Positions 1 through 64,000 of a stretch of DNA of 64,000 bases are shown one piece after another (position 1 is the stretch's first letter; every line of letters starts with the position of its first letter). The stretch is taken from NCBI GenBank assembly GCA_035691305.1, contig DASSJF010000041.1, forward strand, positions 62,001 through 126,000, given 5' to 3'. Source of the stretch: a bacterium. Its GTDB lineage: Bacteria; Sysuimicrobiota; Sysuimicrobiia; Sysuimicrobiales; Segetimicrobiaceae. The position numbers were made by a program, and so were the translations under genes. The notes beneath the pieces are model-generated. The model worked only from the letters and a program-made list of their open reading frames with translations. It had not been told where the DNA came from and did not search any database.

Positions 1-134
1 GGGCGTACGGGTACCGCGAGAACCGGGCGATGGTGGCGGCGTTCTGCGAGGAGCAATACGCGCAGAGGCTGATCCGTGAACCCCTCGAGCCGGACGCGCT
101 GTTCGCCGACTTCGAGAGCCTGCCGGGTGTCTAG
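1..134 (+). CDS. C-terminal fragment of a protein cut by the window edge
   Basis: An open frame enters from the left edge (first complete codon at 3) and ends at a TAG at 132-134. About 43 residues are visible, ending in LFADFESLPGV. The pattern (YGYRENR, an aromatic/Cys stretch, then EPDALFADFE) resembles the C-terminal tail of 4,5-dihydroxyphthalate decarboxylase-like proteins, which are periplasmic-binding-protein-fold enzymes. That is recognition from a short tail and is weak. The stop codon overlaps the stop of the convergent M55 gene inside the palindrome CTAG (131-134). Confidence 0.4.
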   Translation, partial: AYGYRENRAMVAAFCEEQYAQRLIREPLEPDALFADFESLPGV

Positions 135-958
135 AGCTCGTACCGGAGACGGTAGACCAGCAATTCTTGGAGTTTGAAAAGGACGTCCGGCTCGGCTTCG
201 ACGCGGACCGTCCGCGGCGCGATGCGCCGCACGCCCGGGACGAGGGCCGCCGTCTGCGCCATGTCCGTGCGGTTGTAATCGATCTCCATGACGAGCGGAT
301 TCGTCACCGCGACCGGCCGGATCTGTCCGCGGGCGCGCACCGCCTCGGCCGCCGCCTCGCGGATGCGCCGGCAGGCTTCGCGCGGATGCAGCGAGGCGGC
401 GACGCCGCGGCCCCGTCCGGTCTTCACCGCGACGGTGCGCGCCTGCGGGAGGAACTCTCGCGTTTGCGCCATCGTCGCCTCGTCGCCGGTGAGCAGCACA
501 ACCGGCACGCCGAACCGGCCCGCGACGAGCGCGTTGAGCTCAGCCTCGTTCATCACGCGGTCGTTGATGCGCAGATTGTAGATCATGGTGCTGTTCCAGG
601 TGTGGTCGAGCACGGCGTCCGGCGTGCCGGCGCGTCCGTGGGTCCCGGTGATGAACACCGCGTGGAACGACGCGTCGAGGCCTTCCATTTGCAGCGAGTC
701 GCGCATCGCGCCGCGCAGCAGCACCGCCCGCTCGTCGAGGCGGCCCGGAATGATGTTCTGCATCCCGGCGTGGCTGTCGCAGACGTACACGTCCGTCGCG
801 CCGCCGTCGAACGCGCCGGCCACGGCCGCGCTCACCTCGTCGGTCATCAGCTCGCGGCCTTCCTGGTATTGGCGGGCCGCGTCGAGCGTCTGCAGCGCCG
901 TCGCGACGCCGGCGACCCCTTCGATATCGGCGGAGATGAAGATGCGGCACCCGGCCAT
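131..958 (-). CDS. dppA: M55 family D-aminopeptidase (DppA-like)
   Basis: The 275-residue protein matches the usual size of M55 zinc peptidases, which remove N-terminal D-amino acids from peptides and work in the cytoplasm as ring-shaped oligomers. All five expected zinc ligands are visible: D11 and E13 in ISADIEG, H63 in CDSHAG, H107 in TGTHGRAG and E138 in VMNEAE. The ATG at 958 follows a G-rich ribosome-binding stretch. It is the last gene of a minus-strand operon after creatininase and RraA, 13 bases behind the latter. The context suggests catabolism of imported D-amino-acid-containing or amidated peptides, in line with the peptide transporters nearby. Family assignment is firm; the substrate is inferred. 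Confidence 0.9.
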   Translation of the reverse strand: MAGCRIFISADIEGVAGVATALQTLDAARQYQEGRELMTDEVSAAVAGAFDGGATDVYVCDSHAGMQNIIPGRLDERAVLLRGAMRDSLQMEGLDASFHAVFITGTHGRAGTPDAVLDHTWNSTMIYNLRINDRVMNEAELNALVAGRFGVPVVLLTGDEATMAQTREFLPQARTVAVKTGRGRGVAASLHPREACRRIREAAAEAVRARGQIRPVAVTNPLVMEIDYNRTDMAQTAALVPGVRRIAPRTVRVEAEPDVLFKLQELLVYRLRYEL

Positions 959-971
959 CGTGTGACCCCCG

Positions 972-1661
972 TTAAGACGGATAGCGGATCTTCCGCACCA
1001 TCGCGGGGAGATCGGCGTCGATCAGGCGGCGGCTGCCCGACAGGTCCGTGAGGCACGCCCCGCCGCGCATCCTGTCCTTCAGCACCTTTTCGGCCGCCTC
1101 CGCGTCCCGGGCGCGCTTGAGCAGTGCGGGCGCTTCGCCCGGATCGAGCACGAGCACGCCGTTGTCGTCGGCCGTCACGAGGTCGCCCGGGCGTACGGTC
1201 ACGCCGCCGACGGACACCGGGACGTTGATCGCGCCGCCCATCCCCCACATCTTCGTGGTCAGCGCCGTGAGACCGCGCGCGAACACAGGCAGACGATACT
1301 CTTCGATCTCGCGGATATCCGTGGCCAGGCCGTCGATGACGACGCCGGCGACCTTCTGCGTCATCGCGGCGAATGCCACCACGCCTCCAAATCGCGCGTG
1401 CACCGTGTCGCCGCTGCCGTCGATCACCAGCACGTCGCCGGGCTTCACGTACTCGAAGCACCGGTGCAGCATCGTCGTGTCCATCGCGGGGGTGCGGACC
1501 GTAAACGCCGGGCCGGCGAACTTCACCGGCCGCCACAGTGCCTTGATCCCGCCGTCGACGAATCCGTGGTGGATGAAGTGTCCGACCGTGGCGGGGTCGA
1601 CGTGCAGGAAGCCCTCCACCAGATCCGGCGGCAGGCGGTCGACCCGCGGGCTGATGCTCAT
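972..1661 (-). CDS. RraA-like protein (HMG aldolase / oxaloacetate decarboxylase fold), copy 1
   Basis: This 229-residue protein has the RraA fold signature: a GDVLVIDGSGD strand-loop, a glycine-rich FGGVVAFAAM segment and VVIDGLATD. Members include 4-hydroxy-4-methyl-2-oxoglutarate aldolases (class II, divalent metal) and the RNase E regulator RraA. In the aldolases a conserved Arg-Asp pair binds substrate and metal; here the corresponding position reads Thr-Asp (DGLATD), unlike copies 2 and 3 in this window, which keep Arg-Asp. Aldolase activity is therefore doubtful. The ATG at 1661 overlaps the creatininase stop (ATGA), so the two are probably translationally coupled. Confidence 0.85.
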   Translation of the reverse strand: MSISPRVDRLPPDLVEGFLHVDPATVGHFIHHGFVDGGIKALWRPVKFAGPAFTVRTPAMDTTMLHRCFEYVKPGDVLVIDGSGDTVHARFGGVVAFAAMTQKVAGVVIDGLATDIREIEEYRLPVFARGLTALTTKMWGMGGAINVPVSVGGVTVRPGDLVTADDNGVLVLDPGEAPALLKRARDAEAAEKVLKDRMRGGACLTDLSGSRRLIDADLPAMVRKIRYPS

Positions 1662-2470
1662 CGTCCGGCCTCACTCTGCTCGCGCGCGCCCGTGCCGAGG
1701 TGCGGATCCACCGTGCGGAACCACTTCAAGAAGCCGGCGCACTGCTCCACCGCGTATTCGAGGAGCTGCCGGCCGCGCTCCCCGCTCCCGAGCTTCGGGT
1801 CGGAGAGACTGCCGGTCGGCGGAGTAACGTCCTCCATGTCGAGCGGGACCGCGGCGCGGACGCCGTTTACCTTGATGCCGCCGAGCCCGTCGGTCGGCAT
1901 GCCGAAAACCTTCTGCCGGCCGAAGGCGCCGGCGCGGTGCATCTGCATGCGTTCCGGCCGCAGATACATCATCAGCGATCCGATCGGCTCGCCGCCGTGC
2001 CCGAGTTCGACCCTGCCGCCGTAGACGCGCTCGACGAGGTCCGGCGCCTGGATGATCTGGAACGGTGCGATGGAAGGAATGATCAGGCCGTGCGAGCGCC
2101 GGTAGCGCCGCTGGACGAGCTCGACGGTGCCGGTGTTGCCGTTGTGGCCGTTGAGGATGACGATGCGCTTGAACTTGTGCAGCAGCAGGCTGTCGATCGT
2201 ATCCGTCAGCACCGCCGCCAGCGTCTCCGAGCGCAGCGTGATCGTGCCGGGATAATTCCGGAAGTACTCCGAATAGCCGAACGGCAGCGTCGGCGTCAGC
2301 ACGTCGCCGGAGAGATCCGTGGCGCGGGTACCGATCTCATCGACGATGATGTAATCCCCGCCCGGGCTGTGCGGACCGTGCTCTTCGATCGATCCGAGCG
2401 ATACGACCGCGGTCGCGCCGCGGGCGATTGCCTCCCGAACTTCCGTCCAGGGCATCTCACCCAGTCTCAC
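1658..2470 (-). CDS. Creatininase family amidohydrolase
   Basis: The creatininase fold is shown by SIEEHGPH near residues 27-34, GGDY at 37-40 and the ILNGHNGN motif, which supply the metal-binding Glu, His and Asp residues. Members open cyclic amides or formamides (creatinine amidohydrolase, FAPy deformylase, mycofactocin MftE), so the exact substrate is open. The frame can be extended to an ATG at 2494. I prefer the GTG at 2470 because a strong ribosome-binding site (GAGGAGGGA, 2485-2477) lies 6 bases before it and the protein then starts VRLGEMPW, a typical family beginning. It is the first gene of the operon creatininase-RraA-M55, divergent from a GntR regulator that probably controls it. 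Confidence 0.88.
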   Translation of the reverse strand: MRLGEMPWTEVREAIARGATAVVSLGSIEEHGPHSPGGDYIIVDEIGTRATDLSGDVLTPTLPFGYSEYFRNYPGTITLRSETLAAVLTDTIDSLLLHKFKRIVILNGHNGNTGTVELVQRRYRRSHGLIIPSIAPFQIIQAPDLVERVYGGRVELGHGGEPIGSLMMYLRPERMQMHRAGAFGRQKVFGMPTDGLGGIKVNGVRAAVPLDMEDVTPPTGSLSDPKLGSGERGRQLLEYAVEQCAGFLKWFRTVDPHLGTGAREQSEAGR

Positions 2471-2534
2471 GCCGATTCCCTCCTCAAGAGCCATTCGGTC
2501 TGGAGCCCCGCTGATTTCAGGAGGAAATTCGTGA

Positions 2535-2570
2535 GATATGTCAAATATCCTGGCTCACATATCACATATC
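2535..2570. promoter_or_regulatory. Candidate operator: three copies of a 7-mer in the divergent promoter
   Basis: In the spacer between creatininase and the GntR gene, GATATGT occurs at 2535-2541. Its reverse complement ACATATC occurs twice in tandem at 2557-2563 and 2564-2570. The stretch is strikingly AT-rich for this genome. Inverted and repeated short motifs next to a GntR gene are typical of binding sites for that regulator. This is an inference from position and pattern. Confidence 0.55.
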
Positions 2571-2587
2571 TTCGAGGGTGATAGAGA

Positions 2588-3289
2588 TTGGCCCCATTAG
2601 GACCCGTTCCGGTCAAGCGCCTCGGTGACACCGTATACGAGACGCTTGCCGAAGCGATCGCGTCCGGCCAGCTGCCGGAAGGCGCGAAACTGTTCGAGGA
2701 TGAGATCGCGAAGCAAATGGGCGTCAGCCGGACGCCGGTCCGGGAAGCGTTCCGCCAGCTCGCGAAAACCGGGCTCGTCGACGCGGATCTATACCGGACG
2801 CCCGTCGTGCGTCGGCTTACCCGCCAGGATATCGAGGAAATCTACGCGCTTCGCGAGGCGCTCGAACCGCTCGCTCTCGGCCTCGCGGTGCGCAATCCGG
2901 ACAGGGCGTGGCTCGACGATCTCGACGCCAAGCAGCGCGCGATCGAAGAGCAATACGCCCTCGGCTCGGCCGGCGTCGCCGAGTCGGTGCACTACAACGA
3001 GTTCTTCCACCGTGCCTTCGTGACCGCCAGCCGGCACGAACGGCTCGCCAATATCATGGATCCGTTGTGGATCCAGGTGCTGCGGCTCTCCTTCCTGTCG
3101 CATCAGTTGGAACGGCTGCCCTCCGGCCGCCTGCCGCGCGCGATGGCGGAACATCGTGCGATTCTCGAAGCTGCGCGGGATCGGGACGTCGAGCGCGGCG
3201 AGACGCTGCTGCGCCGCCACGTTCGTCGAGGACACGAGGATCTGATCGCATCGCTCTTTTCAGCGTCGCTCCAAGGAGGCACGTCGTGA
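2588..3289 (+). CDS. GntR family transcriptional regulator, FadR/FCD subfamily
   Basis: The 233-residue protein has an N-terminal winged helix (about residues 8-75: VYETLAEAIASG, then MGVSRTPVREAFRQL, the recognition helix). A C-terminal all-helical FCD ligand domain follows, with His residues at the usual metal-site positions (YNEFFHRAF, MAEHRAILEA). The start is a TTG at 2588, with GAGGGTG about 8 bases upstream; no better start lies inside the winged helix. It overlaps the following RraA gene by GTGA, so it heads the long plus-strand operon. FCD regulators usually sense small carboxylates. A repressor for both divergent units is likely. Confidence 0.9.
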   Translation: MAPLGPVPVKRLGDTVYETLAEAIASGQLPEGAKLFEDEIAKQMGVSRTPVREAFRQLAKTGLVDADLYRTPVVRRLTRQDIEEIYALREALEPLALGLAVRNPDRAWLDDLDAKQRAIEEQYALGSAGVAESVHYNEFFHRAFVTASRHERLANIMDPLWIQVLRLSFLSHQLERLPSGRLPRAMAEHRAILEAARDRDVERGETLLRRHVRRGHEDLIASLFSASLQGGTS

Positions 3290-4020
3290 GCATGGTGAAC
3301 CCGGCAGGCAAGACGCAGACCGCGGCGGCGGCGCCGCGGCCCGGCTTCGTTCTGGTACGCGGGGCGCCGCGGACCGATCCGGCGACGGTCGAGGCGTTCC
3401 GCGACGTTCCGGCCGCGCTGGTGTCGGATTCCCAGGGCCGGCAGCTGACGCTGCACCATTCCGTAAAGCCGATCTATCAGCCGATGCCGCGGCTGCTCGG
3501 CTCGGCGCTGACGGTGAAGGCGCGGCCCGGCGACAACATGATGGCGATGAAGGCGATCGAGGAGGCGCGGTCCGGGGACGTGCTCGTCATCTCGAGCGAC
3601 GGCGAGTCCAACCTCTCGGTCTGGGGCGGCATCATGGCCACGATGGCGGTCCGCCGCGAGATCGCCGGCGTCGTGACGGACGGACTCGTGCGCGACGTCG
3701 CGCAGATCAGGAAGGCCGGCCTGCCCGTGTTCGCCACCGGATTGACGCCGGCGGCGCCGACCAAGGACGGGCCGGGGCAGCTCAATACGGTCATCGCCTG
3801 CGGCAACGTCATCGTGCACCCCGGCGACATCGTGATCGGCGACGAGGACGGCGTCGTGATCGTGCCGCGGGCGGAGGCGGCGTTCGTGCTCGAGATGGTA
3901 CGCAACCGGCAGGCGCGGGAGCGGATGTGGCTGGAACACATCGCCCGCGACGATTTCAGCCCGCTCGTCAACACCGACGAGGATTTCCGGGCGCGCGGAT
4001 GCGACATCCGCGGAGCGTAG
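3286..4020 (+). CDS. RraA-like protein, copy 2
   Basis: A 244-residue RraA-fold protein. It contains the GDVLVISSDGESN loop, WGGIMATMA, VVTDGLVRD with the conserved Arg-Asp pair, and HPGDIVIGDEDGVVIVP near the end. The Arg-Asp pair fits an active aldolase or decarboxylase acting on oxaloacetate-like or 4-hydroxy-2-oxo acids. The GTG at 3286 is chosen over the ATG at 3292: AAGGAGG at 3273-3279 is 6 bases before GTG, and the GTGA overlap with the GntR stop indicates coupling. An N-terminal extension of about 25 residues (Ala/Gly/Pro-rich) precedes the fold. Confidence 0.87.
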   Translation: MSMVNPAGKTQTAAAAPRPGFVLVRGAPRTDPATVEAFRDVPAALVSDSQGRQLTLHHSVKPIYQPMPRLLGSALTVKARPGDNMMAMKAIEEARSGDVLVISSDGESNLSVWGGIMATMAVRREIAGVVTDGLVRDVAQIRKAGLPVFATGLTPAAPTKDGPGQLNTVIACGNVIVHPGDIVIGDEDGVVIVPRAEAAFVLEMVRNRQARERMWLEHIARDDFSPLVNTDEDFRARGCDIRGA

Positions 4021-4066
4021 TGCGGCGGAGCGCCGGTACGGCCGGCGAGTCGGGGGGAGGGTCACG

Positions 4067-5734
4067 ATGAACGAGATCGATCTGCGAGACGTAGCGCGGC
4101 TTTTGGGGGTCCGCGGAGCGGGGGTGACACGGCGGGCGCTGCTGCGGCGGGGTCTGTCGGCCGCCGCCGTGACGACGGTGCTGGGAGCCGCGGGGGCGCT
4201 CACCGCCGGCGGCCGCGCGTTCTCGCCCGCCGCGGCACTCGCCGCGCCCTCCGTCGCGGGCTCCAAAACGCTCACGCTGGCCCAAGCCGCCGAACCGAGC
4301 ACGCTCGATCCACAGTTTGAACAGTCCGGAATCATCGGCACGTACTTGAACGCCATGATGGAGCACGTCATGGAGTTCGACCGCAATCTGGCGATCAAGA
4401 ACGTGCTCGCCCAGACCTCGACGCCTCCCAAGGACGGCGTCACCTACCGCTTCAAACTACGCCCCAATATGAAGTTCTGGAACGGCGAGCCGGTCGATGC
4501 GGCCGCGGTGAAGTTCACCTACGACCGCGGGCTCAGCAAGGAAAACCGCGCGAAGGGTCTCAGCGATCCGGTTCCCATTCTCCAGGGCATCGATCACGTG
4601 CGGGTGGTGGACCCCCTCACGGTGGAGGTCGTCACCGCAAAGCCGTCCACCCTGGCGTGGCCGTTCTTCTGTCAGGAGTTCATCCTCGCGCCCAAGTACT
4701 ACGCGTCGCTGAGCTTTCAGGACTCAGCGATCAAGCCGATGGGCAGCGGTCCGTGGAAATTCGGGCACTGGATGAAGGGCGACCGGCTGGAGATGACGGC
4801 CAACGCCGATTACTGGCGTGGGAAGCCCCAGATCGACAACCTTGTCTTCCGTACGGTGCCGGACGCGTCCACCCGCCTGGCGATGCTGGAGCGGGGTGAG
4901 GTCGACATCATTACCGATGTCGATCCGGACGACCTCCCGACGATCCGCGGCAACGCCAAACTGCGCGCCGAGGCCGCGCTCACGACGTTCCGCGTCCATA
5001 TCGGCGTGCCGTGCAACCAGGCGAAGTGGAAGGACCGGCGGGCCCGTACCGCCCTGAACTACGCCGTCAATGTCGACAACATCATCAAGTACGTCCTCGG
5101 CGGCATTCCGAAAGAGCGGCTCCGTACCCCGGTCATCACGCCGGGCTGGCCGAACGCCAACATCAAGTCCTACCCGTACGATCCGGCAAAGGCGAAGGAG
5201 CTCCTGAACGCCGCCGGGTTCGACTGGAACCAGAAGGTCACGCTGTACACCATCACCGGCGGGATGAAGCGCCTCGACGTCGCACAGGCGATTGTCGCCG
5301 ACCTCAAGAGGCTCGGCATGAGCAGAGCGGAGGTGCAGGTGCTGCAGAGCGCCGAGTTCACCTCGAAGCTCAAAGCGAAGGAGTTCGACGACCTGTATCT
5401 CAACCTGCTCGGTGCCCCGAGCTACGGGCCGATCGAGGTGGCGCTTCCGACGGGCGACCTTGCGCTGGACTCATCCCACTTCACGGATGCGACGCAGAAC
5501 GGGCCCAAGTACCTCGAGCTGTACCACGAGGTGCGGGAGACGTTCGATGTCCGCCGGCAACACGACCTGGTGAACCAGCTGCAGTCGCTGTTCATGGAAG
5601 AGTCCGCGTGGATCCTGCTGTACCGTGAGGCCTATCTGTTCGGAGTGAACAAGCGGACGGACTGGCGCCCCACGAGCTACACGCGGATCCACTTCTGGCT
5701 GCCCGACGACCGGGACGTGCGGATCACCGGCTGA
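4067..5734 (+). CDS. Peptide/opine ABC transporter solute-binding protein, system A (SBP family 5)
   Basis: The 555-residue length is usual for family 5 extracytoplasmic binding proteins (DppA/OppA/NikA type). A twin-arginine-like motif, TRRALLRRG, precedes a hydrophobic stretch ending in Ala-rich residues near 60, so Tat export is likely. The mature protein starts with the hallmark sequence EPSTLDPQF, followed by YRFKLRPNMKFWNG and GSGPWKF. GGGAGGG lies upstream of the ATG. Two permeases follow. It is clearly paralogous to the system B binding protein at 8944-10542 (shared TLDPQF, VDPDDLP/LDPDDIP and a common C-terminal FWLP..RDVR pattern). The ligand cannot be read from sequence. Confidence 0.93.
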   Translation: MNEIDLRDVARLLGVRGAGVTRRALLRRGLSAAAVTTVLGAAGALTAGGRAFSPAAALAAPSVAGSKTLTLAQAAEPSTLDPQFEQSGIIGTYLNAMMEHVMEFDRNLAIKNVLAQTSTPPKDGVTYRFKLRPNMKFWNGEPVDAAAVKFTYDRGLSKENRAKGLSDPVPILQGIDHVRVVDPLTVEVVTAKPSTLAWPFFCQEFILAPKYYASLSFQDSAIKPMGSGPWKFGHWMKGDRLEMTANADYWRGKPQIDNLVFRTVPDASTRLAMLERGEVDIITDVDPDDLPTIRGNAKLRAEAALTTFRVHIGVPCNQAKWKDRRARTALNYAVNVDNIIKYVLGGIPKERLRTPVITPGWPNANIKSYPYDPAKAKELLNAAGFDWNQKVTLYTITGGMKRLDVAQAIVADLKRLGMSRAEVQVLQSAEFTSKLKAKEFDDLYLNLLGAPSYGPIEVALPTGDLALDSSHFTDATQNGPKYLELYHEVRETFDVRRQHDLVNQLQSLFMEESAWILLYREAYLFGVNKRTDWRPTSYTRIHFWLPDDRDVRITG

Positions 5735-5745
5735 CGGCGTAGACC

Positions 5746-6663
5746 GTGCTGCGGTACGTCGTCCACCGCGTGCTGCTGGCCGTGCTGGTGGTTGCCGGTG
5801 TCTCCATCGTCTCCTTCGGACTGCTCTTTCTTTCGGGCGACCCCGCGGCGGCGCTCGCGGGAGACAACTGGACGCGGACGCAGATCGACGAGTTCCGGCA
5901 TCAGATGGGATTCGACCGTCCGTGGTACGTGCAGTACGCCGATTTCGTGGCGCGCGCGGTGCGGGGCGACTTCGGCACGTCGCTGCGCGAACACCGGCCG
6001 GTGTTCGAGCTGCTGATGGAACGGATGCCGGCGACCCTGGAACTGACGGGGACCGCGTTTCTCATTTCCGCCGTCCTTGGTATCGCGCTCGGCGTCGTCT
6101 CGGCGACGCGGCGGCGGTCCCTGTACGACCGGGCGGTTCTCGTGCTGACGCTTGCGGGGCAGTCGATGCCGGTTTTCTGGGTCGGCACGATGCTGATTCT
6201 GGTCTTTGCCGTACGGCTTGGGTGGCTTCCCATCGCGGGGCGCGGCGGTGTCAGCCACCTGGTGCTGCCGGCCGTCGCGTTGGGCTTCTTTCCGGTCGCG
6301 CGCAACGCGCGCGTCGTCCGGTCGTCCATGCTCGAGGTGCTCGGCGCCGACTACGTGCGGACCGCCCGGGCGAAAGGCCTGCCGGCGCCGCGGGTGCTGC
6401 TGGCCCACGCGCTGCGGAACGCCTTGCTGCCGGTGGTGACGCTGCTGGCCCTGGACATCGGGTATCTCCTCAGCGGCGCCGTGATCACCGAGAGCATTTT
6501 CGCGTGGCCGGGCGTCGGGCGGCTGACGGTGGCCGCGGTGCTCGGCAAAGACCTGCCGCTCGTCGAAGCGGCGGTCGTTGTGCTCGCCGCCGGCTTTGTC
6601 ATGATCAACCTCAGCGTCGATCTCTGCTACGGCGTCATCGATCCCCGGGTACGGTTCGAGTGA
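5746..6663 (+). CDS. Peptide-type ABC transporter permease, DppB-like, system A
   Basis: A 305-residue integral membrane protein with about six transmembrane segments and the DppB N-terminal pattern (VVHRVLLAVLVVAGVSIVSF). The cytoplasmic loop that meets the ATPase holds DYVRTARAKGL and HALRNALLPVV, the EAA-like coupling region. It begins at a GTG 11 bases after the binding-protein gene. The stop overlaps the next permease start (TGATG). A periplasmic segment, NWTRTQIDEFRHQMGFDRPW, recurs almost unchanged in the system B permease, showing duplication. No ATPase gene is near. Confidence 0.93.
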   Translation: MLRYVVHRVLLAVLVVAGVSIVSFGLLFLSGDPAAALAGDNWTRTQIDEFRHQMGFDRPWYVQYADFVARAVRGDFGTSLREHRPVFELLMERMPATLELTGTAFLISAVLGIALGVVSATRRRSLYDRAVLVLTLAGQSMPVFWVGTMLILVFAVRLGWLPIAGRGGVSHLVLPAVALGFFPVARNARVVRSSMLEVLGADYVRTARAKGLPAPRVLLAHALRNALLPVVTLLALDIGYLLSGAVITESIFAWPGVGRLTVAAVLGKDLPLVEAAVVVLAAGFVMINLSVDLCYGVIDPRVRFE

Positions 6664-7571
6664 TGCTTGCCCCGGCTCGCCGGCCGGCCCTCCGGGTGCC
6701 TGCGGGCCGCGGCGCGGCCGCCGAACTGCTGGCGCGGCTGATCCGGGACCGGCTCACGCTCACGGGCGCGGTCATTCTCCTGCTCCTTGCCGCCCTGGCC
6801 GCGCTCGTGCCATTCCTGTCTCCTATCGATCCGACGGCGACCAGCCTGCCGGACCGGCTGCTGCCGCCGGTGTGGATGCCGCGCGGAACGCCGGCCCATC
6901 TGCTGGGGACGGACGGCCTCGGCCGCGATGTTCTGATCCGCATCGTCTACGGCGGACGGATCAGCCTCACGGTCGGTTTCGGCGCCGCGTTGATCGCGGC
7001 CGGGCTCGGCGTGCCGCTTGGCCTGTGCTCCGGTTATTTCGGCGGCGCGCTGGACGCCGTGATCATGCGTCTCGTCGACATCCAGTTGGGGTTCCCGTCG
7101 ATTCTGCTGTACATCAGCGCGCTCGCCGTCGTGAAGCCGGGCTTGTTCAACATGGTGGCGATCCTCGGTGTCGCCGGATGGGTCATCCACGCGCGGGTGG
7201 TCCGCGCGCAGGTCCTGTCCCAGCGCCGGACAGAGTACGTCGAAGCGGCGCGCGCCCTGGGATCGAGCCACCTGTGGATCCTCGGCCGGCACATCCTTCC
7301 GAACGTGCTCGCGCCGGTGGTGGTCATCTCGACGTATTCGATCGCCGTGTTCATCATCACCGCGTCGTCGTTGAGCTTTCTCGGACTGGGCCTCCCGCCG
7401 TCCACCCCGGATTGGGGCCAGATGATTGCGACGTCGATGGACTACATCCGCCGCGCGTGGTGGCCGTCGACGTTTGCCGGACTCGCGCTCAGCCTCACCG
7501 TTTTCGGCGTCAGCGTGCTGGGGGACTGGTTGCGCGACTATCTCGATCCCAGACTGCGGGTGGAGACATGA
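6663..7571 (+). CDS. Peptide-type ABC transporter permease, DppC-like, system A
   Basis: A 302-residue DppC partner. It has an N-terminal membrane anchor (about residues 35-57), then the GTDGLGRDVLIRIVYGGR motif that marks DppC proteins. Further membrane segments follow, and the coupling loop reads YVEAARALGSSH then RHILPNVLAP. It ends in DWLRDYLDPRLR, the conserved C-terminus. The ATG at 6663 shares a base with the DppB stop, and the stop overlaps the following M28 start (ATGA). The N-terminus is rich in Arg, Pro and Ala. Confidence 0.93.
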   Translation: MLAPARRPALRVPAGRGAAAELLARLIRDRLTLTGAVILLLLAALAALVPFLSPIDPTATSLPDRLLPPVWMPRGTPAHLLGTDGLGRDVLIRIVYGGRISLTVGFGAALIAAGLGVPLGLCSGYFGGALDAVIMRLVDIQLGFPSILLYISALAVVKPGLFNMVAILGVAGWVIHARVVRAQVLSQRRTEYVEAARALGSSHLWILGRHILPNVLAPVVVISTYSIAVFIITASSLSFLGLGLPPSTPDWGQMIATSMDYIRRAWWPSTFAGLALSLTVFGVSVLGDWLRDYLDPRLRVET

Positions 7572-8947
7572 CGGGTTTACCTCTGACGCCGGACGACGCG
7601 ATCCGCGCGGCCGACCGCCAACTGATCGGCGACGTCTGGACGAGCGACGAGGCCTGGTCGCACTGCGAGGCCCTGGTGGACCGTTTCCCGCGCCGGTACG
7701 CGGGGCATCCCGACGAGGCGGGTGCCCGCGACTACCTGCTCGCGGCGCTTGAGCGCTACGGCGTCGCCGCGCGGGCGGAGCCGTTTCCGTGCATGCATTG
7801 GTCGGCGGGGTCCGCGGAGCTCATCATCCACAGCCCGGAGCGCCGCGCGATTTCCGGCGTCAATTTGCCGATGAACGTGGACACCGAGGTGACGGCGGAG
7901 ATCGGCTTCGTCGAGGAGGGGACCCCGGCGCAGTACGCGGCCTACGCGGACCGCGTAGCGGACCGCATCGTGCTGGTGACGAGCCGCTGTCCGGCGTATT
8001 CGCACCGCCCGCGCACGTGCCGCCGCGAGAAATACCTGCGGGCCGTCGAAGGCGGCGCCCGCGGCTTCCTCTACATGCGGCACGAAGGCGGGCTGCTGCC
8101 CGAGACGTACAGCCTGAGCGCGGACGGACCGCCGCCGATTCCCGGCCTGAGCCTGACGCGGGAAGCGGGAGCGGAGATCCTGCGCCTGCTGGCGCGCGGA
8201 CCGGTCCGCGCGACGCTGCGCACGGCCGGCAAGGTCTCGCCGGGGACGTCCTGGAACATCGTAGGCGACATGCCGGGCCCGCGCCGTCGGGACCGGGTGA
8301 TCCTGGTTGGTGCGCACTACGACACGCTGATCGGATGCCCGGGCGCGGTCGACGACGCGTCGGGCGCGGCGGTGCTGCTGGAAGTGGCGCGCGCCCTCTC
8401 GAAGCACGCGCCGCTCCTCGGCACGACGGTCCGGTTCGCGTTCTTCGGTCTCGAAGAAGGCGGGCTGCAGGGCGCGTACGCGTACACGGAGGCGCACGCC
8501 GGCGGCCTCGGCGCCGTCGATTTCATGCTGAACGTCGACGGCGCCGGTTTCGGCGATCCCCACAAGGGCGTCGGCCTTCAGGGATGGCCGGAGCTCATTC
8601 CGTTCTTCCGCCGCCTCGGCCGCGAAATGCGCGAGGACTTCCCGGTCGACGTCTGGATCACGCCCAACTCCGACATGCACCCGTTTCTCCTGCGCGGCGT
8701 GCCCTGCGCGTGGCTGTTCGATCTGGGGATGTCGCTGGCGAATCTCGGGTGGCCGCACACGGCGGCGGACTCACTCGACAAGATCTCCCGTCGCTCGCTC
8801 CGCACCGTGGCCTTGCTGGTCGCGCGCCTGCTGCTGTACATGACAAACCGGGATTGGCCGGGACGGCACGCGCGGCCCGAAGAGGTCGCCGCGTGGCTGT
8901 CGGAGTGGAATCTCGAGCCCCGGACGAAAAGGAGGATGGACATATGA
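7568..8947 (+). CDS. M28 family zinc peptidase
   Basis: A 459-residue protein whose C-terminal half (from about 230) is an M28 aminopeptidase domain. The co-catalytic zinc set is intact: H250 (VGAHYDT), D262 (VDDASG), catalytic E296 and E297 (GLEEGG), D324 (NVDGAG) and H397 (WPHTAAD). Residues 30-220 resemble the PA-like insert found in many M28 enzymes. No signal peptide is visible, so it probably acts in the cytoplasm on imported peptides. It sits between transporter cassettes A and B with ATGA overlaps on both sides. Compare the two M28-fold genes at 21355 and 23118, which lack the Glu pair. Confidence 0.9.
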   Translation: MTGLPLTPDDAIRAADRQLIGDVWTSDEAWSHCEALVDRFPRRYAGHPDEAGARDYLLAALERYGVAARAEPFPCMHWSAGSAELIIHSPERRAISGVNLPMNVDTEVTAEIGFVEEGTPAQYAAYADRVADRIVLVTSRCPAYSHRPRTCRREKYLRAVEGGARGFLYMRHEGGLLPETYSLSADGPPPIPGLSLTREAGAEILRLLARGPVRATLRTAGKVSPGTSWNIVGDMPGPRRRDRVILVGAHYDTLIGCPGAVDDASGAAVLLEVARALSKHAPLLGTTVRFAFFGLEEGGLQGAYAYTEAHAGGLGAVDFMLNVDGAGFGDPHKGVGLQGWPELIPFFRRLGREMREDFPVDVWITPNSDMHPFLLRGVPCAWLFDLGMSLANLGWPHTAADSLDKISRRSLRTVALLVARLLLYMTNRDWPGRHARPEEVAAWLSEWNLEPRTKRRMDI

Positions 8948-10542
8948 AGCACGCACGACGGATCACCCGTCGGCGGCTGATCGGACAGGCGGCGGCCGGC
9001 GGGCTCGGACTCGGCGCCGGCGGCCTGCTCGCGCCGTGGCGGCGCCCCGCGGTCGCCGCGGCGAATCCGGCGGTCGTGGTGATGCAGGGCGTCGATCCGG
9101 AGACGCTCGATCCGCAGTTCGGCGAGTCCGGGATCATGGCCAACGTGCTCAGCAACGTGGTCGAAGGACTGACCGCCTACGACCGCAACATGAACGTGGT
9201 GCCCTTCCTCGCCGAGTCGCTGCGCGTCCTCGACGACAAGGTGACCTGGCGGACCGTCCTGCGCGACGGCATCAAGTTCTCCAACGGCCGGCCGCTCAAC
9301 GCGGAGGCCGTCAAATTTACCGTGGACCGGACGCTCGATCCGAAGATGCGCGCGCAGGGGCTCAACGATCCGTTCCCGTCGCGCTCGGGCGTGGTGCGGG
9401 TCAACATCGTCAACGCGAAGACGGTCGACATCGTGCTGCGCGAGCCGAACGTGATCTTTCCGGTGTTTCTGTACTTCCTCTACATGCTGGAGCCCAACTA
9501 CTACTCATCCACGCCGCCGCAGCGCACCGCGGTCGCGCCGGTGGGCACCGGCCCGTGGACCGTGAGCGAGTGGGTCAAGGGCGACCACCTGACGATGGTC
9601 GCCAACAACGGATACTGGCGGGGGGCCCCGCACGTCCGGGAGTACCGGTGGCGTCCGGTGCCGGAGAAGGCGACGCGGCTCAACAGCCTGATCCGCGGCG
9701 AGGGCGACATCGCAACCCACCTGGATCCGGACGACATCCCGATCATCCAGCGGGTCGACCGCCTGCGCGTCTCGACCGCGCCGGGCAGCCGGCGGGTGCA
9801 CATCGGCTTTCCCTGCGACGTCGCGCGCTACCACGACCGCCGGGTGCGGTACGCGCTGTCGTCCGCGGTGGACTACAACGGTCTCGCGAAAGGGCTGCTC
9901 GGCCAGTTGGGGCCCAAACCGGTCTCCACCGTGCTTGTGGCCGCCGACGTGTGGCGCAATCCGGCGCTGCATCCCTTCGAGTACAACCCTCAGAAGGCGA
10001 AGGCGCTCCTCGCCGAGGCGAAGTTCCCGATGAACGAGCCGATACGCATCTACGTCCCGGTCGGCCGCTACCTCAAGGGCGAGGACGCGGCCCGGGCGGT
10101 GGCCGGCTATCTCCGCAACGTGGGCCTCAAGGCCGATGCGGCCCCGCTCGACTGGTCGGTGTATACCGACAAGATGCGCAGCCCAAAGGGCATGGACGAC
10201 CTGTACCTGCTGGGCCTCGGCTCCCGGTTCAACGGCCCGGAGGATCTGAGCATCGTGACTACCGGGCAGATCTGGGACCAGACGAAGTGGGTGACATCCA
10301 CGGAGAACGGCCCGAAATTCAACGCGCTCTACAAGCAGCTCAGCTCGACGTTCGATCCGGCGCAGCAAAAGAAACTGGCGTTTCAGATGGAAGCGCTGTT
10401 CGTCGAGGAGGCGCCCTGGATCAACCTGTGGATCGAGCCGGGCGCGTCCGGCGTCAACCGGCGCGTCACCTGGCAAGATTCGGGCGGGGGCGACCGGCTG
10501 GAGTTCTGGCTGCCGGGTGAAGGGGACGTCCGCTACACGTAA
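8944..10542 (+). CDS. Peptide/opine ABC transporter solute-binding protein, system B (SBP family 5)
   Basis: A 532-residue family 5 binding protein with a Tat-like leader (ITRRRLIGQ, then an Ala/Gly-rich hydrophobic stretch to about residue 40). The mature start carries PETLDPQF; GIKFSNGRPLNAEAVKFTVD and GTGPWTV follow. It is closely parallel to the system A protein along its length, including the segment DPDDIP and the C-terminal EFWLPGEGDVRYT. The ATG overlaps the M28 stop (ATGA), so expression is coupled to the peptidase. Confidence 0.93.
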   Translation: MKHARRITRRRLIGQAAAGGLGLGAGGLLAPWRRPAVAAANPAVVVMQGVDPETLDPQFGESGIMANVLSNVVEGLTAYDRNMNVVPFLAESLRVLDDKVTWRTVLRDGIKFSNGRPLNAEAVKFTVDRTLDPKMRAQGLNDPFPSRSGVVRVNIVNAKTVDIVLREPNVIFPVFLYFLYMLEPNYYSSTPPQRTAVAPVGTGPWTVSEWVKGDHLTMVANNGYWRGAPHVREYRWRPVPEKATRLNSLIRGEGDIATHLDPDDIPIIQRVDRLRVSTAPGSRRVHIGFPCDVARYHDRRVRYALSSAVDYNGLAKGLLGQLGPKPVSTVLVAADVWRNPALHPFEYNPQKAKALLAEAKFPMNEPIRIYVPVGRYLKGEDAARAVAGYLRNVGLKADAAPLDWSVYTDKMRSPKGMDDLYLLGLGSRFNGPEDLSIVTTGQIWDQTKWVTSTENGPKFNALYKQLSSTFDPAQQKKLAFQMEALFVEEAPWINLWIEPGASGVNRRVTWQDSGGGDRLEFWLPGEGDVRYT

Positions 10543-10547
10543 TCCCG

Positions 10548-11465
10548 ATGACCGCGTACGTCGCCCGGCGCATCGCCCAGACCGTGGTCGTCGTTTTCGG
10601 CGTCTCCGTCCTGGCCTTTGGGATGATGTTTCTCACGGGCGACCCGACGATGGTGATGGCCGGCGAGAACTGGACCCGGCAGCAGGTCGACGAGTTTCGT
10701 CACCAGATGGGGTTCGACCGGCCGTGGTTGGAGCAGTACGGGACGTTCGTGACGCACGCCGTCCGCGGTGATTTCGGGATGTCCATTCGGCAGCAGCAGC
10801 CGGTGTTTCAATTGATCATCGTGCGGGTGCCGGCGACGCTCGAGCTCGCCGGGACCGCGATGGCGATCACGATCGCGGTCGGCATTCCGCTCGGCATGCA
10901 GGCGGCGATGCACCGCAACACCGCCCTCGACCGGGGCGCCATGGGACTCGCGCTGCTCGGCCAGTCCATGCCGGTGTTCTGGCTCGGCCTGCTGCTCGTG
11001 CTCGTATTCTCGGTGTGGTTGGGATGGTTTCCGGTGGCGGGCCGCGGCGGGCTCGCCCACCTCGTGCTGCCGGGCCTGACGCTCGGGCTCTTCTCGCTCG
11101 CCTACACGGCGCGGATCACGCGCTCGGCGATGCTCGACGTCCTGTACACCGACTACCTCCGGACGGCCCGGAGCAAGGGCCTGGCGGAACGGCGGGTGCT
11201 CGTGCGCCACGCGTTGCGCAACGCGCTCGTGCCCGTCATCACGGTGCTCGGGCTGCAGTTCGGCGGGCTGCTCGGCGGGGCGGTGATTACAGAGACGATC
11301 TTCGCCTGGCCCGGCGTCGGGCGCCTCGTCCTCCAGGCGATTCAGGGCAAGGATCTTCCGCTCGTGCAGGCCGCCGTGTTCCTCCTGGCGGTCATGTTCG
11401 TCACCCTGAACCTGTGCGTCGACCTGCTCTACGTGTGGATCGACCCGCGCGTGCGGTTCGCATGA
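10548..11465 (+). CDS. Peptide-type ABC transporter permease, DppB-like, system B
   Basis: A 305-residue permease of the same length as its system A counterpart and plainly a paralogue: NWTRQQVDEFRHQMGFDRPW, AGQ/LGQSMPVFW and the C-terminal WIDPRVRFA all correspond. The coupling loop reads DYLRTARSKGL followed by HALRNALVPVI. About six transmembrane helices are predicted by eye. It starts 5 bases after the binding-protein stop and its end overlaps the DppC start (ATGA). Confidence 0.93.
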   Translation: MTAYVARRIAQTVVVVFGVSVLAFGMMFLTGDPTMVMAGENWTRQQVDEFRHQMGFDRPWLEQYGTFVTHAVRGDFGMSIRQQQPVFQLIIVRVPATLELAGTAMAITIAVGIPLGMQAAMHRNTALDRGAMGLALLGQSMPVFWLGLLLVLVFSVWLGWFPVAGRGGLAHLVLPGLTLGLFSLAYTARITRSAMLDVLYTDYLRTARSKGLAERRVLVRHALRNALVPVITVLGLQFGGLLGGAVITETIFAWPGVGRLVLQAIQGKDLPLVQAAVFLLAVMFVTLNLCVDLLYVWIDPRVRFA

Positions 11466-12292
11466 GCGCCCGCGTCCCGCCGTCCGTCCTCGCGGCGCTC
11501 GGCGTCCTGGGCCTGCTGGCCGCCACGGCGGTGTTCGCGGGCCAACTGTCGCGGTACGATCCCGGCGCGGTCTCGCTCGGGGACCGGCTCACGCCGCCGG
11601 CGCTCTTCGGCGGCACGTGGCGGCATCCGCTCGGCACCGACACGCTGGGCGAAGACGTCCTGAGCCGGGTCATCTACGGGGGGCGGATCTCCCTCATCGT
11701 GGGCCTCTGCGCCGTCGCGATTTCCGGAACGATCGGCATCGGCCTCGGAACGCTCGCGGGTTACCTCGGCGGCGGCGTCGACGACGTGATCATGCGGGTG
11801 GCCGAGATCCAGCTCGCGTTCCCGTCCATTCTCCTGTACGTCAGCATTATGGCGGTGCTGGGTCCGGGGCTCGGCAAGATCATCCTGGTTATCGGCATCG
11901 TGAGTTGGGTCGCGTACGCGCGGATCGAGCGCGGCGTCGTGTTCGGGCTCAGGGAGCGCGAGTTCGTCGAAGCGGCCCGCGCGATGGGCGCGCCCGCGTG
12001 GGCGATCATCCGGCGACATATTCTACCGAACACGCTCGGGCCGATGATTGTCGTCGCCAGTTTCACGCTGGCCGGCGCGATCATCACCGAAGCGTCCTTG
12101 AGTTTCCTGGGTCTCGGCGTGCCGCCCGCGGTGCCGTCCTGGGGACGGATGCTGGCCGACGGGCGGGATTATCTCGAGCGGGGATGGTGGATCGCGACGG
12201 CGCCCGGGATCGCGATCATGCTGGTCGTGCTGGCGGTCAACATCACGGGGGACTGGCTGCGGGACGTCCTGGACCCGCGCCTGCGAATCTGA
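11462..12292 (+). CDS. Peptide-type ABC transporter permease, DppC-like, system B
   Basis: A 276-residue DppC homologue, with a shorter N-terminus than system A. It holds HPLGTDTLGEDVLSRVIYGG (Glu replaces the usual Arg in GRD), the coupling loop FVEAARAMGAPAW then RHILPNTLGP, and the terminal DWLRDVLDPRLRI. The next gene, a gamma-glutamyltransferase homologue, starts one base after its stop, so the transporter and the hydrolases belong to one transcript. Confidence 0.93.
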   Translation: MSARVPPSVLAALGVLGLLAATAVFAGQLSRYDPGAVSLGDRLTPPALFGGTWRHPLGTDTLGEDVLSRVIYGGRISLIVGLCAVAISGTIGIGLGTLAGYLGGGVDDVIMRVAEIQLAFPSILLYVSIMAVLGPGLGKIILVIGIVSWVAYARIERGVVFGLREREFVEAARAMGAPAWAIIRRHILPNTLGPMIVVASFTLAGAIITEASLSFLGLGVPPAVPSWGRMLADGRDYLERGWWIATAPGIAIMLVVLAVNITGDWLRDVLDPRLRI

Positions 12293-12293
12293 G

Positions 12294-14033
12294 ATGCCGT
12301 CCCGGGTTGTGACCACGGCGGACGTGCGCTGTACGGTCCCGGAATTGCGGTCCCGCGGCGGCATGGTGGCGTCCAACCACCGGCTCGCCGCGGAGGCCGG
12401 CGCCGCGATACTCGCGCGGGGCGGCAACGCGATCGACGCGGCCGCGGCCGTTTCGTTCGCGGTGGGCGTAGTCGAGCCGGCGATGAGCGGGCTCGGCGGC
12501 CGCGGCTACCTCGTCATCCGCTTCGGCGCGTCCGGAGAGACCGCCGTGATCGACGGCCATGAACGGGCGCCGCGGGCGGCGACACCCGACATGTTCGAAG
12601 TCGCCGACGTGCGCGAGCGCCCGAACCCCGGTTGGGGGCCCGAAGTCCCCGTCGTTGGACAGGCCAACATTATCGGGCATCGCGCCGTCGCCGTGCCGGC
12701 GGTGCTCGGGGCGATCGCGCTGGCCCACGGCCGGTTCGGCCGCCTGCCGCTGGCCGCCGTGCTGGAGCCCGCGATTACGTTGGCGGAGGACGGTTTTGAC
12801 GTGAGTGTGGCGCTCGCGGCGGCGATCGCGCAGCACCGCGGCAAGCTCGCGCGGTATCCGGCCGCCGCGGCCGTCTTTCTTCCCGGCGGCGCCGCCCCCG
12901 CGCCGGGCGAACGGCTGGTCCAGCGCGATCTCGGGCGCACGCTGCGGCGCATCGCCGGACGCGGGCCGGACGAATTCTACACGGGCGAGATCGCCGGCGC
13001 GATCGACGCGGAGATGGTCCGCGGCGGCGGGCTCGTCACCCGGCGGGATCTGGCGGAGTTTCGGCCGCGCGTCTGGGCGGGCCCGCTCGCCGGTACGTAT
13101 CGCGGCTATCACATTCTGACGGTTCCGGAGGCGACCGGCGGCGTCACACTGCTGCAGATCCTGAACCTTCTCGAAAGCATCGACACGGCGGCGTTCGAGC
13201 CCTTCGATCCGCGGTATCTGCACCTGCTGCTGGAGGTGTTTCGGGCGGCGTTCCGCGACCGGCTCGCGGTGATCGACGACCCCGCGTTCACGCCGGTCCC
13301 GTACGCGGGCCTGGCGTCGAAGGCGTTCGCGGCCGCGCGCGGCCGCGCGCTGTCGCCGGACCGCAGCGTGGATCCGCTGGATCCGGCGGATCCCTGGCCG
13401 TTTGACGGAGCGCGCGACGGCGCGCTTCCGCCGTCGCGCCACGCGTCGTGGCGGGCGCCCGCCGTCGAACACGAGACGACGCACTTCTGCGTGGTGGATG
13501 GCGAGCGGACCGTGGTGTCGATGACCCAGTCGATCATCGACGCGTTCGGGTCCGGCGTCGTGGTGCCCGGTACGGGCATTCTGCTGAACAGTTGCATGCA
13601 CAATTTCAACCCCGTGCCGGGACAGTTGCGATCGATCGCGCCGTGGAAGCGGTCCGTTCACAACGGGGTGCCGGTGATCGTGCTCCGCGGGGACGGCCGG
13701 CCGCTCCTGGCCGTCGGGGGCGCCGGGGGCACCAAGATCATCACCGGAGTCGCGCAGATCCTCGTCAACCTCCTCGACCGCGGTTGGGACGTCCAGCGGG
13801 CCGTGGAGGCGCCGCGCGTGCACAACGAGGGGGACGCGAGCCAGGTCGACGGCCGCCTGGGGACGGAGACCGCGGACCGTCTTGCGCGGATCGGCCACAC
13901 GGTCTCGATCGTGACGCCCAGGTACGCGAGACCGGTGTTCTCGCGGATCAACGCGATCGTGATCGACGCGGACGGTGAGCTCGCCGCCGGCACGGATCAG
14001 TTTGGCGACGCGGGCGCGGCGGGGGTGGAATGA
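12294..14033 (+). CDS. Gamma-glutamyltransferase family protein, copy 1
   Basis: A 579-residue Ntn-hydrolase of the GGT family, which self-cleaves before a Thr that becomes the nucleophile. The N-terminal part has the family pattern GGMVASNHRLAAEAG and GGNAIDAAAAVSFAVGVVEP. The predicted nucleophile is T395 in EHETTHFCVVD, and GGAGGTKIITGVAQ carries the Gly-Gly oxyanion region. There is no signal peptide, so it is cytoplasmic, unlike classical periplasmic GGT. GGT-family members also act on cephalosporins, gamma-glutamyl amides and related substrates, so the reaction is uncertain. Its stop overlaps the start of copy 2. Confidence 0.88.
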   Translation: MPSRVVTTADVRCTVPELRSRGGMVASNHRLAAEAGAAILARGGNAIDAAAAVSFAVGVVEPAMSGLGGRGYLVIRFGASGETAVIDGHERAPRAATPDMFEVADVRERPNPGWGPEVPVVGQANIIGHRAVAVPAVLGAIALAHGRFGRLPLAAVLEPAITLAEDGFDVSVALAAAIAQHRGKLARYPAAAAVFLPGGAAPAPGERLVQRDLGRTLRRIAGRGPDEFYTGEIAGAIDAEMVRGGGLVTRRDLAEFRPRVWAGPLAGTYRGYHILTVPEATGGVTLLQILNLLESIDTAAFEPFDPRYLHLLLEVFRAAFRDRLAVIDDPAFTPVPYAGLASKAFAAARGRALSPDRSVDPLDPADPWPFDGARDGALPPSRHASWRAPAVEHETTHFCVVDGERTVVSMTQSIIDAFGSGVVVPGTGILLNSCMHNFNPVPGQLRSIAPWKRSVHNGVPVIVLRGDGRPLLAVGGAGGTKIITGVAQILVNLLDRGWDVQRAVEAPRVHNEGDASQVDGRLGTETADRLARIGHTVSIVTPRYARPVFSRINAIVIDADGELAAGTDQFGDAGAAGVE

Positions 14034-15616
14034 TGAACGGCATGATCGTCTGCGCCGAGCCCCTTGCAGCGGAGGCGGGCCGGGAGGTTCTCCTGGAGGG
14101 CAACGCGGCGGACGCCGCGGTGGCGACGGCGTTCGCCCAGGGCGTCGTGAACCCGTTCATGTGCGGGCTTGGCGGCATGGGCATCGCCGCCGTCCACCAC
14201 GGCCCGACGGCCGAACGGACCGTGCTCGACTGCTACGCCGCGATCGGCTCCGTGCCGCCGCCGGCTTCGTGGGCCGACGAGTACATCGGCCGCCTTGAGT
14301 CGTACGGCCGGTTCGTCATCAAGAGCGAGGACAATCAGGCGGGCTACAAGTCGATCATGGTGCCGGGCGTGGTGCGCGGGTACGCCGAACTCTGGCGGCG
14401 CTACGGATCGGGCCGGGTGGCGTGGCGTCGCCTCGTGGAGCCCGCCCTGCGCCTGGCGCGGGAAGGGTTCGCGGTCGGCGCTACGCTCGCCGGCATGTGG
14501 GGCCGCGACGACGACGCGCCGGGTTTGCCGAGCCGGGCGGCGAAGTTTGCGCGGTCGCCGGAAGCCGCGCGCGTCTACGGGCGGCCCCACCGGGAAGGTG
14601 AGCGGTTCGGGCAGCCCGACTATGCGCGCACCCTCGAGCGGATCGGGGACGGCGGGCCGGAGGAGTTCTACACGGGCGCGCTCGGCCGCGAGATCGCGGC
14701 GGATCTAGAACGCCGTGCGTCATTGATCGCCCCGCACGACTTGTCCGGGTACCGCGCCGGGCCGATCCCGCCGCTGGTGGGCATGTACCGCGACTGCGAG
14801 ATCGCCGGCCCGCCGGTGCCGTGCGGGACGGCGCACGTTCTCGAGATGCTGCAGGTCGCCGACGGCCTCGACCTGGCGCGGCTCGATCCGTTGGGTCCTG
14901 ACTACGTCGAGCTCGTCACGGCAATCATGCGGGTGACGTTCGGCGAGCACGTGCCGCTCAAACTCGACCCGCCGTATCTCGTCGCGCACCACCGGCTTCA
15001 CGAGCTCACCTCGCGCCTCCATGCCGGCGAGGTCCGCGAGCGCATCAAGGCGGAGCGGCGGGGCGCCGATCCCGGGACTACGCATCTGACCGCCGCGGAC
15101 GACGAAGGCACCGTGGTCAGCTTCACGCACTCGCTCGGCTCCGGCGCGGGGTCCGGCGTGGTCACGCCGGGCCTCGGCTTCTTGTACAACAACTTCCTCG
15201 GACACTACAATCCGCTGCCGAACCGGTGGGACTCGATCGTGCCCGGCAAGCGCGGCGTCGGCACGACGCCGGCGGTGCTGTACCGCGCCGGGCGGCCCTG
15301 GCTCGGTATCGGCGCGGCGGGCGGCAGCCGCATCAACACCGCGGTCTTCCAGACCATCCTCAACATCGTGGAGCGCGGCATGACCGCGCGCGACGCGGTG
15401 GCCGCGCCCCGCTGCCATTCCGAGGAGGCGGACATCGTCTTCGTGGAGGGGGACGCCTACCCGGAGGCGACGGTGCGCGACCTCGGCCGCCGCGGCTACG
15501 ACGTGCGCCGGACGCAGCAGGTCGCGCGAGTTCAGGCCGTGTTGATCGACCCGACGGGCACGATGCACCCAGGTCCGGATCCGCGCGGGGGAAGCGGGTT
15601 CGCGCAGGTGCCGTGA
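14030..15616 (+). CDS. Gamma-glutamyltransferase family protein, copy 2
   Basis: A 528-residue GGT-family member with a minimal N-terminus (MIVCAEPLAAEAGREVLLEGN, no signal peptide). The predicted autocleavage Thr is T350 in DPGTTHLTAADD, followed by GTVVSFTHSLGSGAGSG and GIGAAGGSRINTAVFQ. The middle and C-terminal parts differ from copy 1, so the two genes are divergent paralogues rather than a recent duplication. They may form one heteromeric enzyme or handle different substrates. ATGATG at 14030 offers two start codons; the first overlaps the copy 1 stop. Confidence 0.87.
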   Translation: MMNGMIVCAEPLAAEAGREVLLEGNAADAAVATAFAQGVVNPFMCGLGGMGIAAVHHGPTAERTVLDCYAAIGSVPPPASWADEYIGRLESYGRFVIKSEDNQAGYKSIMVPGVVRGYAELWRRYGSGRVAWRRLVEPALRLAREGFAVGATLAGMWGRDDDAPGLPSRAAKFARSPEAARVYGRPHREGERFGQPDYARTLERIGDGGPEEFYTGALGREIAADLERRASLIAPHDLSGYRAGPIPPLVGMYRDCEIAGPPVPCGTAHVLEMLQVADGLDLARLDPLGPDYVELVTAIMRVTFGEHVPLKLDPPYLVAHHRLHELTSRLHAGEVRERIKAERRGADPGTTHLTAADDEGTVVSFTHSLGSGAGSGVVTPGLGFLYNNFLGHYNPLPNRWDSIVPGKRGVGTTPAVLYRAGRPWLGIGAAGGSRINTAVFQTILNIVERGMTARDAVAAPRCHSEEADIVFVEGDAYPEATVRDLGRRGYDVRRTQQVARVQAVLIDPTGTMHPGPDPRGGSGFAQVP

Positions 15617-15656
15617 CGGCGCCGCGGACCGGCGCCCCCGGCACAGCCGGCCTGAC

Positions 15657-15902
15657 GTCGTCAGCCCGCTGTCGGTGTACTCGAGCCTGACCATCTCGGG
15701 GCCACGTTTTCTCGGCATCGGGGTGCAACCGCCGAGGGCCGACCGGGGAGTTATGTTGACCCGCGGCCGCGAATATCTCCTGGTGGCGCCGTGGATTCCG
15801 TTCTTCCACGGCCTCGCGATCTTCCTTACCGTGATGGGGTTCGATCTGCTCGGCGACGGCCTGCGGGATGCGTTGGACCCGCGGCTCAGGCTGGTGGTGT
15901 AG
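15657..15902 (+). pseudogene. Remnant of a DppC-type permease (C-terminal third only)
   Basis: An open stretch of about 80 codons matches only the C-terminal end of DppC permeases: SSLTISGPRFLGIGVQPP, then an amphipathic stretch and GLRDALDPRLRLVV. It corresponds to the last two membrane segments of the intact copies at 6663 and 11462. Everything upstream (membrane segments 1-4 and the ATPase coupling loop) is missing, and the preceding bases belong to the GGT gene. A GTG at 15675 could start a 75-residue peptide, but a functional permease is impossible. It looks like the scar of a deleted transporter between GGT and RraA. Confidence 0.82.
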
Positions 15903-15916
15903 AAGGGAGCCGACCG

Positions 15917-16579
15917 ATGGACGAAACCGCGACGCTCTACGCCGCGACCGGGGAGCTGGCCGAGGCGATCGCCGTGCTGCAGAAGGCCTCGCCGGCGTGG
16001 GTCAGCGACGCGCAGAGCACGATGAATACCATGGATCCGGGGATCAAGCCGGTCTGGAAGGGCGCGCGCGTCGTGGGGCCGGTGTTCACGGCCCGGTGCC
16101 TGCCGGAGAGCATCATCACCGTCCACAAGGCGTTGCTCGAGGCCCCGAAAGGCTCGGTCATCGTCGCGGACGGCGGCGGCTCGCACCTCGGAGCGCTGTT
16201 CGGCGAATTGATGGCGACCGAAGCGCGCAACCGCGGCATCGCCGGGCTCGTCGTTGATGGTGCGGTACGCGACACCGAAGCGCTCGAGGCGCTCAAGTTC
16301 CCGGTGTTCGCGCGGACGGTGACGCCCCGCGTGGGCTCGAACCGGCGGCTCGGGGCGACCCAACTGCCGGTGGTGTGCGGGGGCGTGCCGGTCCATCCCG
16401 GCGATGTCGTCCTCGCCGCGCACGACGGCGTGGTCGTGGTGCCGCGGGCGCGGCTCGCCGCGGTGGTCGCGGCGGTGCAGGCGATCGAGAAGAAGGAAGC
16501 CGACCTGCGGACCCGCATGGGGCGCGGGGAAGGGCTCGCGGAGATGATCGGCATGATGCCGATCATCTACCCGAAGTGA
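15917..16579 (+). CDS. RraA-like protein, copy 3
   Basis: A 220-residue RraA-fold protein. Recognisable elements are GSVIVADGGGS, a GALFGELMATEARNRG segment, VVDGAVRD with the Arg-Asp pair kept, and HPGDVVLAAHDGVVVVP. The ATG at 15917 follows GAAGGGA at 15902-15908. It comes just after the permease remnant, and its stop overlaps the ureohydrolase start (GTGA). With copies 1 and 2 this makes three divergent RraA paralogues within 16 kb, all beside hydrolases of amide compounds. An aldolase or decarboxylase role at the end of a catabolic route is plausible. Confidence 0.86.
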   Translation: MDETATLYAATGELAEAIAVLQKASPAWVSDAQSTMNTMDPGIKPVWKGARVVGPVFTARCLPESIITVHKALLEAPKGSVIVADGGGSHLGALFGELMATEARNRGIAGLVVDGAVRDTEALEALKFPVFARTVTPRVGSNRRLGATQLPVVCGGVPVHPGDVVLAAHDGVVVVPRARLAAVVAAVQAIEKKEADLRTRMGRGEGLAEMIGMMPIIYPK

Positions 16580-17628
16580 CGCGACGCCGCCCGCGCGCGA
16601 ACGCGCACGCCTCGGCGGATCCGGGACTTCGGGTTCGCCACCACACGTTCTTCGGCTGCCCGCCTCGTGACCCGGCGGGCGGGCGCACCGACCTCGCGTT
16701 CCTCGGGGCGCCGTTCGATCTCGGCACAACGCTGCGGCCCGGCACCCGGTTCGGTGCCGACGCGGTGCGCGCCGCCTCGGCCTGGTGGCAGTACGCGCGC
16801 GACGACGGACGCGCCGCGCCGGCCGAGGGCTGGTACGATCTCGACGCCGGCCGGTGGATCCTCCGCGGTGTCTCGATGGCCGACTGGGGCGACGTGCGGA
16901 TCACCCCGACCCACCTTACGGAGAACCTGGACCGCATCACCGCGGGCGTTCGCGCGATCCTCGAGGCGGGCAGCTTCCCCGTGCTGGTCGGCGGCGACCA
17001 CGCCGTGACCTATCCGGCGATCCGCGCGTTCGCCCGCGGCGGGCCGCTGCACATCGTGCAGTTCGACAGCCATCAAGACTTCAACGACGAGCGCCACGGC
17101 GTGCGGTTCGGCCACGGCAACGTGACGCGGCGGGCCTCCGAGCTGCCGTTTGTCACCGGGATCACCCAGATCGGCCTGCGCAGCCTGCAGAAGTACACCG
17201 ATACGCTCGAGGCCGGTCGGCGGTACGGCATTCGCACGGTAAGCGCCTCGGAGCTGCGCCGGGGCGGCCCGGGCGCCGCGGCGGCGGCCGTGCCCGCCGG
17301 CGTACGCTGCTACCTCACGCTCGACATCGACGGCCTCGACATCGCCATGGCCCCGGGCACGGGAACGCCCGAGCCGGGCGGTCTTACCTTCGCGGAGATG
17401 CGCGAGGCGGTTCGAGCGGTCGCAGGGCGGTGCACGATCGTGGGCGTCGATCTCGTCGAGGTCTCGCCGCCCTACGATTGGGCGGAGATCACGTCGCGGA
17501 CGGCGGCGCGCCTTCTACTCGATACGCTCGCCGCGATCTTCGACGGCGGCGCTCCGCCGCGGTCCGCTACGCCACGGACCGCAGACGCGGGTCGAAGGCG
17601 TCGCGGATCGCGTTCCCGAGGAGATTGA
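16576..17628 (+). CDS. Ureohydrolase (agmatinase/arginase family)
   Basis: A 350-residue manganese ureohydrolase, which cleaves guanidino compounds to urea and an amine. Metal ligands visible: H142 in GGDHAVTYP, D164, H166 and D168 in FDSHQDF, and D250 and D252 in TLDIDGLD. The family's usual DPxxAPGTG is changed here to DIAMAPGTGTPEPGG, losing the Pro. The GTG at 16576 overlaps the RraA stop. The family domain ends near LLLDTLAAIFDGG; the last 30 or so residues are low-complexity and Arg-rich and lie over the end of the convergent permease gene (62-base overlap). Substrate is unknown. Confidence 0.88.
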   Translation: MTRRRPRANAHASADPGLRVRHHTFFGCPPRDPAGGRTDLAFLGAPFDLGTTLRPGTRFGADAVRAASAWWQYARDDGRAAPAEGWYDLDAGRWILRGVSMADWGDVRITPTHLTENLDRITAGVRAILEAGSFPVLVGGDHAVTYPAIRAFARGGPLHIVQFDSHQDFNDERHGVRFGHGNVTRRASELPFVTGITQIGLRSLQKYTDTLEAGRRYGIRTVSASELRRGGPGAAAAAVPAGVRCYLTLDIDGLDIAMAPGTGTPEPGGLTFAEMREAVRAVAGRCTIVGVDLVEVSPPYDWAEITSRTAARLLLDTLAAIFDGGAPPRSATPRTADAGRRRRGSRSRGD

Positions 17629-18463
17629 AGCCGAGGACCGCCAGGAAAATCGCGAGCCCCGGAAACGTCGGGTACCACCAGGCGTCGACCATGTAGCTGC
17701 GCGCCTGCGCGATGAGGGCGCCCCACTCCGGGGTGGGCGGCTGCGCGCCGAGGCCGATAAAACTGAGGCTCGCGGTCGCCAGGATCGCGAAGCCGATGTC
17801 GATCGACGCCTGGATCACGACCGTGGTCCCGACGTTCGGAAGCAGGTGCTGCAGGAGGATACGGGGCCGGCCGGCGCCGAGCGAGACGGCGGCCAGGACG
17901 TACTCCTGCTCTCGTAGAGAGAGCAATTGTCCGCGCACGAGCCGCGTATACCACGGCCACCACGACAGCGCGATCGCGACCACGCTGTTGGACAGGCCGG
18001 GGCCCAGCGTCGCCGCGATGGCGATCGCCAGCACGAGGCGCGGGAAGGCAAGGAACACGTCGGTCGTCCGCATCAGAATCTCGTCCATCCAACCGCCCCA
18101 GTACCCCGCGATGAGACCGAGGCCCACCCCCACGACCATGGCGAGGATGAGCACGACCACGCCGACGGCGAGCGAGATGCGGGCGCCGGTCAGCACGCGG
18201 CTCAGCAGGTCGCGGCCGAGGTCGTCCGTGCCGAACGGGTGGACCGGCGACGGCGGGCGCAGCTTGTCGGCGGCGGAGATGTGGAACGGGTCATACGGCG
18301 CCGCCGCGGGACCGGCGAGCGCCACCGCCGCCAGCAGCGCGACGATCACGGTGCCGATCCAGGCCGACGGGATGCGGGCGAGCAGGCGAAAGGAACGGCG
18401 CAGGTAGGTCGTGCCGTGCCCCGCCGAGGGCTTAGTAGCGGATACGCGGGTCGACGACAGCAT
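17567..18463 (-). CDS. Peptide-type ABC transporter permease, DppC-like, system C
   Basis: A 298-residue DppC permease with HPFGTDDLGRDLLSRVLTGAR, a coupling loop YVLAAVSLGAGRPRILLQHLLPN and the terminal GNAIRDAFDPRLRSVA. The ATG at 18463 lies inside the upstream DppB gene (32-base overlap). It is the last gene of the minus-strand unit SBP-DppB-DppC and runs into the end of the plus-strand ureohydrolase gene. Confidence 0.92.
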   Translation of the reverse strand: MLSSTRVSATKPSAGHGTTYLRRSFRLLARIPSAWIGTVIVALLAAVALAGPAAAPYDPFHISAADKLRPPSPVHPFGTDDLGRDLLSRVLTGARISLAVGVVVLILAMVVGVGLGLIAGYWGGWMDEILMRTTDVFLAFPRLVLAIAIAATLGPGLSNSVVAIALSWWPWYTRLVRGQLLSLREQEYVLAAVSLGAGRPRILLQHLLPNVGTTVVIQASIDIGFAILATASLSFIGLGAQPPTPEWGALIAQARSYMVDAWWYPTFPGLAIFLAVLGFNLLGNAIRDAFDPRLRSVA

Positions 18464-19436
18464 ACAAGAGGTCCACGCCGAGATTGACCAGCACGAAGGT
18501 GAGCGTCAGTAGCAGCGACGTCCCCATGATCGCGGAGTAGTCGAACGCCGTGATCGCGTTCACGCTGTACAGCCCGACGCCCGGCCAGTCGAAGATCAGT
18601 TCCACCAGGAACACCCCGCCGAGGAGGCCGCTCGTGTAGAGCCCGAGCACCGTGATCACTGGGATGAGCGCGTTGCGCAGGCCGTGGTGGATGAAGACGC
18701 GCGACGACACGAGGCCTTTCGCCCACGCCGTGCGGATGTAGTCCTGCGACAGTGCCTCCATCATCGTCGAGCGGGTGATGCGCACCGTCGGCGCGAGCGA
18801 GGTGAGCGCGAGCGTAAGGCTCGGCAGCGCGAGGTGTCGGACGGCGCTCCAGAGGTCGCCGAGGTTGCCGGTCAGCAGGCTGTCCACGACGTACAGGCCG
18901 GTGACGTGGGCCGGGGGCGCCGCGGTGATCGCCAGCCGGCCGGAGAGCGGAAACCAGCCGAGGGCCCGTACGAAGACCAGCTGCAGCAGAATGCCGAAGA
19001 AGAAGATCGGGAACGACAGCCCGCTGACGCTGAGCACCTGCGCCACGAGGTCGATCGGGCCGCCGGCCTTGACCGCGGAGATGATCCCGAGCGGCACGCC
19101 GAGCACGACGGTCAGAAACATCGCCGCCGCCGTCAACTCGATCGTGGCGGGGAAGTACGCGAGCAGATCGCTGAGGACCGGGGTGTTGGTGAGCATCGAC
19201 ACCCCGAGGTTGCCGCGGGCCAGCTTCCCAACGTAGATGAGGTACTGTTGGGGAAGCGGCAGGTCCAGGCCAAACGCGTGCCGCACGGCGGCGACGGCCT
19301 CAGGGCCCGCGTGCTCGCCGGCGATCAGCTTCGCCGGGTCGGCCGGCACGAGATGCGTCAGCACGAAAAGGAGAAGGCTCACCCCGATCAGCAAGGGCGG
19401 GATCAGGGCGAGCCTTCTCAGCGCGTAGGCGGCCAC
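18432..19436 (-). CDS. Peptide-type ABC transporter permease, DppB-like, system C
   Basis: A 334-residue DppB permease, somewhat longer than those of systems A and B because of an extra periplasmic segment around residues 165-190. The start AAYALRRLALIPPLLIGVS is typical. The coupling region reads DYIRTAWAKGL then HGLRNALIPVI, and it ends VVDPRIRY. It lies 28 bases after the binding-protein gene. Confidence 0.92.
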   Translation of the reverse strand: MAAYALRRLALIPPLLIGVSLLLFVLTHLVPADPAKLIAGEHAGPEAVAAVRHAFGLDLPLPQQYLIYVGKLARGNLGVSMLTNTPVLSDLLAYFPATIELTAAAMFLTVVLGVPLGIISAVKAGGPIDLVAQVLSVSGLSFPIFFFGILLQLVFVRALGWFPLSGRLAITAAPPAHVTGLYVVDSLLTGNLGDLWSAVRHLALPSLTLALTSLAPTVRITRSTMMEALSQDYIRTAWAKGLVSSRVFIHHGLRNALIPVITVLGLYTSGLLGGVFLVELIFDWPGVGLYSVNAITAFDYSAIMGTSLLLTLTFVLVNLGVDLLYAVVDPRIRY

Positions 19437-19464
19437 GGCCCCTCCGCGGGGCTAGGACGGAACG

Positions 19465-21102
19465 CTACGTCTTCGAAATCGCGTACACGTCGAACGTGTT
19501 GCCGAGCCACGGGTTGTAGCTGTAGCCTTGGACGTTCGCGCGCATCGGCACGCGGTTGACGAGCGTGCCGATCAGGATCGCCCCCGCCTCCTGGACCACG
19601 ACCTTTTGGGCGTCGCGGAACAGCGCGACGCGCTTGCCTTGGTCCGTGATCTGATTGGCCTGCTTCATCAGCGATTCGACCTTGTCGTTCGCGTAAAAGC
19701 TGAAGTTCCATCCCGCGGTGCCCCACCCGTCCCGGCCGAAGGTGGCGTCGAGCATCGACGACGGGTCGGCGTAGTCGGGATAGTTGCGGACCGGTAGGAG
19801 GTCCGGCGCGGTCTCCGGCTTCCCGGCCTTCTCCAGCAGGACCGACGACGTCATGGACTGGATGTTGAGGGTGATGTTGAGCGTCTTGAGCGAGTTCTGG
19901 AGAATCTCCGCGGCCTTCTGGAACGTCGGATCGCCCTGGAAGAGGAACAGGCTCAGCGTGAAGCCGCCGTTGGGCTTGCTCGACTCGCTCAGCAGCTGTT
20001 TGGCCTTCGCCATGTCGAACTTGTACGGTTTGTCGGACGCCGACAGATGCGACGGGTCGCTCGGCGGCAGCGGGCCGTACAGGGGCGCCAGGTTGCCGTT
20101 GAAGATCAGGCTCTTCGCGCTCTCATAGTCGAACGCGTACGACAGCGCCTGCCGGATCTTCATGTCGTTGAGCGGCGCGCGCTGGCAGTGCATCGCGATG
20201 TAGAAGATGCGCTGGGTCTGGAACGACGCCACTTTGATGCCGGGCTCCTTGGCCAGCGCGTCGATGATGTCGGGCGCGACGACGGTCAGGATGTCGGCGT
20301 CGCTCCGCTCGAGCATGAGGCGCTGCGTCGAGGCCTCCGGTGTGATCTTGTAGATCACCGTCCGCACGTGATTGCCCTGCCAGCCGCCCCAATAGTCCGG
20401 GAACGCCGAGAGTACGACCTGCCCCGCGCCTTTGTCGTAGCTCGCGATGCGGTACGGGCCGGTGCCCGCGTCGTTCGCGGCGAGCCAGCCCTGGCCCATG
20501 TCGGTTCCGGAGGCGTGCGCGGCGACCGCGGCCGGGCTAACCATCAAGGCACCGGAGATCGCCGCGAGCTTCGACAGAAATGCGGCGTCGGGGCCGGTCA
20601 GGTTAAAGCGCACCGTCAGCGGATTGGGTGTGTCGATCGTGTCCACGACGCCCTTGTACGCGTAGCCCATGCCGCGGTTGATTTTGATCAGCCGCTCGAC
20701 CGTGCTCTTGACGGCCGCCGACGTGAACGCCGTCCCGTCGTGGAACTTGACGCCGGACCGCAGCCGAAACGTCCAGTGCTTGGCGTCCGGCGTGCTTTCC
20801 CACGAGGTCGCGAGGGCCGGCACGATCTGCGCGGTCCCGCCCTTGAGCGTCACCAAGCCTTCGTAGACGCCGCGCGTGATCCGGACCGTGTTGTCGTAGA
20901 CGATGTTCGGATCGAACGTCTGCACCGAGGTGTCCTGCGCCACGACGAGCGTGGTTGGGCCGACGCCGGCGGCGGCCGCCGGGGTCGGGCGGAGCAACTC
21001 CCGGGCCCCGGCGGCGCCGGAACCGACCGCGGCCGCGCCGAGTCCGGCTGCCTTGAGGAACGAACGACGAGATATCCCAGACCGCGAGCCAGATTGCGCC
21101 AT
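19465..21102 (-). CDS. Peptide ABC transporter solute-binding protein, system C (SBP family 5)
   Basis: A 545-residue family 5 binding protein. The ATG at 21102 is chosen over upstream starts because it follows GGGGAGG and begins a clear Tat signal: SRRSFLKAAG, then an Ala/Gly-rich hydrophobic core and cleavage near residue 45. The mature part has VQTFDPNIVYDNT, FRLRSGVKFHDGT and GTGPYRI. It is not especially close to the binding proteins of systems A and B. It is the first gene of the unit with permeases at 18432 and 17567; ATPase genes are again absent. Confidence 0.93.
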   Translation of the reverse strand: MAQSGSRSGISRRSFLKAAGLGAAAVGSGAAGARELLRPTPAAAAGVGPTTLVVAQDTSVQTFDPNIVYDNTVRITRGVYEGLVTLKGGTAQIVPALATSWESTPDAKHWTFRLRSGVKFHDGTAFTSAAVKSTVERLIKINRGMGYAYKGVVDTIDTPNPLTVRFNLTGPDAAFLSKLAAISGALMVSPAAVAAHASGTDMGQGWLAANDAGTGPYRIASYDKGAGQVVLSAFPDYWGGWQGNHVRTVIYKITPEASTQRLMLERSDADILTVVAPDIIDALAKEPGIKVASFQTQRIFYIAMHCQRAPLNDMKIRQALSYAFDYESAKSLIFNGNLAPLYGPLPPSDPSHLSASDKPYKFDMAKAKQLLSESSKPNGGFTLSLFLFQGDPTFQKAAEILQNSLKTLNITLNIQSMTSSVLLEKAGKPETAPDLLPVRNYPDYADPSSMLDATFGRDGWGTAGWNFSFYANDKVESLMKQANQITDQGKRVALFRDAQKVVVQEAGAILIGTLVNRVPMRANVQGYSYNPWLGNTFDVYAISKT

Positions 21103-21354
21103 GCGACTTTGCCTCCCCAGTCGTTCTCGTGGTTCGTAAAGCTCCGGTGATGGGTGTAACGCGGATGTGCCTCGGGAGGTTCGCGGTGGGACGGCGCGGT
21201 CCTCCGTCGGGAGAGGGGGGCCGCCGGAACACACCGAAGTTGCTCAACCCTGCACTTATCGGCGGTCTCTCAGAGGCACGCGATCGTCGCCGCGGCGTTC
21301 GGGGCGGCCGACGTGATCGCTCGAATCCGCGCTGAACCTGAAGGAGGCGGAGCG
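21103..21354. other. Divergent promoter region without a gene
   Basis: The 252 bases between the system C binding protein (minus) and an M28-fold gene (plus) must hold two promoters. I see the ribosome-binding sites of both genes (GGGGAGG near 21112 on the minus strand; AAGGAGG at 21341) and no convincing coding frame, repeat or terminator. Confidence 0.6.
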
Positions 21355-23121
21355 ATGAGTGGTACGGCTGAGATCACGGGGTGGAGCGACGCCGTCCTTG
21401 AAGGGCGCGTGCTCGACGGCGTCTCGCTGAAGGTGCCCTGGCGGGTCGTCCAGGACTTCTCGAGGCTCGTGCGGCTCTCCGGCTCGCCCGAGGAGCGCCG
21501 CGCGTTCGAGATCCTGATCGGTCACCTGGACAAATGGGGCGTGCCGCACCAACTGCACGAGCCGATGTGCTTCATCTCGATCCCCGGTCCGTCGAGCGTC
21601 CGGTGCAGCGGGACCGTCTACCGCGCGAAGACGCCGGCGATGTCCGTGTCCACGAACGGGCAGGACGTCGCCGGCGAGCTCGTCTACGTGCCGGGCGCGA
21701 GCGCGGACAGCGCCTACGACGTGTTCTCGAGCGGCGTCGAGTTCGGCGGCGCCCGCGTCGCCGGCAAGATCGTGCTGACCGAGGGCATGGCGTCGCCGGG
21801 GAAGGTGAGGGACCTGATGGCGGCCGGCGCGCTCGCCGGCATCTTCGTGAACCCCGGCCGGAACATCCACGAGGGCATCTGCACGACGATCTGGGGCGCG
21901 CCCGATCTCGACTCGGCGCCGCGGCAGCCCTCGATTCCGGTGGTCGCCGTCAACAACCCCGACGGGCAGGCGCTCATCCGCGCCGCCCAGCAGGAGGCCC
22001 GCGCGTCGGTCGCCACCCAGCTCGACACCGGCTGGCGGCGGATCCCTGTGCTGGTCGCGGAGATCGAGGGCCGGCAGGCGCCCGACGAGTTCGTGCTGCT
22101 GCACGGACACCTCGACGGCTGGCACTACGGCGTGGGCGACAACGCGACCGGCGACGCAACGCTCTTGGAGATGGCGCGCGTCTTCTGGCGGCACCGCCGG
22201 CGGCTCGCGCGAACGCTGCGAATCGCGTGGTGGTCCGGCCATTCCCACGGCCGGTACGCCGGCTCGACGTGGTACAGCGACGCCCATGCCGTGGAGCTGG
22301 CGCGCGGCGGGGTGGCGCAGGTCAACTGCGACTCGCCGGGCTGCCGGTGGGCGACGACGTTCAATCACCTGACCGCCATGAGCGAGACCGTTCCGCTGGT
22401 GGAGGCGACGATCCGCGCCGTCGCCAACATCACCCCCGAGCCGGAGCGCCCGCCGCGCGCCGGCGACTACTCCTTCAACGACATCGGGCTGTCGTCGTTC
22501 TACATGCTGAGCTCGACGATGTCGGAAGAGGACCGCGCCGCCAAGCAGTACTACGCCGTCGGCGGGTGCGGCGGGAACATCGCCTGGCACACCGAGGACG
22601 ATACGATGGAGATCGCCGACAAAGAGAACCTGCTGCGGGACATGCGGGTGTACGCGGCAACGGTGCTTCGCGTGCTGAACGCTCCGGTGCATCCTCTCGA
22701 CTGGACGCGGACGGCGGCCGAGTTCCGCGAGACGCTCGGGCGATACAGCCAGGCGGCCGGGGACCAGTTCGACTTCGCGCCCGCCCGGGCGGCGCTCGAC
22801 GCGCTGCGATCTTCGCTCGAGAGATTCTACGGAAAGGCGCCCGGGCGGGGGACGGCCAAGGCCGCGGCGGTGCGGCGTTTCAACGCGGCACAGCGGCGCC
22901 TCGGCCGCCTCTTGATCCCGGTGAACTACGGCCGGATGCCGGCCTTCTGGCACGATCCGGCGGTCAACGTGCCGCCGCTCCCGGATCTCGCGCCGGCACT
23001 GTCCGCCCCGCGGGCGGCCGGGAACACCGCCCAGGAGGGCATCCTGCGCGCGCACCTGACCCGCGGCCAGAACCGCCTGGTCTGGGCGCTCGAGCAGGCG
23101 CGGGAGGTCGTGGAAGCCTAG
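21355..23121 (+). CDS. M28-fold protein with PA-like insert and altered catalytic motif, copy 1
   Basis: A 588-residue protein. Residues about 75-230 form a PA-like insert, and 245-430 the M28 domain: H252 and D254 (HGHLDGW), D262 (GVGDNATG), D326 (NCDSPG) and H412 (AWHTEDD). Where active M28 enzymes have the Glu-Glu pair (general base and metal ligand), this protein reads WWSGHSHGRYAGS (around 292-304). The acidic pair is replaced by a Ser-Gly-His-Ser-His stretch. A C-terminal helical region of about 150 residues follows. ATG chosen for AAGGAGG just upstream. No signal peptide. A modified hydrolase or binding protein is possible. Confidence 0.85.
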   Translation: MSGTAEITGWSDAVLEGRVLDGVSLKVPWRVVQDFSRLVRLSGSPEERRAFEILIGHLDKWGVPHQLHEPMCFISIPGPSSVRCSGTVYRAKTPAMSVSTNGQDVAGELVYVPGASADSAYDVFSSGVEFGGARVAGKIVLTEGMASPGKVRDLMAAGALAGIFVNPGRNIHEGICTTIWGAPDLDSAPRQPSIPVVAVNNPDGQALIRAAQQEARASVATQLDTGWRRIPVLVAEIEGRQAPDEFVLLHGHLDGWHYGVGDNATGDATLLEMARVFWRHRRRLARTLRIAWWSGHSHGRYAGSTWYSDAHAVELARGGVAQVNCDSPGCRWATTFNHLTAMSETVPLVEATIRAVANITPEPERPPRAGDYSFNDIGLSSFYMLSSTMSEEDRAAKQYYAVGGCGGNIAWHTEDDTMEIADKENLLRDMRVYAATVLRVLNAPVHPLDWTRTAAEFRETLGRYSQAAGDQFDFAPARAALDALRSSLERFYGKAPGRGTAKAAAVRRFNAAQRRLGRLLIPVNYGRMPAFWHDPAVNVPPLPDLAPALSAPRAAGNTAQEGILRAHLTRGQNRLVWALEQAREVVEA

Positions 23122-24806
23122 GCGGCCGACGCCAGACAGCTTTCGACGATCCAGCAGGCGGTCCGCAGCGCGTCGAGCACGGCGTTGCGGCCGCGGACAA
23201 GGTCGACGCGGAGAAACTTCGCCTCGTTGCCGTCCGGCGGCAGTCCGGCGAGGCGTTTGGCCGCGGCGAGCCGCGGTAGAAACACGGTGTCGAGCGCGGG
23301 GTCGTGGGCATAGGAGCCCGCGACGGTGTACGTCGCGGGGATCAGCGTCCGTCCGAGCCGGGCGAGGCAGGCGTTGATCGCGTGGGCCTGCGTGGCCGCG
23401 GCGCCGCCCGCCGTGCCGGCCAACCGGCCGCACAGTTCCTCGAGGCGTCCGGCGGCCGAAATAGCCGCCGTCAGGTCGACGGACGGTCCCGCTTCCGCGG
23501 CGAGCGTCCGCAACTCGTTCCGCAGGTCGGCGGCCGCGGCGGCGTAGTCGAGCGGAAGCACCGGGTCCGCGAGCAGCCGCTCGAGGGCGAGCGCGAAGAT
23601 CTTCGCGTCCCGCACGAGCCGCTCCGGATCGATCTTGTCGAGCGTATCGTGCGGCGTGTGCCACCACCAGCCGAGGCTGCCGTCTTCTTGGTGTGAGAGC
23701 GAGCCGAAGAGCGACGGGATGCCGATGCCGAGGAACGACTGATCGGAGTCCCGGCCTACCCGCTTCGGCGTGAGTGCCGCGCCCGCGATCTGCCGCACCG
23801 CCCATACGCCCAGGCCCGCGGTCTGCGGCATCGAGTTCGTTACGAAACGGTCGGCTCCGGCGCCGCCCACCGAGTCGATGTTGACGTGCGCGACGCAGTG
23901 CTCCGCGAGGTCGAACCAGTGGTTGTCGGCGTACCAGGCCGACGAGGAATACCGCCCGTGCGAATGGCCCGACCACATCGCCACGCGCATGCCTCGCCGC
24001 CACACGGAGCGCCGCCCGGCGAGCACGCGGGCCACTTCCAGCGTCGTCGCATTCGCGCTGCCGTTGTCCATCGCCCCGAGGTGCCAGCCGTCCAGGTGCC
24101 CTGAGAACAGCACGAACGTCCCCGGGTCGGCGTCGGGGTGGCCCGCGGCAAGGTCGGCGAGCACGATCGGCGTCTTGGTCCATCCGGTTCGCACTTCGGC
24201 CGTCAACCGGACGGCGGTCCGTCCTTCGGTGCAGAGCCGCTGCAGCGCCCGGCCGTCCGCCTGGTGCACCGAGAGCATCGGAATGGTGGGCAAGGTGCCG
24301 GCGGTGCTCGGGGCGGGGTTGCCCCACACGGGCGAGACGCACATCTCGTGGGCGTGCCGGCCGCTGACGAAGATGAGCCCGGCGACGCCGACCTGCGAGC
24401 CGAGCACGGCCTGCTCCGGCGTCGCGAGGTCGTCGACGAGCGCGATTTTCCCGGCGGCGCCGGCGCGCGCGTAGTCTTCGGGGCGGCCTTTGCCCACGTC
24501 GACGAGATCCGCGGCGACGCCCTCGGGGCCGGTGGGGCGTCCCATCGAGTGCGTGATGCAGAAGACCTCGCGCGCCGCGGGCAGCGTGACCTGCAGGGCC
24601 GCAGGGCCGGGCAGGCTGATGTAGGCGTCGTGCACGACGATCTGCGTACGGTAGCCGAACGCACGGAGCTGCGCTTCCGCGTACTCGGAGGCACGGTATT
24701 CATCTTCGTTGGAGGAGAGCCGCGTCCAGCGTGCGAGCTGCCGGTTGTGCTCGACGAGGTTGGGCTGCGAAACCTCGTCCGCAGCGGATCCTATGACGTG
24801 CGCCAT
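23118..24806 (-). CDS. M28-fold protein with PA-like insert and altered catalytic motif, copy 2
   Basis: A 562-residue relative of the convergent gene at 21355, with the same layout. It has a PA-like insert (about 60-215), H237 (SGHLDGW), D247 (GAMDNGS) and MWSGHSHGRYSSS at 277-289, where an active M28 would have Glu-Glu. The C-terminal part keeps WWWHTPHDTLDKID, a His zinc-ligand region. It starts at ATG 24806, overlapping the stop of the binding protein before it (TAATG). Its stop overlaps the stop of copy 1 inside a CTAG palindrome (23118-23121). The unusual motif in both copies argues for a conserved variant subfamily, not decay. Confidence 0.85.
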   Translation of the reverse strand: MAHVIGSAADEVSQPNLVEHNRQLARWTRLSSNEDEYRASEYAEAQLRAFGYRTQIVVHDAYISLPGPAALQVTLPAAREVFCITHSMGRPTGPEGVAADLVDVGKGRPEDYARAGAAGKIALVDDLATPEQAVLGSQVGVAGLIFVSGRHAHEMCVSPVWGNPAPSTAGTLPTIPMLSVHQADGRALQRLCTEGRTAVRLTAEVRTGWTKTPIVLADLAAGHPDADPGTFVLFSGHLDGWHLGAMDNGSANATTLEVARVLAGRRSVWRRGMRVAMWSGHSHGRYSSSAWYADNHWFDLAEHCVAHVNIDSVGGAGADRFVTNSMPQTAGLGVWAVRQIAGAALTPKRVGRDSDQSFLGIGIPSLFGSLSHQEDGSLGWWWHTPHDTLDKIDPERLVRDAKIFALALERLLADPVLPLDYAAAAADLRNELRTLAAEAGPSVDLTAAISAAGRLEELCGRLAGTAGGAAATQAHAINACLARLGRTLIPATYTVAGSYAHDPALDTVFLPRLAAAKRLAGLPPDGNEAKFLRVDLVRGRNAVLDALRTACWIVESCLASAA

Positions 24807-26041
24807 TACGGGAGCACGATCGCGTGGGTGGCAAACTGCGGCGGCCACACGAGCGCGCGCGTGTTGGGGGCGATCCACTCCCAGATCACGCTCGACGCGC
24901 GCAGGTTCTCTCCCGCCGCGGCCGTCCCGGGCGCGCCGAACCGGAGTCCCGCCCCGTTGGGCAGCGCGCCCGCGGGCAGGTTTGCGGCGCGCGCCGCCTC
25001 CGCGATCCCGGCTGCGGAGAGGTCGCGCGCCCGCGGCAAGACCTCCTCGAAGAGCGCCAGGCCGCCGGTGAAGCCCGAGAGCGCGGGCTCCCACAGCGGA
25101 TGGCCGTACCGCTCCCGGAAGGTCTGCCGCGCCCAGAGGAGGGCCTGTGCCGCATGCGGCGTGAGTGCCCGAGTGGGGAGCAGATCGCCGGTCTTGTCGG
25201 CGGAGAAGACGCCGACCGCGCCCGTGCCGAGCCGCCGTCCGAACTCCGGCATGATGTAGGCCGAGCAGCCGCCGATGTTGACGGCGAGCGGCACGCGCGC
25301 CTTCAAGATCGCCCGGCGCAGCGCCACCGCGTTCTCCATGTAGGCCCCGACGATGAGCACATCGGTCCGGGCGTCCGCGATCTCGCGGGTGAGGGCGGCG
25401 TAGTCGACGTGCCACGGATCGAACGGGAGACCCGCGGCGAGCGGCAGCCCCGATCGGTGGATCTCCGCGATTTCCCCCCGGGCCTCCGACCGGCCAAACG
25501 CGTCGTTCACGTAGGCGACCGTATAGCGAAGCGGGCCCGGCCGGTGCAGGCGCGGCGCGAGTCGATCGCGCACGAAGGCGACGGCCTCGCGGCCGAGCAC
25601 GCCGCCGCTCGGGGCGACGCGGAAGAAATGCGCGCCGGGCCGGGCTTCCGCGGGGATCTCGCCGACCGCGCCGGTCTCCCAGTAGACGACGCCGAGCCGT
25701 CCGGCGGCCGCCGCGCCCGGCCGGGCGATGACGCTCCCGTAGGTGCCGGCCATGACGGCAACGCCGCTCTCCGCCAGCTGCTCGACCGCGTCGGGCGCCG
25801 CGTCCGATGACGGCGCGGACGCGAGCCGGATTTGGACCGCCCGGCCCCCGATGCCCCCGTGCGCGTTGACGTAGGCCGCGGCGAGGAGCAGGCCGTGGTA
25901 CTCGTCGACGCCCGCTCCCGGCGCCGCCTGCGGCCCCTCGACGGGATAAATGGCGCCGACGACGATCGACCGCCCTTGGCCGGCGGCGGGCATCCCCGCC
26001 GTGAACGCAAGGAGAAGTACGGCTGCCGCGATGCGCCGCAT
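24806..26041 (-). CDS. ABC transporter substrate-binding protein, branched-chain amino acid type (LivK-like)
   Basis: A 411-residue periplasmic binding protein of the Leu/Ile/Val type (Peripla_BP_6). It has a signal peptide (RRIAAAVLLLAFTAGMPAAGQG), then IVVGAIYPVEGPQA and AAYVNAHGGIGGRAVQI. The ATG at 26041 is preferred to a TTG at 26044 because GAGGTGA is 7 bases upstream of it. No permease or ATPase lies beside it; instead an M28-fold gene is translationally coupled behind it. An unpaired binding protein could serve as a sensor or share the Liv transporter at 40-44 kb. Confidence 0.87.
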   Translation of the reverse strand: MRRIAAAVLLLAFTAGMPAAGQGRSIVVGAIYPVEGPQAAPGAGVDEYHGLLLAAAYVNAHGGIGGRAVQIRLASAPSSDAAPDAVEQLAESGVAVMAGTYGSVIARPGAAAAGRLGVVYWETGAVGEIPAEARPGAHFFRVAPSGGVLGREAVAFVRDRLAPRLHRPGPLRYTVAYVNDAFGRSEARGEIAEIHRSGLPLAAGLPFDPWHVDYAALTREIADARTDVLIVGAYMENAVALRRAILKARVPLAVNIGGCSAYIMPEFGRRLGTGAVGVFSADKTGDLLPTRALTPHAAQALLWARQTFRERYGHPLWEPALSGFTGGLALFEEVLPRARDLSAAGIAEAARAANLPAGALPNGAGLRFGAPGTAAAGENLRASSVIWEWIAPNTRALVWPPQFATHAIVLP

Positions 26042-26089
26042 CAACCAGTCACCTCGGACCCCGTGGACTTACCTCTTCGACGGCACGTT

Positions 26090-26659
26090 CTACCTCGGCA
26101 CGCTGCAGAATCCCTGTGCTTCGATGCGGAACGCGTGGTTGAAGCGGCTGCGGAAGTTCTCGAACGCGATGTGCGCCGTCAGCTCCACGAGCTGGTCGGC
26201 GGAGAACTGCCCGCGCAGCGCGGCGAACAGCTCATCCGTCGTGTCGCGTCCGGTGATCGTCACCGCGTCCGCGTACGCGAGGACCAGCCGTTCGACCGGC
26301 GTGAACACCGGACTGGCCGCGTAGCCGGCGAGGTGCGCGAACTTCTCATCGTCGATGCCGGCCGCCTGTCCCGAGGCGGTGTTGATGTCCACTCAGAACG
26401 GGCAGCCGTTGAGCGACGCGACCCTGACGTAGACGAGGTACTTGAGGCCGGGCGGGATCAGCGCCGCCTCGCTCATCGCTTTGCTCCACGCCTTGTACGC
26501 GGTCAGCAGCGCGGGGTGGTGTGTCCACACCGTCGTCGTGTTCAGCGGGGTGCCGAACCGCCGCGTCTCTTCATCCAACATGCGGCGGACCGGCTCGGGC
26601 AGCGCGGCCGGATCCGGCGGGTCGAGACGGCTCGTTTTGTGCGCCTGCTCGGGGGGCAT
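26090..26659 (-). CDS. CMD/AhpD-like protein, probable selenoprotein (TGA-encoded residue 89)
   Basis: The reading frame runs from ATG 26659 (GGAGGT 5 bases upstream) to 26090 with a single internal TGA at 26395-26393. Both halves are typical carboxymuconolactone-decarboxylase/AhpD-fold sequence. The first ends VRVASLNGCPF and the second continues VDINTASG without a frameshift. In this family the position is the second Cys of the redox motif CxxC, so the TGA fits selenocysteine: C86-P-F-U89, a CxxU motif in a 189-residue protein. A hairpin at the distance of a bacterial SECIS element follows. The AhpD proton-relay Glu and His are not obvious here (Tyr74, Asn93). A TGC-to-TGA nonsense mutation is the alternative. 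Neighbours are proline dehydrogenase (64 bases upstream) and a binding protein. Confidence 0.8.
26362..26379 (-). promoter_or_regulatory. Candidate bacterial SECIS hairpin
   Basis: On the minus strand CCGCCT (26379-26374) and AGGCGG (26367-26362) pair perfectly around the six-base loop CGGGAC. Nineteen bases separate the TGA (26395-26393) from the loop, and the second loop base is G. Known bacterial SECIS elements place the apical loop roughly 16-37 bases after UGA, with a G among the first two loop bases. This was found by eye, without energy calculation; in a GC-rich gene a six-pair hairpin can also occur by chance. Confidence 0.6.
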
Positions 26660-26723
26660 GCGAGACCTCCGTACGCGTGTAGGCGGATCGCCGTACAGAC
26701 TTTCGGCGGCGCGCCGGCGGACC

Positions 26724-27650
26724 CTACTGCCGCAGAAGGTTGCGGGCGACGAACAGGACGTTCGCGGGGCGCTCCGCGAGGCGCCGCATCAGGTACGGAT
26801 ACCACTCCGGGCCGTGCGGCGCCGCCACGCGGACACGATAGCCCTGCCGGGCCAAGTCGAGCTGCAGCCGCGGACGCACGCCGAGCAGCATCTGGAACTC
26901 GAACGCGGCCGGCGGAATGGCCCGGCGCGTTACAAACTCAACGGTGCGGCGGATGATCCGGTCGTCGTGGGTCGCGACCGCGGTGTACGCCTGCGCGCTC
27001 AACGCGCTTTCGACGAGCCGCACGTAGGCGCGGTCCACGTCGGCCTTGCGTGGATAGGCCACGCCCGCCGGCTCGAGGTACGCGCCCTTCACGATACGCA
27101 CGTTGGGCGCGAGCGGGAGGAGATCCACGAGATCGCGCTCGCTGCGGTAGAGGTACGATTGGAGCACGACGCCAACGCGATCGTGGCCGGACTCCCGCAG
27201 CCGGCGGTAGATTCGCAGCGTGGCGTCGACGTACCGGGACTCCTCCATGTCGATTCGGACAAAGTTGGCGTACCGCGCGGCGTGCTCGACGAGCCGCGCG
27301 GCATTGCGGTAGGCGACGTCTTCGCCGAACTCGAGCCCGAGGTTCGTCAGCTTGACGGCGATGTTGGTCTGCAGCCGTTCGCCGTCGATCCGGTCCAGCA
27401 CGGCCATGTATTGGTTCACGATCGACTCCGCGACGCCGGCGTCCGTGACGCCTTCGCCGAGTACCGTCGTGTTCGTGAGCAGTCCGTCGCCGTTGAGCCG
27501 CCGCAGCACGGGGACGCACTGGTCGAGCGACTCGCCGGCGACGAACCGCCAGACGCCGATCCGGCCGCCGTGCCGGTGCGCCGCCGCCGCCAGCCGGGGC
27601 GAATGGGCCGCGGCCAGCAGCGCGTGCCGGAGGAGGGATGCCTGCGGCAC
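26724..27650 (-). CDS. Proline dehydrogenase, monofunctional
   Basis: A 308-residue FAD enzyme that oxidises proline to pyrroline-5-carboxylate. Visible family elements are VKLTNLGLEFG (barrel strand), FVRIDMEESRYVDATLRIY, VVLQSYLYRSE, VRIVKGAYLEP and the substrate-binding end FEFQMLLGVRP followed by YPYLMRRLAERP. Length fits the bacterial single-domain PutA/PRODH type (about 300). The GTG at 27650 overlaps the stop of the beta-propeller gene (TAGTG). An ALDH-family gene lies further upstream on the same strand, but it looks like the ALDH7 type and not a clear P5C dehydrogenase. Confidence 0.93.
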   Translation of the reverse strand: MPQASLLRHALLAAAHSPRLAAAAHRHGGRIGVWRFVAGESLDQCVPVLRRLNGDGLLTNTTVLGEGVTDAGVAESIVNQYMAVLDRIDGERLQTNIAVKLTNLGLEFGEDVAYRNAARLVEHAARYANFVRIDMEESRYVDATLRIYRRLRESGHDRVGVVLQSYLYRSERDLVDLLPLAPNVRIVKGAYLEPAGVAYPRKADVDRAYVRLVESALSAQAYTAVATHDDRIIRRTVEFVTRRAIPPAAFEFQMLLGVRPRLQLDLARQGYRVRVAAPHGPEWYPYLMRRLAERPANVLFVARNLLRQ

Positions 27651-28651
27651 TAGCGTCCGAACGACGCCGGCTTGAGGTCGACGCCGTCGGGGTCTTTCAG
27701 GTAGCCGGGCTTCCGGCCCGCGACCCCCGTCACGCCATACTGCCAGACGATCCGCTTGGTCTGCCGGTTGAGGATGATGACGCGGTTGTTGTCGTCGTCG
27801 TTCAGAAGGATGTTGCCGTTCGGCAGCTCGACGGCGAGAGACGGATGGTTCAGAACTCCCGGACCGGACTTCGGCGCGTACGACCACAGCAGTTTGCCGG
27901 TCCTGGAGACGACGACCACTTTGCCGGGATGCACATAATCCACCGTCAAGTACTCACCGGCGCGGGTGAGTTGCGTGTCCGATGCGTAGACGACCGGCAA
28001 CGGGGTCCGGCGGACGATCTGTCCGGTCGCCAGGTCGAGTTCCGAGGCGCTGTGCCGGCCGATCTCGGTGACGAGGAGACGGCCGTTCGGCAGCGGCGTA
28101 TCGCCGTTCGGCGACATGAAGTGCCCCGGCGCGGCGTCGCATCGGCCGGTCCTGCCGAACTGCCGCTGGATGCGGTGGGCGGGCGGGGGATCGAAGAGCA
28201 GCACACGGCAATTCTTGATGTCCGCGACGACCACCCGGCCGTCGGGGAGCTGGTAGGCATCGTCCGGCGTATTGAGATAGCCCGGCGCGCTGCCCGGGTG
28301 ACCGGCGTGCCCGTATTCCCAGACGATCCTGCGCGTCGCGTAGTCGATGATGGCGATCGTGTGGTTTTCTTCCTGGTTGGTGATGATCGTGCGGCCGCCC
28401 GGCGTATAGAACGCGTCGTCGGGGCCGAGGAAGGTCTGGCCGGGCGCGAGATCGCCGGGCCGCGGGAACTCCCACACGATACGCTTGTCGGGCGTCACCT
28501 CGATGATTCTGTCGTTGTCCGCGTCGGCGATGAGCACATTGCCCGTGAGACCGGCGGCCTCGTCGGCGGCCGGACCGGCGTGTGCGGCGCCGAGCAGCGC
28601 CGCGAACAGGGTGATGAGAGGGGCATAGACCCACGATGTCCGCCGAAGCAC
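27650..28651 (-). CDS. Secreted beta-propeller (NHL/PQQ-like repeat) protein
   Basis: A 333-residue protein with a signal peptide (about residues 1-26, ending AHAGPA). It has roughly six repeats of the form N-V-L-I-A-D/ ..D-N-R-I-I-E-V../ ..I-V-W-E-F/Y-G. Examples are VLIADADNDRIIEV, VVVADIKNCRVLLF and ILLNDDDNNRVIIL. This matches propellers of the NHL or arylsulfotransferase-like kind. It carries no catalytic residue I can recognise and is probably a binding protein outside the cytoplasm. The GTG start has GGAGGA 5 bases upstream. The stop overlaps the start of proline dehydrogenase. Confidence 0.85.
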   Translation of the reverse strand: MLRRTSWVYAPLITLFAALLGAAHAGPAADEAAGLTGNVLIADADNDRIIEVTPDKRIVWEFPRPGDLAPGQTFLGPDDAFYTPGGRTIITNQEENHTIAIIDYATRRIVWEYGHAGHPGSAPGYLNTPDDAYQLPDGRVVVADIKNCRVLLFDPPPAHRIQRQFGRTGRCDAAPGHFMSPNGDTPLPNGRLLVTEIGRHSASELDLATGQIVRRTPLPVVYASDTQLTRAGEYLTVDYVHPGKVVVVSRTGKLLWSYAPKSGPGVLNHPSLAVELPNGNILLNDDDNNRVIILNRQTKRIVWQYGVTGVAGRKPGYLKDPDGVDLKPASFGR

Positions 28652-28676
28652 GAGCGTCCTCCATGTTTTGCGCGTC

Positions 28677-28693
28677 GCCCGCGGTCCGCGGGC
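28677..28693. repeat. Perfect short palindrome upstream of the propeller gene
   Basis: GCCCGCGG and CCGCGGGC flank a single T, about 26 bases before the start codon of the propeller gene. It could be an operator or a chance GC-rich palindrome; the one-base loop argues against an RNA hairpin in this exact form. Confidence 0.35.
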
Positions 28694-28875
28694 ATTTCCT
28701 ACACTCTAGCGCCGCCGCCCGGGCGGGAACATCGGGTCGAGGTTTGATGCGGACATCGGGTGCGGCGGAACGCCGCGCGGCAGGAGCCGGCCGATGACCC
28801 CGCCGTTCGCCGCGGACGCGGCGCGGATCCGGGAGGCGCCGCGGGCCGCCGGCCTTTCGACGCCGGTCGCGGCCG

Positions 28876-30399
28876 TCAGTCGCCGAACCTGATGCCTTGC
28901 GCGAGCGGGAGTTCGCGAGACCAATTGATCACGTTGGACTGCCGCCGCATGTAGGCCTTCCACGCGTCGGAACCCGCCTCGCGGCCGCCGCCGGTCTCCT
29001 TCTCGCCGCCGAAGCCGAGCCCGATCTCGGCGCCGCTCGTGCCCACGTTGACGTTGGCCATGCCGCAGTCCGACCCGGCGGTGGAGAGGAACCGCTCGGC
29101 GGTGAGCAAGTTGGTCGTGAAGATCGCGCTCGACAGGCCCTGCGGTACCTCGTTGTGGATGGCGATCGCCTCGTCCAGCGTCCCGTATTCCATTAAATAG
29201 AGGATCGGCGCGAACGTTTCTTCCCTTACGATCGGCGTCTGCCGCGGCATCCGGACCACAGCGGGCGCGGCAAAGCACCGCCCCTTTCCCGGGAGGCGGC
29301 GGCCGCCCGTGAGGATCTCTCCACCCTCGGCCTTGACGGTCTCGAGCGCGGCCATCATTGCATCCACGGCGGCCTCGTTGAGGAGCGGGCCCATCAGCAC
29401 GCCTTCTTCCATCGGGTCGCCGATCGTCACCTGTTCGTACGCCTTCACCAGTCGGCGCGCGAGGGCGGGGGCGATGCTGCGATGCGCGATGATCCGCCGT
29501 GTGGTCGTGCAGCGCTGTCCCGCGGTCCCGACGGCGCCGAACACGATGGCGCGCACCGCGAGGTCGAGGTCCGCGTCCTCGGTCACGATGACGGCGTTAT
29601 TCCCGCCCAGCTCGAGGATGGAGCGGCCGAGCCGTCGGGCCACGCGTTCCGCGGCCTGCCGGCCCATCCGCACCGAGCCGGTGAACGAGAGGAGCGGCAG
29701 GCGCGCATCGTCGAGCATGCGCGCGCCGATCGTGTCGCCGCTGCCGATGACGAGGTTGAACACTCCGCGCACGCCGTGGTCGGCGGAGACCCGGTTTGTA
29801 ATTTGCTGGACGGCGACGGCGGTCAACGGTACCGCCGAGGCGGGCTTCCAGACCATCGTGTCGCCGCAGACCGCCGCGATGGCGGAGTTCCAAGACCAGA
29901 CAGCCACCGGAAAGTTGAACGCGGTGATGATGCCGACGACGCCGAGCGGATGCCACTGCTCGTACATCCGGTGCCCCGCGCGCTCGGACTGCGTGGTGAC
30001 CCCGTAGAGCTGCCGGGAGAGGCCGGAGGCGAAGTCGCAGATGTCGATCATTTCCTGCACTTCGCCCATGCCTTCGACCTTGATCTTGCCGTTTTCGAGC
30101 GTCACGAGCTCGCCGAGCGGTTCCTTGAGCTCGCGCAGCGCCATGCCCAGGTCGCGTACCACTTGGCCGCGCTTCGGCGCGGGAAGCGCGCGCCAGGCTT
30201 GGAACGCCTCCCCGGCGGCGCCGACCACCGCGTCGTAGGTGGCGGCCGTCGCCTGCACGACGCGGGCGATCGCCTCGCCGGTGGCCGGGTTGTACGAGAC
30301 GAGCGTTTCCCCGCGCGGATCGGAGAGCCAGCCGTCGGGGCCGGTGCAGGCGCCGGGATTGACGTCGCGTAGATTGAGCTTGTCCAGGAGCGTCTTCAT
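28876..30399 (-). CDS. Aldehyde dehydrogenase, ALDH7 type (piperideine-6-carboxylate / alpha-aminoadipic semialdehyde dehydrogenase-like)
   Basis: A 507-residue NAD(P)-dependent dehydrogenase. The catalytic Glu is in ILELGGNNAVI and the Cys in AGQRCTTTRR. AFNFPVAVWSWNSAIA and VWKPASAVPLTAVA match the antiquitin/AmaB group, as do the C-terminal GGEKETGGGREAGSDAWKAYMRRQSN and VINWSRELPLAQGI. ALDH7 enzymes oxidise alpha-aminoadipic semialdehyde in lysine breakdown. Being upstream of proline dehydrogenase, a role on pyrroline-5-carboxylate cannot be excluded. It is separated from the propeller gene by 224 bases in which I see only the short palindrome at 28677 and no gene. Confidence 0.9.
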   Translation of the reverse strand: MKTLLDKLNLRDVNPGACTGPDGWLSDPRGETLVSYNPATGEAIARVVQATAATYDAVVGAAGEAFQAWRALPAPKRGQVVRDLGMALRELKEPLGELVTLENGKIKVEGMGEVQEMIDICDFASGLSRQLYGVTTQSERAGHRMYEQWHPLGVVGIITAFNFPVAVWSWNSAIAAVCGDTMVWKPASAVPLTAVAVQQITNRVSADHGVRGVFNLVIGSGDTIGARMLDDARLPLLSFTGSVRMGRQAAERVARRLGRSILELGGNNAVIVTEDADLDLAVRAIVFGAVGTAGQRCTTTRRIIAHRSIAPALARRLVKAYEQVTIGDPMEEGVLMGPLLNEAAVDAMMAALETVKAEGGEILTGGRRLPGKGRCFAAPAVVRMPRQTPIVREETFAPILYLMEYGTLDEAIAIHNEVPQGLSSAIFTTNLLTAERFLSTAGSDCGMANVNVGTSGAEIGLGFGGEKETGGGREAGSDAWKAYMRRQSNVINWSRELPLAQGIRFGD

Positions 30400-30673
30400 G
30401 ATGCCGAAGGTTTCAGGGCGACGGAAGCGATTCCTACGCGGAGGGCTGCCGGTGCCTCCGCCGCCGGCGCCCAGGATCGTGAGGGGCGCGCTGTGAAGAT
30501 TGACCCCGGTGGAGCGCCGTCAGGTTCTTGGCACCTCCGCTCGGGCCCGCCGGCCTAAGTCGGTTCCCCCGGGGGTCGCGAAGCCGAAACGCCGGCCTCA
30601 CGGGCATATCCGTGGAGGGACGGTTTTGGGCCGGAGCGAACGGAGCGGCACCCGGGCATGAGCACCCGACAGA
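30400..30673. other. Divergent promoter region with structured GC-rich sequence
   Basis: This 274-base gap separates the ALDH gene (minus) from the sensor-phosphatase fusion (plus). A direct repeat CGCCGGCCT occurs at 30548-30556 and 30590-30598. The block CCCCCGGGGG (30566-30575) is flanked by TCGGTT (30560) and AGCCGA (30582), which can pair. These could make a folded leader RNA on either strand, but I could not match it to a riboswitch class. No gene is convincing here. Confidence 0.4.
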
Positions 30674-33600
30674 ATGTCTCAATCGGCTGAGCCCCACCCG
30701 GCCGCGTCGCCGTCCCGGTTCGCGCCGGCCTGGCCTGCGTTCGGGGGCGCGCTGCTGACGTCGCTCGCGACGAGCGCGGTCGTCGTCCTGCTGCATGAGT
30801 CTTATCCGACGCGCGCGTTTACGTTTCTCTACCTGCCGGTCATCGCCGTCATCGCCTATCTGGCCGGCCGCGGTCCCGGCCTGCTCAGCGCGCTGATCGG
30901 TCTCTTCGGCGCGTGGTACGTGCTGCTGGGACCGGCACGCGGCACCGCCGTCGACCCGGGGCTGATCCTCTTCGCGCTGCTGTTCGCGGCCTCCACGATT
31001 GGGCTGAGCGAGGCGATGGCGCGCCTGCGGCGTCAGGCGCAGTCTTCGCGGGAGCTCGCCGCGATCGTGGAGTCCTCGGACGACGCCATCTTCGCGAAGT
31101 CGATGGACGCGATCATCCTTACTTGGAACGCCGGCGCGGAGCGCATGTACGGCTACACCGCCGCGGAGGCGATCGGGCGGCCCGTGGCGATGCTGACGCC
31201 GCCCGACCGCGCCGGCGAGATCCCGGCGCTCATCGCGCGCCTCGCGCGTGGCGAGCCGGTCGAACGCTACGAGACCACCCGGGTGAAGAAGGACGGTACG
31301 ATCCTCGATGTCTCGCTCACGATCTCTCCGATCCGGGACACCGTCGGCCGGCTCGTCGGGGCGTCGACGATCGCGCGCGACATCGCGGAGCGCAAGCGCG
31401 TCGAGCGGCAGCAGCAGTTCCTGATCGAGGCGGGCGATCTCTTCACCGCCTCGCTATCGGTTGAGAGCCTGCTGCGGGGCGTCGCGGCGCTGCTCGTCCC
31501 GCGTCTCGCGGATTGGTGCGCCATCGACATCATCGACGACGCCGGCGAGCTGCAGAACGTCATCGTGGTGCACCGCGATCCCGCCAAAGTGGCCCTCGCG
31601 CGGCAGCTGCAGCAGCAGACGGCCGCGGACCCGCGGGTCCGGGAGGGCCGGTGGCGGATCATCAACACGGGGCGGCCGGAGCTGCTCGAGGACATCCCGG
31701 ATGAGATGCTTGTCCAGGCGGTGTCCGATCCGGGCGTGCTGGCCACCCTTCGCGGGTTGGGTCTACGGTCCTCGATCGCGGTTCCTCTCAGCGCGCGCGG
31801 GCGCGTGATCGGGCAGATGAGCCTGATCACGGCGGAATCGGGGCGGCGGTACCGCCCCGAAGATCTCGCGTTCGCCGAGCAGATCGCCCACCGGGCGGCC
31901 CTCGCCGTGGACGCCGCCCGTCTGCACGAAGCGGAGGCCGCCGCGCGCCGGACGGCGGAGCAGGCCGCCCGCCGGATCGGACGGCTGCAGGCGTTCACCG
32001 CAGCGCTTTCCGAGGCGCTCACGCCCGAAGAGGTCGGCGAGCTCACGCTGCGGCAGATGGCCGAAGAAGCCGGCGCCGCCGCGGCCGCGCTGTGCCTGGC
32101 TGCCGACGAAGCGGAGAACCTGGCGGTCGTCGCCGTGCTCGGGTATTCACCGGAGCTCCACGATCGCTGGTGGCGCGAGCCGCGGCGGATCCTGCCGCTC
32201 GTCGACGCGATGCGGAGCCAGCGGGTGGTGTGGTTTCCGTCGTGGCAGGTCTTTCAGGCCAGCTACCACGAACCGGAGCCGCCGGCCGATCCGGTGCGGC
32301 GGGGGGCCCGCGCCGCGATCCCGCTGATGCTGCACGGCCGCGCGCTCGGCGCGATGTACGCCAACTGGGTCGAAGAACGGCGGTTCTCGCCCGAGGAACT
32401 GGAGTTTATGCTGAGCCTCGGCCGGCAGTCCGCCCAGGCGGTCGAGCGCGCCCGCCTCTACGCGCGCGCGCATCAGGTCGCGACCACGCTGCAGCGGGCG
32501 CTCCTACCCGCCGACATCCCGCAGATGCCGGGCATCCGCGTAGACGCGGCCTATTTGGCGGCGACGCGGGCGGCCGACGTCGGCGGCGACTGGTACGACG
32601 TCTTCCGGCTGAACGACGGCCGGCTGTGCGTGGCGATCGGCGACGTCGTCGGTCACGGCCTTCAGGCCGCGGTGATGATGGGCCAGGTCCGCCAGGCGAT
32701 CCGGACCGCCGCGCTGGAAGGCCATGAGCCGGCCAAGGTACTGTCCCTCGCCAACCACGTCCTGGCCCTGAACCGCCAGGAGGGCATGACGACGGCGATC
32801 GTCGGCCTGTACGATCCGCTCGCGCTGACCTTCACGTACGCCGCGGCGGGCCATCCGGCGCCGGTTGTCGCCGAGGGCCCGCGCGTGGTCACGCTGACAT
32901 CCGGCGGGCTGCCGCTTGGGTTCCTGGACGCCGGCTCGCTGTCGACCTGGACCGTGCAGCTCACGCCCGGGTCACTGCTCGTGCTGTATACCGACGGGCT
33001 GATCGAGTTCGGCCGCGACGCCGCGGCCGGCCATGCCGCGTTGGTCGCGGCTGTTCGGGCGGAGCAGGCCGACGCGTCCCCCGATCCCGCCCACCGCATC
33101 CTGGACCGCATACTGTCCGGAAGCCAGGCGCGCGACGACGTGGCGATCGTCGCGATCGCGCTCGCGCCCGGCCCCGTGGACCGGCTCGACGTTACGCTTC
33201 CGGCCGAGCCGTCGAGCCTGCGCCTCGTGCGGCAGGCGGTGGCGCAGCTGTCCGCCGGCGTCGGCCTCGACCCACGGCGGTCGTTCGATCTCAACGTGGC
33301 CGTCGGCGAGGCCGTGAACAACGTGGTCGAGCACGCCTACGGGGCGGCCACCGGCACGATCCACGTGCGCGCGTACCGCGAGGATTCGGTGCTGCGGGTC
33401 GAGGTGGAGGACGCGGGGCGCTGGCGGCGCGACCGTCCGGACAACCCCGGCGGTCGCGGGTTCAATCTGATGCGGGCGCTTACCGACGGCGTGCACGTCG
33501 TCACCGGCGAGAAGGGCACGATCGTCCGGCTCACCATGCGCCTCCAGCCGGCGCACGCCGTTCTGGCGGGGCCCTCCGTCGTCGGGCCGGCTTCCCCGGC

Positions 33601-34084
33601 GCCGGCGGCCTTCCGGATTCCGGAACTCTCGGCGAAGCCGTCCGCGCCGGCGCCGGTCGAGGACGCCGTCGATCACGCGCCGCCGCCCATCGAAGCCGGC
33701 GAGAATAGGGCGCCCGGCCCGCAGGCCGGAACCCTCGGTGCCGCGCGGATCGACGTGCGGACGGAGAACGGCACGCCGGTTGTGACGCCGTTCGGCGACC
33801 TGGATCTGTCGAACGCGGTGCGGTTTCTGGAGACTTTGGAACGCGTCGCCGCGGACGCCCGGGGCCTCATCGTCGTCGTGCTCGACGGCGTGTCGTACTT
33901 CGACAGCCAGGGCGTGCGCGCGCTGCTGCGCGCGCAGCAGCGGCTCGTCGCCTCGCGGGTGCGGCTCGCCATCGTTGCGCCGGGCGGGTCGATGGTTCGC
34001 CGTTTGATAGAGGTCGCCGGGCTCGGCACGGCGATCCCGTTGTTCAACACCGTGTCGGAGGCGCTCGCGCGGCGGGACGCCTGA
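30674..34084 (+). CDS. Membrane sensor / PP2C phosphatase / anti-sigma kinase / STAS fusion protein
   Basis: A 1136-residue protein with these domains in order. Transmembrane helices occupy about 20-115. A PAS domain (about 133-250: WNAGAERMYGYTAAEAIGR) and two GAF domains (about 268-420 and 437-595) follow. A SpoIIE/RsbU PP2C phosphatase spans about 600-825 (metal residues in DVGGDWYD, GDVVGHG, YTDGLIE and ARDDVAIVA). An RsbW-type HATPase covers about 835-965 (N box GEAVNNVVEHAY, then GGRGFNLM). A Pro/Ala-rich linker leads to a STAS domain at 1024-1136 with the phosphorylatable Ser near 1078 (YFDSQGVRAL). All three partner-switching activities are thus on one chain. No sigma factor is adjacent. 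Start ATG has a weak ribosome-binding site. Confidence 0.9.
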   Translation: MSQSAEPHPAASPSRFAPAWPAFGGALLTSLATSAVVVLLHESYPTRAFTFLYLPVIAVIAYLAGRGPGLLSALIGLFGAWYVLLGPARGTAVDPGLILFALLFAASTIGLSEAMARLRRQAQSSRELAAIVESSDDAIFAKSMDAIILTWNAGAERMYGYTAAEAIGRPVAMLTPPDRAGEIPALIARLARGEPVERYETTRVKKDGTILDVSLTISPIRDTVGRLVGASTIARDIAERKRVERQQQFLIEAGDLFTASLSVESLLRGVAALLVPRLADWCAIDIIDDAGELQNVIVVHRDPAKVALARQLQQQTAADPRVREGRWRIINTGRPELLEDIPDEMLVQAVSDPGVLATLRGLGLRSSIAVPLSARGRVIGQMSLITAESGRRYRPEDLAFAEQIAHRAALAVDAARLHEAEAAARRTAEQAARRIGRLQAFTAALSEALTPEEVGELTLRQMAEEAGAAAAALCLAADEAENLAVVAVLGYSPELHDRWWREPRRILPLVDAMRSQRVVWFPSWQVFQASYHEPEPPADPVRRGARAAIPLMLHGRALGAMYANWVEERRFSPEELEFMLSLGRQSAQAVERARLYARAHQVATTLQRALLPADIPQMPGIRVDAAYLAATRAADVGGDWYDVFRLNDGRLCVAIGDVVGHGLQAAVMMGQVRQAIRTAALEGHEPAKVLSLANHVLALNRQEGMTTAIVGLYDPLALTFTYAAAGHPAPVVAEGPRVVTLTSGGLPLGFLDAGSLSTWTVQLTPGSLLVLYTDGLIEFGRDAAAGHAALVAAVRAEQADASPDPAHRILDRILSGSQARDDVAIVAIALAPGPVDRLDVTLPAEPSSLRLVRQAVAQLSAGVGLDPRRSFDLNVAVGEAVNNVVEHAYGAATGTIHVRAYREDSVLRVEVEDAGRWRRDRPDNPGGRGFNLMRALTDGVHVVTGEKGTIVRLTMRLQPAHAVLAGPSVVGPASPAPAAFRIPELSAKPSAPAPVEDAVDHAPPPIEAGENRAPGPQAGTLGAARIDVRTENGTPVVTPFGDLDLSNAVRFLETLERVAADARGLIVVVLDGVSYFDSQGVRALLRAQQRLVASRVRLAIVAPGGSMVRRLIEVAGLGTAIPLFNTVSEALARRDA

Positions 34085-34159
34085 GCCTTGTCTCAGCCGC
34101 CGATCAACCGAGACGGGCGCTTCGTCGAGGCGTTCGCACCCTCCGGCTGAGGAAATATC

Positions 34160-34192
34160 GAGGCCCGCGGCCTGTCCGGCACCGCGGGCCTC
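34160..34192. terminator. Hairpin terminator, possibly bidirectional
   Basis: GAGGCCCGCGG (34160-34170) and CCGCGGGCCTC (34182-34192) form a perfect 11-pair stem with an 11-base loop, 76 bases after the fusion gene. CCTTT at 34198 gives only a short T run on the plus strand. It may also end the minus-strand metal-transport transcript. Confidence 0.6.
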
Positions 34193-34220
34193 GGCGGCCT
34201 TTACAGCCGCGCGATTCGTG

Positions 34221-34289
34221 TTACTGAAGGATCAGGTGACCAGTCGCCCACATCGCCAGTCCGGCGAGCAGAAGCAGCGCAACAAGCAT
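34221..34289 (-). CDS. 22-residue hydrophobic small protein
   Basis: A frame starts ATG at 34289 and stops TAA at 34223-34221, giving 22 residues with a single hydrophobic helix (MLVALLLLAGLAMW, then ATGHLILQ). The support is a textbook ribosome-binding site, AGGAGGT (34303-34297), exactly 7 bases before the ATG. This is stronger than that of most large genes here. It lies 118 bases downstream of the ZnuB-like permease on the same strand. No family is recognisable at this length. It could be a membrane-embedded regulator or stabiliser. Confidence 0.6.
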   Translation of the reverse strand: MLVALLLLAGLAMWATGHLILQ

Positions 34290-34407
34290 CGTCGTTACCT
34301 CCTCTCGCTTTGCTCTCCCACCCGCCCTCATTTTTCCCAGACTCAACCGTCACATTGTGCGGATGTTGTGAAGAGTGGCCCCCCGAACGCGGTTTCGCGG
34401 CGGGGGT

Positions 34408-35271
34408 CTATGCGGAGCCCGCGACGCGTCCTTCGTCGCGCACGGCCGCGCGCGCGGCCCGCGCGCTCTGCTGCACGGGCCCGAACCACCGCGCAAGGAG
34501 ATACGCTCCAAGGCTGAAGGTCGGGACGAAGAAACTCACCGGCAGCGAGGTGAGCACCGCGCAGACGATGCCGCCGAGCGTCGCGCCGAGAGCGATCAGC
34601 GTGCTGTACAGCGTGATGCGCGCCGGGCGCAGCGTGAGACGCTGGGCGGTGCCTGCCGGGGCGATCAGCAGCGTGAGGACCAGCAGGACGCCGATCACCT
34701 GTACCGTGACCGTGACCGCGAGCGCCAGCACGAGCAGGAACAGGGTGGAGAGAAGCCGGACCGGGACGCCGCGCGCGTCGGCGACCTCCGGGTCGATGCT
34801 CGCAAAGCGGAGCGGCCGGCCGATGACCGCGAGGCCCGCGAGCGCGACCGCGCCGACGACCGCGGCCCGGATCACGTCGTCCGTGCCGACGGCGAGGATC
34901 GATCCGAAGAGAATGCTGAACGCGTCGGTCGAATAGGTACGGTACAGGGTGAGAAACAGGACGCCGCACCCCGTGGAAAAGGCCAGGACGCTCCCGATCG
35001 CGACGTCGCGCTCGCGCAACCGCACGCCGAGCGAGCCGAAGCCGATCGCGGCGAGAAAGCTCGCCACGAGCACGCCGAGTTCGATCGGCAGCCTCAGGAA
35101 CACCGCCCCCGCCGCGCCGGCGAACGATACTTCGGCCAGGCCGTGCACCGCGAAGCCCTGGTTGCGGAGCGTCACGAAGGGCGCGACGCTGCCGGCCACG
35201 ATCGCGGTGACCGCCCCCACCATCAGCGCGTTGTGGACGAAGCCATACTGCCAGATCGAGGCCGGCGTCAT
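34408..35271 (-). CDS. Metal ABC transporter permease (ZnuB/MntB type)
   Basis: A 287-residue ABC-3 family permease with about eight hydrophobic helices. Family segments include FVTLRNQGFAVHGLAEVSFAG, VAIGSVLAFSTGCGVLFL, DPEVADARGVP and IGVLLVLTLLIAPAGTA. It imports zinc or manganese together with the ATPase and binding protein upstream. The ATG overlaps the ATPase stop by 4 bases. Confidence 0.92.
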   Translation of the reverse strand: MTPASIWQYGFVHNALMVGAVTAIVAGSVAPFVTLRNQGFAVHGLAEVSFAGAAGAVFLRLPIELGVLVASFLAAIGFGSLGVRLRERDVAIGSVLAFSTGCGVLFLTLYRTYSTDAFSILFGSILAVGTDDVIRAAVVGAVALAGLAVIGRPLRFASIDPEVADARGVPVRLLSTLFLLVLALAVTVTVQVIGVLLVLTLLIAPAGTAQRLTLRPARITLYSTLIALGATLGGIVCAVLTSLPVSFFVPTFSLGAYLLARWFGPVQQSARAARAAVRDEGRVAGSA

Positions 35272-36134
35272 GCGCGGTTGCGGGCGCCCGCGAGCCGGTG
35301 CGCGGGTTCGTCTTCGTGCGCGTGGGCGCCGAGGTCGGCCCCGAGGATCACGAGGCGCCCGGCGTGTCGCAATACTTCAACGGGCGCATCGTACAGCCGG
35401 CTGAGGGTCTGCGCGGACAGCACGTCGTCGACCGGTCCCAGCGCCCATCGGTGCGCCGCCAGCAGCAGGACGCGGTCGGAGAAGGGCAGGACCGGATTGA
35501 TGTCGTGCGTGACGAAGACGACCGTCGCTCCGCGGCGACGGTTCCAGTCCGAGATCAGCTCGACCACCGCGCGCTGATAGTAGAGGTCCAGACTCTGCAG
35601 CGGCTCGTCGCACAGCAGCAGCGCCGGCCTCGCGACGAGCGCCTGGGCGACTCGGAGGCGCTGCTGCTCGCCGCCCGACAGGCGCCCGACCGGCGTGTCC
35701 GCGTACGGTCGGGCGCCGACGAGGTCGAGCGCCTCGTCGATGCGGGCGCCGGATTCCGGGGTCCTGATCGGCGGGCCCCAGCGGTGTCCGTCGAGGCCGA
35801 AGCCGACGAGATCGCGGCCCAGCACCGGCAGGTCCGGATCGATCGCGCGGTACTGGGCCACGTATCCCACGTTCGGATCTCCGCGCCGCGGCGCGCGCCC
35901 GGCGAGGCGCACCGCGCCGGACGTCAGCGGCTGCAGGCCGAGCAGGACACGGAGCAGGGAGGTCTTGCCGGCGCCGTTGGGCCCGAGCACGACGAGAAAC
36001 TCGCCGCGCGGGACGGCGAAGGTGAGGTTCTCCCAGAGCCGGCGCGCGCCGAACGCCAGCGTCGCGGATTCGGCGGCCACCGCCGTGTCGGCGCTCCGCG
36101 CCGTGCCGCTGCTCGAGAGGATCCCGCCGCTCAT
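35268..36134 (-). CDS. Metal ABC transporter ATP-binding protein (ZnuC/MntA type)
   Basis: A 288-residue ATPase with Walker A GPNGAGKTS, Q-loop YVAQYRA, signature LSGGEQQR, Walker B LLLCDEP and switch His in VTHD. The open frame continues far upstream, but the ATG at 36134 overlaps the binding-protein stop (ATGA) and gives a normal length. The C-terminal tail holds AHAHEDEPAH, a small His/Asp/Glu cluster that might sense metal. Confidence 0.93.
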   Translation of the reverse strand: MSGGILSSSGTARSADTAVAAESATLAFGARRLWENLTFAVPRGEFLVVLGPNGAGKTSLLRVLLGLQPLTSGAVRLAGRAPRRGDPNVGYVAQYRAIDPDLPVLGRDLVGFGLDGHRWGPPIRTPESGARIDEALDLVGARPYADTPVGRLSGGEQQRLRVAQALVARPALLLCDEPLQSLDLYYQRAVVELISDWNRRRGATVVFVTHDINPVLPFSDRVLLLAAHRWALGPVDDVLSAQTLSRLYDAPVEVLRHAGRLVILGADLGAHAHEDEPAHRLAGARNRA

Positions 36135-37051
36135 CGTTCCCTGCTCAGGGCCCGCTCGATCTCGTTCAGCTGTTTGATCATCCAGTTCTGATAGGTGAGC
36201 CCCGGCGGCAGCGTCTCCGACACACCGACGACCGGCACGCCGAGGCGGGCCGCGTCCTTCCGGATCCGCTCCGTCACCCTGCTGACCGTCTGGACGTTGT
36301 AGACGAGCACCTTGATCTCGTGGAGGTGGAGTTGATCCTGCATCTCCGCGATCGCGCGGGCCGGGGGATCTTCGCCTTCTTCCACGGCTTTCTGGAACTC
36401 CCGCGACGTGAGGGTCTCCATGCCGAGCGCGACCGCCATGTTCTCGAAAATCGGCTCCGTCGCCCCGATCGGCGCGCCCGCAAACTTGGCGCGGATCGCC
36501 GCGATCTCGGTCCGAACGGGCCTGTAGGCGGCGTCGAAGCGCAGCAGCCGGCTTCGGTACGATTGGGCGCCCGCGGGGTCGACACGCACGAAGAAGTCGG
36601 TGAAGGCGCGCGCGAACTTGGGCATGATCGCCGGATCGTACCAGATGTGCCAGTTGTCGCCCGCTTTCTTGCCGGTGATCCGGGAGACGTCCAGCACCTC
36701 GCGCGTCGAATTCGGCGTGGCCTTGAGCAGCTTGGGCATGAAGCCGTCGTATCCGAGGCCGTTGATCACGACGAGCCGCGCCCGGCCGATCGCGGCCATG
36801 TCGCGCACGCTGCTCGCATACTCGTGCGGGTCCGCGATTGGATCGCTGATGATGCTCGTTACGGACGCGCGGCCGCCGGCGATCTGGGCGATGACGTCTC
36901 CGTAGAAGTTCTCGGCGGCGACGACCGTAATCTTCGCCGGGGCCGCCTGAGCGGCATCGACCCACGGCCGTCCGGCCCTGCGGCCGAGCAGCGCGATCGC
37001 CGCGGCGGCGGCGCCGGCCAGTACCGCGCGTCTCCCGAACGAGGGTGTCAC
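36131..37051 (-). CDS. Metal ABC transporter substrate-binding protein (ZnuA/TroA type)
   Basis: A 306-residue cluster A-I binding protein. The N-terminus has a twin-Arg then hydrophobic stretch (GRRAVLAGAAAAAIALLG), consistent with export. Likely metal ligands are H in DPHEYAS, H in NWHIWYDP and E in GATEPIFE. There is no long His-rich loop of the kind common in dedicated zinc proteins, so zinc versus manganese is open. GTG start with a weak ribosome-binding site; it lies 54 bases after the Fur-family gene. Confidence 0.9.
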   Translation of the reverse strand: MTPSFGRRAVLAGAAAAAIALLGRRAGRPWVDAAQAAPAKITVVAAENFYGDVIAQIAGGRASVTSIISDPIADPHEYASSVRDMAAIGRARLVVINGLGYDGFMPKLLKATPNSTREVLDVSRITGKKAGDNWHIWYDPAIMPKFARAFTDFFVRVDPAGAQSYRSRLLRFDAAYRPVRTEIAAIRAKFAGAPIGATEPIFENMAVALGMETLTSREFQKAVEEGEDPPARAIAEMQDQLHLHEIKVLVYNVQTVSRVTERIRKDAARLGVPVVGVSETLPPGLTYQNWMIKQLNEIERALSRER

Positions 37052-37105
37052 CGAGGTTCCCGTCGACGCGGGCCTCTCGTCGCGAGGCGTGCCAAACGGG
37101 TCCGG

Positions 37106-37525
37106 TCAGCCCGCCCGCTGGCAGCTCTGACAGAGCCCCAAGAGATCGAGACGGTGTCCCTGAACGAGGAACCCGGTGCCGCGGAGTCGCTTCCCGGCAA
37201 GCGAGTCCAGGAGGCAGCCGTCGGTGGCTTCGATCGTGCCGCAGCGCCGGCAGATCGTGTGGTCGTGGTGACGGTCCGACAGCCCGAAGTGGGCGACGCC
37301 GCGGATGTCGACCTCTTCCACGAGGCCGGCCCTCCGCATCCGCTCGAGGATGCGGTAGGCGGTGACGAGACCGAGCCCGTCGGTGCGGCGTTGCGCACGC
37401 TGCCAGACGTTCTGACACGTCGCGAGGTGGCGGCCGGCGGCAAGAGTTTCGAGCACCGCCACGCGCTGCGGTGTGACGCGCAGGCCGGCGCGGCGAAGCA
37501 GGGCGTGGAGACGATGTCGGGTCAC
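37106..37525 (-). CDS. Fur family metal-responsive regulator (Zur-like)
   Basis: A 139-residue Fur-fold repressor. The N-terminal winged helix has LRVTPQRVAVLETL and VTAYRILERMRRAGLV. The dimerisation domain carries RHHDHTICRRC and a second CQSC, the Cys4 structural zinc site. The GTG start has GGAGGT 5 bases upstream. It is the first gene of the unit that continues with the ZnuACB-like transporter, so Zur (or Mur) function is the natural reading. A palindromic box lies 40 bases upstream. Confidence 0.9.
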   Translation of the reverse strand: MTRHRLHALLRRAGLRVTPQRVAVLETLAAGRHLATCQNVWQRAQRRTDGLGLVTAYRILERMRRAGLVEEVDIRGVAHFGLSDRHHDHTICRRCGTIEATDGCLLDSLAGKRLRGTGFLVQGHRLDLLGLCQSCQRAG

Positions 37526-37564
37526 CGTCCACCTCCGGGTCTGGACACCGCGTTTCTTCCGATA

Positions 37565-37586
37565 GTTATTTTCTTATGAAAATGAC
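37565..37586. promoter_or_regulatory. Fur/Zur-type palindromic operator
   Basis: GTTATTTTC (37565-37573) and GAAAATGAC (37578-37586) form an inverted repeat, with 8 of 9 arm positions matching, around TTAT. Size and AT-rich character suit Fur-family boxes and contrast with the GC-rich surroundings. It sits 40 bases before the Fur-family gene and about 190 before the divergent cyclophilin gene. Autoregulation of the metal operon is likely. Confidence 0.7.
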
Positions 37587-37774
37587 TGTCGTCTACACTC
37601 GACACTGTAGCGGAGCGGCGGCCGCGCGTCAAGCGAAGCGACAGAGGCTAGGGGCTCAGCAGGCGGCCGTGCGGCGCGGACGGTATCACCGCGGCCGCCG
37701 CGAGATCCACGGCGGTGATCGCGAGGCCCGTCGGGATGAAGGAACGCCGCCGTGTTCGTGGGAAGGAGAGGTGC

Positions 37775-38449
<675 letters not shown>

Positions 38450-38468
38450 CGGCTCGGACGGCGCCGGC

Positions 38469-39647
38469 ATGGCCCAGCGCGTCGCGGTCGTCGGTGGGGG
38501 AGCCGTCGGCAGCTCGGTCGCCTACTTTCTCGCGAGCCATCCGCGGTTTCGGGGCAGCGTCGTGGTGATCGAACGCGATCCGAGCTACCGCTACGCGTCG
38601 TCCGCGCTCTCGGCGAGCGCGATCCGCCAGCAGTTTTCCACGCCGGTCAACATCGAAATCTCCCGCTTCGGCATCGACTTTCTGCGGCATATCGGCGCGC
38701 ATCTTTCGGTCGGCGGCGATCGCGCCGACGTCGGGCTGGCGGAGCCCGGTTACCTCTTTCTCGCGACCGCGGCAGGCGTGCCGGTGCTCGAGCAGAACCA
38801 CCGGGTCCAGCGCGAGCACGGCGTCGACGTGACCCTGCTCACCCCGGGGCAGCTGGCTCGGCATTTTCCGTGGATGAACGTCGGGAGCATCGCCGCCGCC
38901 TCACTCGGCCTCTCGGGCGAAGGCTGGTTCGACGGGTACGCGCTGCTGCAGGCGTTTCGCCGCAAGGCGTTGTCGCTCGGGGTCACCTACACGGCGCAGG
39001 CCGCGGCCGGGTTTGTCCGGGCCGGACGGCGCGTGACGGCGGTGACGCTGGCCGACGGGTCGACGGTGCCGTGCGACGCCGCGGTCAACGCGGCGGGACC
39101 GTGGGCCGCCAAGGTCGCGGCGATGCTCGAGATCGATCTGCCGGTGCGCGCGCGCCGCCGCTGCGTGTTTCTGTTTGCCTGCCGCACCGGGCTGCCCGGC
39201 TGCCCGCTCGTGATCGACCCGTCGGGCATTTGGTTCCGCGCGGACGGGCCGAACTTTCTGACGGGCGCGCCGCCGCGGAGCGGCGAGCCCGATCCCGACG
39301 ACGCGCCCCTCGACGAAGTGGACGAACGGTTATTCCCCGACCGCATCTGGCCCGTGCTCGCCGGACGGGTCCCGGCGTTCGAGGCGGTCAAGGTCTTGAA
39401 GAGCTGGGCCGGATACTACGAGTACAACACCGTGGACCACAACGGGATCGTCGGACCGCATCCGGCGTACGAAAACGTCGTCTTTGCCAACGGCTTCAGC
39501 GGGCACGGGCTGCAGCAGTCCCCCGCGGTCGGCCGCGGCGTCGCGGAGTTGATCGTCGACGGCGGCTACCGCACCCTCGACTTGACCCCGCTTGCGTTCG
39601 ACCGGCTGCTCCAGGGCCGGCGCCTCGTCGAGCTCAACGTCATCTAG
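38469..39647 (+). CDS. FAD-dependent oxidoreductase of the DAO family (D-amino acid / sarcosine oxidase-like)
   Basis: A 392-residue flavoprotein. The N-terminal dinucleotide-binding motif is VAVVGGGAVGSSVAYFLA followed by VVVIERD. A C-terminal nucleotide-contact segment reads VVFANGFSGHGLQQSPAVGRG. The segment YYEYNTVDHNGIVG is typical of FOXRED1-like and glycine/sarcosine oxidase-like members. It oxidises an amine or amino acid; the substrate is unknown. It follows the cyclophilin by 19 bases and converges with the DinB-like gene, 6 bases between stops. Confidence 0.9.
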   Translation: MAQRVAVVGGGAVGSSVAYFLASHPRFRGSVVVIERDPSYRYASSALSASAIRQQFSTPVNIEISRFGIDFLRHIGAHLSVGGDRADVGLAEPGYLFLATAAGVPVLEQNHRVQREHGVDVTLLTPGQLARHFPWMNVGSIAAASLGLSGEGWFDGYALLQAFRRKALSLGVTYTAQAAAGFVRAGRRVTAVTLADGSTVPCDAAVNAAGPWAAKVAAMLEIDLPVRARRRCVFLFACRTGLPGCPLVIDPSGIWFRADGPNFLTGAPPRSGEPDPDDAPLDEVDERLFPDRIWPVLAGRVPAFEAVKVLKSWAGYYEYNTVDHNGIVGPHPAYENVVFANGFSGHGLQQSPAVGRGVAELIVDGGYRTLDLTPLAFDRLLQGRRLVELNVI

Positions 39648-39653
39648 TCTCGT

Positions 39654-40157
39654 TCACTCCGACCGCTGCACCGATACGATCGGATGTTCCCGGGCCGGCG
39701 GCGCCTGTTCGAGCCCGACGCGGCCGATCGCGATGTCGGCGACAAAATAGTTTTCGCCCCGCACCGGGGAGCCCGCCAGCCGTCGGCGCGTCGCGAGCTG
39801 TCCGAGGTGCGTCAACGCGTCCGCGATCGGTCCCTGAAACAGCCGCTCCGCGGGCGCCTCGATCGGCGCCGGCGAGGCGAGGTAGGCGTCGAACGCCGCG
39901 AGCGCGCCGAAGAACCGCTCCACCTCGCCCCCCCACTCGCCGGGCGCCGAATTGTGCCACGCCGACCGGCCTGTGGCCATCGACAGGGCCCAACCCATGA
40001 GATCGCCCATGTGCGAGAGGATGCGCGCCGGCGTCATCGCCGTCGGCTCCGCGAGCAGGAAGCCGCCGAAGCCGGGCGGCGCGTCCCGCACGGTTTTCGC
40101 GGTCCGGTAGGCCAGCGTTGCGAGGCAGTGCCGCAGCCACGTGCGCTCATCCATCAT
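39654..40157 (-). CDS. DinB-like four-helix protein
   Basis: A 167-residue helical protein. His residues at ILSHMGDLMGW and LTHLGQLATRR occupy places where DinB/YfiT-fold proteins bind metal, and the W-x-x-E-V-E-R-F-F segment also fits. DinB-fold proteins include thiol transferases dependent on bacillithiol or mycothiol, but function here is unknown. The ATGATGA at its start overlaps the LivM stop, placing it at the end of the Liv operon. Confidence 0.65.
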   Translation of the reverse strand: MMDERTWLRHCLATLAYRTAKTVRDAPPGFGGFLLAEPTAMTPARILSHMGDLMGWALSMATGRSAWHNSAPGEWGGEVERFFGALAAFDAYLASPAPIEAPAERLFQGPIADALTHLGQLATRRRLAGSPVRGENYFVADIAIGRVGLEQAPPAREHPIVSVQRSE

Positions 40158-41110
40158 GGCGTCGAGGTCACCTCCGTCGTGTGAATCGCGCGCGGCCGGT
40201 CGAGCAGCCCGCGCGCCGCCTGGACGATGCCGCCCGGCAGCGCGATCACGATCGCGATGAACAGCAGGCCGAAGATGAGAAGATGGAGTTCGCCGAGCCG
40301 CAGGGCCAGCGCCTCCCGCAGCGCCAGGAAGACGAGCGCGCCGGCGATCGGGCCGGCCACCGTGCCGACGCCGCCGAGATAGACGATCAGCAGCGGATCG
40401 AACGTCCAGAGCGGGCTGAAGGCGAAGCTCGGATAGAAGCCGACGTGGTAGTAGGCGAAGACGCCCCCGGCGGCGCCCGCGAGCGCGCTCGAGATCACGA
40501 ACGCCGCCAGCGTGTGTCCGTACGCGTTCACGCCGACGCTCTCGGCGACCGCTTCGTCTTCGCGCACGGCCACAAGGCCCCGGCCGAATCGCGAGCGCGC
40601 GATCCACGCGGCGGCGCCGGTGGTGACGGCCGCGAGGCCGAGGGCCAGATAGTAGCGCGGCGCGAGCGTGTACGCGGCGAGCGCGCGCGGCGGCAGCGCG
40701 GCGATCTCGGGCAGCACATTGCCCGCCGTGATCCGCAGAATCTCCGCGACGGCGAGCGTGCCGATCGCGAAGTACGGCCCGCGAAGCCGCAGCGCCGGCG
40801 CGCCGATGAGGACTCCCGTCGCCGCCGCGACGCCGGTGCCGGCCCCCAGCGCCGCGGCGATCGGCGTGCCGGCCGTCCACAGAAACCGCGTCGTCAGCGC
40901 ACCCAGGCCGAAGAGCGCCGCGTGGCCGAGGTTGACCTGGCCGCTGAACCCGCCGAGTACGTTCCAGGACTGCGCCAGCGCGATGTACAGCAGCACGAGG
41001 AACGTCCAGGAGAGGACGGCGCGGCTGTGCGTGAGGACCGGAAGAAGCGCCGCCGCGACCGCGGCGGCGGCGAGCGCCGCGCCGCCGAGGGTCAGGCGGG
41101 CGTTCGTCAT
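40154..41110 (-). CDS. livM: Branched-chain amino acid-type ABC permease (LivM)
   Basis: A 318-residue permease with about nine hydrophobic segments. LivM landmarks are LAQSWNVLGGFSGQVNLGHAA, LRLRGPYFAIGTLAVAEI, a coupling loop VREDEAVAESVGVNAY and GGVGTVAGPIAGALVF. Its start overlaps the LivH stop and its stop overlaps the DinB-like start. Ligand could be an amino acid, amide or urea-type compound. Confidence 0.92.
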   Translation of the reverse strand: MTNARLTLGGAALAAAAVAAALLPVLTHSRAVLSWTFLVLLYIALAQSWNVLGGFSGQVNLGHAALFGLGALTTRFLWTAGTPIAAALGAGTGVAAATGVLIGAPALRLRGPYFAIGTLAVAEILRITAGNVLPEIAALPPRALAAYTLAPRYYLALGLAAVTTGAAAWIARSRFGRGLVAVREDEAVAESVGVNAYGHTLAAFVISSALAGAAGGVFAYYHVGFYPSFAFSPLWTFDPLLIVYLGGVGTVAGPIAGALVFLALREALALRLGELHLLIFGLLFIAIVIALPGGIVQAARGLLDRPRAIHTTEVTSTP

Positions 41111-41976
41111 CCGCGCGCGAACAGGCCCTGCGGCCGGATGGCGAGGACGGCCAGAAACAGGACGAGGCCCGCCACTTCCCGGTAGGCGTTTCCGAGCAGC
41201 ACGCCGCTCACGGATTCCACCACACCGAGACCGAGCCCGGCGATGAAGGCGCCGGCGACGCTGCCGAGCCCGCCGAGCACCACGACGATCAGCGCCTTGA
41301 GCGTCCACGCGAGGCCGATCGATGGACTGACCGCGTCGGTGACGGCGGCCAACGTTCCGGCGACACCGGCGAGCGCGCTCCCGAGTCCGAACGCCGACAG
41401 AAAGACCGCCGGGACCGGGATACCGGCCAGCGACGCCGCGTCGACGTCCTCCGCGGTGGCGCGGATGGCCTTGCCGGGGTAGGTGTGGTGCAGGAAGACA
41501 TGCAGCGCGGTCACCGCCACGAACGCGACGGCCAGCGCGCCGAGCCGCGCGAGCGGAATCACGACCGGACCCGCCGGCAGGACGCCGCCCGCGTAGGCGG
41601 TCGTCACCGCCCGCTCGTCCCCCGTCCACGCGGCGAGCGCGATCGTCTGGAGCACGAGCGCGAGGCCGAACCCGATCAGGATGGAGTCCTTGAGCTTCGT
41701 TTCCTCCGCGGCGCGGAGCAGCCGGCCGAAGAGCACGCGGTAGAGCAGCATGCCGACGAGAAACAGCGCCGCGCCGCCCGGCAGCACCGAGACGAACGGA
41801 TCGACGTGCCAGAGGGTGAAGAACCAGAACGCGGCGTAGCCGCCGAGCATGATCAGCTCTCCGTGGGCGACGTTCAGCATCTTCAGCACACCGAAGACGA
41901 GCGTGAGACCGACCGCGGCGAGGCCGTAGAGCGCGCCGATCAGCAGGCCGAAGACCGTGCTCTGCATGAGAATCAT
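41107..41976 (-). CDS. livH: Branched-chain amino acid-type ABC permease (LivH)
   Basis: A 289-residue permease with LIGALYGLAAVGLTLVFGVLKMLNVAHGE, the coupling loop RATAEDVDAASLAGIPV and VVLGGLGSVAGAFIAGL. The ATG at 41976 overlaps the LivG stop (ATGA) and is preferred to the ATG at 41967. Confidence 0.92.
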   Translation of the reverse strand: MILMQSTVFGLLIGALYGLAAVGLTLVFGVLKMLNVAHGELIMLGGYAAFWFFTLWHVDPFVSVLPGGAALFLVGMLLYRVLFGRLLRAAEETKLKDSILIGFGLALVLQTIALAAWTGDERAVTTAYAGGVLPAGPVVIPLARLGALAVAFVAVTALHVFLHHTYPGKAIRATAEDVDAASLAGIPVPAVFLSAFGLGSALAGVAGTLAAVTDAVSPSIGLAWTLKALIVVVLGGLGSVAGAFIAGLGLGVVESVSGVLLGNAYREVAGLVLFLAVLAIRPQGLFARG

Positions 41977-42704
41977 CCGCCCAGGTAGACCTCGACTACC
42001 CCGGCGTGCCGGAGCACGTCCTCCGGCCGGCCTTCCGCGATCTTGCGGCCGGCGTCGAGGACGACGACCCGGTCGCACAGATCGCGAATGGCGCCGATGT
42101 TGTGCTCGACGATCACCATCGTGATGCCGCCGCCGCGCAGCCGCCGGAACAGCGCGAGCAGGGCGCCGACTTCCGTCGGATTGAGGCCGGCCGCCGGCTC
42201 GTCGAGCAGCAACAGGCGCGGCCCCGCGGCGAGCGCCCGGGCGACCTCCAGGCGCTTGCGTTCGGCGAGGGAGAGTGTGCCGGCCGGCCGCGCCGCGAGA
42301 TCCGCGAGCCCGCAGAACCGGAGGCACTCGAGCGCGTCCGACCGCGCCTGCCCAAACGCCGCGGCGCGTTCCCGCCCGTAGAGGCGCGCCAGGAGGACGT
42401 TGTCGAGCACGGAGAGCCCGGAGAGCGCCCGGACCAGCTGAAACGTACGCGCGATGCCGAGCGCCGCCCGCCGGTAGGGCGCGAGCCGCGTGATGTCGCG
42501 GCCGTCGAAGACGACCGCGCCGCGGTCGGGCGCGAGCGCCCCGGCGATCAGGTGGAAGACGGTGGTCTTTCCGGATCCGTTCGGACCGAGGAGGCCCAAA
42601 ATCTCCCCGGTCCGAACCGTGAACGAGAGATCGTTGACCGCGCGCAGCCCGCCGAACGTCTTCGCGAGGCCACGCGCGTCGAGCAGATCGGGACTAGCGG
42701 GCAC
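41973..42704 (-). CDS. livG: Branched-chain amino acid-type ABC ATPase (LivG)
   Basis: A 243-residue ATPase: Walker A GPNGSGKTT, LivG-specific ARTFQLVRALSGLSVLDNV, signature LSLAERKR (degenerate from LSGGQ, as usual in LivG), Walker B LLLLDEP and VEHN with the switch His. The GTG start lies 11 bases inside the end of the binding-protein gene. The partner ATPase LivF is not in the cluster. Confidence 0.92.
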   Translation of the reverse strand: MPASPDLLDARGLAKTFGGLRAVNDLSFTVRTGEILGLLGPNGSGKTTVFHLIAGALAPDRGAVVFDGRDITRLAPYRRAALGIARTFQLVRALSGLSVLDNVLLARLYGRERAAAFGQARSDALECLRFCGLADLAARPAGTLSLAERKRLEVARALAAGPRLLLLDEPAAGLNPTEVGALLALFRRLRGGGITMVIVEHNIGAIRDLCDRVVVLDAGRKIAEGRPEDVLRHAGVVEVYLGG

Positions 42705-43896
42705 GCCAGGGCGGAGCCGGATAGATCAGCCGCACGCCGCCGAGGTCTCTCGGCCACACCAGTTCCTGTTTCCCGGCCTGCCATTGGACGAAGACGGTCG
42801 TCACGATGCCCGTGCCGTCGGGCCGGAACCGCACGGGTCCCATCACGGTCTGCATGTTCGTCGCCGCCATCGCGTCGCGGATCGCGCCCGGATCCAGCCG
42901 TCCCGCGCGGCCGATCGCGTTGGCCACGATCTGGACGCACGCGTACGCCGGGCCAACGATCACGTCCGCCGGACGGTGAAAGCGCTGCTCGTGCTCGGCG
43001 TTGAGCTGCGCTACGCCCGGGGACTTGAGGTCGTGGTGCCAGCCCGGCGCCAGCAGCACGTCGTCGCCGTCCTTGCCGAGCGCCTGCGCCCAGCTGGCGA
43101 CGTCGGCGGCCCGGATCAGCACGATGGCCTTCGGGTTGAAGTCGAGCTCCTTCATCTGGCGGATCATCGTGATCCCGTCGGGCGGGTTCGGCAGCGCGAA
43201 GACGGCGTCGGCGCCCGCGCTCTTCGCCCGCAGGATGATGTCGGACATGTCCCGCGACAGCGGCGTATACTGCGCCCGCAGCACGATCTGGTAGCCGTAC
43301 TCGCGCGACCGCGACGTCCAGACGTCGCCCATCTCCTGGCCCCAGTCCGTCCGCTCCTGGAAGATCGCGACGCGCCGGGGCCGCTGTTCGGCGGGGATGC
43401 TCGCGTTCAGCATGCGGTACGTCTCGGGGCCGAGGTCCGGCGACTTCGGGAACGGGGAGAAGAGGTACCGGAAGCCCTGCTCGTGGATCTTGTGCAGCGC
43501 GAACGCCACGCCGCAGTACGGGAGTTTGTCCTTCTCCGCCACCGGCGCCGCCGCCGCGTGCATGTCGCTCGCGAAGCCGCCGAGCAGCGCGACGACACCC
43601 TGGCCGGCCAGCGTCTCGATCCGGGTCACGGTCTTCGTCGGGTCGGATTCGTCGTCGAGCACGGACAGCTGCAGCTGGACGCGCTGACCGCCGACCGTCA
43701 CGCCGCCCGCGCGGTTGATGTCGTCCACCGCGAGCTCGTATCCGGCGCGCACCTGCGCCCCCCCGCCGCCGTACCGCCCGGTCAGCGGAATGACGCTGCC
43801 GAGCTTCGCGGCCGCCGCCGGCGCCCCGACCGAGCCGGTCGCGGGTAGGCCCACCACGAGCACCGCAAGCGCCACTGCCGCCAACAGATTACGCAT
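42694..43896 (-). CDS. Branched-chain amino acid-type ABC binding protein (LivK-like)
   Basis: A 400-residue periplasmic binding protein with a cleavable signal (residues about 1-29, ending APAAAA). The mature start reads KLGSVIPLTGRYGGGGAQVRAGYELAVDDIN, and later parts include VALLGGFASDMHAAAAPVAE. It is the first transport gene of the Liv unit, 51 bases after the MetE-like gene. Confidence 0.92.
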   Translation of the reverse strand: MRNLLAAVALAVLVVGLPATGSVGAPAAAAKLGSVIPLTGRYGGGGAQVRAGYELAVDDINRAGGVTVGGQRVQLQLSVLDDESDPTKTVTRIETLAGQGVVALLGGFASDMHAAAAPVAEKDKLPYCGVAFALHKIHEQGFRYLFSPFPKSPDLGPETYRMLNASIPAEQRPRRVAIFQERTDWGQEMGDVWTSRSREYGYQIVLRAQYTPLSRDMSDIILRAKSAGADAVFALPNPPDGITMIRQMKELDFNPKAIVLIRAADVASWAQALGKDGDDVLLAPGWHHDLKSPGVAQLNAEHEQRFHRPADVIVGPAYACVQIVANAIGRAGRLDPGAIRDAMAATNMQTVMGPVRFRPDGTGIVTTVFVQWQAGKQELVWPRDLGGVRLIYPAPPWRAR

Positions 43897-43947
43897 CTGT
43901 CACCCCCCAGCGTGTGCGGCCCTCCGGCCGCCGATGCGACCCCCGGG

Positions 43948-45063
43948 CTACTTCCATACGTCGCGCGCGGTCTCGACCACCAGCCGCAGTTTCGCCCACT
44001 GGTCGTCCTCCGACAGCAAATTGCCCTCCATCGTCGAGGCGAAGCCGCACTGCGGGCTCAGCGCGAGCCGCTCGAGCGGCACGTACTTCGCGGCCTGCTC
44101 GATGCGGCCGGTCAGATCGCGCTCGGATTCCAGTCGGGGGCGCTTGCTGCTGACCAGGCCAAGGACGACGGTCTTGCCCGGCGGCACGAAGCGCAGCGGC
44201 TCGAACGTGCCCGACCGTTCGTCGTCGTACTCCAACAGAAACCGGTCGACCGCGAGCCCGCCGAACAGCCGCTCGGCGATGAGGTCGTAGCCCCCCTCGG
44301 CGTACCACTGGCTGCGGTTGTTGCCGCGGCAGAGGTGGATCGCGAGGGTCACCCCGGCGCGGCGCGCACCGTCGAGCGAGGCGTTGTCCGCGCGCACGGC
44401 TTCGTCGAGCGCGGCCTCCGGTTCGACGCCCATCTCGCGGCGCACGTAGTCACGCCACTTCGGGTCGACGTAGTAGCTGTAGCGCGGCGCGTCGATCTGA
44501 ATGTAGGGAACGCCGGCGGCGGCAAGCGCGCGGATCTCCGCGTTGACAATGGGAACGATGTCCCACAGCAGCGCCGAGTGGTTGGGGTAGACGCGGTCGG
44601 TGACCCCGCGCTTGAACGCGATCGCCGGAAACTGGTTGGCGCTCGGCAACGTGATCTTCACCGGCCCGGCGCTGTGCGCTTGCAGGAAGGGCAGCTCGTG
44701 CGCGGTGAGGCGCCGGCGCTGCGTGAGCCTGGCCGTGGCGATGCCGGTCACGCTGCTGACCGGCGCCGCGCCGGGCGCCGTCGACGCTGTTCCGCTCCAC
44801 GTGCGCGCGACCGCGTCGCCGCTGTCGAATCCGTCGACGGCGTCCAGCAGATCGCTCATGAAATTCGTGCGGCGCAGTTCGCCGTCGGTGAAGACGTCGA
44901 GGCCGAGGTCGCGCTGGCGTCCGAGGACGCGCAGGATATGCCGGTCTTCGATCTCGCGAAGGCGGCCCGCGGCGCCACCCGCGGACCTCGCCTCCAACAG
45001 CTCCGGCGGCCGGAGCAGGCTGCCTACGTGGTCGGCCCGGCAGGGCCCGGTCATGCTGGTCAT
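43948..45063 (-). CDS. Cobalamin-independent methionine synthase (MetE C-terminal domain) family protein
   Basis: A 371-residue TIM-barrel protein of the MetE/UROD-like group, lacking the N-terminal half of true MetE (about 750 residues). The start reads HVGSLLRPPELLEA, then DVFTDGELRR, YIQIDAPRYSYYVDP, the zinc-binding His and Cys in IHLCRGNN, and Cys in LSPQCGFAST. It probably transfers a methyl or other group between thiols and an unknown donor. Being first in the Liv operon, it may process the imported compound. It is divergent from the dioxygenase-like gene across a 172-base promoter gap. Confidence 0.85.
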   Translation of the reverse strand: MTSMTGPCRADHVGSLLRPPELLEARSAGGAAGRLREIEDRHILRVLGRQRDLGLDVFTDGELRRTNFMSDLLDAVDGFDSGDAVARTWSGTASTAPGAAPVSSVTGIATARLTQRRRLTAHELPFLQAHSAGPVKITLPSANQFPAIAFKRGVTDRVYPNHSALLWDIVPIVNAEIRALAAAGVPYIQIDAPRYSYYVDPKWRDYVRREMGVEPEAALDEAVRADNASLDGARRAGVTLAIHLCRGNNRSQWYAEGGYDLIAERLFGGLAVDRFLLEYDDERSGTFEPLRFVPPGKTVVLGLVSSKRPRLESERDLTGRIEQAAKYVPLERLALSPQCGFASTMEGNLLSEDDQWAKLRLVVETARDVWK

Positions 45064-45235
45064 GATGCCGGGGCGTCTTTGGCGTGACGGCGAACCACTC
45101 CTGCTTCAATAGGGCGGGGTGCGAACGCGGCCGAGACGGGGGGGTAGAGCGGCGCGAGACGCCGAACACCGCTCTGCGCCGGGTTCGGTCCAAGCGGACC
45201 ACCGCCGCGAGTCCCGGCGTAGTTGGAGGCGTTGG

Positions 45236-46246
45236 ATGGGTACGACCGCGCCGCTGATCGCTCAACTCGCGCACGTCGAGCTGCTGACGCCGTGCCTGGA
45301 CGAGAGCCGGTGGTTCTTCCACGACCTGCTCGGTTTCGAAGAGAGCGGTCGGGAAGGAGCCTCGGTCTACCTGCGGGCGTACGAAGACTTCTACCATCAC
45401 ACGCTCAAGCTCACGCAGGCCGACGGACCCGGGCTCGGCCACGTCGCATGGCGAACGCCGTCCTCCGAGGCTCTGCCGGTGCTGGCGCGGCGCCTCGACG
45501 CCGCCGGGCTGGGGCGCGGTTGGCACGACGGCGACCGCGGGCACGGACGAGCCTTCCGCTTCGTCACGCCGGACGGCCATCCGATGGAGGCGCTGTGGGA
45601 CGTCGAGTACTACCGGGCCCCATCGGGGAAGAGCAGCAAGCTTCGGAATCGTCCGCAGAAGCGGCCGCTGCGCGGCATACCGGCCCGGCGTATCGACCAC
45701 GTCAACCTGATGGCCAGCGATGTCGCCGACGTGCGCCGCTTTTTTATGGACGTCCTCGGGTTCCGGCTGCGCGAGCAGAAGATCGGCGAGCGCGGCGTCG
45801 AGGTCGGCGCGTGGCTCAGCGTGAGCCCGATGGTGCACGAGGTCGCCGTGATGCGGGATGGCACGGGCGCGGCCGGCCGGTTTCACCACGTCGCGTACTG
45901 GTACGGCTATCCGCAGCATCTGATCGATCTCGCCGATCTCTGCGCCGAGTACGAGGTGCCGGTCGAGGCCGGCCCCGGGAAGCACGGGGTGACGCAGGGC
46001 TTGTTCATGTATACGCGGGAGCCGGGCGGGACGCGCGTCGAGCTCTTCGGCGACTCCGGCTATCATATTTTCGATCCGGAGTGGAAGACGGTCGTTTGGG
46101 ACGTTGCCAACGAAAACGATCTGGAGAAGAGCAGCATCTGGTTCGGCGGCCGGCTGCCGGAGACGTTCTACACGTACGGCACGCCGTCGTGGCCGTTGCC
46201 GGCTCCTACGCAGAAGGCGGCTGTGGCGCCGAGGCGGTCGCGATGA
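45236..46246 (+). CDS. Extradiol dioxygenase-like VOC protein (catechol 2,3-dioxygenase type)
   Basis: A 336-residue protein with two vicinal-oxygen-chelate modules (about 8-125 and 150-270). The second has the iron-ligand pattern of extradiol enzymes: His in [12 protein letters not shown], His in RFHHVAYW and Glu in [11 protein letters not shown]. This opens catechol-like rings next to the hydroxyls. A C-terminal extension of about 60 residues follows. GGAGG lies 6 bases before the ATG. Its stop overlaps the amidase start, so the two probably act in one aromatic-degradation step series. Confidence 0.88.
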
Positions 46247-47661
46247 CCGCGGAACTCTGCTGGACCTCCGGCCGCGACCTCGCCGCGCAGATCCGCCGCA
46301 AGGCCTTCTCGCCGGTCGAGGTCGTGGATGTGGTCCTCGAGCGGATCGAGCGGATCAACCCCGCGGTGAACGCGTACTGCACCGTGACGGCGGACCAGGC
46401 GCGCGAGTGCGCGCGCGCCGCCGAGCAGGCCGTGTCGCGCGGCGAGACGCTTGGGCCGCTGCACGGCGTCCCGTACTCGCTCAAGGACCTCACGCCGGCC
46501 CGCGGCGTCCGCACGACGATGGGCTCGAAGATCTTCGAGCACCAGGTGCCGGAGGAGGACGCGATTCTCGTCGAACGCCTCCGGGGCGCGGGCGCCATTC
46601 TGGTCGGCAAGACCAACACGCCGGAGTTTGGCTGCAAGCCGTTCACGGACAACCGGATCTTCGGGGCGACGCGGAACCCATGGGCGCTCGACCGGTCGGC
46701 CGGCGGTTCGAGCGGCGGGGCGGCGGCCGCGGTGGCGAGCGGCCTCGCGCCGCTTGCGGAGGGCAGCGATCTTGCGGGATCCATCCGGCATCCCGCCGCG
46801 TGGTGCGGGGTCGTCGGGTTCAAGCCGTCGCAGGGGCGGGTGGCGCGCTATCCAAACGCCGCCGCGTGGAACGCGATGTCCACGAGCGGGCCGATCACCC
46901 GTACCGTCGCCGACGCGGCGCTGATGTTCTCGGTCATGACGGGACCCGATCCGCGCGATCCGCTGGCGCTGCCCCACACGGGCGAGGACTGGGCCCGGCT
47001 CGCGGACGGCGCGCAGATCCGAGGCCTGCGGGCCGCCTGGACGCCCGACCTCGGCGGCGCGGCGGCGGTGGACCGCGGCGTGGCCGCCGTGTGCGAGGGC
47101 GCCGCGAAGCGGTTCGCCGACCTCGGGGCGGGCGTGGAACAGGCGTCGCCCGAAGTCGGGAACATCACCGATTCATTTCTCGCGCTCAACGCGGCGGTCC
47201 GGCTGGCAACCGTCGGCAGGTACCTGGAGCAGTGGCGCGAGCAGATGGATCCGATCCTCGTGCGGCGGCTCGAGTTGGGCCGCAGCCTCACGCCGGACGA
47301 CATCGGGCGCGCGGAGGTGGAGCGAACGGCCTACCATCACCGCCTGAGGCGCTTCTTCGAGCACCACGATCTTCTGCTGCTGCCGGCAACCGCCGTCGCG
47401 GCGACCCCGCTCGACCTTCCGTTGCCGGCGGAGATCGCCGGCCGGCGGATCACGCAGCACATCGACATGCTGCTGCCGACGTTCGCGTTCAACTTCAGCG
47501 CCTACCCGGCGATCACGGTGCCGTGCGGGTTCACCGACGAGGGGCTCCCGGTCGGGCTCCAGATCGTCGCCGGCTGGCAGCAGGACGCGAGAGTGCTCAC
47601 GGCCGCCGCGGCGTTCGAAGCGGCGTTCCCGTGGGCGGACCGGCGTCCGCCGGCCCGGTAA
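46243..47661 (+). CDS. Amidase (amidase signature family)
   Basis: A 472-residue amidase signature hydrolase. The catalytic triad is present: Lys in [12 protein letters not shown], cis-Ser in [14 protein letters not shown] and nucleophile Ser in [13 protein letters not shown] (usually DxGGSIR). The cap region before TKTNTPEF is normal. It cleaves an amide in the cytoplasm, with no signal peptide. The dioxygenase-amidase pairing suggests degradation of an aromatic amide or of a ring-cleavage product bearing an amide. Confidence 0.92.
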
Positions 47662-47668
47662 ACGTTGG

Positions 47669-47696
47669 GCGGGGCGCGGCCTTGAGGCCGCCCCGC
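47669..47696. terminator. Bidirectional hairpin terminator
   Basis: GCGGGGC, a two-base bulge and GGCC pair with GGCCGCCCCGC across the loop TTGA, just after the amidase stop and between the convergent amidase and MsrA genes. There is no long T run, as is common for stems in this genome. Confidence 0.6.
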
Positions 47697-47727
47697 GGGG
47701 GTGTGCCGCGCGTCCGGACCGACGGCT

Positions 47728-48309
47728 CTACGTCGCCGCGGTCTGCTTCAGGCGCTCGCGGTAGGCTTTCCGGAACTTGGCGACCTTCGGGCCCACGACC
47801 ACCCGGCAGTACGGCTGGTTGGGGTTGTGCGCGAAGTACTCCTGATGGTAGTCCTCCGCTTTGTAGAACGCGGTGAACGGTTTGACCTCGGTGACGATTG
47901 GGTTGCCGAATCGCCGCGCCTCGGTCAGTTCGCGAATCGCCTGCTCGGCCGTGGCCTTCTGCTCCGGCGAGTGGTAGAAGATCGCCGAGCGGTACTGCGT
48001 GCCGACGTCGTTGCCCTGGCGGTTGAGCGTTGTCGGGTCGTGAATGTTGAAGAAGACCTCGAGCAGATCCCGGTACGACAGGGTCCGCGGGTCGAAGGTG
48101 ATCTGGACGACCTCCGCGTGCCCGGTCGTGCCGGTGCAGACCTGCTGGTACGACGGGTTCGGCACGGTGCCGCCGGCGTAGCCCGATTCGACGCGGAGCA
48201 CGCCGTCGAGATCGTCATAGACGGCCTCGAGACACCAGAAGCAGCCGCCGGCCAGCGTGGCGGTCTCTTCTCGCGGCGTGTCGTGCTGCGCCCGGTCCGC
48301 TGCGTTCAT
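47728..48309 (-). CDS. msrA: Peptide methionine (S)-S-oxide reductase MsrA
   Basis: A 193-residue enzyme with the catalytic [17 protein letters not shown] motif; here the nucleophile is a normal Cys, not selenocysteine. [25 protein letters not shown] and EDYHQEYF are all present. It repairs oxidised methionine with thioredoxin. Usual length is near 180-210. Confidence 0.97.
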
Positions 48310-48402
48310 CGGTGGCCCTCCTTGTCGGTCAGGCGGTCGGTTGCCGCTAGCATACCGCGCGGCGCGCCGGAATACAGGAGCCGTCTCCCGGTGACCCGAA
48401 GG

Positions 48403-48807
48403 CTAGCCCGTGGGGTCGGGCCGGCGAGCGGAATTGAGCAGTTGTTCGAGGACGCGCGGCAGATCCGCGGCGATCACGCCGTTGGTCGTCACCGCGTCGC
48501 AGCCCGCGAGCTGCGCCGCGCGGGCGCGTTTGGTGTCGCGGTGTCCGCAGAACCCGAGCAGGGGAATGCCGCGTGTCGCGCCGTCGGCCTTCATCCGGCG
48601 GATCGCGCCGGGCGCGTCGAATCCCCGGACGGCGAGATTGACGATCACCGCGCGGGGCCGGCTGTGGACGGCGGCGTCGAGCGCGTCCGCCGAGCGGACG
48701 ACGACCGCGCGGTATCCAAGCCGCTCGACCGACGCCGAGACCCGAGAAGACAGCAGCAGATCGTCGTCGGCGACGACGATCCGCGGTGGTTCCCCTGCGG
48801 ACGTCAT
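48403..48807 (-). CDS. Degenerate response-regulator receiver protein
   Basis: A 134-residue single CheY-like domain. The acidic pocket is present (D14-D16 in VVADDDLLL), but the phosphoacceptor position is Asn57 (AVIVNLAVRGF) where Asp is expected. The conserved Lys near 109 is also missing (AVTTNGV). It is therefore unlikely to be phosphorylated normally and may be a constitutive or ligand-binding pseudo-receiver. There is no output domain and no kinase nearby. It lies 22 bases after the DUF59 gene. Confidence 0.82.
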   Translation of the reverse strand: MTSAGEPPRIVVADDDLLLSSRVSASVERLGYRAVVVRSADALDAAVHSRPRAVIVNLAVRGFDAPGAIRRMKADGATRGIPLLGFCGHRDTKRARAAQLAGCDAVTTNGVIAADLPRVLEQLLNSARRPDPTG

Positions 48808-48829
48808 GCCGGGCGCGGCGCCGCCGCCG

Positions 48830-49141
48830 CTAGACGGAGAACCCCATTGCCTGCAGCGAGAGACGGCCCTCGTCGGTGAGGCGCTCCGGCGACCACGGCG
48901 GATTCCAGACCATCTCCACGGCCGCGTTTTCGACGCCGTCGATGCCGAGCAGCTTCGATTCGATCTCGGCGATGATCTGCGGTCCGAGCGAGCAGCCCAC
49001 CGCCGTCAGTGTCATTTTCACGTTGACGACGTCGTCCACGATCGTGATGTCGTAGATCAGCCCCAGGTCCCAGATGTTGACGGGGATCTCGGGATCGAAG
49101 CAGGTTTTCAGAACGTCGATGACCTGGTCGCGCGTAACCAT
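48830..49141 (-). CDS. DUF59/MIP18 family protein (SufT or PaaD-like)
   Basis: A 103-residue protein: VIDVLKTCFDPEIPVNIWDLGLIYDI, then VNVKMTLTAVGCSLGPQI and VEMVWNPPWSPERLTDEGR. This is a stand-alone DUF59 domain with the conserved D-P-E, D-L-G-L-I-Y and a Cys in the place used for Fe-S work. Such proteins help mature iron-sulfur proteins. The ATG at 49141 is chosen for a nearby GAGGGTG and the family's start; an upstream start at 49174 would add 11 residues. Confidence 0.9.
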   Translation of the reverse strand: MVTRDQVIDVLKTCFDPEIPVNIWDLGLIYDITIVDDVVNVKMTLTAVGCSLGPQIIAEIESKLLGIDGVENAAVEMVWNPPWSPERLTDEGRLSLQAMGFSV

Positions 49142-49197
49142 GGCACCCTCCGTCGCCTTCGCCCATTCTACCACGGCCGGCGGCGGGAGGTGTGGCG

Positions 49198-51957
49198 ATG
49201 AGGGCGCGGCCGGCGCTGCTCGCGGCGCTGGTGGCGGCGCTGCTCGTCTATCCCGCCGCCGCCCGCTGGTACACCGAATGGTTGTGGTTCGGGGAGGTCG
49301 GCTACCGGACGGTGTTCTGGGTGCCGTTCCTCTCGAGCGCGGCGGTGGCTGCCGCGGCGGCGCTCTCGGTGTTTCTGATCTTGTACCTGAACGCGCGACC
49401 GCTCCTGCGGCTCCGGCCGATCGCGCGCGTCGTCGAGTTGCGGCCGGTCGGAGGGACGCGGACCTACCGTCGCATCGTCGGGGGCCTGTCGCCCGGACGG
49501 CTGGCGGCGATGCTCGCCGCGGTGGTGGCGATCCTCGCCGCGCTCAGCGCGGCCGACTCCTGGCCGGTCTTTCAGACGTTTCTGCATCAGGTGCCGTTCG
49601 GCGTCCGGGATCCGGTGTTCGGCCGCGACGTCGCGTTCTACGTCTTCGCCCTCCCGGCGTACGAGGCGGTCTACGGCTGGCTGTTCGGCTGGCTTTTCGT
49701 CGCCCTGTTGGGCTCCGCCGCGGCGTACTATCTCGACCTCGTGCCGCTCGCGATCCGCGGCGTCTGGGCCGTGCCGCGCGGCGTCCGGGTGCACCTCAGC
49801 GTGCTGGCCGGCCTCCTGGTGCTGTTGCGTGGGGCCGGGTTCTGGCTCGACCGCTTCGGCATCCTCTATTCACCGCACGGCGCGGTGTACGGCGCCGGCT
49901 ACGCGGATCTCCACGCGACCCTGCCCGCGCTCACCCTCCTCGCCGCGCTGTCCGCGGTGACCGGCGTGCTGCTGCTCGCTTCGACGCGCGCCCGCACGAT
50001 CCGCCCCGCGGTTGCGGCGCTCGTCGTGCTGCTGGCCGTGTGGATCGGCGGGACCGTTTTCTACCCGGCGTTCGTGCAGCAGGTCGAGGTCGCGCCGAAC
50101 GAGCTCGACCGGGAGCAGCCCTACATCCGGAACGGTATCGCGTCGACGCTGCGCGCGTACGGGCTCGATCGCGTCGAGGAGCAGTCGTTCCCGGCCACGC
50201 TCAGCCTGACCCCGGCCGCGGTCGAGAGCAACCGGACGGTGCTCGACAGCGTGCGGCTCTGGGACTACCGGCCGCTCTTGCGGACGTACGCGCAGCTGCA
50301 GAGCCTGCGGCTGTACTACACGTTCACGGACGTCGGCATCGACCGCTACCGGATCAACGGCCGCGAGCAGCAGGTGATGCTGTCGGCGCGCGAGCTGGAC
50401 GTGGAGCGACTGCCGGACCAGGCCCGCACCTGGGTCAACGAGCACCTCGTCTTCACCCACGGGTTCGGACTCGTGATGACCCCGGTGAACCGGATTTCGG
50501 CCGAGGGGCTGCCGGAGTTCTACATTAAAGACATCCCGCCGCAGAGCACCATCGGTCTGACCGTCGCGCGGCCGCAGCTCTACTACAGCCTGCTCACCAC
50601 GCCGTACGTGGTCGTGAACACGCGCAACAAAGAACTGGACTACGCCCAGGGCGAGCAGAACGTGTACGCCACCTACGCCGGCCGGGGCGGCGTGCCGCTC
50701 ACGGCGCCGCTGTCCCGGCTCGCGTTCGCGTCGCGGTTCGGTCACATGTCACTGTTATTGACCAACGACATCACGCCGCAGAGCCGCGTACTGTTCCACC
50801 GCGACGTCCGGGACCGCGTCTCGCGGGTGGCGCCGTTTCTGAAGCTCGACCGGGATCCGTACCTCGTGCTGGCGGACGGCCGGCTGTTTTGGATTCTCGA
50901 CGGCTACACGACGACCTCGAGGTATCCGTACGCGCGACCGACCGGCGGTCTCAACTACATCCGCAACTCCGTCAAAGCGGTCGTCGACGCGTACGACGGG
51001 ACGGTCGACCTGTATGCGATCGCCCCCGCGGATCCGCTGCTCGAGACCTACGGGCGGATCTACCCGGGCCTGCTCAAGCCGTTCTCGGCGATGCCGCCGG
51101 CGCTCGCGGCGCACGTCCGGTACCCGGTCGATCTCTTCACGATTCAATCGGACGTCTACGCGACGTTTCACATGAAAGACCCGCGCGTCTTCTACAACCG
51201 CGAGGACCTCTGGGGCATCCCGACCGAGCTGTTCGGGGGATCGCCCCAGCCGGTGGAGCCGTACTACGTGAACTTGAAGCTGGATCCCGCGCGCGGCGAG
51301 GAGTTCGCGCTGATCCTACCGTTCACGCCGTCCGGCAAGGACAACATGGTCGCCTGGATGGCCGCGCGCAGCGACCCGCCTAACTACGGGCGCCTCTTGG
51401 TCTATCGGTTCCCGAAGGACACGACCGTCTTCGGGCCGATGCAGATCGAGGCGCGGATCAATCAGGATCCGACGATCAGCGCGCAGCTCACTCTCTGGAA
51501 TCAGATGGGCTCGCAGGTGATCCGGGGCAACCTGCTCGTCGTGCCGATCGGGGACTCGCTGCTGTACATCGAGCCGCTCTATCTACAGGCGCAGGGAAGC
51601 GCGCTGCCCGAGCTCAAGCGCGTCATCGTCGCCTACGGCGCTCAGATCGCGATGGAGCCGACGCTCGACGGGGCCGTGGCCCGTATCTTCGGGGCGATGC
51701 CGGCGGCGTCCGCGCCTCAGCCGCCGTCGGGACCGCCGGCGTCCGCCGTCCCATCCGCGCCGGGCGCACCGCCCAAAGTCCCCGCGGGACGCGGCGCGGA
51801 ATCCGCGCAGGTCGCCTCCCTGGTCGCCGAGGCCAACGCGCACTACGCGCGCGCGCAGGCGGCGCTCCGCGCCGGCGATTTCGCGACCTACGGCAAGGAG
51901 ATCGACGCCCTCGGCCGCGCGCTCACCGAGTTGCGGCGCATCACCGGCACGCCGTAG
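49198..51957 (+). CDS. UPF0182 family large membrane protein
   Basis: A 919-residue protein with about seven N-terminal membrane helices (up to residue 290 or so) and a long extracytoplasmic C-terminal part. Family features are ARWYTEWLWFGEVGYRTVFW, QQVEVAPNELDREQPYI, PVNRISAEGLPEF and PRVFYNREDLWGIP. Function of UPF0182 is unknown. A Pro/Ala-rich linker near 840-860 and a final helical segment (HYARAQAALRAGDFATYGKEID) are common in the family. The ATG at 49198 is preferred over GTG 49192 because GGGAGG lies 7 bases before the ATG and only 1 before the GTG. Confidence 0.95.
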   Translation: MRARPALLAALVAALLVYPAAARWYTEWLWFGEVGYRTVFWVPFLSSAAVAAAAALSVFLILYLNARPLLRLRPIARVVELRPVGGTRTYRRIVGGLSPGRLAAMLAAVVAILAALSAADSWPVFQTFLHQVPFGVRDPVFGRDVAFYVFALPAYEAVYGWLFGWLFVALLGSAAAYYLDLVPLAIRGVWAVPRGVRVHLSVLAGLLVLLRGAGFWLDRFGILYSPHGAVYGAGYADLHATLPALTLLAALSAVTGVLLLASTRARTIRPAVAALVVLLAVWIGGTVFYPAFVQQVEVAPNELDREQPYIRNGIASTLRAYGLDRVEEQSFPATLSLTPAAVESNRTVLDSVRLWDYRPLLRTYAQLQSLRLYYTFTDVGIDRYRINGREQQVMLSARELDVERLPDQARTWVNEHLVFTHGFGLVMTPVNRISAEGLPEFYIKDIPPQSTIGLTVARPQLYYSLLTTPYVVVNTRNKELDYAQGEQNVYATYAGRGGVPLTAPLSRLAFASRFGHMSLLLTNDITPQSRVLFHRDVRDRVSRVAPFLKLDRDPYLVLADGRLFWILDGYTTTSRYPYARPTGGLNYIRNSVKAVVDAYDGTVDLYAIAPADPLLETYGRIYPGLLKPFSAMPPALAAHVRYPVDLFTIQSDVYATFHMKDPRVFYNREDLWGIPTELFGGSPQPVEPYYVNLKLDPARGEEFALILPFTPSGKDNMVAWMAARSDPPNYGRLLVYRFPKDTTVFGPMQIEARINQDPTISAQLTLWNQMGSQVIRGNLLVVPIGDSLLYIEPLYLQAQGSALPELKRVIVAYGAQIAMEPTLDGAVARIFGAMPAASAPQPPSGPPASAVPSAPGAPPKVPAGRGAESAQVASLVAEANAHYARAQAALRAGDFATYGKEIDALGRALTELRRITGTP

Positions 51958-51979
51958 CCCGGACTAGGACTCGGACCTC

Positions 51980-52387
51980 TTACCGGATCAGCACGTCCAG
52001 CTCGGGGAGCAGCACGATCCCGTCTTGGTCGCTCGCGGCTGTGTGGGCGACCAGCGCCGTGCAGGTTGTTCCGGACCGGTTCATCACGAGGTGGGGCACG
52101 TCCGCCGGAATGAACATGAACTCGCCGGCGCCGGCCTCGAGGTGGTGCTCGAGCCGCGGCCCCCAAAACATCTCGGCGCGGCCGTCGATCACGTACGCGG
52201 CCGTCTCGATGCCGCGGTGGAGATGCGTCTTCGCCCGCGCGCCGTCCGGCATCTCGAGCACGGTCATGCAGATGGATTTCGAGCCCGCCGTGTCGCCGGT
52301 AAGCCCGCGCATGTAGGTGAGGCCCTGTTTGCCGTGGTACGCTTCGCCCGACCTGATGACGCGGCAGCCGTCCGCTCCGGTCTTCAC
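51980..52387 (-). CDS. Cupin domain protein
   Basis: A 135-residue single cupin: motif 1 KTHLHRGIETAAYVIDGRAE and motif 2 GEFMFIPADVPHLVMNRS, giving two His, a Glu and a further His for a metal. The GTG at 52387 is chosen because AAGGAG lies 8 bases upstream; another GTG at 52444 overlaps the MobA stop and would add 19 residues. Role unknown; small enzymes and sugar- or acid-binding proteins share this fold. Confidence 0.85.
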   Translation of the reverse strand: MKTGADGCRVIRSGEAYHGKQGLTYMRGLTGDTAGSKSICMTVLEMPDGARAKTHLHRGIETAAYVIDGRAEMFWGPRLEHHLEAGAGEFMFIPADVPHLVMNRSGTTCTALVAHTAASDQDGIVLLPELDVLIR

Positions 52388-52440
52388 GGCTGGAACTCCT
52401 TTGGTTCGTATTTGATGAACGCCGCCGACGGGCGGGGCAT

Positions 52441-53010
52441 TCACTCGGAAAGCGTCAGCGCCGCCGCGTACTCGTCGGTCGTGTTCAAGTTCGTCAGGGA
52501 CCGAAGATCCGGATCGAAGCGCCGCAGTTCGGCCGCGCCGAGCTCCGTGACCCTAAGGCCGCGCAGCACGTCGGCGTTGCGGCCGCCGCCGGCGAGCACG
52601 CGCTTGATCGGTTCCAGGCACGCCGGCGTATACACGGCGTGGAGCGGTTCATAGTCCCGCACCCGGGGAATCACCACGTCCGCCGCGCCGGCGAGCGCGC
52701 CCATGTGGCGGACGAGCGCCGGACACAAAAACGGCATGTCGCAGCCGCAGACAAACGCCGGGCCGCCGGCTTCGAGTATGCCGGTGTAGATGCCGGCAAG
52801 CGCGCGGCGGTCCGGCAGCGCGTCGCGTACCGTCCGCAGCCCGATCGCCTCGTACGGTTCAGGGCGGTTCGCGACGACCAGGACGTCCCCGCAGGCCTCG
52901 CGCAGCCTCGCCGCCACCCGCTCGACGAGCGTCGTTCCGCCGAACGGCAGGAACGCCTTGTCGCGGCCCATGCGCCGGCTCTCGCCGCCGGCGAGAATCA
53001 CCCCGATCAC
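52441..53010 (-). CDS. mobA: Molybdenum cofactor guanylyltransferase MobA-like
   Basis: A 189-residue nucleotidyltransferase beginning IGVILAGGESRRMGRDKAFLPFGG, the LAGG-xS-RMG-DK signature. GCDMPFL (metal-binding Asp), PLHAVY and LTNLNTTDEY follow, as in MobA. It attaches GMP to molybdopterin to make the guanine dinucleotide form, used by some oxidoreductases. The GTG at 53010 is the only start that leaves the motif at the N-terminus. Confidence 0.9.
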   Translation of the reverse strand: MIGVILAGGESRRMGRDKAFLPFGGTTLVERVAARLREACGDVLVVANRPEPYEAIGLRTVRDALPDRRALAGIYTGILEAGGPAFVCGCDMPFLCPALVRHMGALAGAADVVIPRVRDYEPLHAVYTPACLEPIKRVLAGGGRNADVLRGLRVTELGAAELRRFDPDLRSLTNLNTTDEYAAALTLSE

Positions 53011-53119
53011 GGCCCGAGTATAGCACCGAGGGCCCGGACCCAAGGGTTTCGCGGACGGAGGGGGAAATGTTGCCGGAACGCGCGGCAGGCGCGGGCGGTT
53101 CACCCAGCGGAGGGGTGCC

Positions 53120-53431
53120 ATGGAAGATCTGCAGGCGCGCCAGGTGCTGAAGGAGTTCGGGATCCAGGTCACCCAGTTCATGGGCCGCCGCCGTGAGCTG
53201 CAGGAGCTGGCGGTCTCCGCCATCGACGGGGAGGACCGGGCCTCCGTGGCGGCCGTGCTCGCCGCGCTCGTGAGCGAGACCTCCGAGATGCACCGCCGCT
53301 GGCTGCAGGTGACCAACCTCGTGCTGGAAGAGGAGCGCCGGGCCTACAGCGAGATGGCGCGGTTGCTGGAGCAGGCCGGGCAGACCGAGATGCCGGCGGG
53401 TCCGCCGCCCCTGCCGGAGCGGTCCGAGTAG
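53120..53431 (+). CDS. Small coiled-coil hypothetical protein
   Basis: A 103-residue, highly charged, helical protein (RRRELQELAVSAID, ETSEMHRRWLQVTNLVLEEE) that is likely a coiled coil to about residue 90, then a Pro-rich tail. It has its own ribosome-binding site (GGAGGGG about 7 bases before ATG) and 109 bases of promoter space divergent from mobA. I recognise no family. Confidence 0.65.
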   Translation: MEDLQARQVLKEFGIQVTQFMGRRRELQELAVSAIDGEDRASVAAVLAALVSETSEMHRRWLQVTNLVLEEERRAYSEMARLLEQAGQTEMPAGPPPLPERSE

Positions 53432-53547
53432 CAGCGCGGCCGAGCCCCGCCGGCTGCATCGCATCGCCAAAGTCTTTACGTTCGATCGGCGGCGCTTCAG
53501 CGTCTACCGCCCACCGTGTGCGGAGTCGCCGGCGCCGGTCCCTTAGC

Positions 53548-54600
53548 CTATTCGAACAGCCGCGGCACCTCGCGGACGAACGCGGTCACGAGCCGCACGG
53601 TCGCATCGAAGTCGCTGAGCCGCAGCAGACTCAGCGGCGAGTGGATGTATCGGCAGGGGACGGAAACCGCGCCGGCAAGCACGCCCGCGCCGACCAGGTG
53701 AATCGCGCCGGCATCTGTGCCCCCGTACGCCGGCCGTTTGTGCTGGTACGGAATGTCGTTGGCCTCGGCGACCTGCTCCAGTGCGTGCACCATCTGCGGC
53801 CGTACGATCATCGAGCGGTCGGCGATCGTGATCGCCGTGCCGCCTCCGAGGCGCGTCACCTGCTTCGGCGCCGGCACGCCCGGCAGGTCCGAGGCGACGG
53901 TGCCTTCGATCGCCAGCGCGACGTCCGGCGTGATCTGATAGGTGGCGGTGCGCGCGCCGCGGAGGCCGGTCTCTTCGCCCACCGTGAAGGCGCAGACGAG
54001 GGTCCCCTCAAGCGGCGCGCCCGCCAGGGCTTCGAGCGTCTTGATCAACACCGCGCATCCGGCGCGGTCGTCGAGGGCCTTCCCCATGATCAGGCCGTCG
54101 GGCAGGTGCTCGCACGGATACGCGATGACGGCGGGATCGCCGATGCGGACGCCCCGCTGCGCCACCTCGTCCGCGGAAGTCGCGCCGATGTCGAGATACA
54201 GGGCGTCGAGCGGCACCGGCCGCTCGCGCTCGTCGCCGCTCAGAATGTGCGGCGGCAGCGTGCCGACGACGCCGCGCACGAGCGCGCCGTCCCGCGTCCG
54301 GATCGTCACGGCGTGCGCCAGCAGGAGCCGCGCGTCCCATCCGCCGATCGTCGTGAAGCGGAGAAAGCCCTCGCGCTCGACGTGCGTGATCATGAACCCG
54401 ATCTCGTCCATGTGCGCGTCCAGCATGACCGTCCGGCCGGGGCCGCCGCGCCGGGTCACCAGCAGGTTGCCGAGCACGTCGGTGCGGACGTCGTCCGCCC
54501 ACGGGGCGACGAGCGCCTCGATCACCCGGCGTACGTCGTCTTCAAACCCCGACACGCCGAAGGCGTTCGACAGCGAGCCGATCAGGCTGTGCGTTTCCAT
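53548..54600 (-). CDS. M42 family aminopeptidase (FrvX/glutamyl aminopeptidase type)
   Basis: A 350-residue di-zinc peptidase. Ligands are in MLDAHMDEIGFM (His, Asp), KALDDRAGC (Asp), VGEETGLRGA (catalytic Glu and ligand Glu), AIEGTVASDLPG and the C-terminal RYIHSP (His). M42 enzymes form tetrahedral complexes that trim peptides in the cytoplasm. The gene is divergent from an M20 peptidase gene. Confidence 0.93.
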   Translation of the reverse strand: METHSLIGSLSNAFGVSGFEDDVRRVIEALVAPWADDVRTDVLGNLLVTRRGGPGRTVMLDAHMDEIGFMITHVEREGFLRFTTIGGWDARLLLAHAVTIRTRDGALVRGVVGTLPPHILSGDERERPVPLDALYLDIGATSADEVAQRGVRIGDPAVIAYPCEHLPDGLIMGKALDDRAGCAVLIKTLEALAGAPLEGTLVCAFTVGEETGLRGARTATYQITPDVALAIEGTVASDLPGVPAPKQVTRLGGGTAITIADRSMIVRPQMVHALEQVAEANDIPYQHKRPAYGGTDAGAIHLVGAGVLAGAVSVPCRYIHSPLSLLRLSDFDATVRLVTAFVREVPRLFE

Positions 54601-54715
54601 GAACTCGAATTTCCGGCCGCGCGGGGCCGCCTCCTGCGGTCGCGCGCGGCCAGGGAACGGGGCCTCGCGCGCGAATAAGAATAGTCTCCCCCATCAGCGT
54701 AGGAAGGAGCCTGCC

Positions 54716-56071
54716 GTGGACGCGATGACCGCGCACGTCGCTCGGGTGTTCCCTCAGGCGATCGAAGACCTGGGCCGGCTTGTGCGGATTCCCTCGGTCG
54801 CGGCGCAGCGGCGAGGGATCCCGGAGGCGGCGCAGGCCGTGCGGGCGCTGTTCGAGGCCGAAGGCGGGCGCGCGACGCTCCTCGAGGACGGCGGCGCCAA
54901 CCCGGTCGTCGCGGCCGAGTTCGAAGGGCGGTCGCCACGGACGCTGCTCTTCTACAACCACTACGACGTGCAGCCCGCGGAGCCGCTGGACGAGTGGACG
55001 GTGCCCCCGTTCGACGTGACCCGCCGGGACGGCCTGATCTACGGCCGCGGCGTCTCGGACAACAAGGGCGACCTGATGACGCGCATCGCGGCGCTGCGGC
55101 TTCTCAAGACGGCGAACGGCGGCCTGCCGTGCCGCGTGAAGTTCGTCGTCGAAGGCGAAGAGGAAGTCTCGAGCGTGCACTTCGGCGCGGTCACGCGCGC
55201 GCACACGGATCTGCTCGCCGCGGACGCGTGTATCTGGGAGTACGGCGAGCGGGACACGCAGGAGCGGATGCACATCGTCTGCGGCATGAAGGGCATCTGC
55301 TACCTGCAACTGGAAGCGCGGACGGCCGCGGTGGACCTGCACTCGTCGTACGGCGCCGTCATCGAGGGCGCCGCGACCCGGCTCGCGTGGGCGCTGGCCA
55401 CCTTCAAGGACCCGAGCGGCCGGATCCTGATCCCGGGCCACTATGATCGCGTGCGGCGGCCGACCCCGGACGAGGAGACCGCGGCCGCGGAGATTCCACC
55501 GGACACCGTCGAGGGGGTCCGTGAGCGCGTCGAGGTCCCGGGGTTCATCGGCGGCGTGCGAGGCGCCGGCGCGGTCCGGCAGCTGCTCTTCACGCCGACC
55601 TGCACGGTCTGCGGTATTTGGGGCGGCTACACGCTCGAGGGCTCCAAGACGGTACTGCCCGCCGCCGCGCACGCGAAGGTCGACTTCCGGCTGGTGCCGG
55701 ACCAGGATCCGCACGAGGTCGCGCGCAACGTGCGGCGGCATCTCGACGCCCGCGGCTTCCGCGACATCGAGATGGTCGTGCTCGGCGGCGAGTATCCGTG
55801 GCGCACGGACCTGCGCGATCCGTTCGTGGGGCTCGTGCGCGCCGTGGTGACGGAGGCGACCGGCCGCGCCACGCTCGTCTACCCGACGTCGGCCGGGACG
55901 GGGCCGATGCACGATGTCGGCCCGGTGCTCCGCATTCCCCTCGTCAGCACGGGCGGCGGATACTGGGGCGGTCGGGCGCACGCGCCGGACGAGAACGTCC
56001 GGGAGAGCGACTTTCGCGAGACGATCGGGCTGATGGCCCGCCTGCTGGAGCGGTTCGCGGCCGCCGGGTGA
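54716..56071 (+). CDS. M20 family metallopeptidase (dipeptidase/ArgE-DapE type)
   Basis: A 451-residue zinc hydrolase. Zinc and catalytic residues are seen in YNHYDVQPAEP (His, Asp), GVSDNKGDLM (bridging Asp), EGEEEVSS (catalytic Glu) and AGTGPMHDVG (His). A dimerisation domain lies at about 190-320. The GTG at 54716 has AAGGAG 7 bases upstream and is preferred to ATG 54725. The family covers carnosinase-like dipeptidases and deacylases. Confidence 0.92.
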   Translation: MDAMTAHVARVFPQAIEDLGRLVRIPSVAAQRRGIPEAAQAVRALFEAEGGRATLLEDGGANPVVAAEFEGRSPRTLLFYNHYDVQPAEPLDEWTVPPFDVTRRDGLIYGRGVSDNKGDLMTRIAALRLLKTANGGLPCRVKFVVEGEEEVSSVHFGAVTRAHTDLLAADACIWEYGERDTQERMHIVCGMKGICYLQLEARTAAVDLHSSYGAVIEGAATRLAWALATFKDPSGRILIPGHYDRVRRPTPDEETAAAEIPPDTVEGVRERVEVPGFIGGVRGAGAVRQLLFTPTCTVCGIWGGYTLEGSKTVLPAAAHAKVDFRLVPDQDPHEVARNVRRHLDARGFRDIEMVVLGGEYPWRTDLRDPFVGLVRAVVTEATGRATLVYPTSAGTGPMHDVGPVLRIPLVSTGGGYWGGRAHAPDENVRESDFRETIGLMARLLERFAAAG

Positions 56072-56171
56072 CCGGCGCGGGCGGGGACGTATCGGGGAAT
56101 CGCGACGCGGCCCTCCGCGTTGAGGGCCAAGTGGCGGCTTGGAACGGAGACGCTGCACACGGGAGGCGGGC

Positions 56172-56642
56172 ATGGCGGTCGAAGTTGGACAGCAGGCACC
56201 GGAGGCGGTGCTCGTAAACGGCGAGCGCAAGGCGGTCAAGGTCAGCGAACTGCACGGCAGGACCACGGTTTTCGCGTTCTTCCCCGCCGCGTTCACCGGC
56301 ACGTGCACGAAGGAGATGTGCCGGTTCCGCGACGATCTAGGCCGGTTCAACTCGTTGAACGCGCAAGTCTACGGGATCAGCGCGGACACGCCGTTCGTCC
56401 TGAACGAATTCGCGAAGGCAAACAGCCTGACGTTTCCGCTGTTGAGCGACTTCAACCACCAGGCGATGAGGGCGTTTGGGGTGTACGAGCCGGCGTTTAT
56501 CGGTCTCCTCGACGGCATCGCGAAGCGCTCGGTCTTCGTGATAGACAAGAACGGTAAGGTCGTCTACACGTGGTTGAGCGATAAGGCCGGCCAGGAGCCG
56601 CCGTACGAGGATCTTGAGGCCGCGGTGAAAAAGGCCGGCTAG
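56172..56642 (+). CDS. AhpE-type peroxiredoxin
   Basis: A 156-residue one-domain peroxiredoxin with the peroxidatic Cys in FAFFPAAFTGTCTKEMCRF and ISADTPF after it. FSTGTC here is a normal Cys codon. The nearby second Cys (CTKEMC) resembles AhpE/BCP forms that can make an intramolecular disulfide. It reduces hydroperoxides in the cytoplasm. GGGAGG lies just before the ATG. Confidence 0.93.
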   Translation: MAVEVGQQAPEAVLVNGERKAVKVSELHGRTTVFAFFPAAFTGTCTKEMCRFRDDLGRFNSLNAQVYGISADTPFVLNEFAKANSLTFPLLSDFNHQAMRAFGVYEPAFIGLLDGIAKRSVFVIDKNGKVVYTWLSDKAGQEPPYEDLEAAVKKAG

Positions 56643-56678
56643 CGCGGCCGGACGGGCCGAACCGAGCGAGGGAAGAAT

Positions 56679-58031
56679 GTGAGCATGACGCCGACGGTAC
56701 GAACAACGCTGTCGAACGGCCTGACGGTTCTGCTGCGAGAGGTGCACACCGCGCCGGTCGCGACGTTTTGGGCATGGTACCGCGTCGGCAGCCGAAACGA
56801 GGTGCTCGGCATCACCGGCATCTCCCACTGGGTCGAGCACATGCTGTTCAAGGGCACGCCGACCCTCGGCAAGGGCGAGCTGTCGCGCCTGGTCAACCGG
56901 CACGGCGGCACTTGGAACGGCTTTACCTGGAAAGACTTTACGGCATACTTCGAGACTCTCCCGGCCGAACACGTCGGTCTCGGGATTCGCATCGAGTCGG
57001 ACCGGATGGTCAACACGCTCTTCGACCCGGACGAGGTGGAGAGCGAGCGCACGGTCATCATCTCGGAGCGCGAAGGCGCGGAAAACAGCCCCGACTTTGC
57101 GCTCTACGAGGAAGTGGAAGGCGCGGCGTACCGCGTCCATCCGTACCGTCATGCGGTGATCGGCTACAAGAGCGACCTGCGCGCGATCACGCGCGACGAC
57201 CTCGTTCGCCACTACCGCACGTACTACACGCCGCGCAACGCGATCGTCGTCGCGGTGGGCGCGTTCGATTCCGGGGTGCTGCTCGAGCAGATCCGCGCGG
57301 CGTTCGAGCCGATTTCGTCCGGCCCGCCGGCGCCGCCCATCCGCGGCGTCGAGCCGCCGCAGGAAGGCGAGCGGCGCGTGACGCTCGAGCGTCCGGGGGG
57401 CGCGGTGCCCGTCTGCCAGATGGGCTTCCACGCGCCGGCGGCGTCGGATCCCGACTTCTTTCCGCTGCTGATCGCCGATGGGGTCCTGTCGGGGTTCAAG
57501 GGGCCGGGGGTCTTCGGCGGCAACGGCCTCGGTGCGCGGAGCAGCCGGATCTACCGCGCGCTGGTCGAGACTCAGCTGGCGGTCGAGGCCGGCAGCTCCT
57601 TCCGGCCGTCGCTCGACCCGGCGCTCTTCGAAATCGGGCTCACCCTGCGCCCCGACGTGCGGCCGGAACGCGCGGAGGCGGCGGTGCTCGCCGAGCTCGC
57701 CCGGATCGCCGGCGAACCGATTGACGCGGCGGAACTCGAGAAGGTCCGCAAGCAGGCCCGCGCGCAGTGGGTGTACGCCGCCGACGGCGTGAGCCAGCAG
57801 GCCGTGCTGCTCGGCAGTAGCGAGGTGGTGGCGGGCGGCCGGTTCCTTGAGGAATTCGAGGCGCGCCTCGCGGCGGTGACGCCGCGCTCGGTGCAGGACG
57901 CCGCGGCGAGGGTCTTCGACGAGCGCAACCGGACGATCGGCTGGTACCTGCCGGTGGACGCCCCGGCGCGGGCCGGCTCGCCGCATGCCGCCGGCGCGGC
58001 CGCGCCGGCGCCGGCGGCAGGTGACGGCTGA
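56679..58031 (+). CDS. M16 family peptidase, catalytic subunit
   Basis: A 450-residue M16B zinc protease. The inverted zinc motif HxxEH is intact (SHWVEHMLFKGT), with the further Glu in ESERTVIISEREGAEN. It ends in a Pro/Ala-rich tail. GAGGG is 6 bases before the GTG start. The following gene encodes the partner without HxxEH; the stop and start overlap (TGATG), consistent with a heterodimer. Confidence 0.93.
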   Translation: MSMTPTVRTTLSNGLTVLLREVHTAPVATFWAWYRVGSRNEVLGITGISHWVEHMLFKGTPTLGKGELSRLVNRHGGTWNGFTWKDFTAYFETLPAEHVGLGIRIESDRMVNTLFDPDEVESERTVIISEREGAENSPDFALYEEVEGAAYRVHPYRHAVIGYKSDLRAITRDDLVRHYRTYYTPRNAIVVAVGAFDSGVLLEQIRAAFEPISSGPPAPPIRGVEPPQEGERRVTLERPGGAVPVCQMGFHAPAASDPDFFPLLIADGVLSGFKGPGVFGGNGLGARSSRIYRALVETQLAVEAGSSFRPSLDPALFEIGLTLRPDVRPERAEAAVLAELARIAGEPIDAAELEKVRKQARAQWVYAADGVSQQAVLLGSSEVVAGGRFLEEFEARLAAVTPRSVQDAAARVFDERNRTIGWYLPVDAPARAGSPHAAGAAAPAPAAGDG

Positions 58032-59314
58032 TGCCCGAGGCCGGGATCCGCGCCGTTCCTATCACGCCGGAAACGGTGACGCGGCGGCAGCTTCCGAACG
58101 GCGCCGTCGTGCTGGTGCGGGAGAGCCACGCGCATCCGGCGCTGACGGTGCGCGGCTACCTCCCGGCCGGTGTGCGCGCGGATCCGCCGGGGCGGGACGG
58201 GCTGGCGGTCTTCGCCGCGTCGATGCTGACGCGCGGCACGATTCAGCACACCTCCCAGGAATTCGCGCTCGAGCTCGATTCCCTCGGTGCCAGCGCCGGC
58301 GCGTCCGCCGACATCGAGGGGGCGGGGTTCTCGGCCCGCTGCCTGGCGGAGGACGCGGGGCGCGTTCTCGACCTCCTCGCGGAAGTGCTCCTGCGTCCGA
58401 CCTTCCCGGCCGATGAGACGGAGAAGCAGCGGACCAAGATCATCACCGCCATTCGCGAGGCGCGCCTCGACACGCGGGCGGCGGCGGATCGGGCCTTTCG
58501 GGCGGCCGCGTTCCCGGCCGGCCATCCTCACCACCGTCCCGCGGAGGGTGAAGAAGAGACGGTCGCCGCCGCGACGCGCGACGACTTGGCGGCGTTCCAC
58601 CGGCGGCGCTACCGTCCGGACGGTCTCGTCGTGACGGTCGTGGGCGACGTGCGGACCGAATGGGTCATCGACCGCCTCGCGCGCGCTTTCGAAGGATGGA
58701 CGCCCGACGTCGCGCCGGCGCTGCCGCCCGTTCCGCCGGCCCGTCCCGCCGCGTCGATTCAGCGGGCCCAGGTCGCCATTCCGGGCAAGACCCAGGCGGA
58801 CATCGTCCTCGGCGGGCCCGGCTTCGCGCGGACGAGTCCAGACTACTACGCCGGCATGATGGCGGATCTGATCCTGGGCCGCCTCGGGCTGATGGGCCGG
58901 CTCGGCGCCCGTGTGCGCGACGAGGAAGGCCTCGCCTATTACGTCTACAGCCAGGCCCAGGCCGGTTTCTACGGCGGTCCGTGGGCGGTCCGCGCCGGCG
59001 TGAATCCTGCCAACGTGGCGCGGGCCACCGACGGCGTGTTGCGCGAGATCGAAGGCTTCCACCGCGAACCGGCGCGCGGCGACGAGCTGCGCGACGCGCG
59101 CGACTACGTGACCGGCTCGATGGCGCTCCGCCTGGAGACCGACGGCGGCATCGCGCAGGCCCTGCTGGAGTTGGAGCTGTTCGGTCTCGGACTCGACTAC
59201 CTGCAGCGCTTCGCGGCGCTCATCAACGCCGTCACGCCCGAGCAGATGGGGGACGTGGCGCGCCGGTATCTTCGGCTCGACGGCTACACCGTCGCGACGG
59301 CCGTCCCGGCGTAG
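58031..59314 (+). CDS. M16 family protein, non-catalytic partner
   Basis: A 427-residue M16-fold protein that lacks HxxEH: the corresponding place reads LAVFAASMLTRGT. It keeps the Arg-Tyr-type segment (DEEGLAYYVYSQAQAG) that completes the partner's active site in M16B heterodimers. Pairing with the catalytic subunit just before it is standard in the family. Confidence 0.92.
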   Translation: MPEAGIRAVPITPETVTRRQLPNGAVVLVRESHAHPALTVRGYLPAGVRADPPGRDGLAVFAASMLTRGTIQHTSQEFALELDSLGASAGASADIEGAGFSARCLAEDAGRVLDLLAEVLLRPTFPADETEKQRTKIITAIREARLDTRAAADRAFRAAAFPAGHPHHRPAEGEEETVAAATRDDLAAFHRRRYRPDGLVVTVVGDVRTEWVIDRLARAFEGWTPDVAPALPPVPPARPAASIQRAQVAIPGKTQADIVLGGPGFARTSPDYYAGMMADLILGRLGLMGRLGARVRDEEGLAYYVYSQAQAGFYGGPWAVRAGVNPANVARATDGVLREIEGFHREPARGDELRDARDYVTGSMALRLETDGGIAQALLELELFGLGLDYLQRFAALINAVTPEQMGDVARRYLRLDGYTVATAVPA

Positions 59315-59337
59315 CCGAAGGCCGGAAGGGGGACGCG

Positions 59338-60330
59338 ATGCCCGAGTTCGCCTATTTCTGCGGCACCGAACAGTTCCAGCCGGAGACGCTCCTCGATCAC
59401 GCGGCGGAGGCGGAGCGCGCCGGGTTCGACGCGATCGCGGTGTCGGACCACTTCCATCCCTGGGTCGACGACGCGTCGGCCGCGGCGTTCGTGTGGGGAT
59501 GGCTCGGCGCGGCCGCGGCCCGGACGACGCGCGTGCGCCTCTCCACCCAGGTGACGTGCCCGCTCTTCCGCTACCATCCGGCGCTCGTCGCGCAGGCCGC
59601 CGCGACGACGGATCGGCTGTCCGGCGGCCGCTTCGCGCTCGGGGTCGGCAGCGGCGAGGGCATCAACGAGCGACCGCTCGGCTGGGAGTTTCCCGGGCCG
59701 AAGGAGCGCCGAGGCCGCATGGCCGAGGCGGTCGCGATCATGCGCCGCCTCATGGACGGTGAGAAGCTGGATTTCGCCGGCGAGTTCTACCAGACGCGCA
59801 AGGCGAAGCTCTACAGCCCGCCGGTCCACCGCGTGCCGATCTGGATGTCGGCCGGCGCACCGCTCGCCGCGAAGCTGGCGGGACGCGCCGCCGACGGCGT
59901 CATCGTCAGTGTGAAGGTGCCCGCGGAGGCGCGGGAGCAGGTCATCGATCCGTGCTTCGACGCGGCGCGGGAGGCGGGCCGGCCCAAGCCGGCGCTCGTC
60001 GCGCAACGGTGGTCGATCCTGGCCCGCGACGAGGACGAGGCGTGGCAGGCGTTGCGGGCGTGGCGCGGCCTTCGGGTCGAGGGCCGGCTCGAAGAGCTGG
60101 ATCCGGCGGTCCTGCGCGAGCGCGCCGACGGAATGGACCGGCGTGAAATCATCGGCAAGTACGCGTGGGCGCGCACCACCGAAGAACTGGTCGAGGTCTA
60201 CCGCCCGCTCGTCGAAACCGGCGCCGACGTCGTCACGATCCAGGTGACGTCCGTGGACCAGCGCGCGACAATCGCCCGCGTCGGCGCGGAAGTGCTGCCG
60301 GCGCTGCGGCGCCTCGCCTCTCGGGCGTGA
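59338..60330 (+). CDS. F420-dependent luciferase-fold (LLM class) oxidoreductase
   Basis: A 330-residue TIM-barrel protein similar to the F420-dependent glucose-6-phosphate dehydrogenase group (AVSDHFHPWVDD, STQVTCPLFRYHPALVAQAAAT, LGVGSGEGINERPLG, IWMSAGAPLAAKLAGRAADG). F420 use is supported by the CofE gene that follows it by one base. The oxidised substrate is unknown. Confidence 0.9.
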   Translation: MPEFAYFCGTEQFQPETLLDHAAEAERAGFDAIAVSDHFHPWVDDASAAAFVWGWLGAAAARTTRVRLSTQVTCPLFRYHPALVAQAAATTDRLSGGRFALGVGSGEGINERPLGWEFPGPKERRGRMAEAVAIMRRLMDGEKLDFAGEFYQTRKAKLYSPPVHRVPIWMSAGAPLAAKLAGRAADGVIVSVKVPAEAREQVIDPCFDAAREAGRPKPALVAQRWSILARDEDEAWQALRAWRGLRVEGRLEELDPAVLRERADGMDRREIIGKYAWARTTEELVEVYRPLVETGADVVTIQVTSVDQRATIARVGAEVLPALRRLASRA

Positions 60331-60331
60331 G

Positions 60332-61093
60332 GTGACTCAGGTCGCGCTCCTTGCCGTGCCGGGTTTCCCGGAGATCGGGCCGGGGACCGATCTTCCGGCG
60401 CTGATCGCCCGGACGCTGCGCGCCGCCGACCTCGCGCCCGCCGTCGGGGACGCGCTCGTCATCGCCCAAAAAGTCGTCAGCAAGGCCGAGGGCAGCGTCG
60501 TGGACCTGACCGCGGTGCGGCCGGGACCGGAGGCCCTGCGCCTCGCGGAGGCGATCGGGAAGGATCCGCGCCTGGTCGAAGTCGTGCTGCGCGAGTCCAC
60601 GCGCGTCGTGCGCGCCCAAAACGGCGTGCTCATCACCGAGCACCGCCTCGGCTTCATCTCGGCGAACGCCGGCGTCGACCACAGCAACGTCGGACTCGGG
60701 CCCGACGTGGTGAGCCTGCTGCCGCGCGACCCGGACGCCTCCGCCCGCGCGATTCGCGACGCGCTGCGCGCCGCCTTCGGAGTTTCGGTCGCGGTCGTGA
60801 TCAACGACAGCCACGGCCGCCCGCACCGCGAAGGCGCGGTCGGCGTGTGCATCGGCGCGGCGGGCTTCGAACCCGTCGTGAGCCTCGTCGGCCGTCCGGA
60901 CCTGTACGGCTACACGATGCGCACCTCGAGCGAGGCGATCGCCGACGAACTCGCCGGCGCGGCCACGCTCGTGCAGGGCCAGTGCGCCGAGGCGACGCCG
61001 GTCGTGCTGATCCGCGGCCTCGCGCTGCCCGAGAGCTCGAACGCGGCGGCCGTGCGCCTCCTCCGCGATCCCGCGCGAGATCTATTTCGATAA
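60332..61093 (+). CDS. cofE: Coenzyme F420-0:L-glutamate ligase (CofE-like)
   Basis: A 253-residue protein with CofE/FbiB N-terminal-domain motifs: VIAQKVVSKAEG, GFISANAGVDHSNVG and VVINDSHGRPHREGAVGVCIG, binding GTP and two metals. It adds gamma-linked glutamates to F420-0. It lacks the C-terminal nitroreductase-like domain found in actinobacterial FbiB. GTG start one base after the LLM gene. Confidence 0.93.
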   Translation: MTQVALLAVPGFPEIGPGTDLPALIARTLRAADLAPAVGDALVIAQKVVSKAEGSVVDLTAVRPGPEALRLAEAIGKDPRLVEVVLRESTRVVRAQNGVLITEHRLGFISANAGVDHSNVGLGPDVVSLLPRDPDASARAIRDALRAAFGVSVAVVINDSHGRPHREGAVGVCIGAAGFEPVVSLVGRPDLYGYTMRTSSEAIADELAGAATLVQGQCAEATPVVLIRGLALPESSNAAAVRLLRDPARDLFR

Positions 61094-61191
61094 ACCGGCG
61101 AACCAGCCGCAACAAACCCCGACCCCAGTCGCTTAGGAAATTCGCTGCGCCGCGGCAGGAGTGTCCCCCGAGTCGACGAATTACATGCGAT

Positions 61192-61215
61192 CGCGGCCGG
61201 CGTTTGTCGGCCGCG
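61192..61215 (+). other. Hairpin in the gap before the cupredoxin gene
   Basis: CGCGGCCG (61192-61199) and CGGCCGCG (61208-61215) flank the loop GCGTTTGT in the 169-base gap after cofE. No T run follows, so it may end the cofE transcript weakly or be part of the cupredoxin leader. Nothing else is evident in the gap. Confidence 0.4.
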
Positions 61216-61262
61216 CGACGTTGTCTTGCGGCCGGAGACCGGCCGGGACCAGGGGGGACGAG

Positions 61263-62279
61263 ATGTCGCGAGTGATTCACCGTTTCGGGATTGGCGTTCT
61301 GATTTGCGCCCTCGCCGTCGGCGCGCTGTCGCTGCCCGGCCGCGCACAACCGGCCGGGACGGCGTGGAAGGTGCGGGTCGGTGCCGACACGCCCGACCAC
61401 GCGCTACAGGGCCAGGATTTCTATCCCCGCTCGATTACGATCAACGCGGGCGATTCGATCACGTGGACGAAGAACGTTGTGATCGAGCATACCGTGACGT
61501 TCCTGTCGGGCGCGACGCCGCCCCCGCCGTTTTTGCCGCAGCCCGACCACCGTGTGCTCGTCAACCCGCTCGTCGCGTTCCCGCAGGGAGGGGCATCCTA
61601 CGACGGGACCGGCATGGCCAGCTCCGGCACCATCGAGGCGGCGGGCAAGTCCTACACGCTGACGTTTACGAAGCCGGGCCGCTACAACTATCTGTGCCTT
61701 TTGCACCCCGGCATGCAGGGAACGGTCCTGGTGCAGGCGGTCGGGAAGGCGCCGATGACGCAGGCGCAGGTCGACAAGGCCGGCTCGGACCAGTGGGCCG
61801 CGTCGCTGGCCGCCGGCAGAAAGGTCGTGGCCGGCTGGAAGGTCTCCCAGGCGCGGTCCTCCTCGGGTACTGTCTACACAGCGCCGATCGTCGGCAGCGC
61901 GCCGGCACACATATCGGTGTTGCGGTTCACGCCGGCACCGCTTCGCGTGAAGGCCGGGTCAACGGTCACGTGGACGATGACGGATCCATTCGAAATCCAC
62001 ACCGTCACATTCCAGGGACCCGGCGTGGTCCCCCAGTTCCTACTGCTGGAGCAGGCGGCGCAGGGCCCGCCGAAGATCTGGGTCAACCCCAAGATCCTCG
62101 CCCCCGCCGGCGGGCCGGCGCACACCGGCAACGCCTACTACAATTCCGGCATTATACTCCCGGTAAATCCGCCGGGCCCGACGTCGTACACCCTGAAGTT
62201 CACGAAGCCGGGTACGTATACGTACTGGTGCGTCGTCCACGTCCCGGAGGGCATGCGCGGCTCGATCATCGTGCAGTAG
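61263..62279 (+). CDS. Secreted protein with two cupredoxin (plastocyanin-like) domains
   Basis: A 338-residue exported protein (signal peptide about 1-29) made of two type 1 copper domains in tandem. Domain 1 (about 35-160) has H76, C145, H148 and M151; domain 2 (about 212-338) has H246, C323, H326 and M331. Both copper sites are complete. No oxidase or nitrite reductase trinuclear-centre ligands are visible, so it is an electron carrier or copper-binding protein. A G-rich ribosome-binding stretch precedes the ATG. Confidence 0.92.
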   Translation: MSRVIHRFGIGVLICALAVGALSLPGRAQPAGTAWKVRVGADTPDHALQGQDFYPRSITINAGDSITWTKNVVIEHTVTFLSGATPPPPFLPQPDHRVLVNPLVAFPQGGASYDGTGMASSGTIEAAGKSYTLTFTKPGRYNYLCLLHPGMQGTVLVQAVGKAPMTQAQVDKAGSDQWAASLAAGRKVVAGWKVSQARSSSGTVYTAPIVGSAPAHISVLRFTPAPLRVKAGSTVTWTMTDPFEIHTVTFQGPGVVPQFLLLEQAAQGPPKIWVNPKILAPAGGPAHTGNAYYNSGIILPVNPPGPTSYTLKFTKPGTYTYWCVVHVPEGMRGSIIVQ

Positions 62280-62303
62280 CCCCGCGCACCGCCGCGATCG
62301 TCG

Positions 62304-62330
62304 AAGGGGAGCGGCGCCGCCGCTCCCCTT
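62304..62330. terminator. Bidirectional hairpin terminator
   Basis: AAGGGGAGCGGC (62304-62315) and GCCGCTCCCCTT (62319-62330) form a perfect 12-pair stem with a three-base loop, between the convergent cupredoxin and DppC genes. It touches the DppC stop codon. Confidence 0.75.
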
Positions 62331-63226
62331 CACGTTTGATAGGGGCTCAAGGTATCCCGCAACGCGTCGCCGATGAAGTTGAAGGCCAGCACAGTCAACA
62401 GGATGGCGATGCCGGGCCACAGCGCGAGCAGCGGTGAGGCGAAGACATAGTTCTGAGCGTGGCTCAGCATGTTGCCCCAGGAGGCGGTCGGCGGCTGCAC
62501 GCCCACGCCGAGGTAGCTCAGCGCCGATTCGATGAGGATCGCCTGGCCGACGCCCAGCGTCGAGGCGACCAGCATCGACGGAACGGCCTGCGGTAACAGG
62601 TGCCGGCCGATCACGCGCCACTGTCCCGCGCCGAGGCCGCGTGCCGCCGCCACGTACTCGAGACCGCGAGCCCGCAGGACTTCGCTGCGCACGACGCGCG
62701 CCGCGGGCATCCAACTCGTCAGCCCGATCACGAGGACGATGTTCGCCACCGTGGCGCCGAGGGCGGCCAGCGCGGTGAGCAAGAGAAAGAACACCGGGAC
62801 CGCGAGCATCGCGTCCGTGACGCGCATCGCCACCGCGTCCGCGGTTCCGCCCCACGCGCCGGCGACCGCGCCCACCGCGGTGCCGATCGCGACCGAAACC
62901 AGCATCGCGACGATCCCGATGGCCAGCGAAATCCGGGCGCCGAATAACAGGCGCGTCCACTCGTCGCGGCCGGTCTGGTCGGTGCCGAGCCAGTGCCGGG
63001 TCGAGGGCGGCAGCAGGGCTTCGCCGATCACAATCCGGTCCGGATGGTAGGGCGTCACGGCCGGCGCGAGGGTCGCCGCGCCGGCGATGAGGACGAGAAA
63101 GAGGAGCGACGCGAGCGCGAGCGGATTTCGCCGCAGACGCCGGAAGCGGTCCCTGCCGCGTCCCGCGGCGCCCGGACGGCCGTCCGCGCGCGCGGCGACT
63201 GCCCCGGCGGCCCGGCTCACGGTCAC
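62330..63226 (-). CDS. Peptide-type ABC transporter permease, DppC-like, system D
   Basis: A 298-residue DppC permease: HWLGTDQTGRDEWTRLLFGAR, coupling loop YVAAARGLGAGQWRVIGRHLLPQ and an ending FIGDALRDTLSPYQT. The GTG at 63226 overlaps the DppB stop (GTGA); the N-terminus is Arg/Gly/Ala-rich. It is distinct from the DppC copies of systems A to C. Confidence 0.92.
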   Translation of the reverse strand: MTVSRAAGAVAARADGRPGAAGRGRDRFRRLRRNPLALASLLFLVLIAGAATLAPAVTPYHPDRIVIGEALLPPSTRHWLGTDQTGRDEWTRLLFGARISLAIGIVAMLVSVAIGTAVGAVAGAWGGTADAVAMRVTDAMLAVPVFFLLLTALAALGATVANIVLVIGLTSWMPAARVVRSEVLRARGLEYVAAARGLGAGQWRVIGRHLLPQAVPSMLVASTLGVGQAILIESALSYLGVGVQPPTASWGNMLSHAQNYVFASPLLALWPGIAILLTVLAFNFIGDALRDTLSPYQT

Positions 63227-64000
63227 GCGATCGTGACTCGCGGATCGAGCACGAGATAGCTCAGGTCCGTGAGAAAGTTCGTGACCACGACGACGATCGA
63301 CACCACCATGGTGATGCCCATGATTACGGGATAGTCCCGCTGCAACGCCGCGTCGACCGCGAGCTGCCCCATCCCGGGCCAGGCGAACACGCTCTCCGTG
63401 ATCGCGACCCCCCCGACGAGCCGGGGAATCGAGAGCGCGACGACGGTGACGATCGGGATCAGCGCGTTGCGCAGCCCGTGATGGTACACGACCGACCGCT
63501 CGGCGACACCTTTGGCCCGCGCGGTCCGCAGGAAGTCGGCCGTCAGCACGTCGAGCATGCTGGATCGCGTGTAGCGGACGATCTGCGCGAGATTGGCGGT
63601 CGCGAGCACGGCCGCCGGCAGGACGAGATGGGCCAGGCGGTCGCCCGCGGACGGCGGCGCGCCCAGCGTGGCGGCGCCGGACGACGGCAGGATGCGCCAA
63701 TGGACCGCGAACAGCACGATCAGCATGAGTCCGAACCAGAAGACCGGCACCGACATGCCAAAGAACGCGACGCCGGTCGACAGGTGGTCGACGGGCGAGT
63801 TCCGGCGCAGCGCGGAAGCGACGCCCAGAAAGAGGCCGGCGGCGACCGAGAGCACGAGACCCGTGACCACGAGTTCCAGGGTCGCGGGGAGGCGGTCGGC
63901 GATCAGGCGCGCGACCGGAAGCCCCTGGCCGTACGACGTGCCGAGCCGGCCGCGCAGGAGATTGCCGAGCCAGCGGCCGTACTGGACACCCAGCGGCCGG
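63223..64000 (-). CDS. Peptide-type ABC transporter permease, DppB-like, system D (start beyond the window)
   Basis: The frame is open to the window edge at 64000, so only the C-terminal 258 or so residues are visible. Seen are GTSYGQGLPVARLIADRLPATLEL, the coupling loop FLRTARAKGV then HGLRNALIPIV, and the ending LDPRVTIA. The start, and probably the binding-protein gene of system D, lie to the right. Confidence 0.9.
   Translation of the reverse strand, partial: RPLGVQYGRWLGNLLRGRLGTSYGQGLPVARLIADRLPATLELVVTGLVLSVAAGLFLGVASALRRNSPVDHLSTGVAFFGMSVPVFWFGLMLIVLFAVHWRILPSSGAATLGAPPSAGDRLAHLVLPAAVLATANLAQIVRYTRSSMLDVLTADFLRTARAKGVAERSVVYHHGLRNALIPIVTVVALSIPRLVGGVAITESVFAWPGMGQLAVDAALQRDYPVIMGITMVVSIVVVVTNFLTDLSYLVLDPRVTIA

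Follow-up and report, generated by a model that had tools for sequence, protein, structure and literature searches.

The question of a stop codon within a CMD/AhpD-fold gene

The window examined here (the whole 64 kb stretch of DNA that was analysed) contains a reverse-strand gene of the CMD/AhpD fold that harbours a single in-frame TGA, but is otherwise uninterrupted as far as its TAG stop. This raises the question of whether the gene is decayed, is in fact two genes, or is translated through the TGA. Ordinary annotation would split it or call it broken, whilst reading the codon as selenocysteine (Sec) rescues it. A previous sequence-only reading had favoured a selenoprotein, having observed that the TGA falls at the second redox Cys of an otherwise intact CMD-fold gene, that the two halves fit the family without a frameshift, and that a ribosome-binding site precedes the gene. 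Each of these observations was borne out: the TGA occupies residue 89, the CMD domain is found across it once the halves are joined, and a GGAGG element lies at the expected place (Table 1). The window gene, apparently broken by a stop codon, is almost certainly intact, with its TGA specifying Sec.

Table 1. Window positions of the features of the TGA-bearing CMD/AhpD-fold gene
Feature	Position	Strand	Remarks
Complete selenoprotein gene (predicted), 189 residues, NGCPF-U-VDIN and C-terminal QGFC	26090..26659	-	CMD/AhpD-fold, TGA read through
In-frame TGA, predicted Sec residue 89, second position of CxxC	26393..26395	-	TGA in 8/8 family copies (L022-L028, L034); 26 homologues farther off have Cys
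Ribosome-binding site GGAGG, 6 bases upstream of ATG at 26659	26666..26670	-	Direct sequence reading
TAG stop codon	26092-26090	-	Direct sequence reading
Cys86 codon; in CPFU, Cys86 presumably resolves Sec89	26402..26404	-	Invariant in 40 aligned homologues; presumed role
Cys185 codon (QGFC), third conserved Cys	26105..26107	-	In every aligned subfamily row reaching there; presumed role
Predicted bacterial SECIS hairpin, 6-bp stem CCGCCT/AGGCGG, loop CGGGAC (26373-26368)	26362..26379	-	Loop at +17 to +20 in 19/20 TGA-bearing CMD genes

Continuity of the coding frame

With its halves joined, the protein matches the Pfam CMD domain (PF02627) at 5.5e-12, with 46 bits against a gathering score of 23. 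This bears directly on the possibility of two short genes, the first encoding an 88-residue protein up to the TGA and the second a 100-residue protein from a GTG just downstream. In the window, the codon following the TGA is indeed GTG, which could serve as a start, and the list of open reading frames includes both pieces. This start is, however, not conserved (the next codon is ACG in L028 and L034), nor does the GTG have a ribosome-binding site upstream of it. Furthermore, the CMD domain spans the TGA, with neither half returning a Pfam CMD match when searched alone, and the redox residues would be separated from one another. An arrangement of two genes is, as such, very improbable.

Conservation of the TGA codon

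Twelve genomes of the bacterial family were sampled, seven of which, including the source genome, contain the gene, in eight copies. All eight display TGA at exactly this codon, with the other family copies being 65–79 % identical to the window gene. The second copy in one genome (G004; L034, G004:C20:10684-11215) is split by a frameshift near residue 81, just upstream of the CxxU motif, attributable either to faulty assembly or to incipient decay. Amongst phylum genomes outside of the family there is no match to the window gene at E ≤ 1e-20. Relatives near 40 % identity that possess the TGA comprise two family paralogues (CPFU-MD) and one acidobacterial gene (CPFU-VDVN), and none of the near relatives has a Cys codon at this site. 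The Cys form (CPFC-VDIN) is found in 26 more distant genes, nearly all of which are proteobacterial. Alignment of homologues, which the sequence-only reading had proposed as a check, accordingly gives TGA in all near relatives and Cys only farther off, which is the pattern by which selenoproteins are recognised: a UGA standing in frame at a conserved redox residue, with Cys there in homologues. SelA exceeds its cut-off in the acidobacterial genome whose gene has TGA, and in one of 14 genomes whose gene has Cys. In a tree of 55 genes the eight family copies form a starred clade. This sits within a larger clade of eleven (95/91), completed by the acidobacterial gene and the two paralogues, in which every member carries TGA; three changes of Sec label are required across the tree as a whole.

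Both halves of the gene are under purifying selection, with dN/dS values from six pairwise comparisons of 0.07–0.26 before the TGA and 0.13–0.30 after it. As these values are low on both sides, it is excluded that the gene has decayed or that its tail goes untranslated. Similarly, the recurrence of the same TGA in independent genomes excludes a sequencing error, one of the possible refutations that the sequence-only reading had itself named. A pseudogene, or an error of sequencing or assembly, would need only one base change, from TGC or TGT to TGA, and is the reading that ordinary annotation would choose. Set against this are not only the selection values but the many synonymous changes that surround the shared TGA in genomes at this level of divergence, and the position of the codon itself, which is that of the redox residue rather than a random one. 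A broken Cys codon is, therefore, exceedingly improbable.

Selenocysteine machinery in the source genome

The selenoprotein reading presupposes the means to insert Sec, and the 87 contigs of the source genome assembly were profile-searched for these components. A tRNA-Sec with a UCA anticodon was recovered at 68.7 bits (cut-off 47) and, near to it on contig C69, both SelB (337 bits) and SelA (552 bits), each above its cut-off. SelD is also present, at 393 bits (L017, C40:8198-9118), so that the whole set required of a bacterium making selenoproteins (tRNA-Sec, SelA, SelB and SelD) exists in this genome, as the sequence-only reading required. The SelD gene has an in-frame TGA of its own at the catalytic Sec position (VACAG-TGA-ASKLSPTDL), followed by a SECIS-like hairpin with its loop at +17, and SelD of the source genome is thus predicted to be a selenoprotein itself. 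More broadly, SelA exceeds its cut-off in 33 of the 43 phylum genomes searched.

The presence of a full Sec system that includes tRNA-Sec also speaks against genome-wide reassignment of TGA (e.g. to Trp or Gly), which would place an ordinary residue at the codon and would likewise keep the frame open. Stops of the called window genes are 26 TGA, 26 TAG and 5 TAA, and a scan of the 64 kb window for further TGA-interrupted genes revealed no other convincing case. Homologues, moreover, have Cys at this codon. Reassignment consequently has next to no likelihood.

A hairpin downstream of the TGA

In the window gene, a CCGCCT-CGGGAC-AGGCGG hairpin follows the TGA. The sequence-only reading had set it 19 bases after this codon, which is correct for the start of the loop but not for the stem, which begins at 13 bases. 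When the hairpin is considered alone, against sequences recoded synonymously for the same peptide, folding energy displays no signal (z = 0.04) and stem length is not exceptional (p = 0.13); the genes in this test are very GC-rich. As folding energy gave no signal for the window gene, stem length and place were assessed across many genes, using an uninterrupted stem of at least 6 bp as the threshold. Of the 20 CMD genes bearing a TGA, 19 possess such a stem, and in every one of these the loop begins at +17 to +20, with a G close to its start; the exception is in L046. By comparison, 2 of 32 Cys homologues have a stem of at least 6 bp, each at other places, and the background rate is 6.1 % of 18,123 window-gene codons.

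Since the 20 TGA genes fall into about seven subfamilies, the independent count is closer to six of seven, which at 6.1 % per trial corresponds to approximately 3.5e-7 (by our own arithmetic, and for trials that are not fully independent). Stem sequences differ amongst the six subfamilies, with three pair types occurring at each of the six stem positions. An Rfam search of the TGA site matched no SECIS family; what stands in favour of a SECIS element is that the hairpin is kept in place in relatives and recurs, with other stems, in TGA-bearing CMD genes. The significance of the window hairpin, with its G in a short apical loop, derives solely from this comparison with relatives, the single structure not being significant alone.

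Taken together, the Sec machinery, the TGA kept in relatives and the conserved hairpin uphold the earlier assignment, which withstood each of the computational refutations that it had itself named: the window gene very probably encodes a selenoprotein of the CMD/AhpD-like fold, in which UGA would be decoded as Sec89. Mechanistically, SelB, guided by the hairpin just 3′ of the UGA, would bring Sec-tRNA(Sec) to the ribosome, which would then read the codon as Sec. The gene offers clear comparative evidence of Sec in a lineage that is uncultured.

Other TGA-bearing CMD genes in the family

The source genome contains further CMD-fold genes with one in-frame TGA, at C82:174803-175279 (L038), C72:6576-7070 (L048) and C35:94879-95118. 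In the first two, the TGA is at the second CxxC position (RTCSY-U and IDCEY-U, respectively), and a hairpin lies where a SECIS element would be expected. The genome would thus encode at least three CMD selenoproteins, the window gene included, and perhaps four. Other family genomes possess several separate CxxU CMD subfamilies (NGCEY-U, NGCAR-U, RNCGY-U, IECEY-U and NGCPF-U-MD; loci L036, L046, L033, L042, L032, L044, L035 and L045), and most of these genes score below the cut-offs of named NCBIfam selenoprotein families. With several CMD genes whose TGA falls at the same redox position, this bacterial family is well suited to exploring why the fold favours selenium over sulfur.

Genomic context

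Peptide-binding proteins, M28 peptidases and proline dehydrogenase adjoin the gene only in the window and in the congeneric genome G001. Other family genomes have unrelated neighbours, such as ribonucleotide reductase, a TPP enzyme and PEP mutase. The setting beside proline dehydrogenase and peptide transport, to which the sequence-only reading had drawn attention, is hence not conserved beyond this one congeneric genome and is probably incidental. The exception is a PNPOx-like gene directly upstream of the TGA-bearing orthologue in two family genomes (L082:2435-3151 and L087:9197-9688). For the Cys form in Proteobacteria (CPFC-VDIN...QGFC), 11 of 26 loci have copper-resistance genes within about 3 kb, encoding CopA, CopB, P-type ATPase, MerR regulator or YHS proteins (L055, L056, L058, L060-L063, L067, L069, L071 and L075); DUF2231 proteins occur amongst these neighbours as well.

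Predicted structure and candidate function

An AlphaFold model built from 40 homologues is all-helical, with a mean pLDDT of 91.2. Amongst PDB structures, the peroxidase-related AhpD-core protein 2prr matches it best (TM 0.84, 23 % identity); PA0269/AhpD of Pseudomonas, 6k40, 3c1l and the debrominase Bmp8 come next. Residues invariant amongst the 40 aligned homologues are Leu75, Cys86, residue 89, Glu123 and Glu159. Nine TGA-form rows of the alignment extend to the QGFC cysteine, Cys185, and all nine have it, as do 26 of the 27 Cys-form rows, with the remaining row ending before the site; the acidobacterial TGA gene has no such third Cys.

The proton relay of AhpD, as in the Mycobacterium tuberculosis enzyme, consists of a Glu and a His around the CxxC. 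At these positions the window protein has Tyr74 and Asn93, and Cys forms have mostly Ser/Thr and Asn. The sequence-only reading had remarked on the missing Glu and His; both are indeed absent, but this is not special to the Sec form, as Cys homologues do not have them either. It follows that loss of the relay came before, or apart from, Sec. For the same reason, the idea that Sec compensates for the lost relay was rejected. Replacement of the relay residues by Tyr74 and Asn93 also renders true AhpD peroxidase chemistry doubtful.

The predicted fold places Sec89 and Cys86 where a helix begins, and the two would act there as a CxxU redox pair. Sec89 would make the attack, with a peroxide or a disulfide/electrophile being reduced, and Cys86 would resolve it as a selenenylsulfide; Cys185 may relay electrons supplied by an external thiol reductant. 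The most likely candidate function is that of a selenol-dependent peroxidase or disulfide enzyme, whilst peroxidase-like chemistry in particular is about as likely as not. A non-peroxidase role as a thiol-disulfide or metal-stress protein, which is compatible with the selenoprotein assignment, has a credible if lesser claim. The copper-resistance genes near 11 of the 26 Cys-form loci may suggest such a role, as may the missing proton relay; conversely, no copper-type genes are present in any Sec-form neighbourhood examined, and the nearest solved structures are named as peroxidase-related or antioxidant, most of them without proven activity.

The third conserved Cys offers a testable mechanistic idea. 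Tentatively, and with more doubt than confidence, the gene may represent a distinct CMD subfamily, CPF[U/C]VDIN plus QGFC, in which Sec89–Cys86 and Cys185 act as a three-residue electron relay, and which belongs to a set of CMD selenoprotein groups that all occur within one bacterial family. If true, small CMD redox enzymes of this lineage would make wide use of selenium, with chemistry unlike that of AhpD.

Comparison with known selenoproteins and structures

CMD-domain and AhpD-like selenoproteins with a CxxU motif have been known since 2005, when they featured amongst the families newly identified in the Sargasso Sea selenoproteome (PMC1088965); five groups of this type are listed in a review of 2026 (PMC13188914). 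The Sargasso Sea proteins resemble the window protein in their fold superfamily, in having Sec second in CxxU, and in a SECIS-like hairpin past the UGA. The window group differs from them in its C-terminal QGFC and in its CPFU-VDIN motif, in which Asn takes the place of the His usual in AhpD-like proteins. In a literature search of partial coverage, no paper describing this subfamily was found.

Amongst curated families the nearest is NCBIfam NF053654 (GroundWater_YciW, YciW-related (seleno)protein), which aligns to window residues 10–183 at 5.7e-47. The score of 159.8 bits is below the curated cut-off of 310, indicating a sister subfamily rather than a member; the proteobacterial Cys homologue L054 scores 138. 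For TIGR01926 (peroxid_rel; peroxidase-related, AhpD-like), the window protein reaches 35.9 bits against a cut-off of 81.8.

Of the solved structures, M. tuberculosis AhpD (1knc, 1gu9) has a CxxC redox pair and a related all-helical fold, but is a weak match to the window protein (TM about 0.5, E about 0.2), in which its catalytic Glu and His are absent. Much closer in fold are 2prr, 6k40, 3c1l, 2oyo and the debrominase Bmp8 (6ohi), which match over the whole length at TM 0.75–0.85; they are 19–23 % identical, none is described as a selenoprotein, and most have no proven activity. This kind of protein, a CMD/AhpD-like CxxU selenoprotein, is already known, and the window gene is a well-supported new relative.
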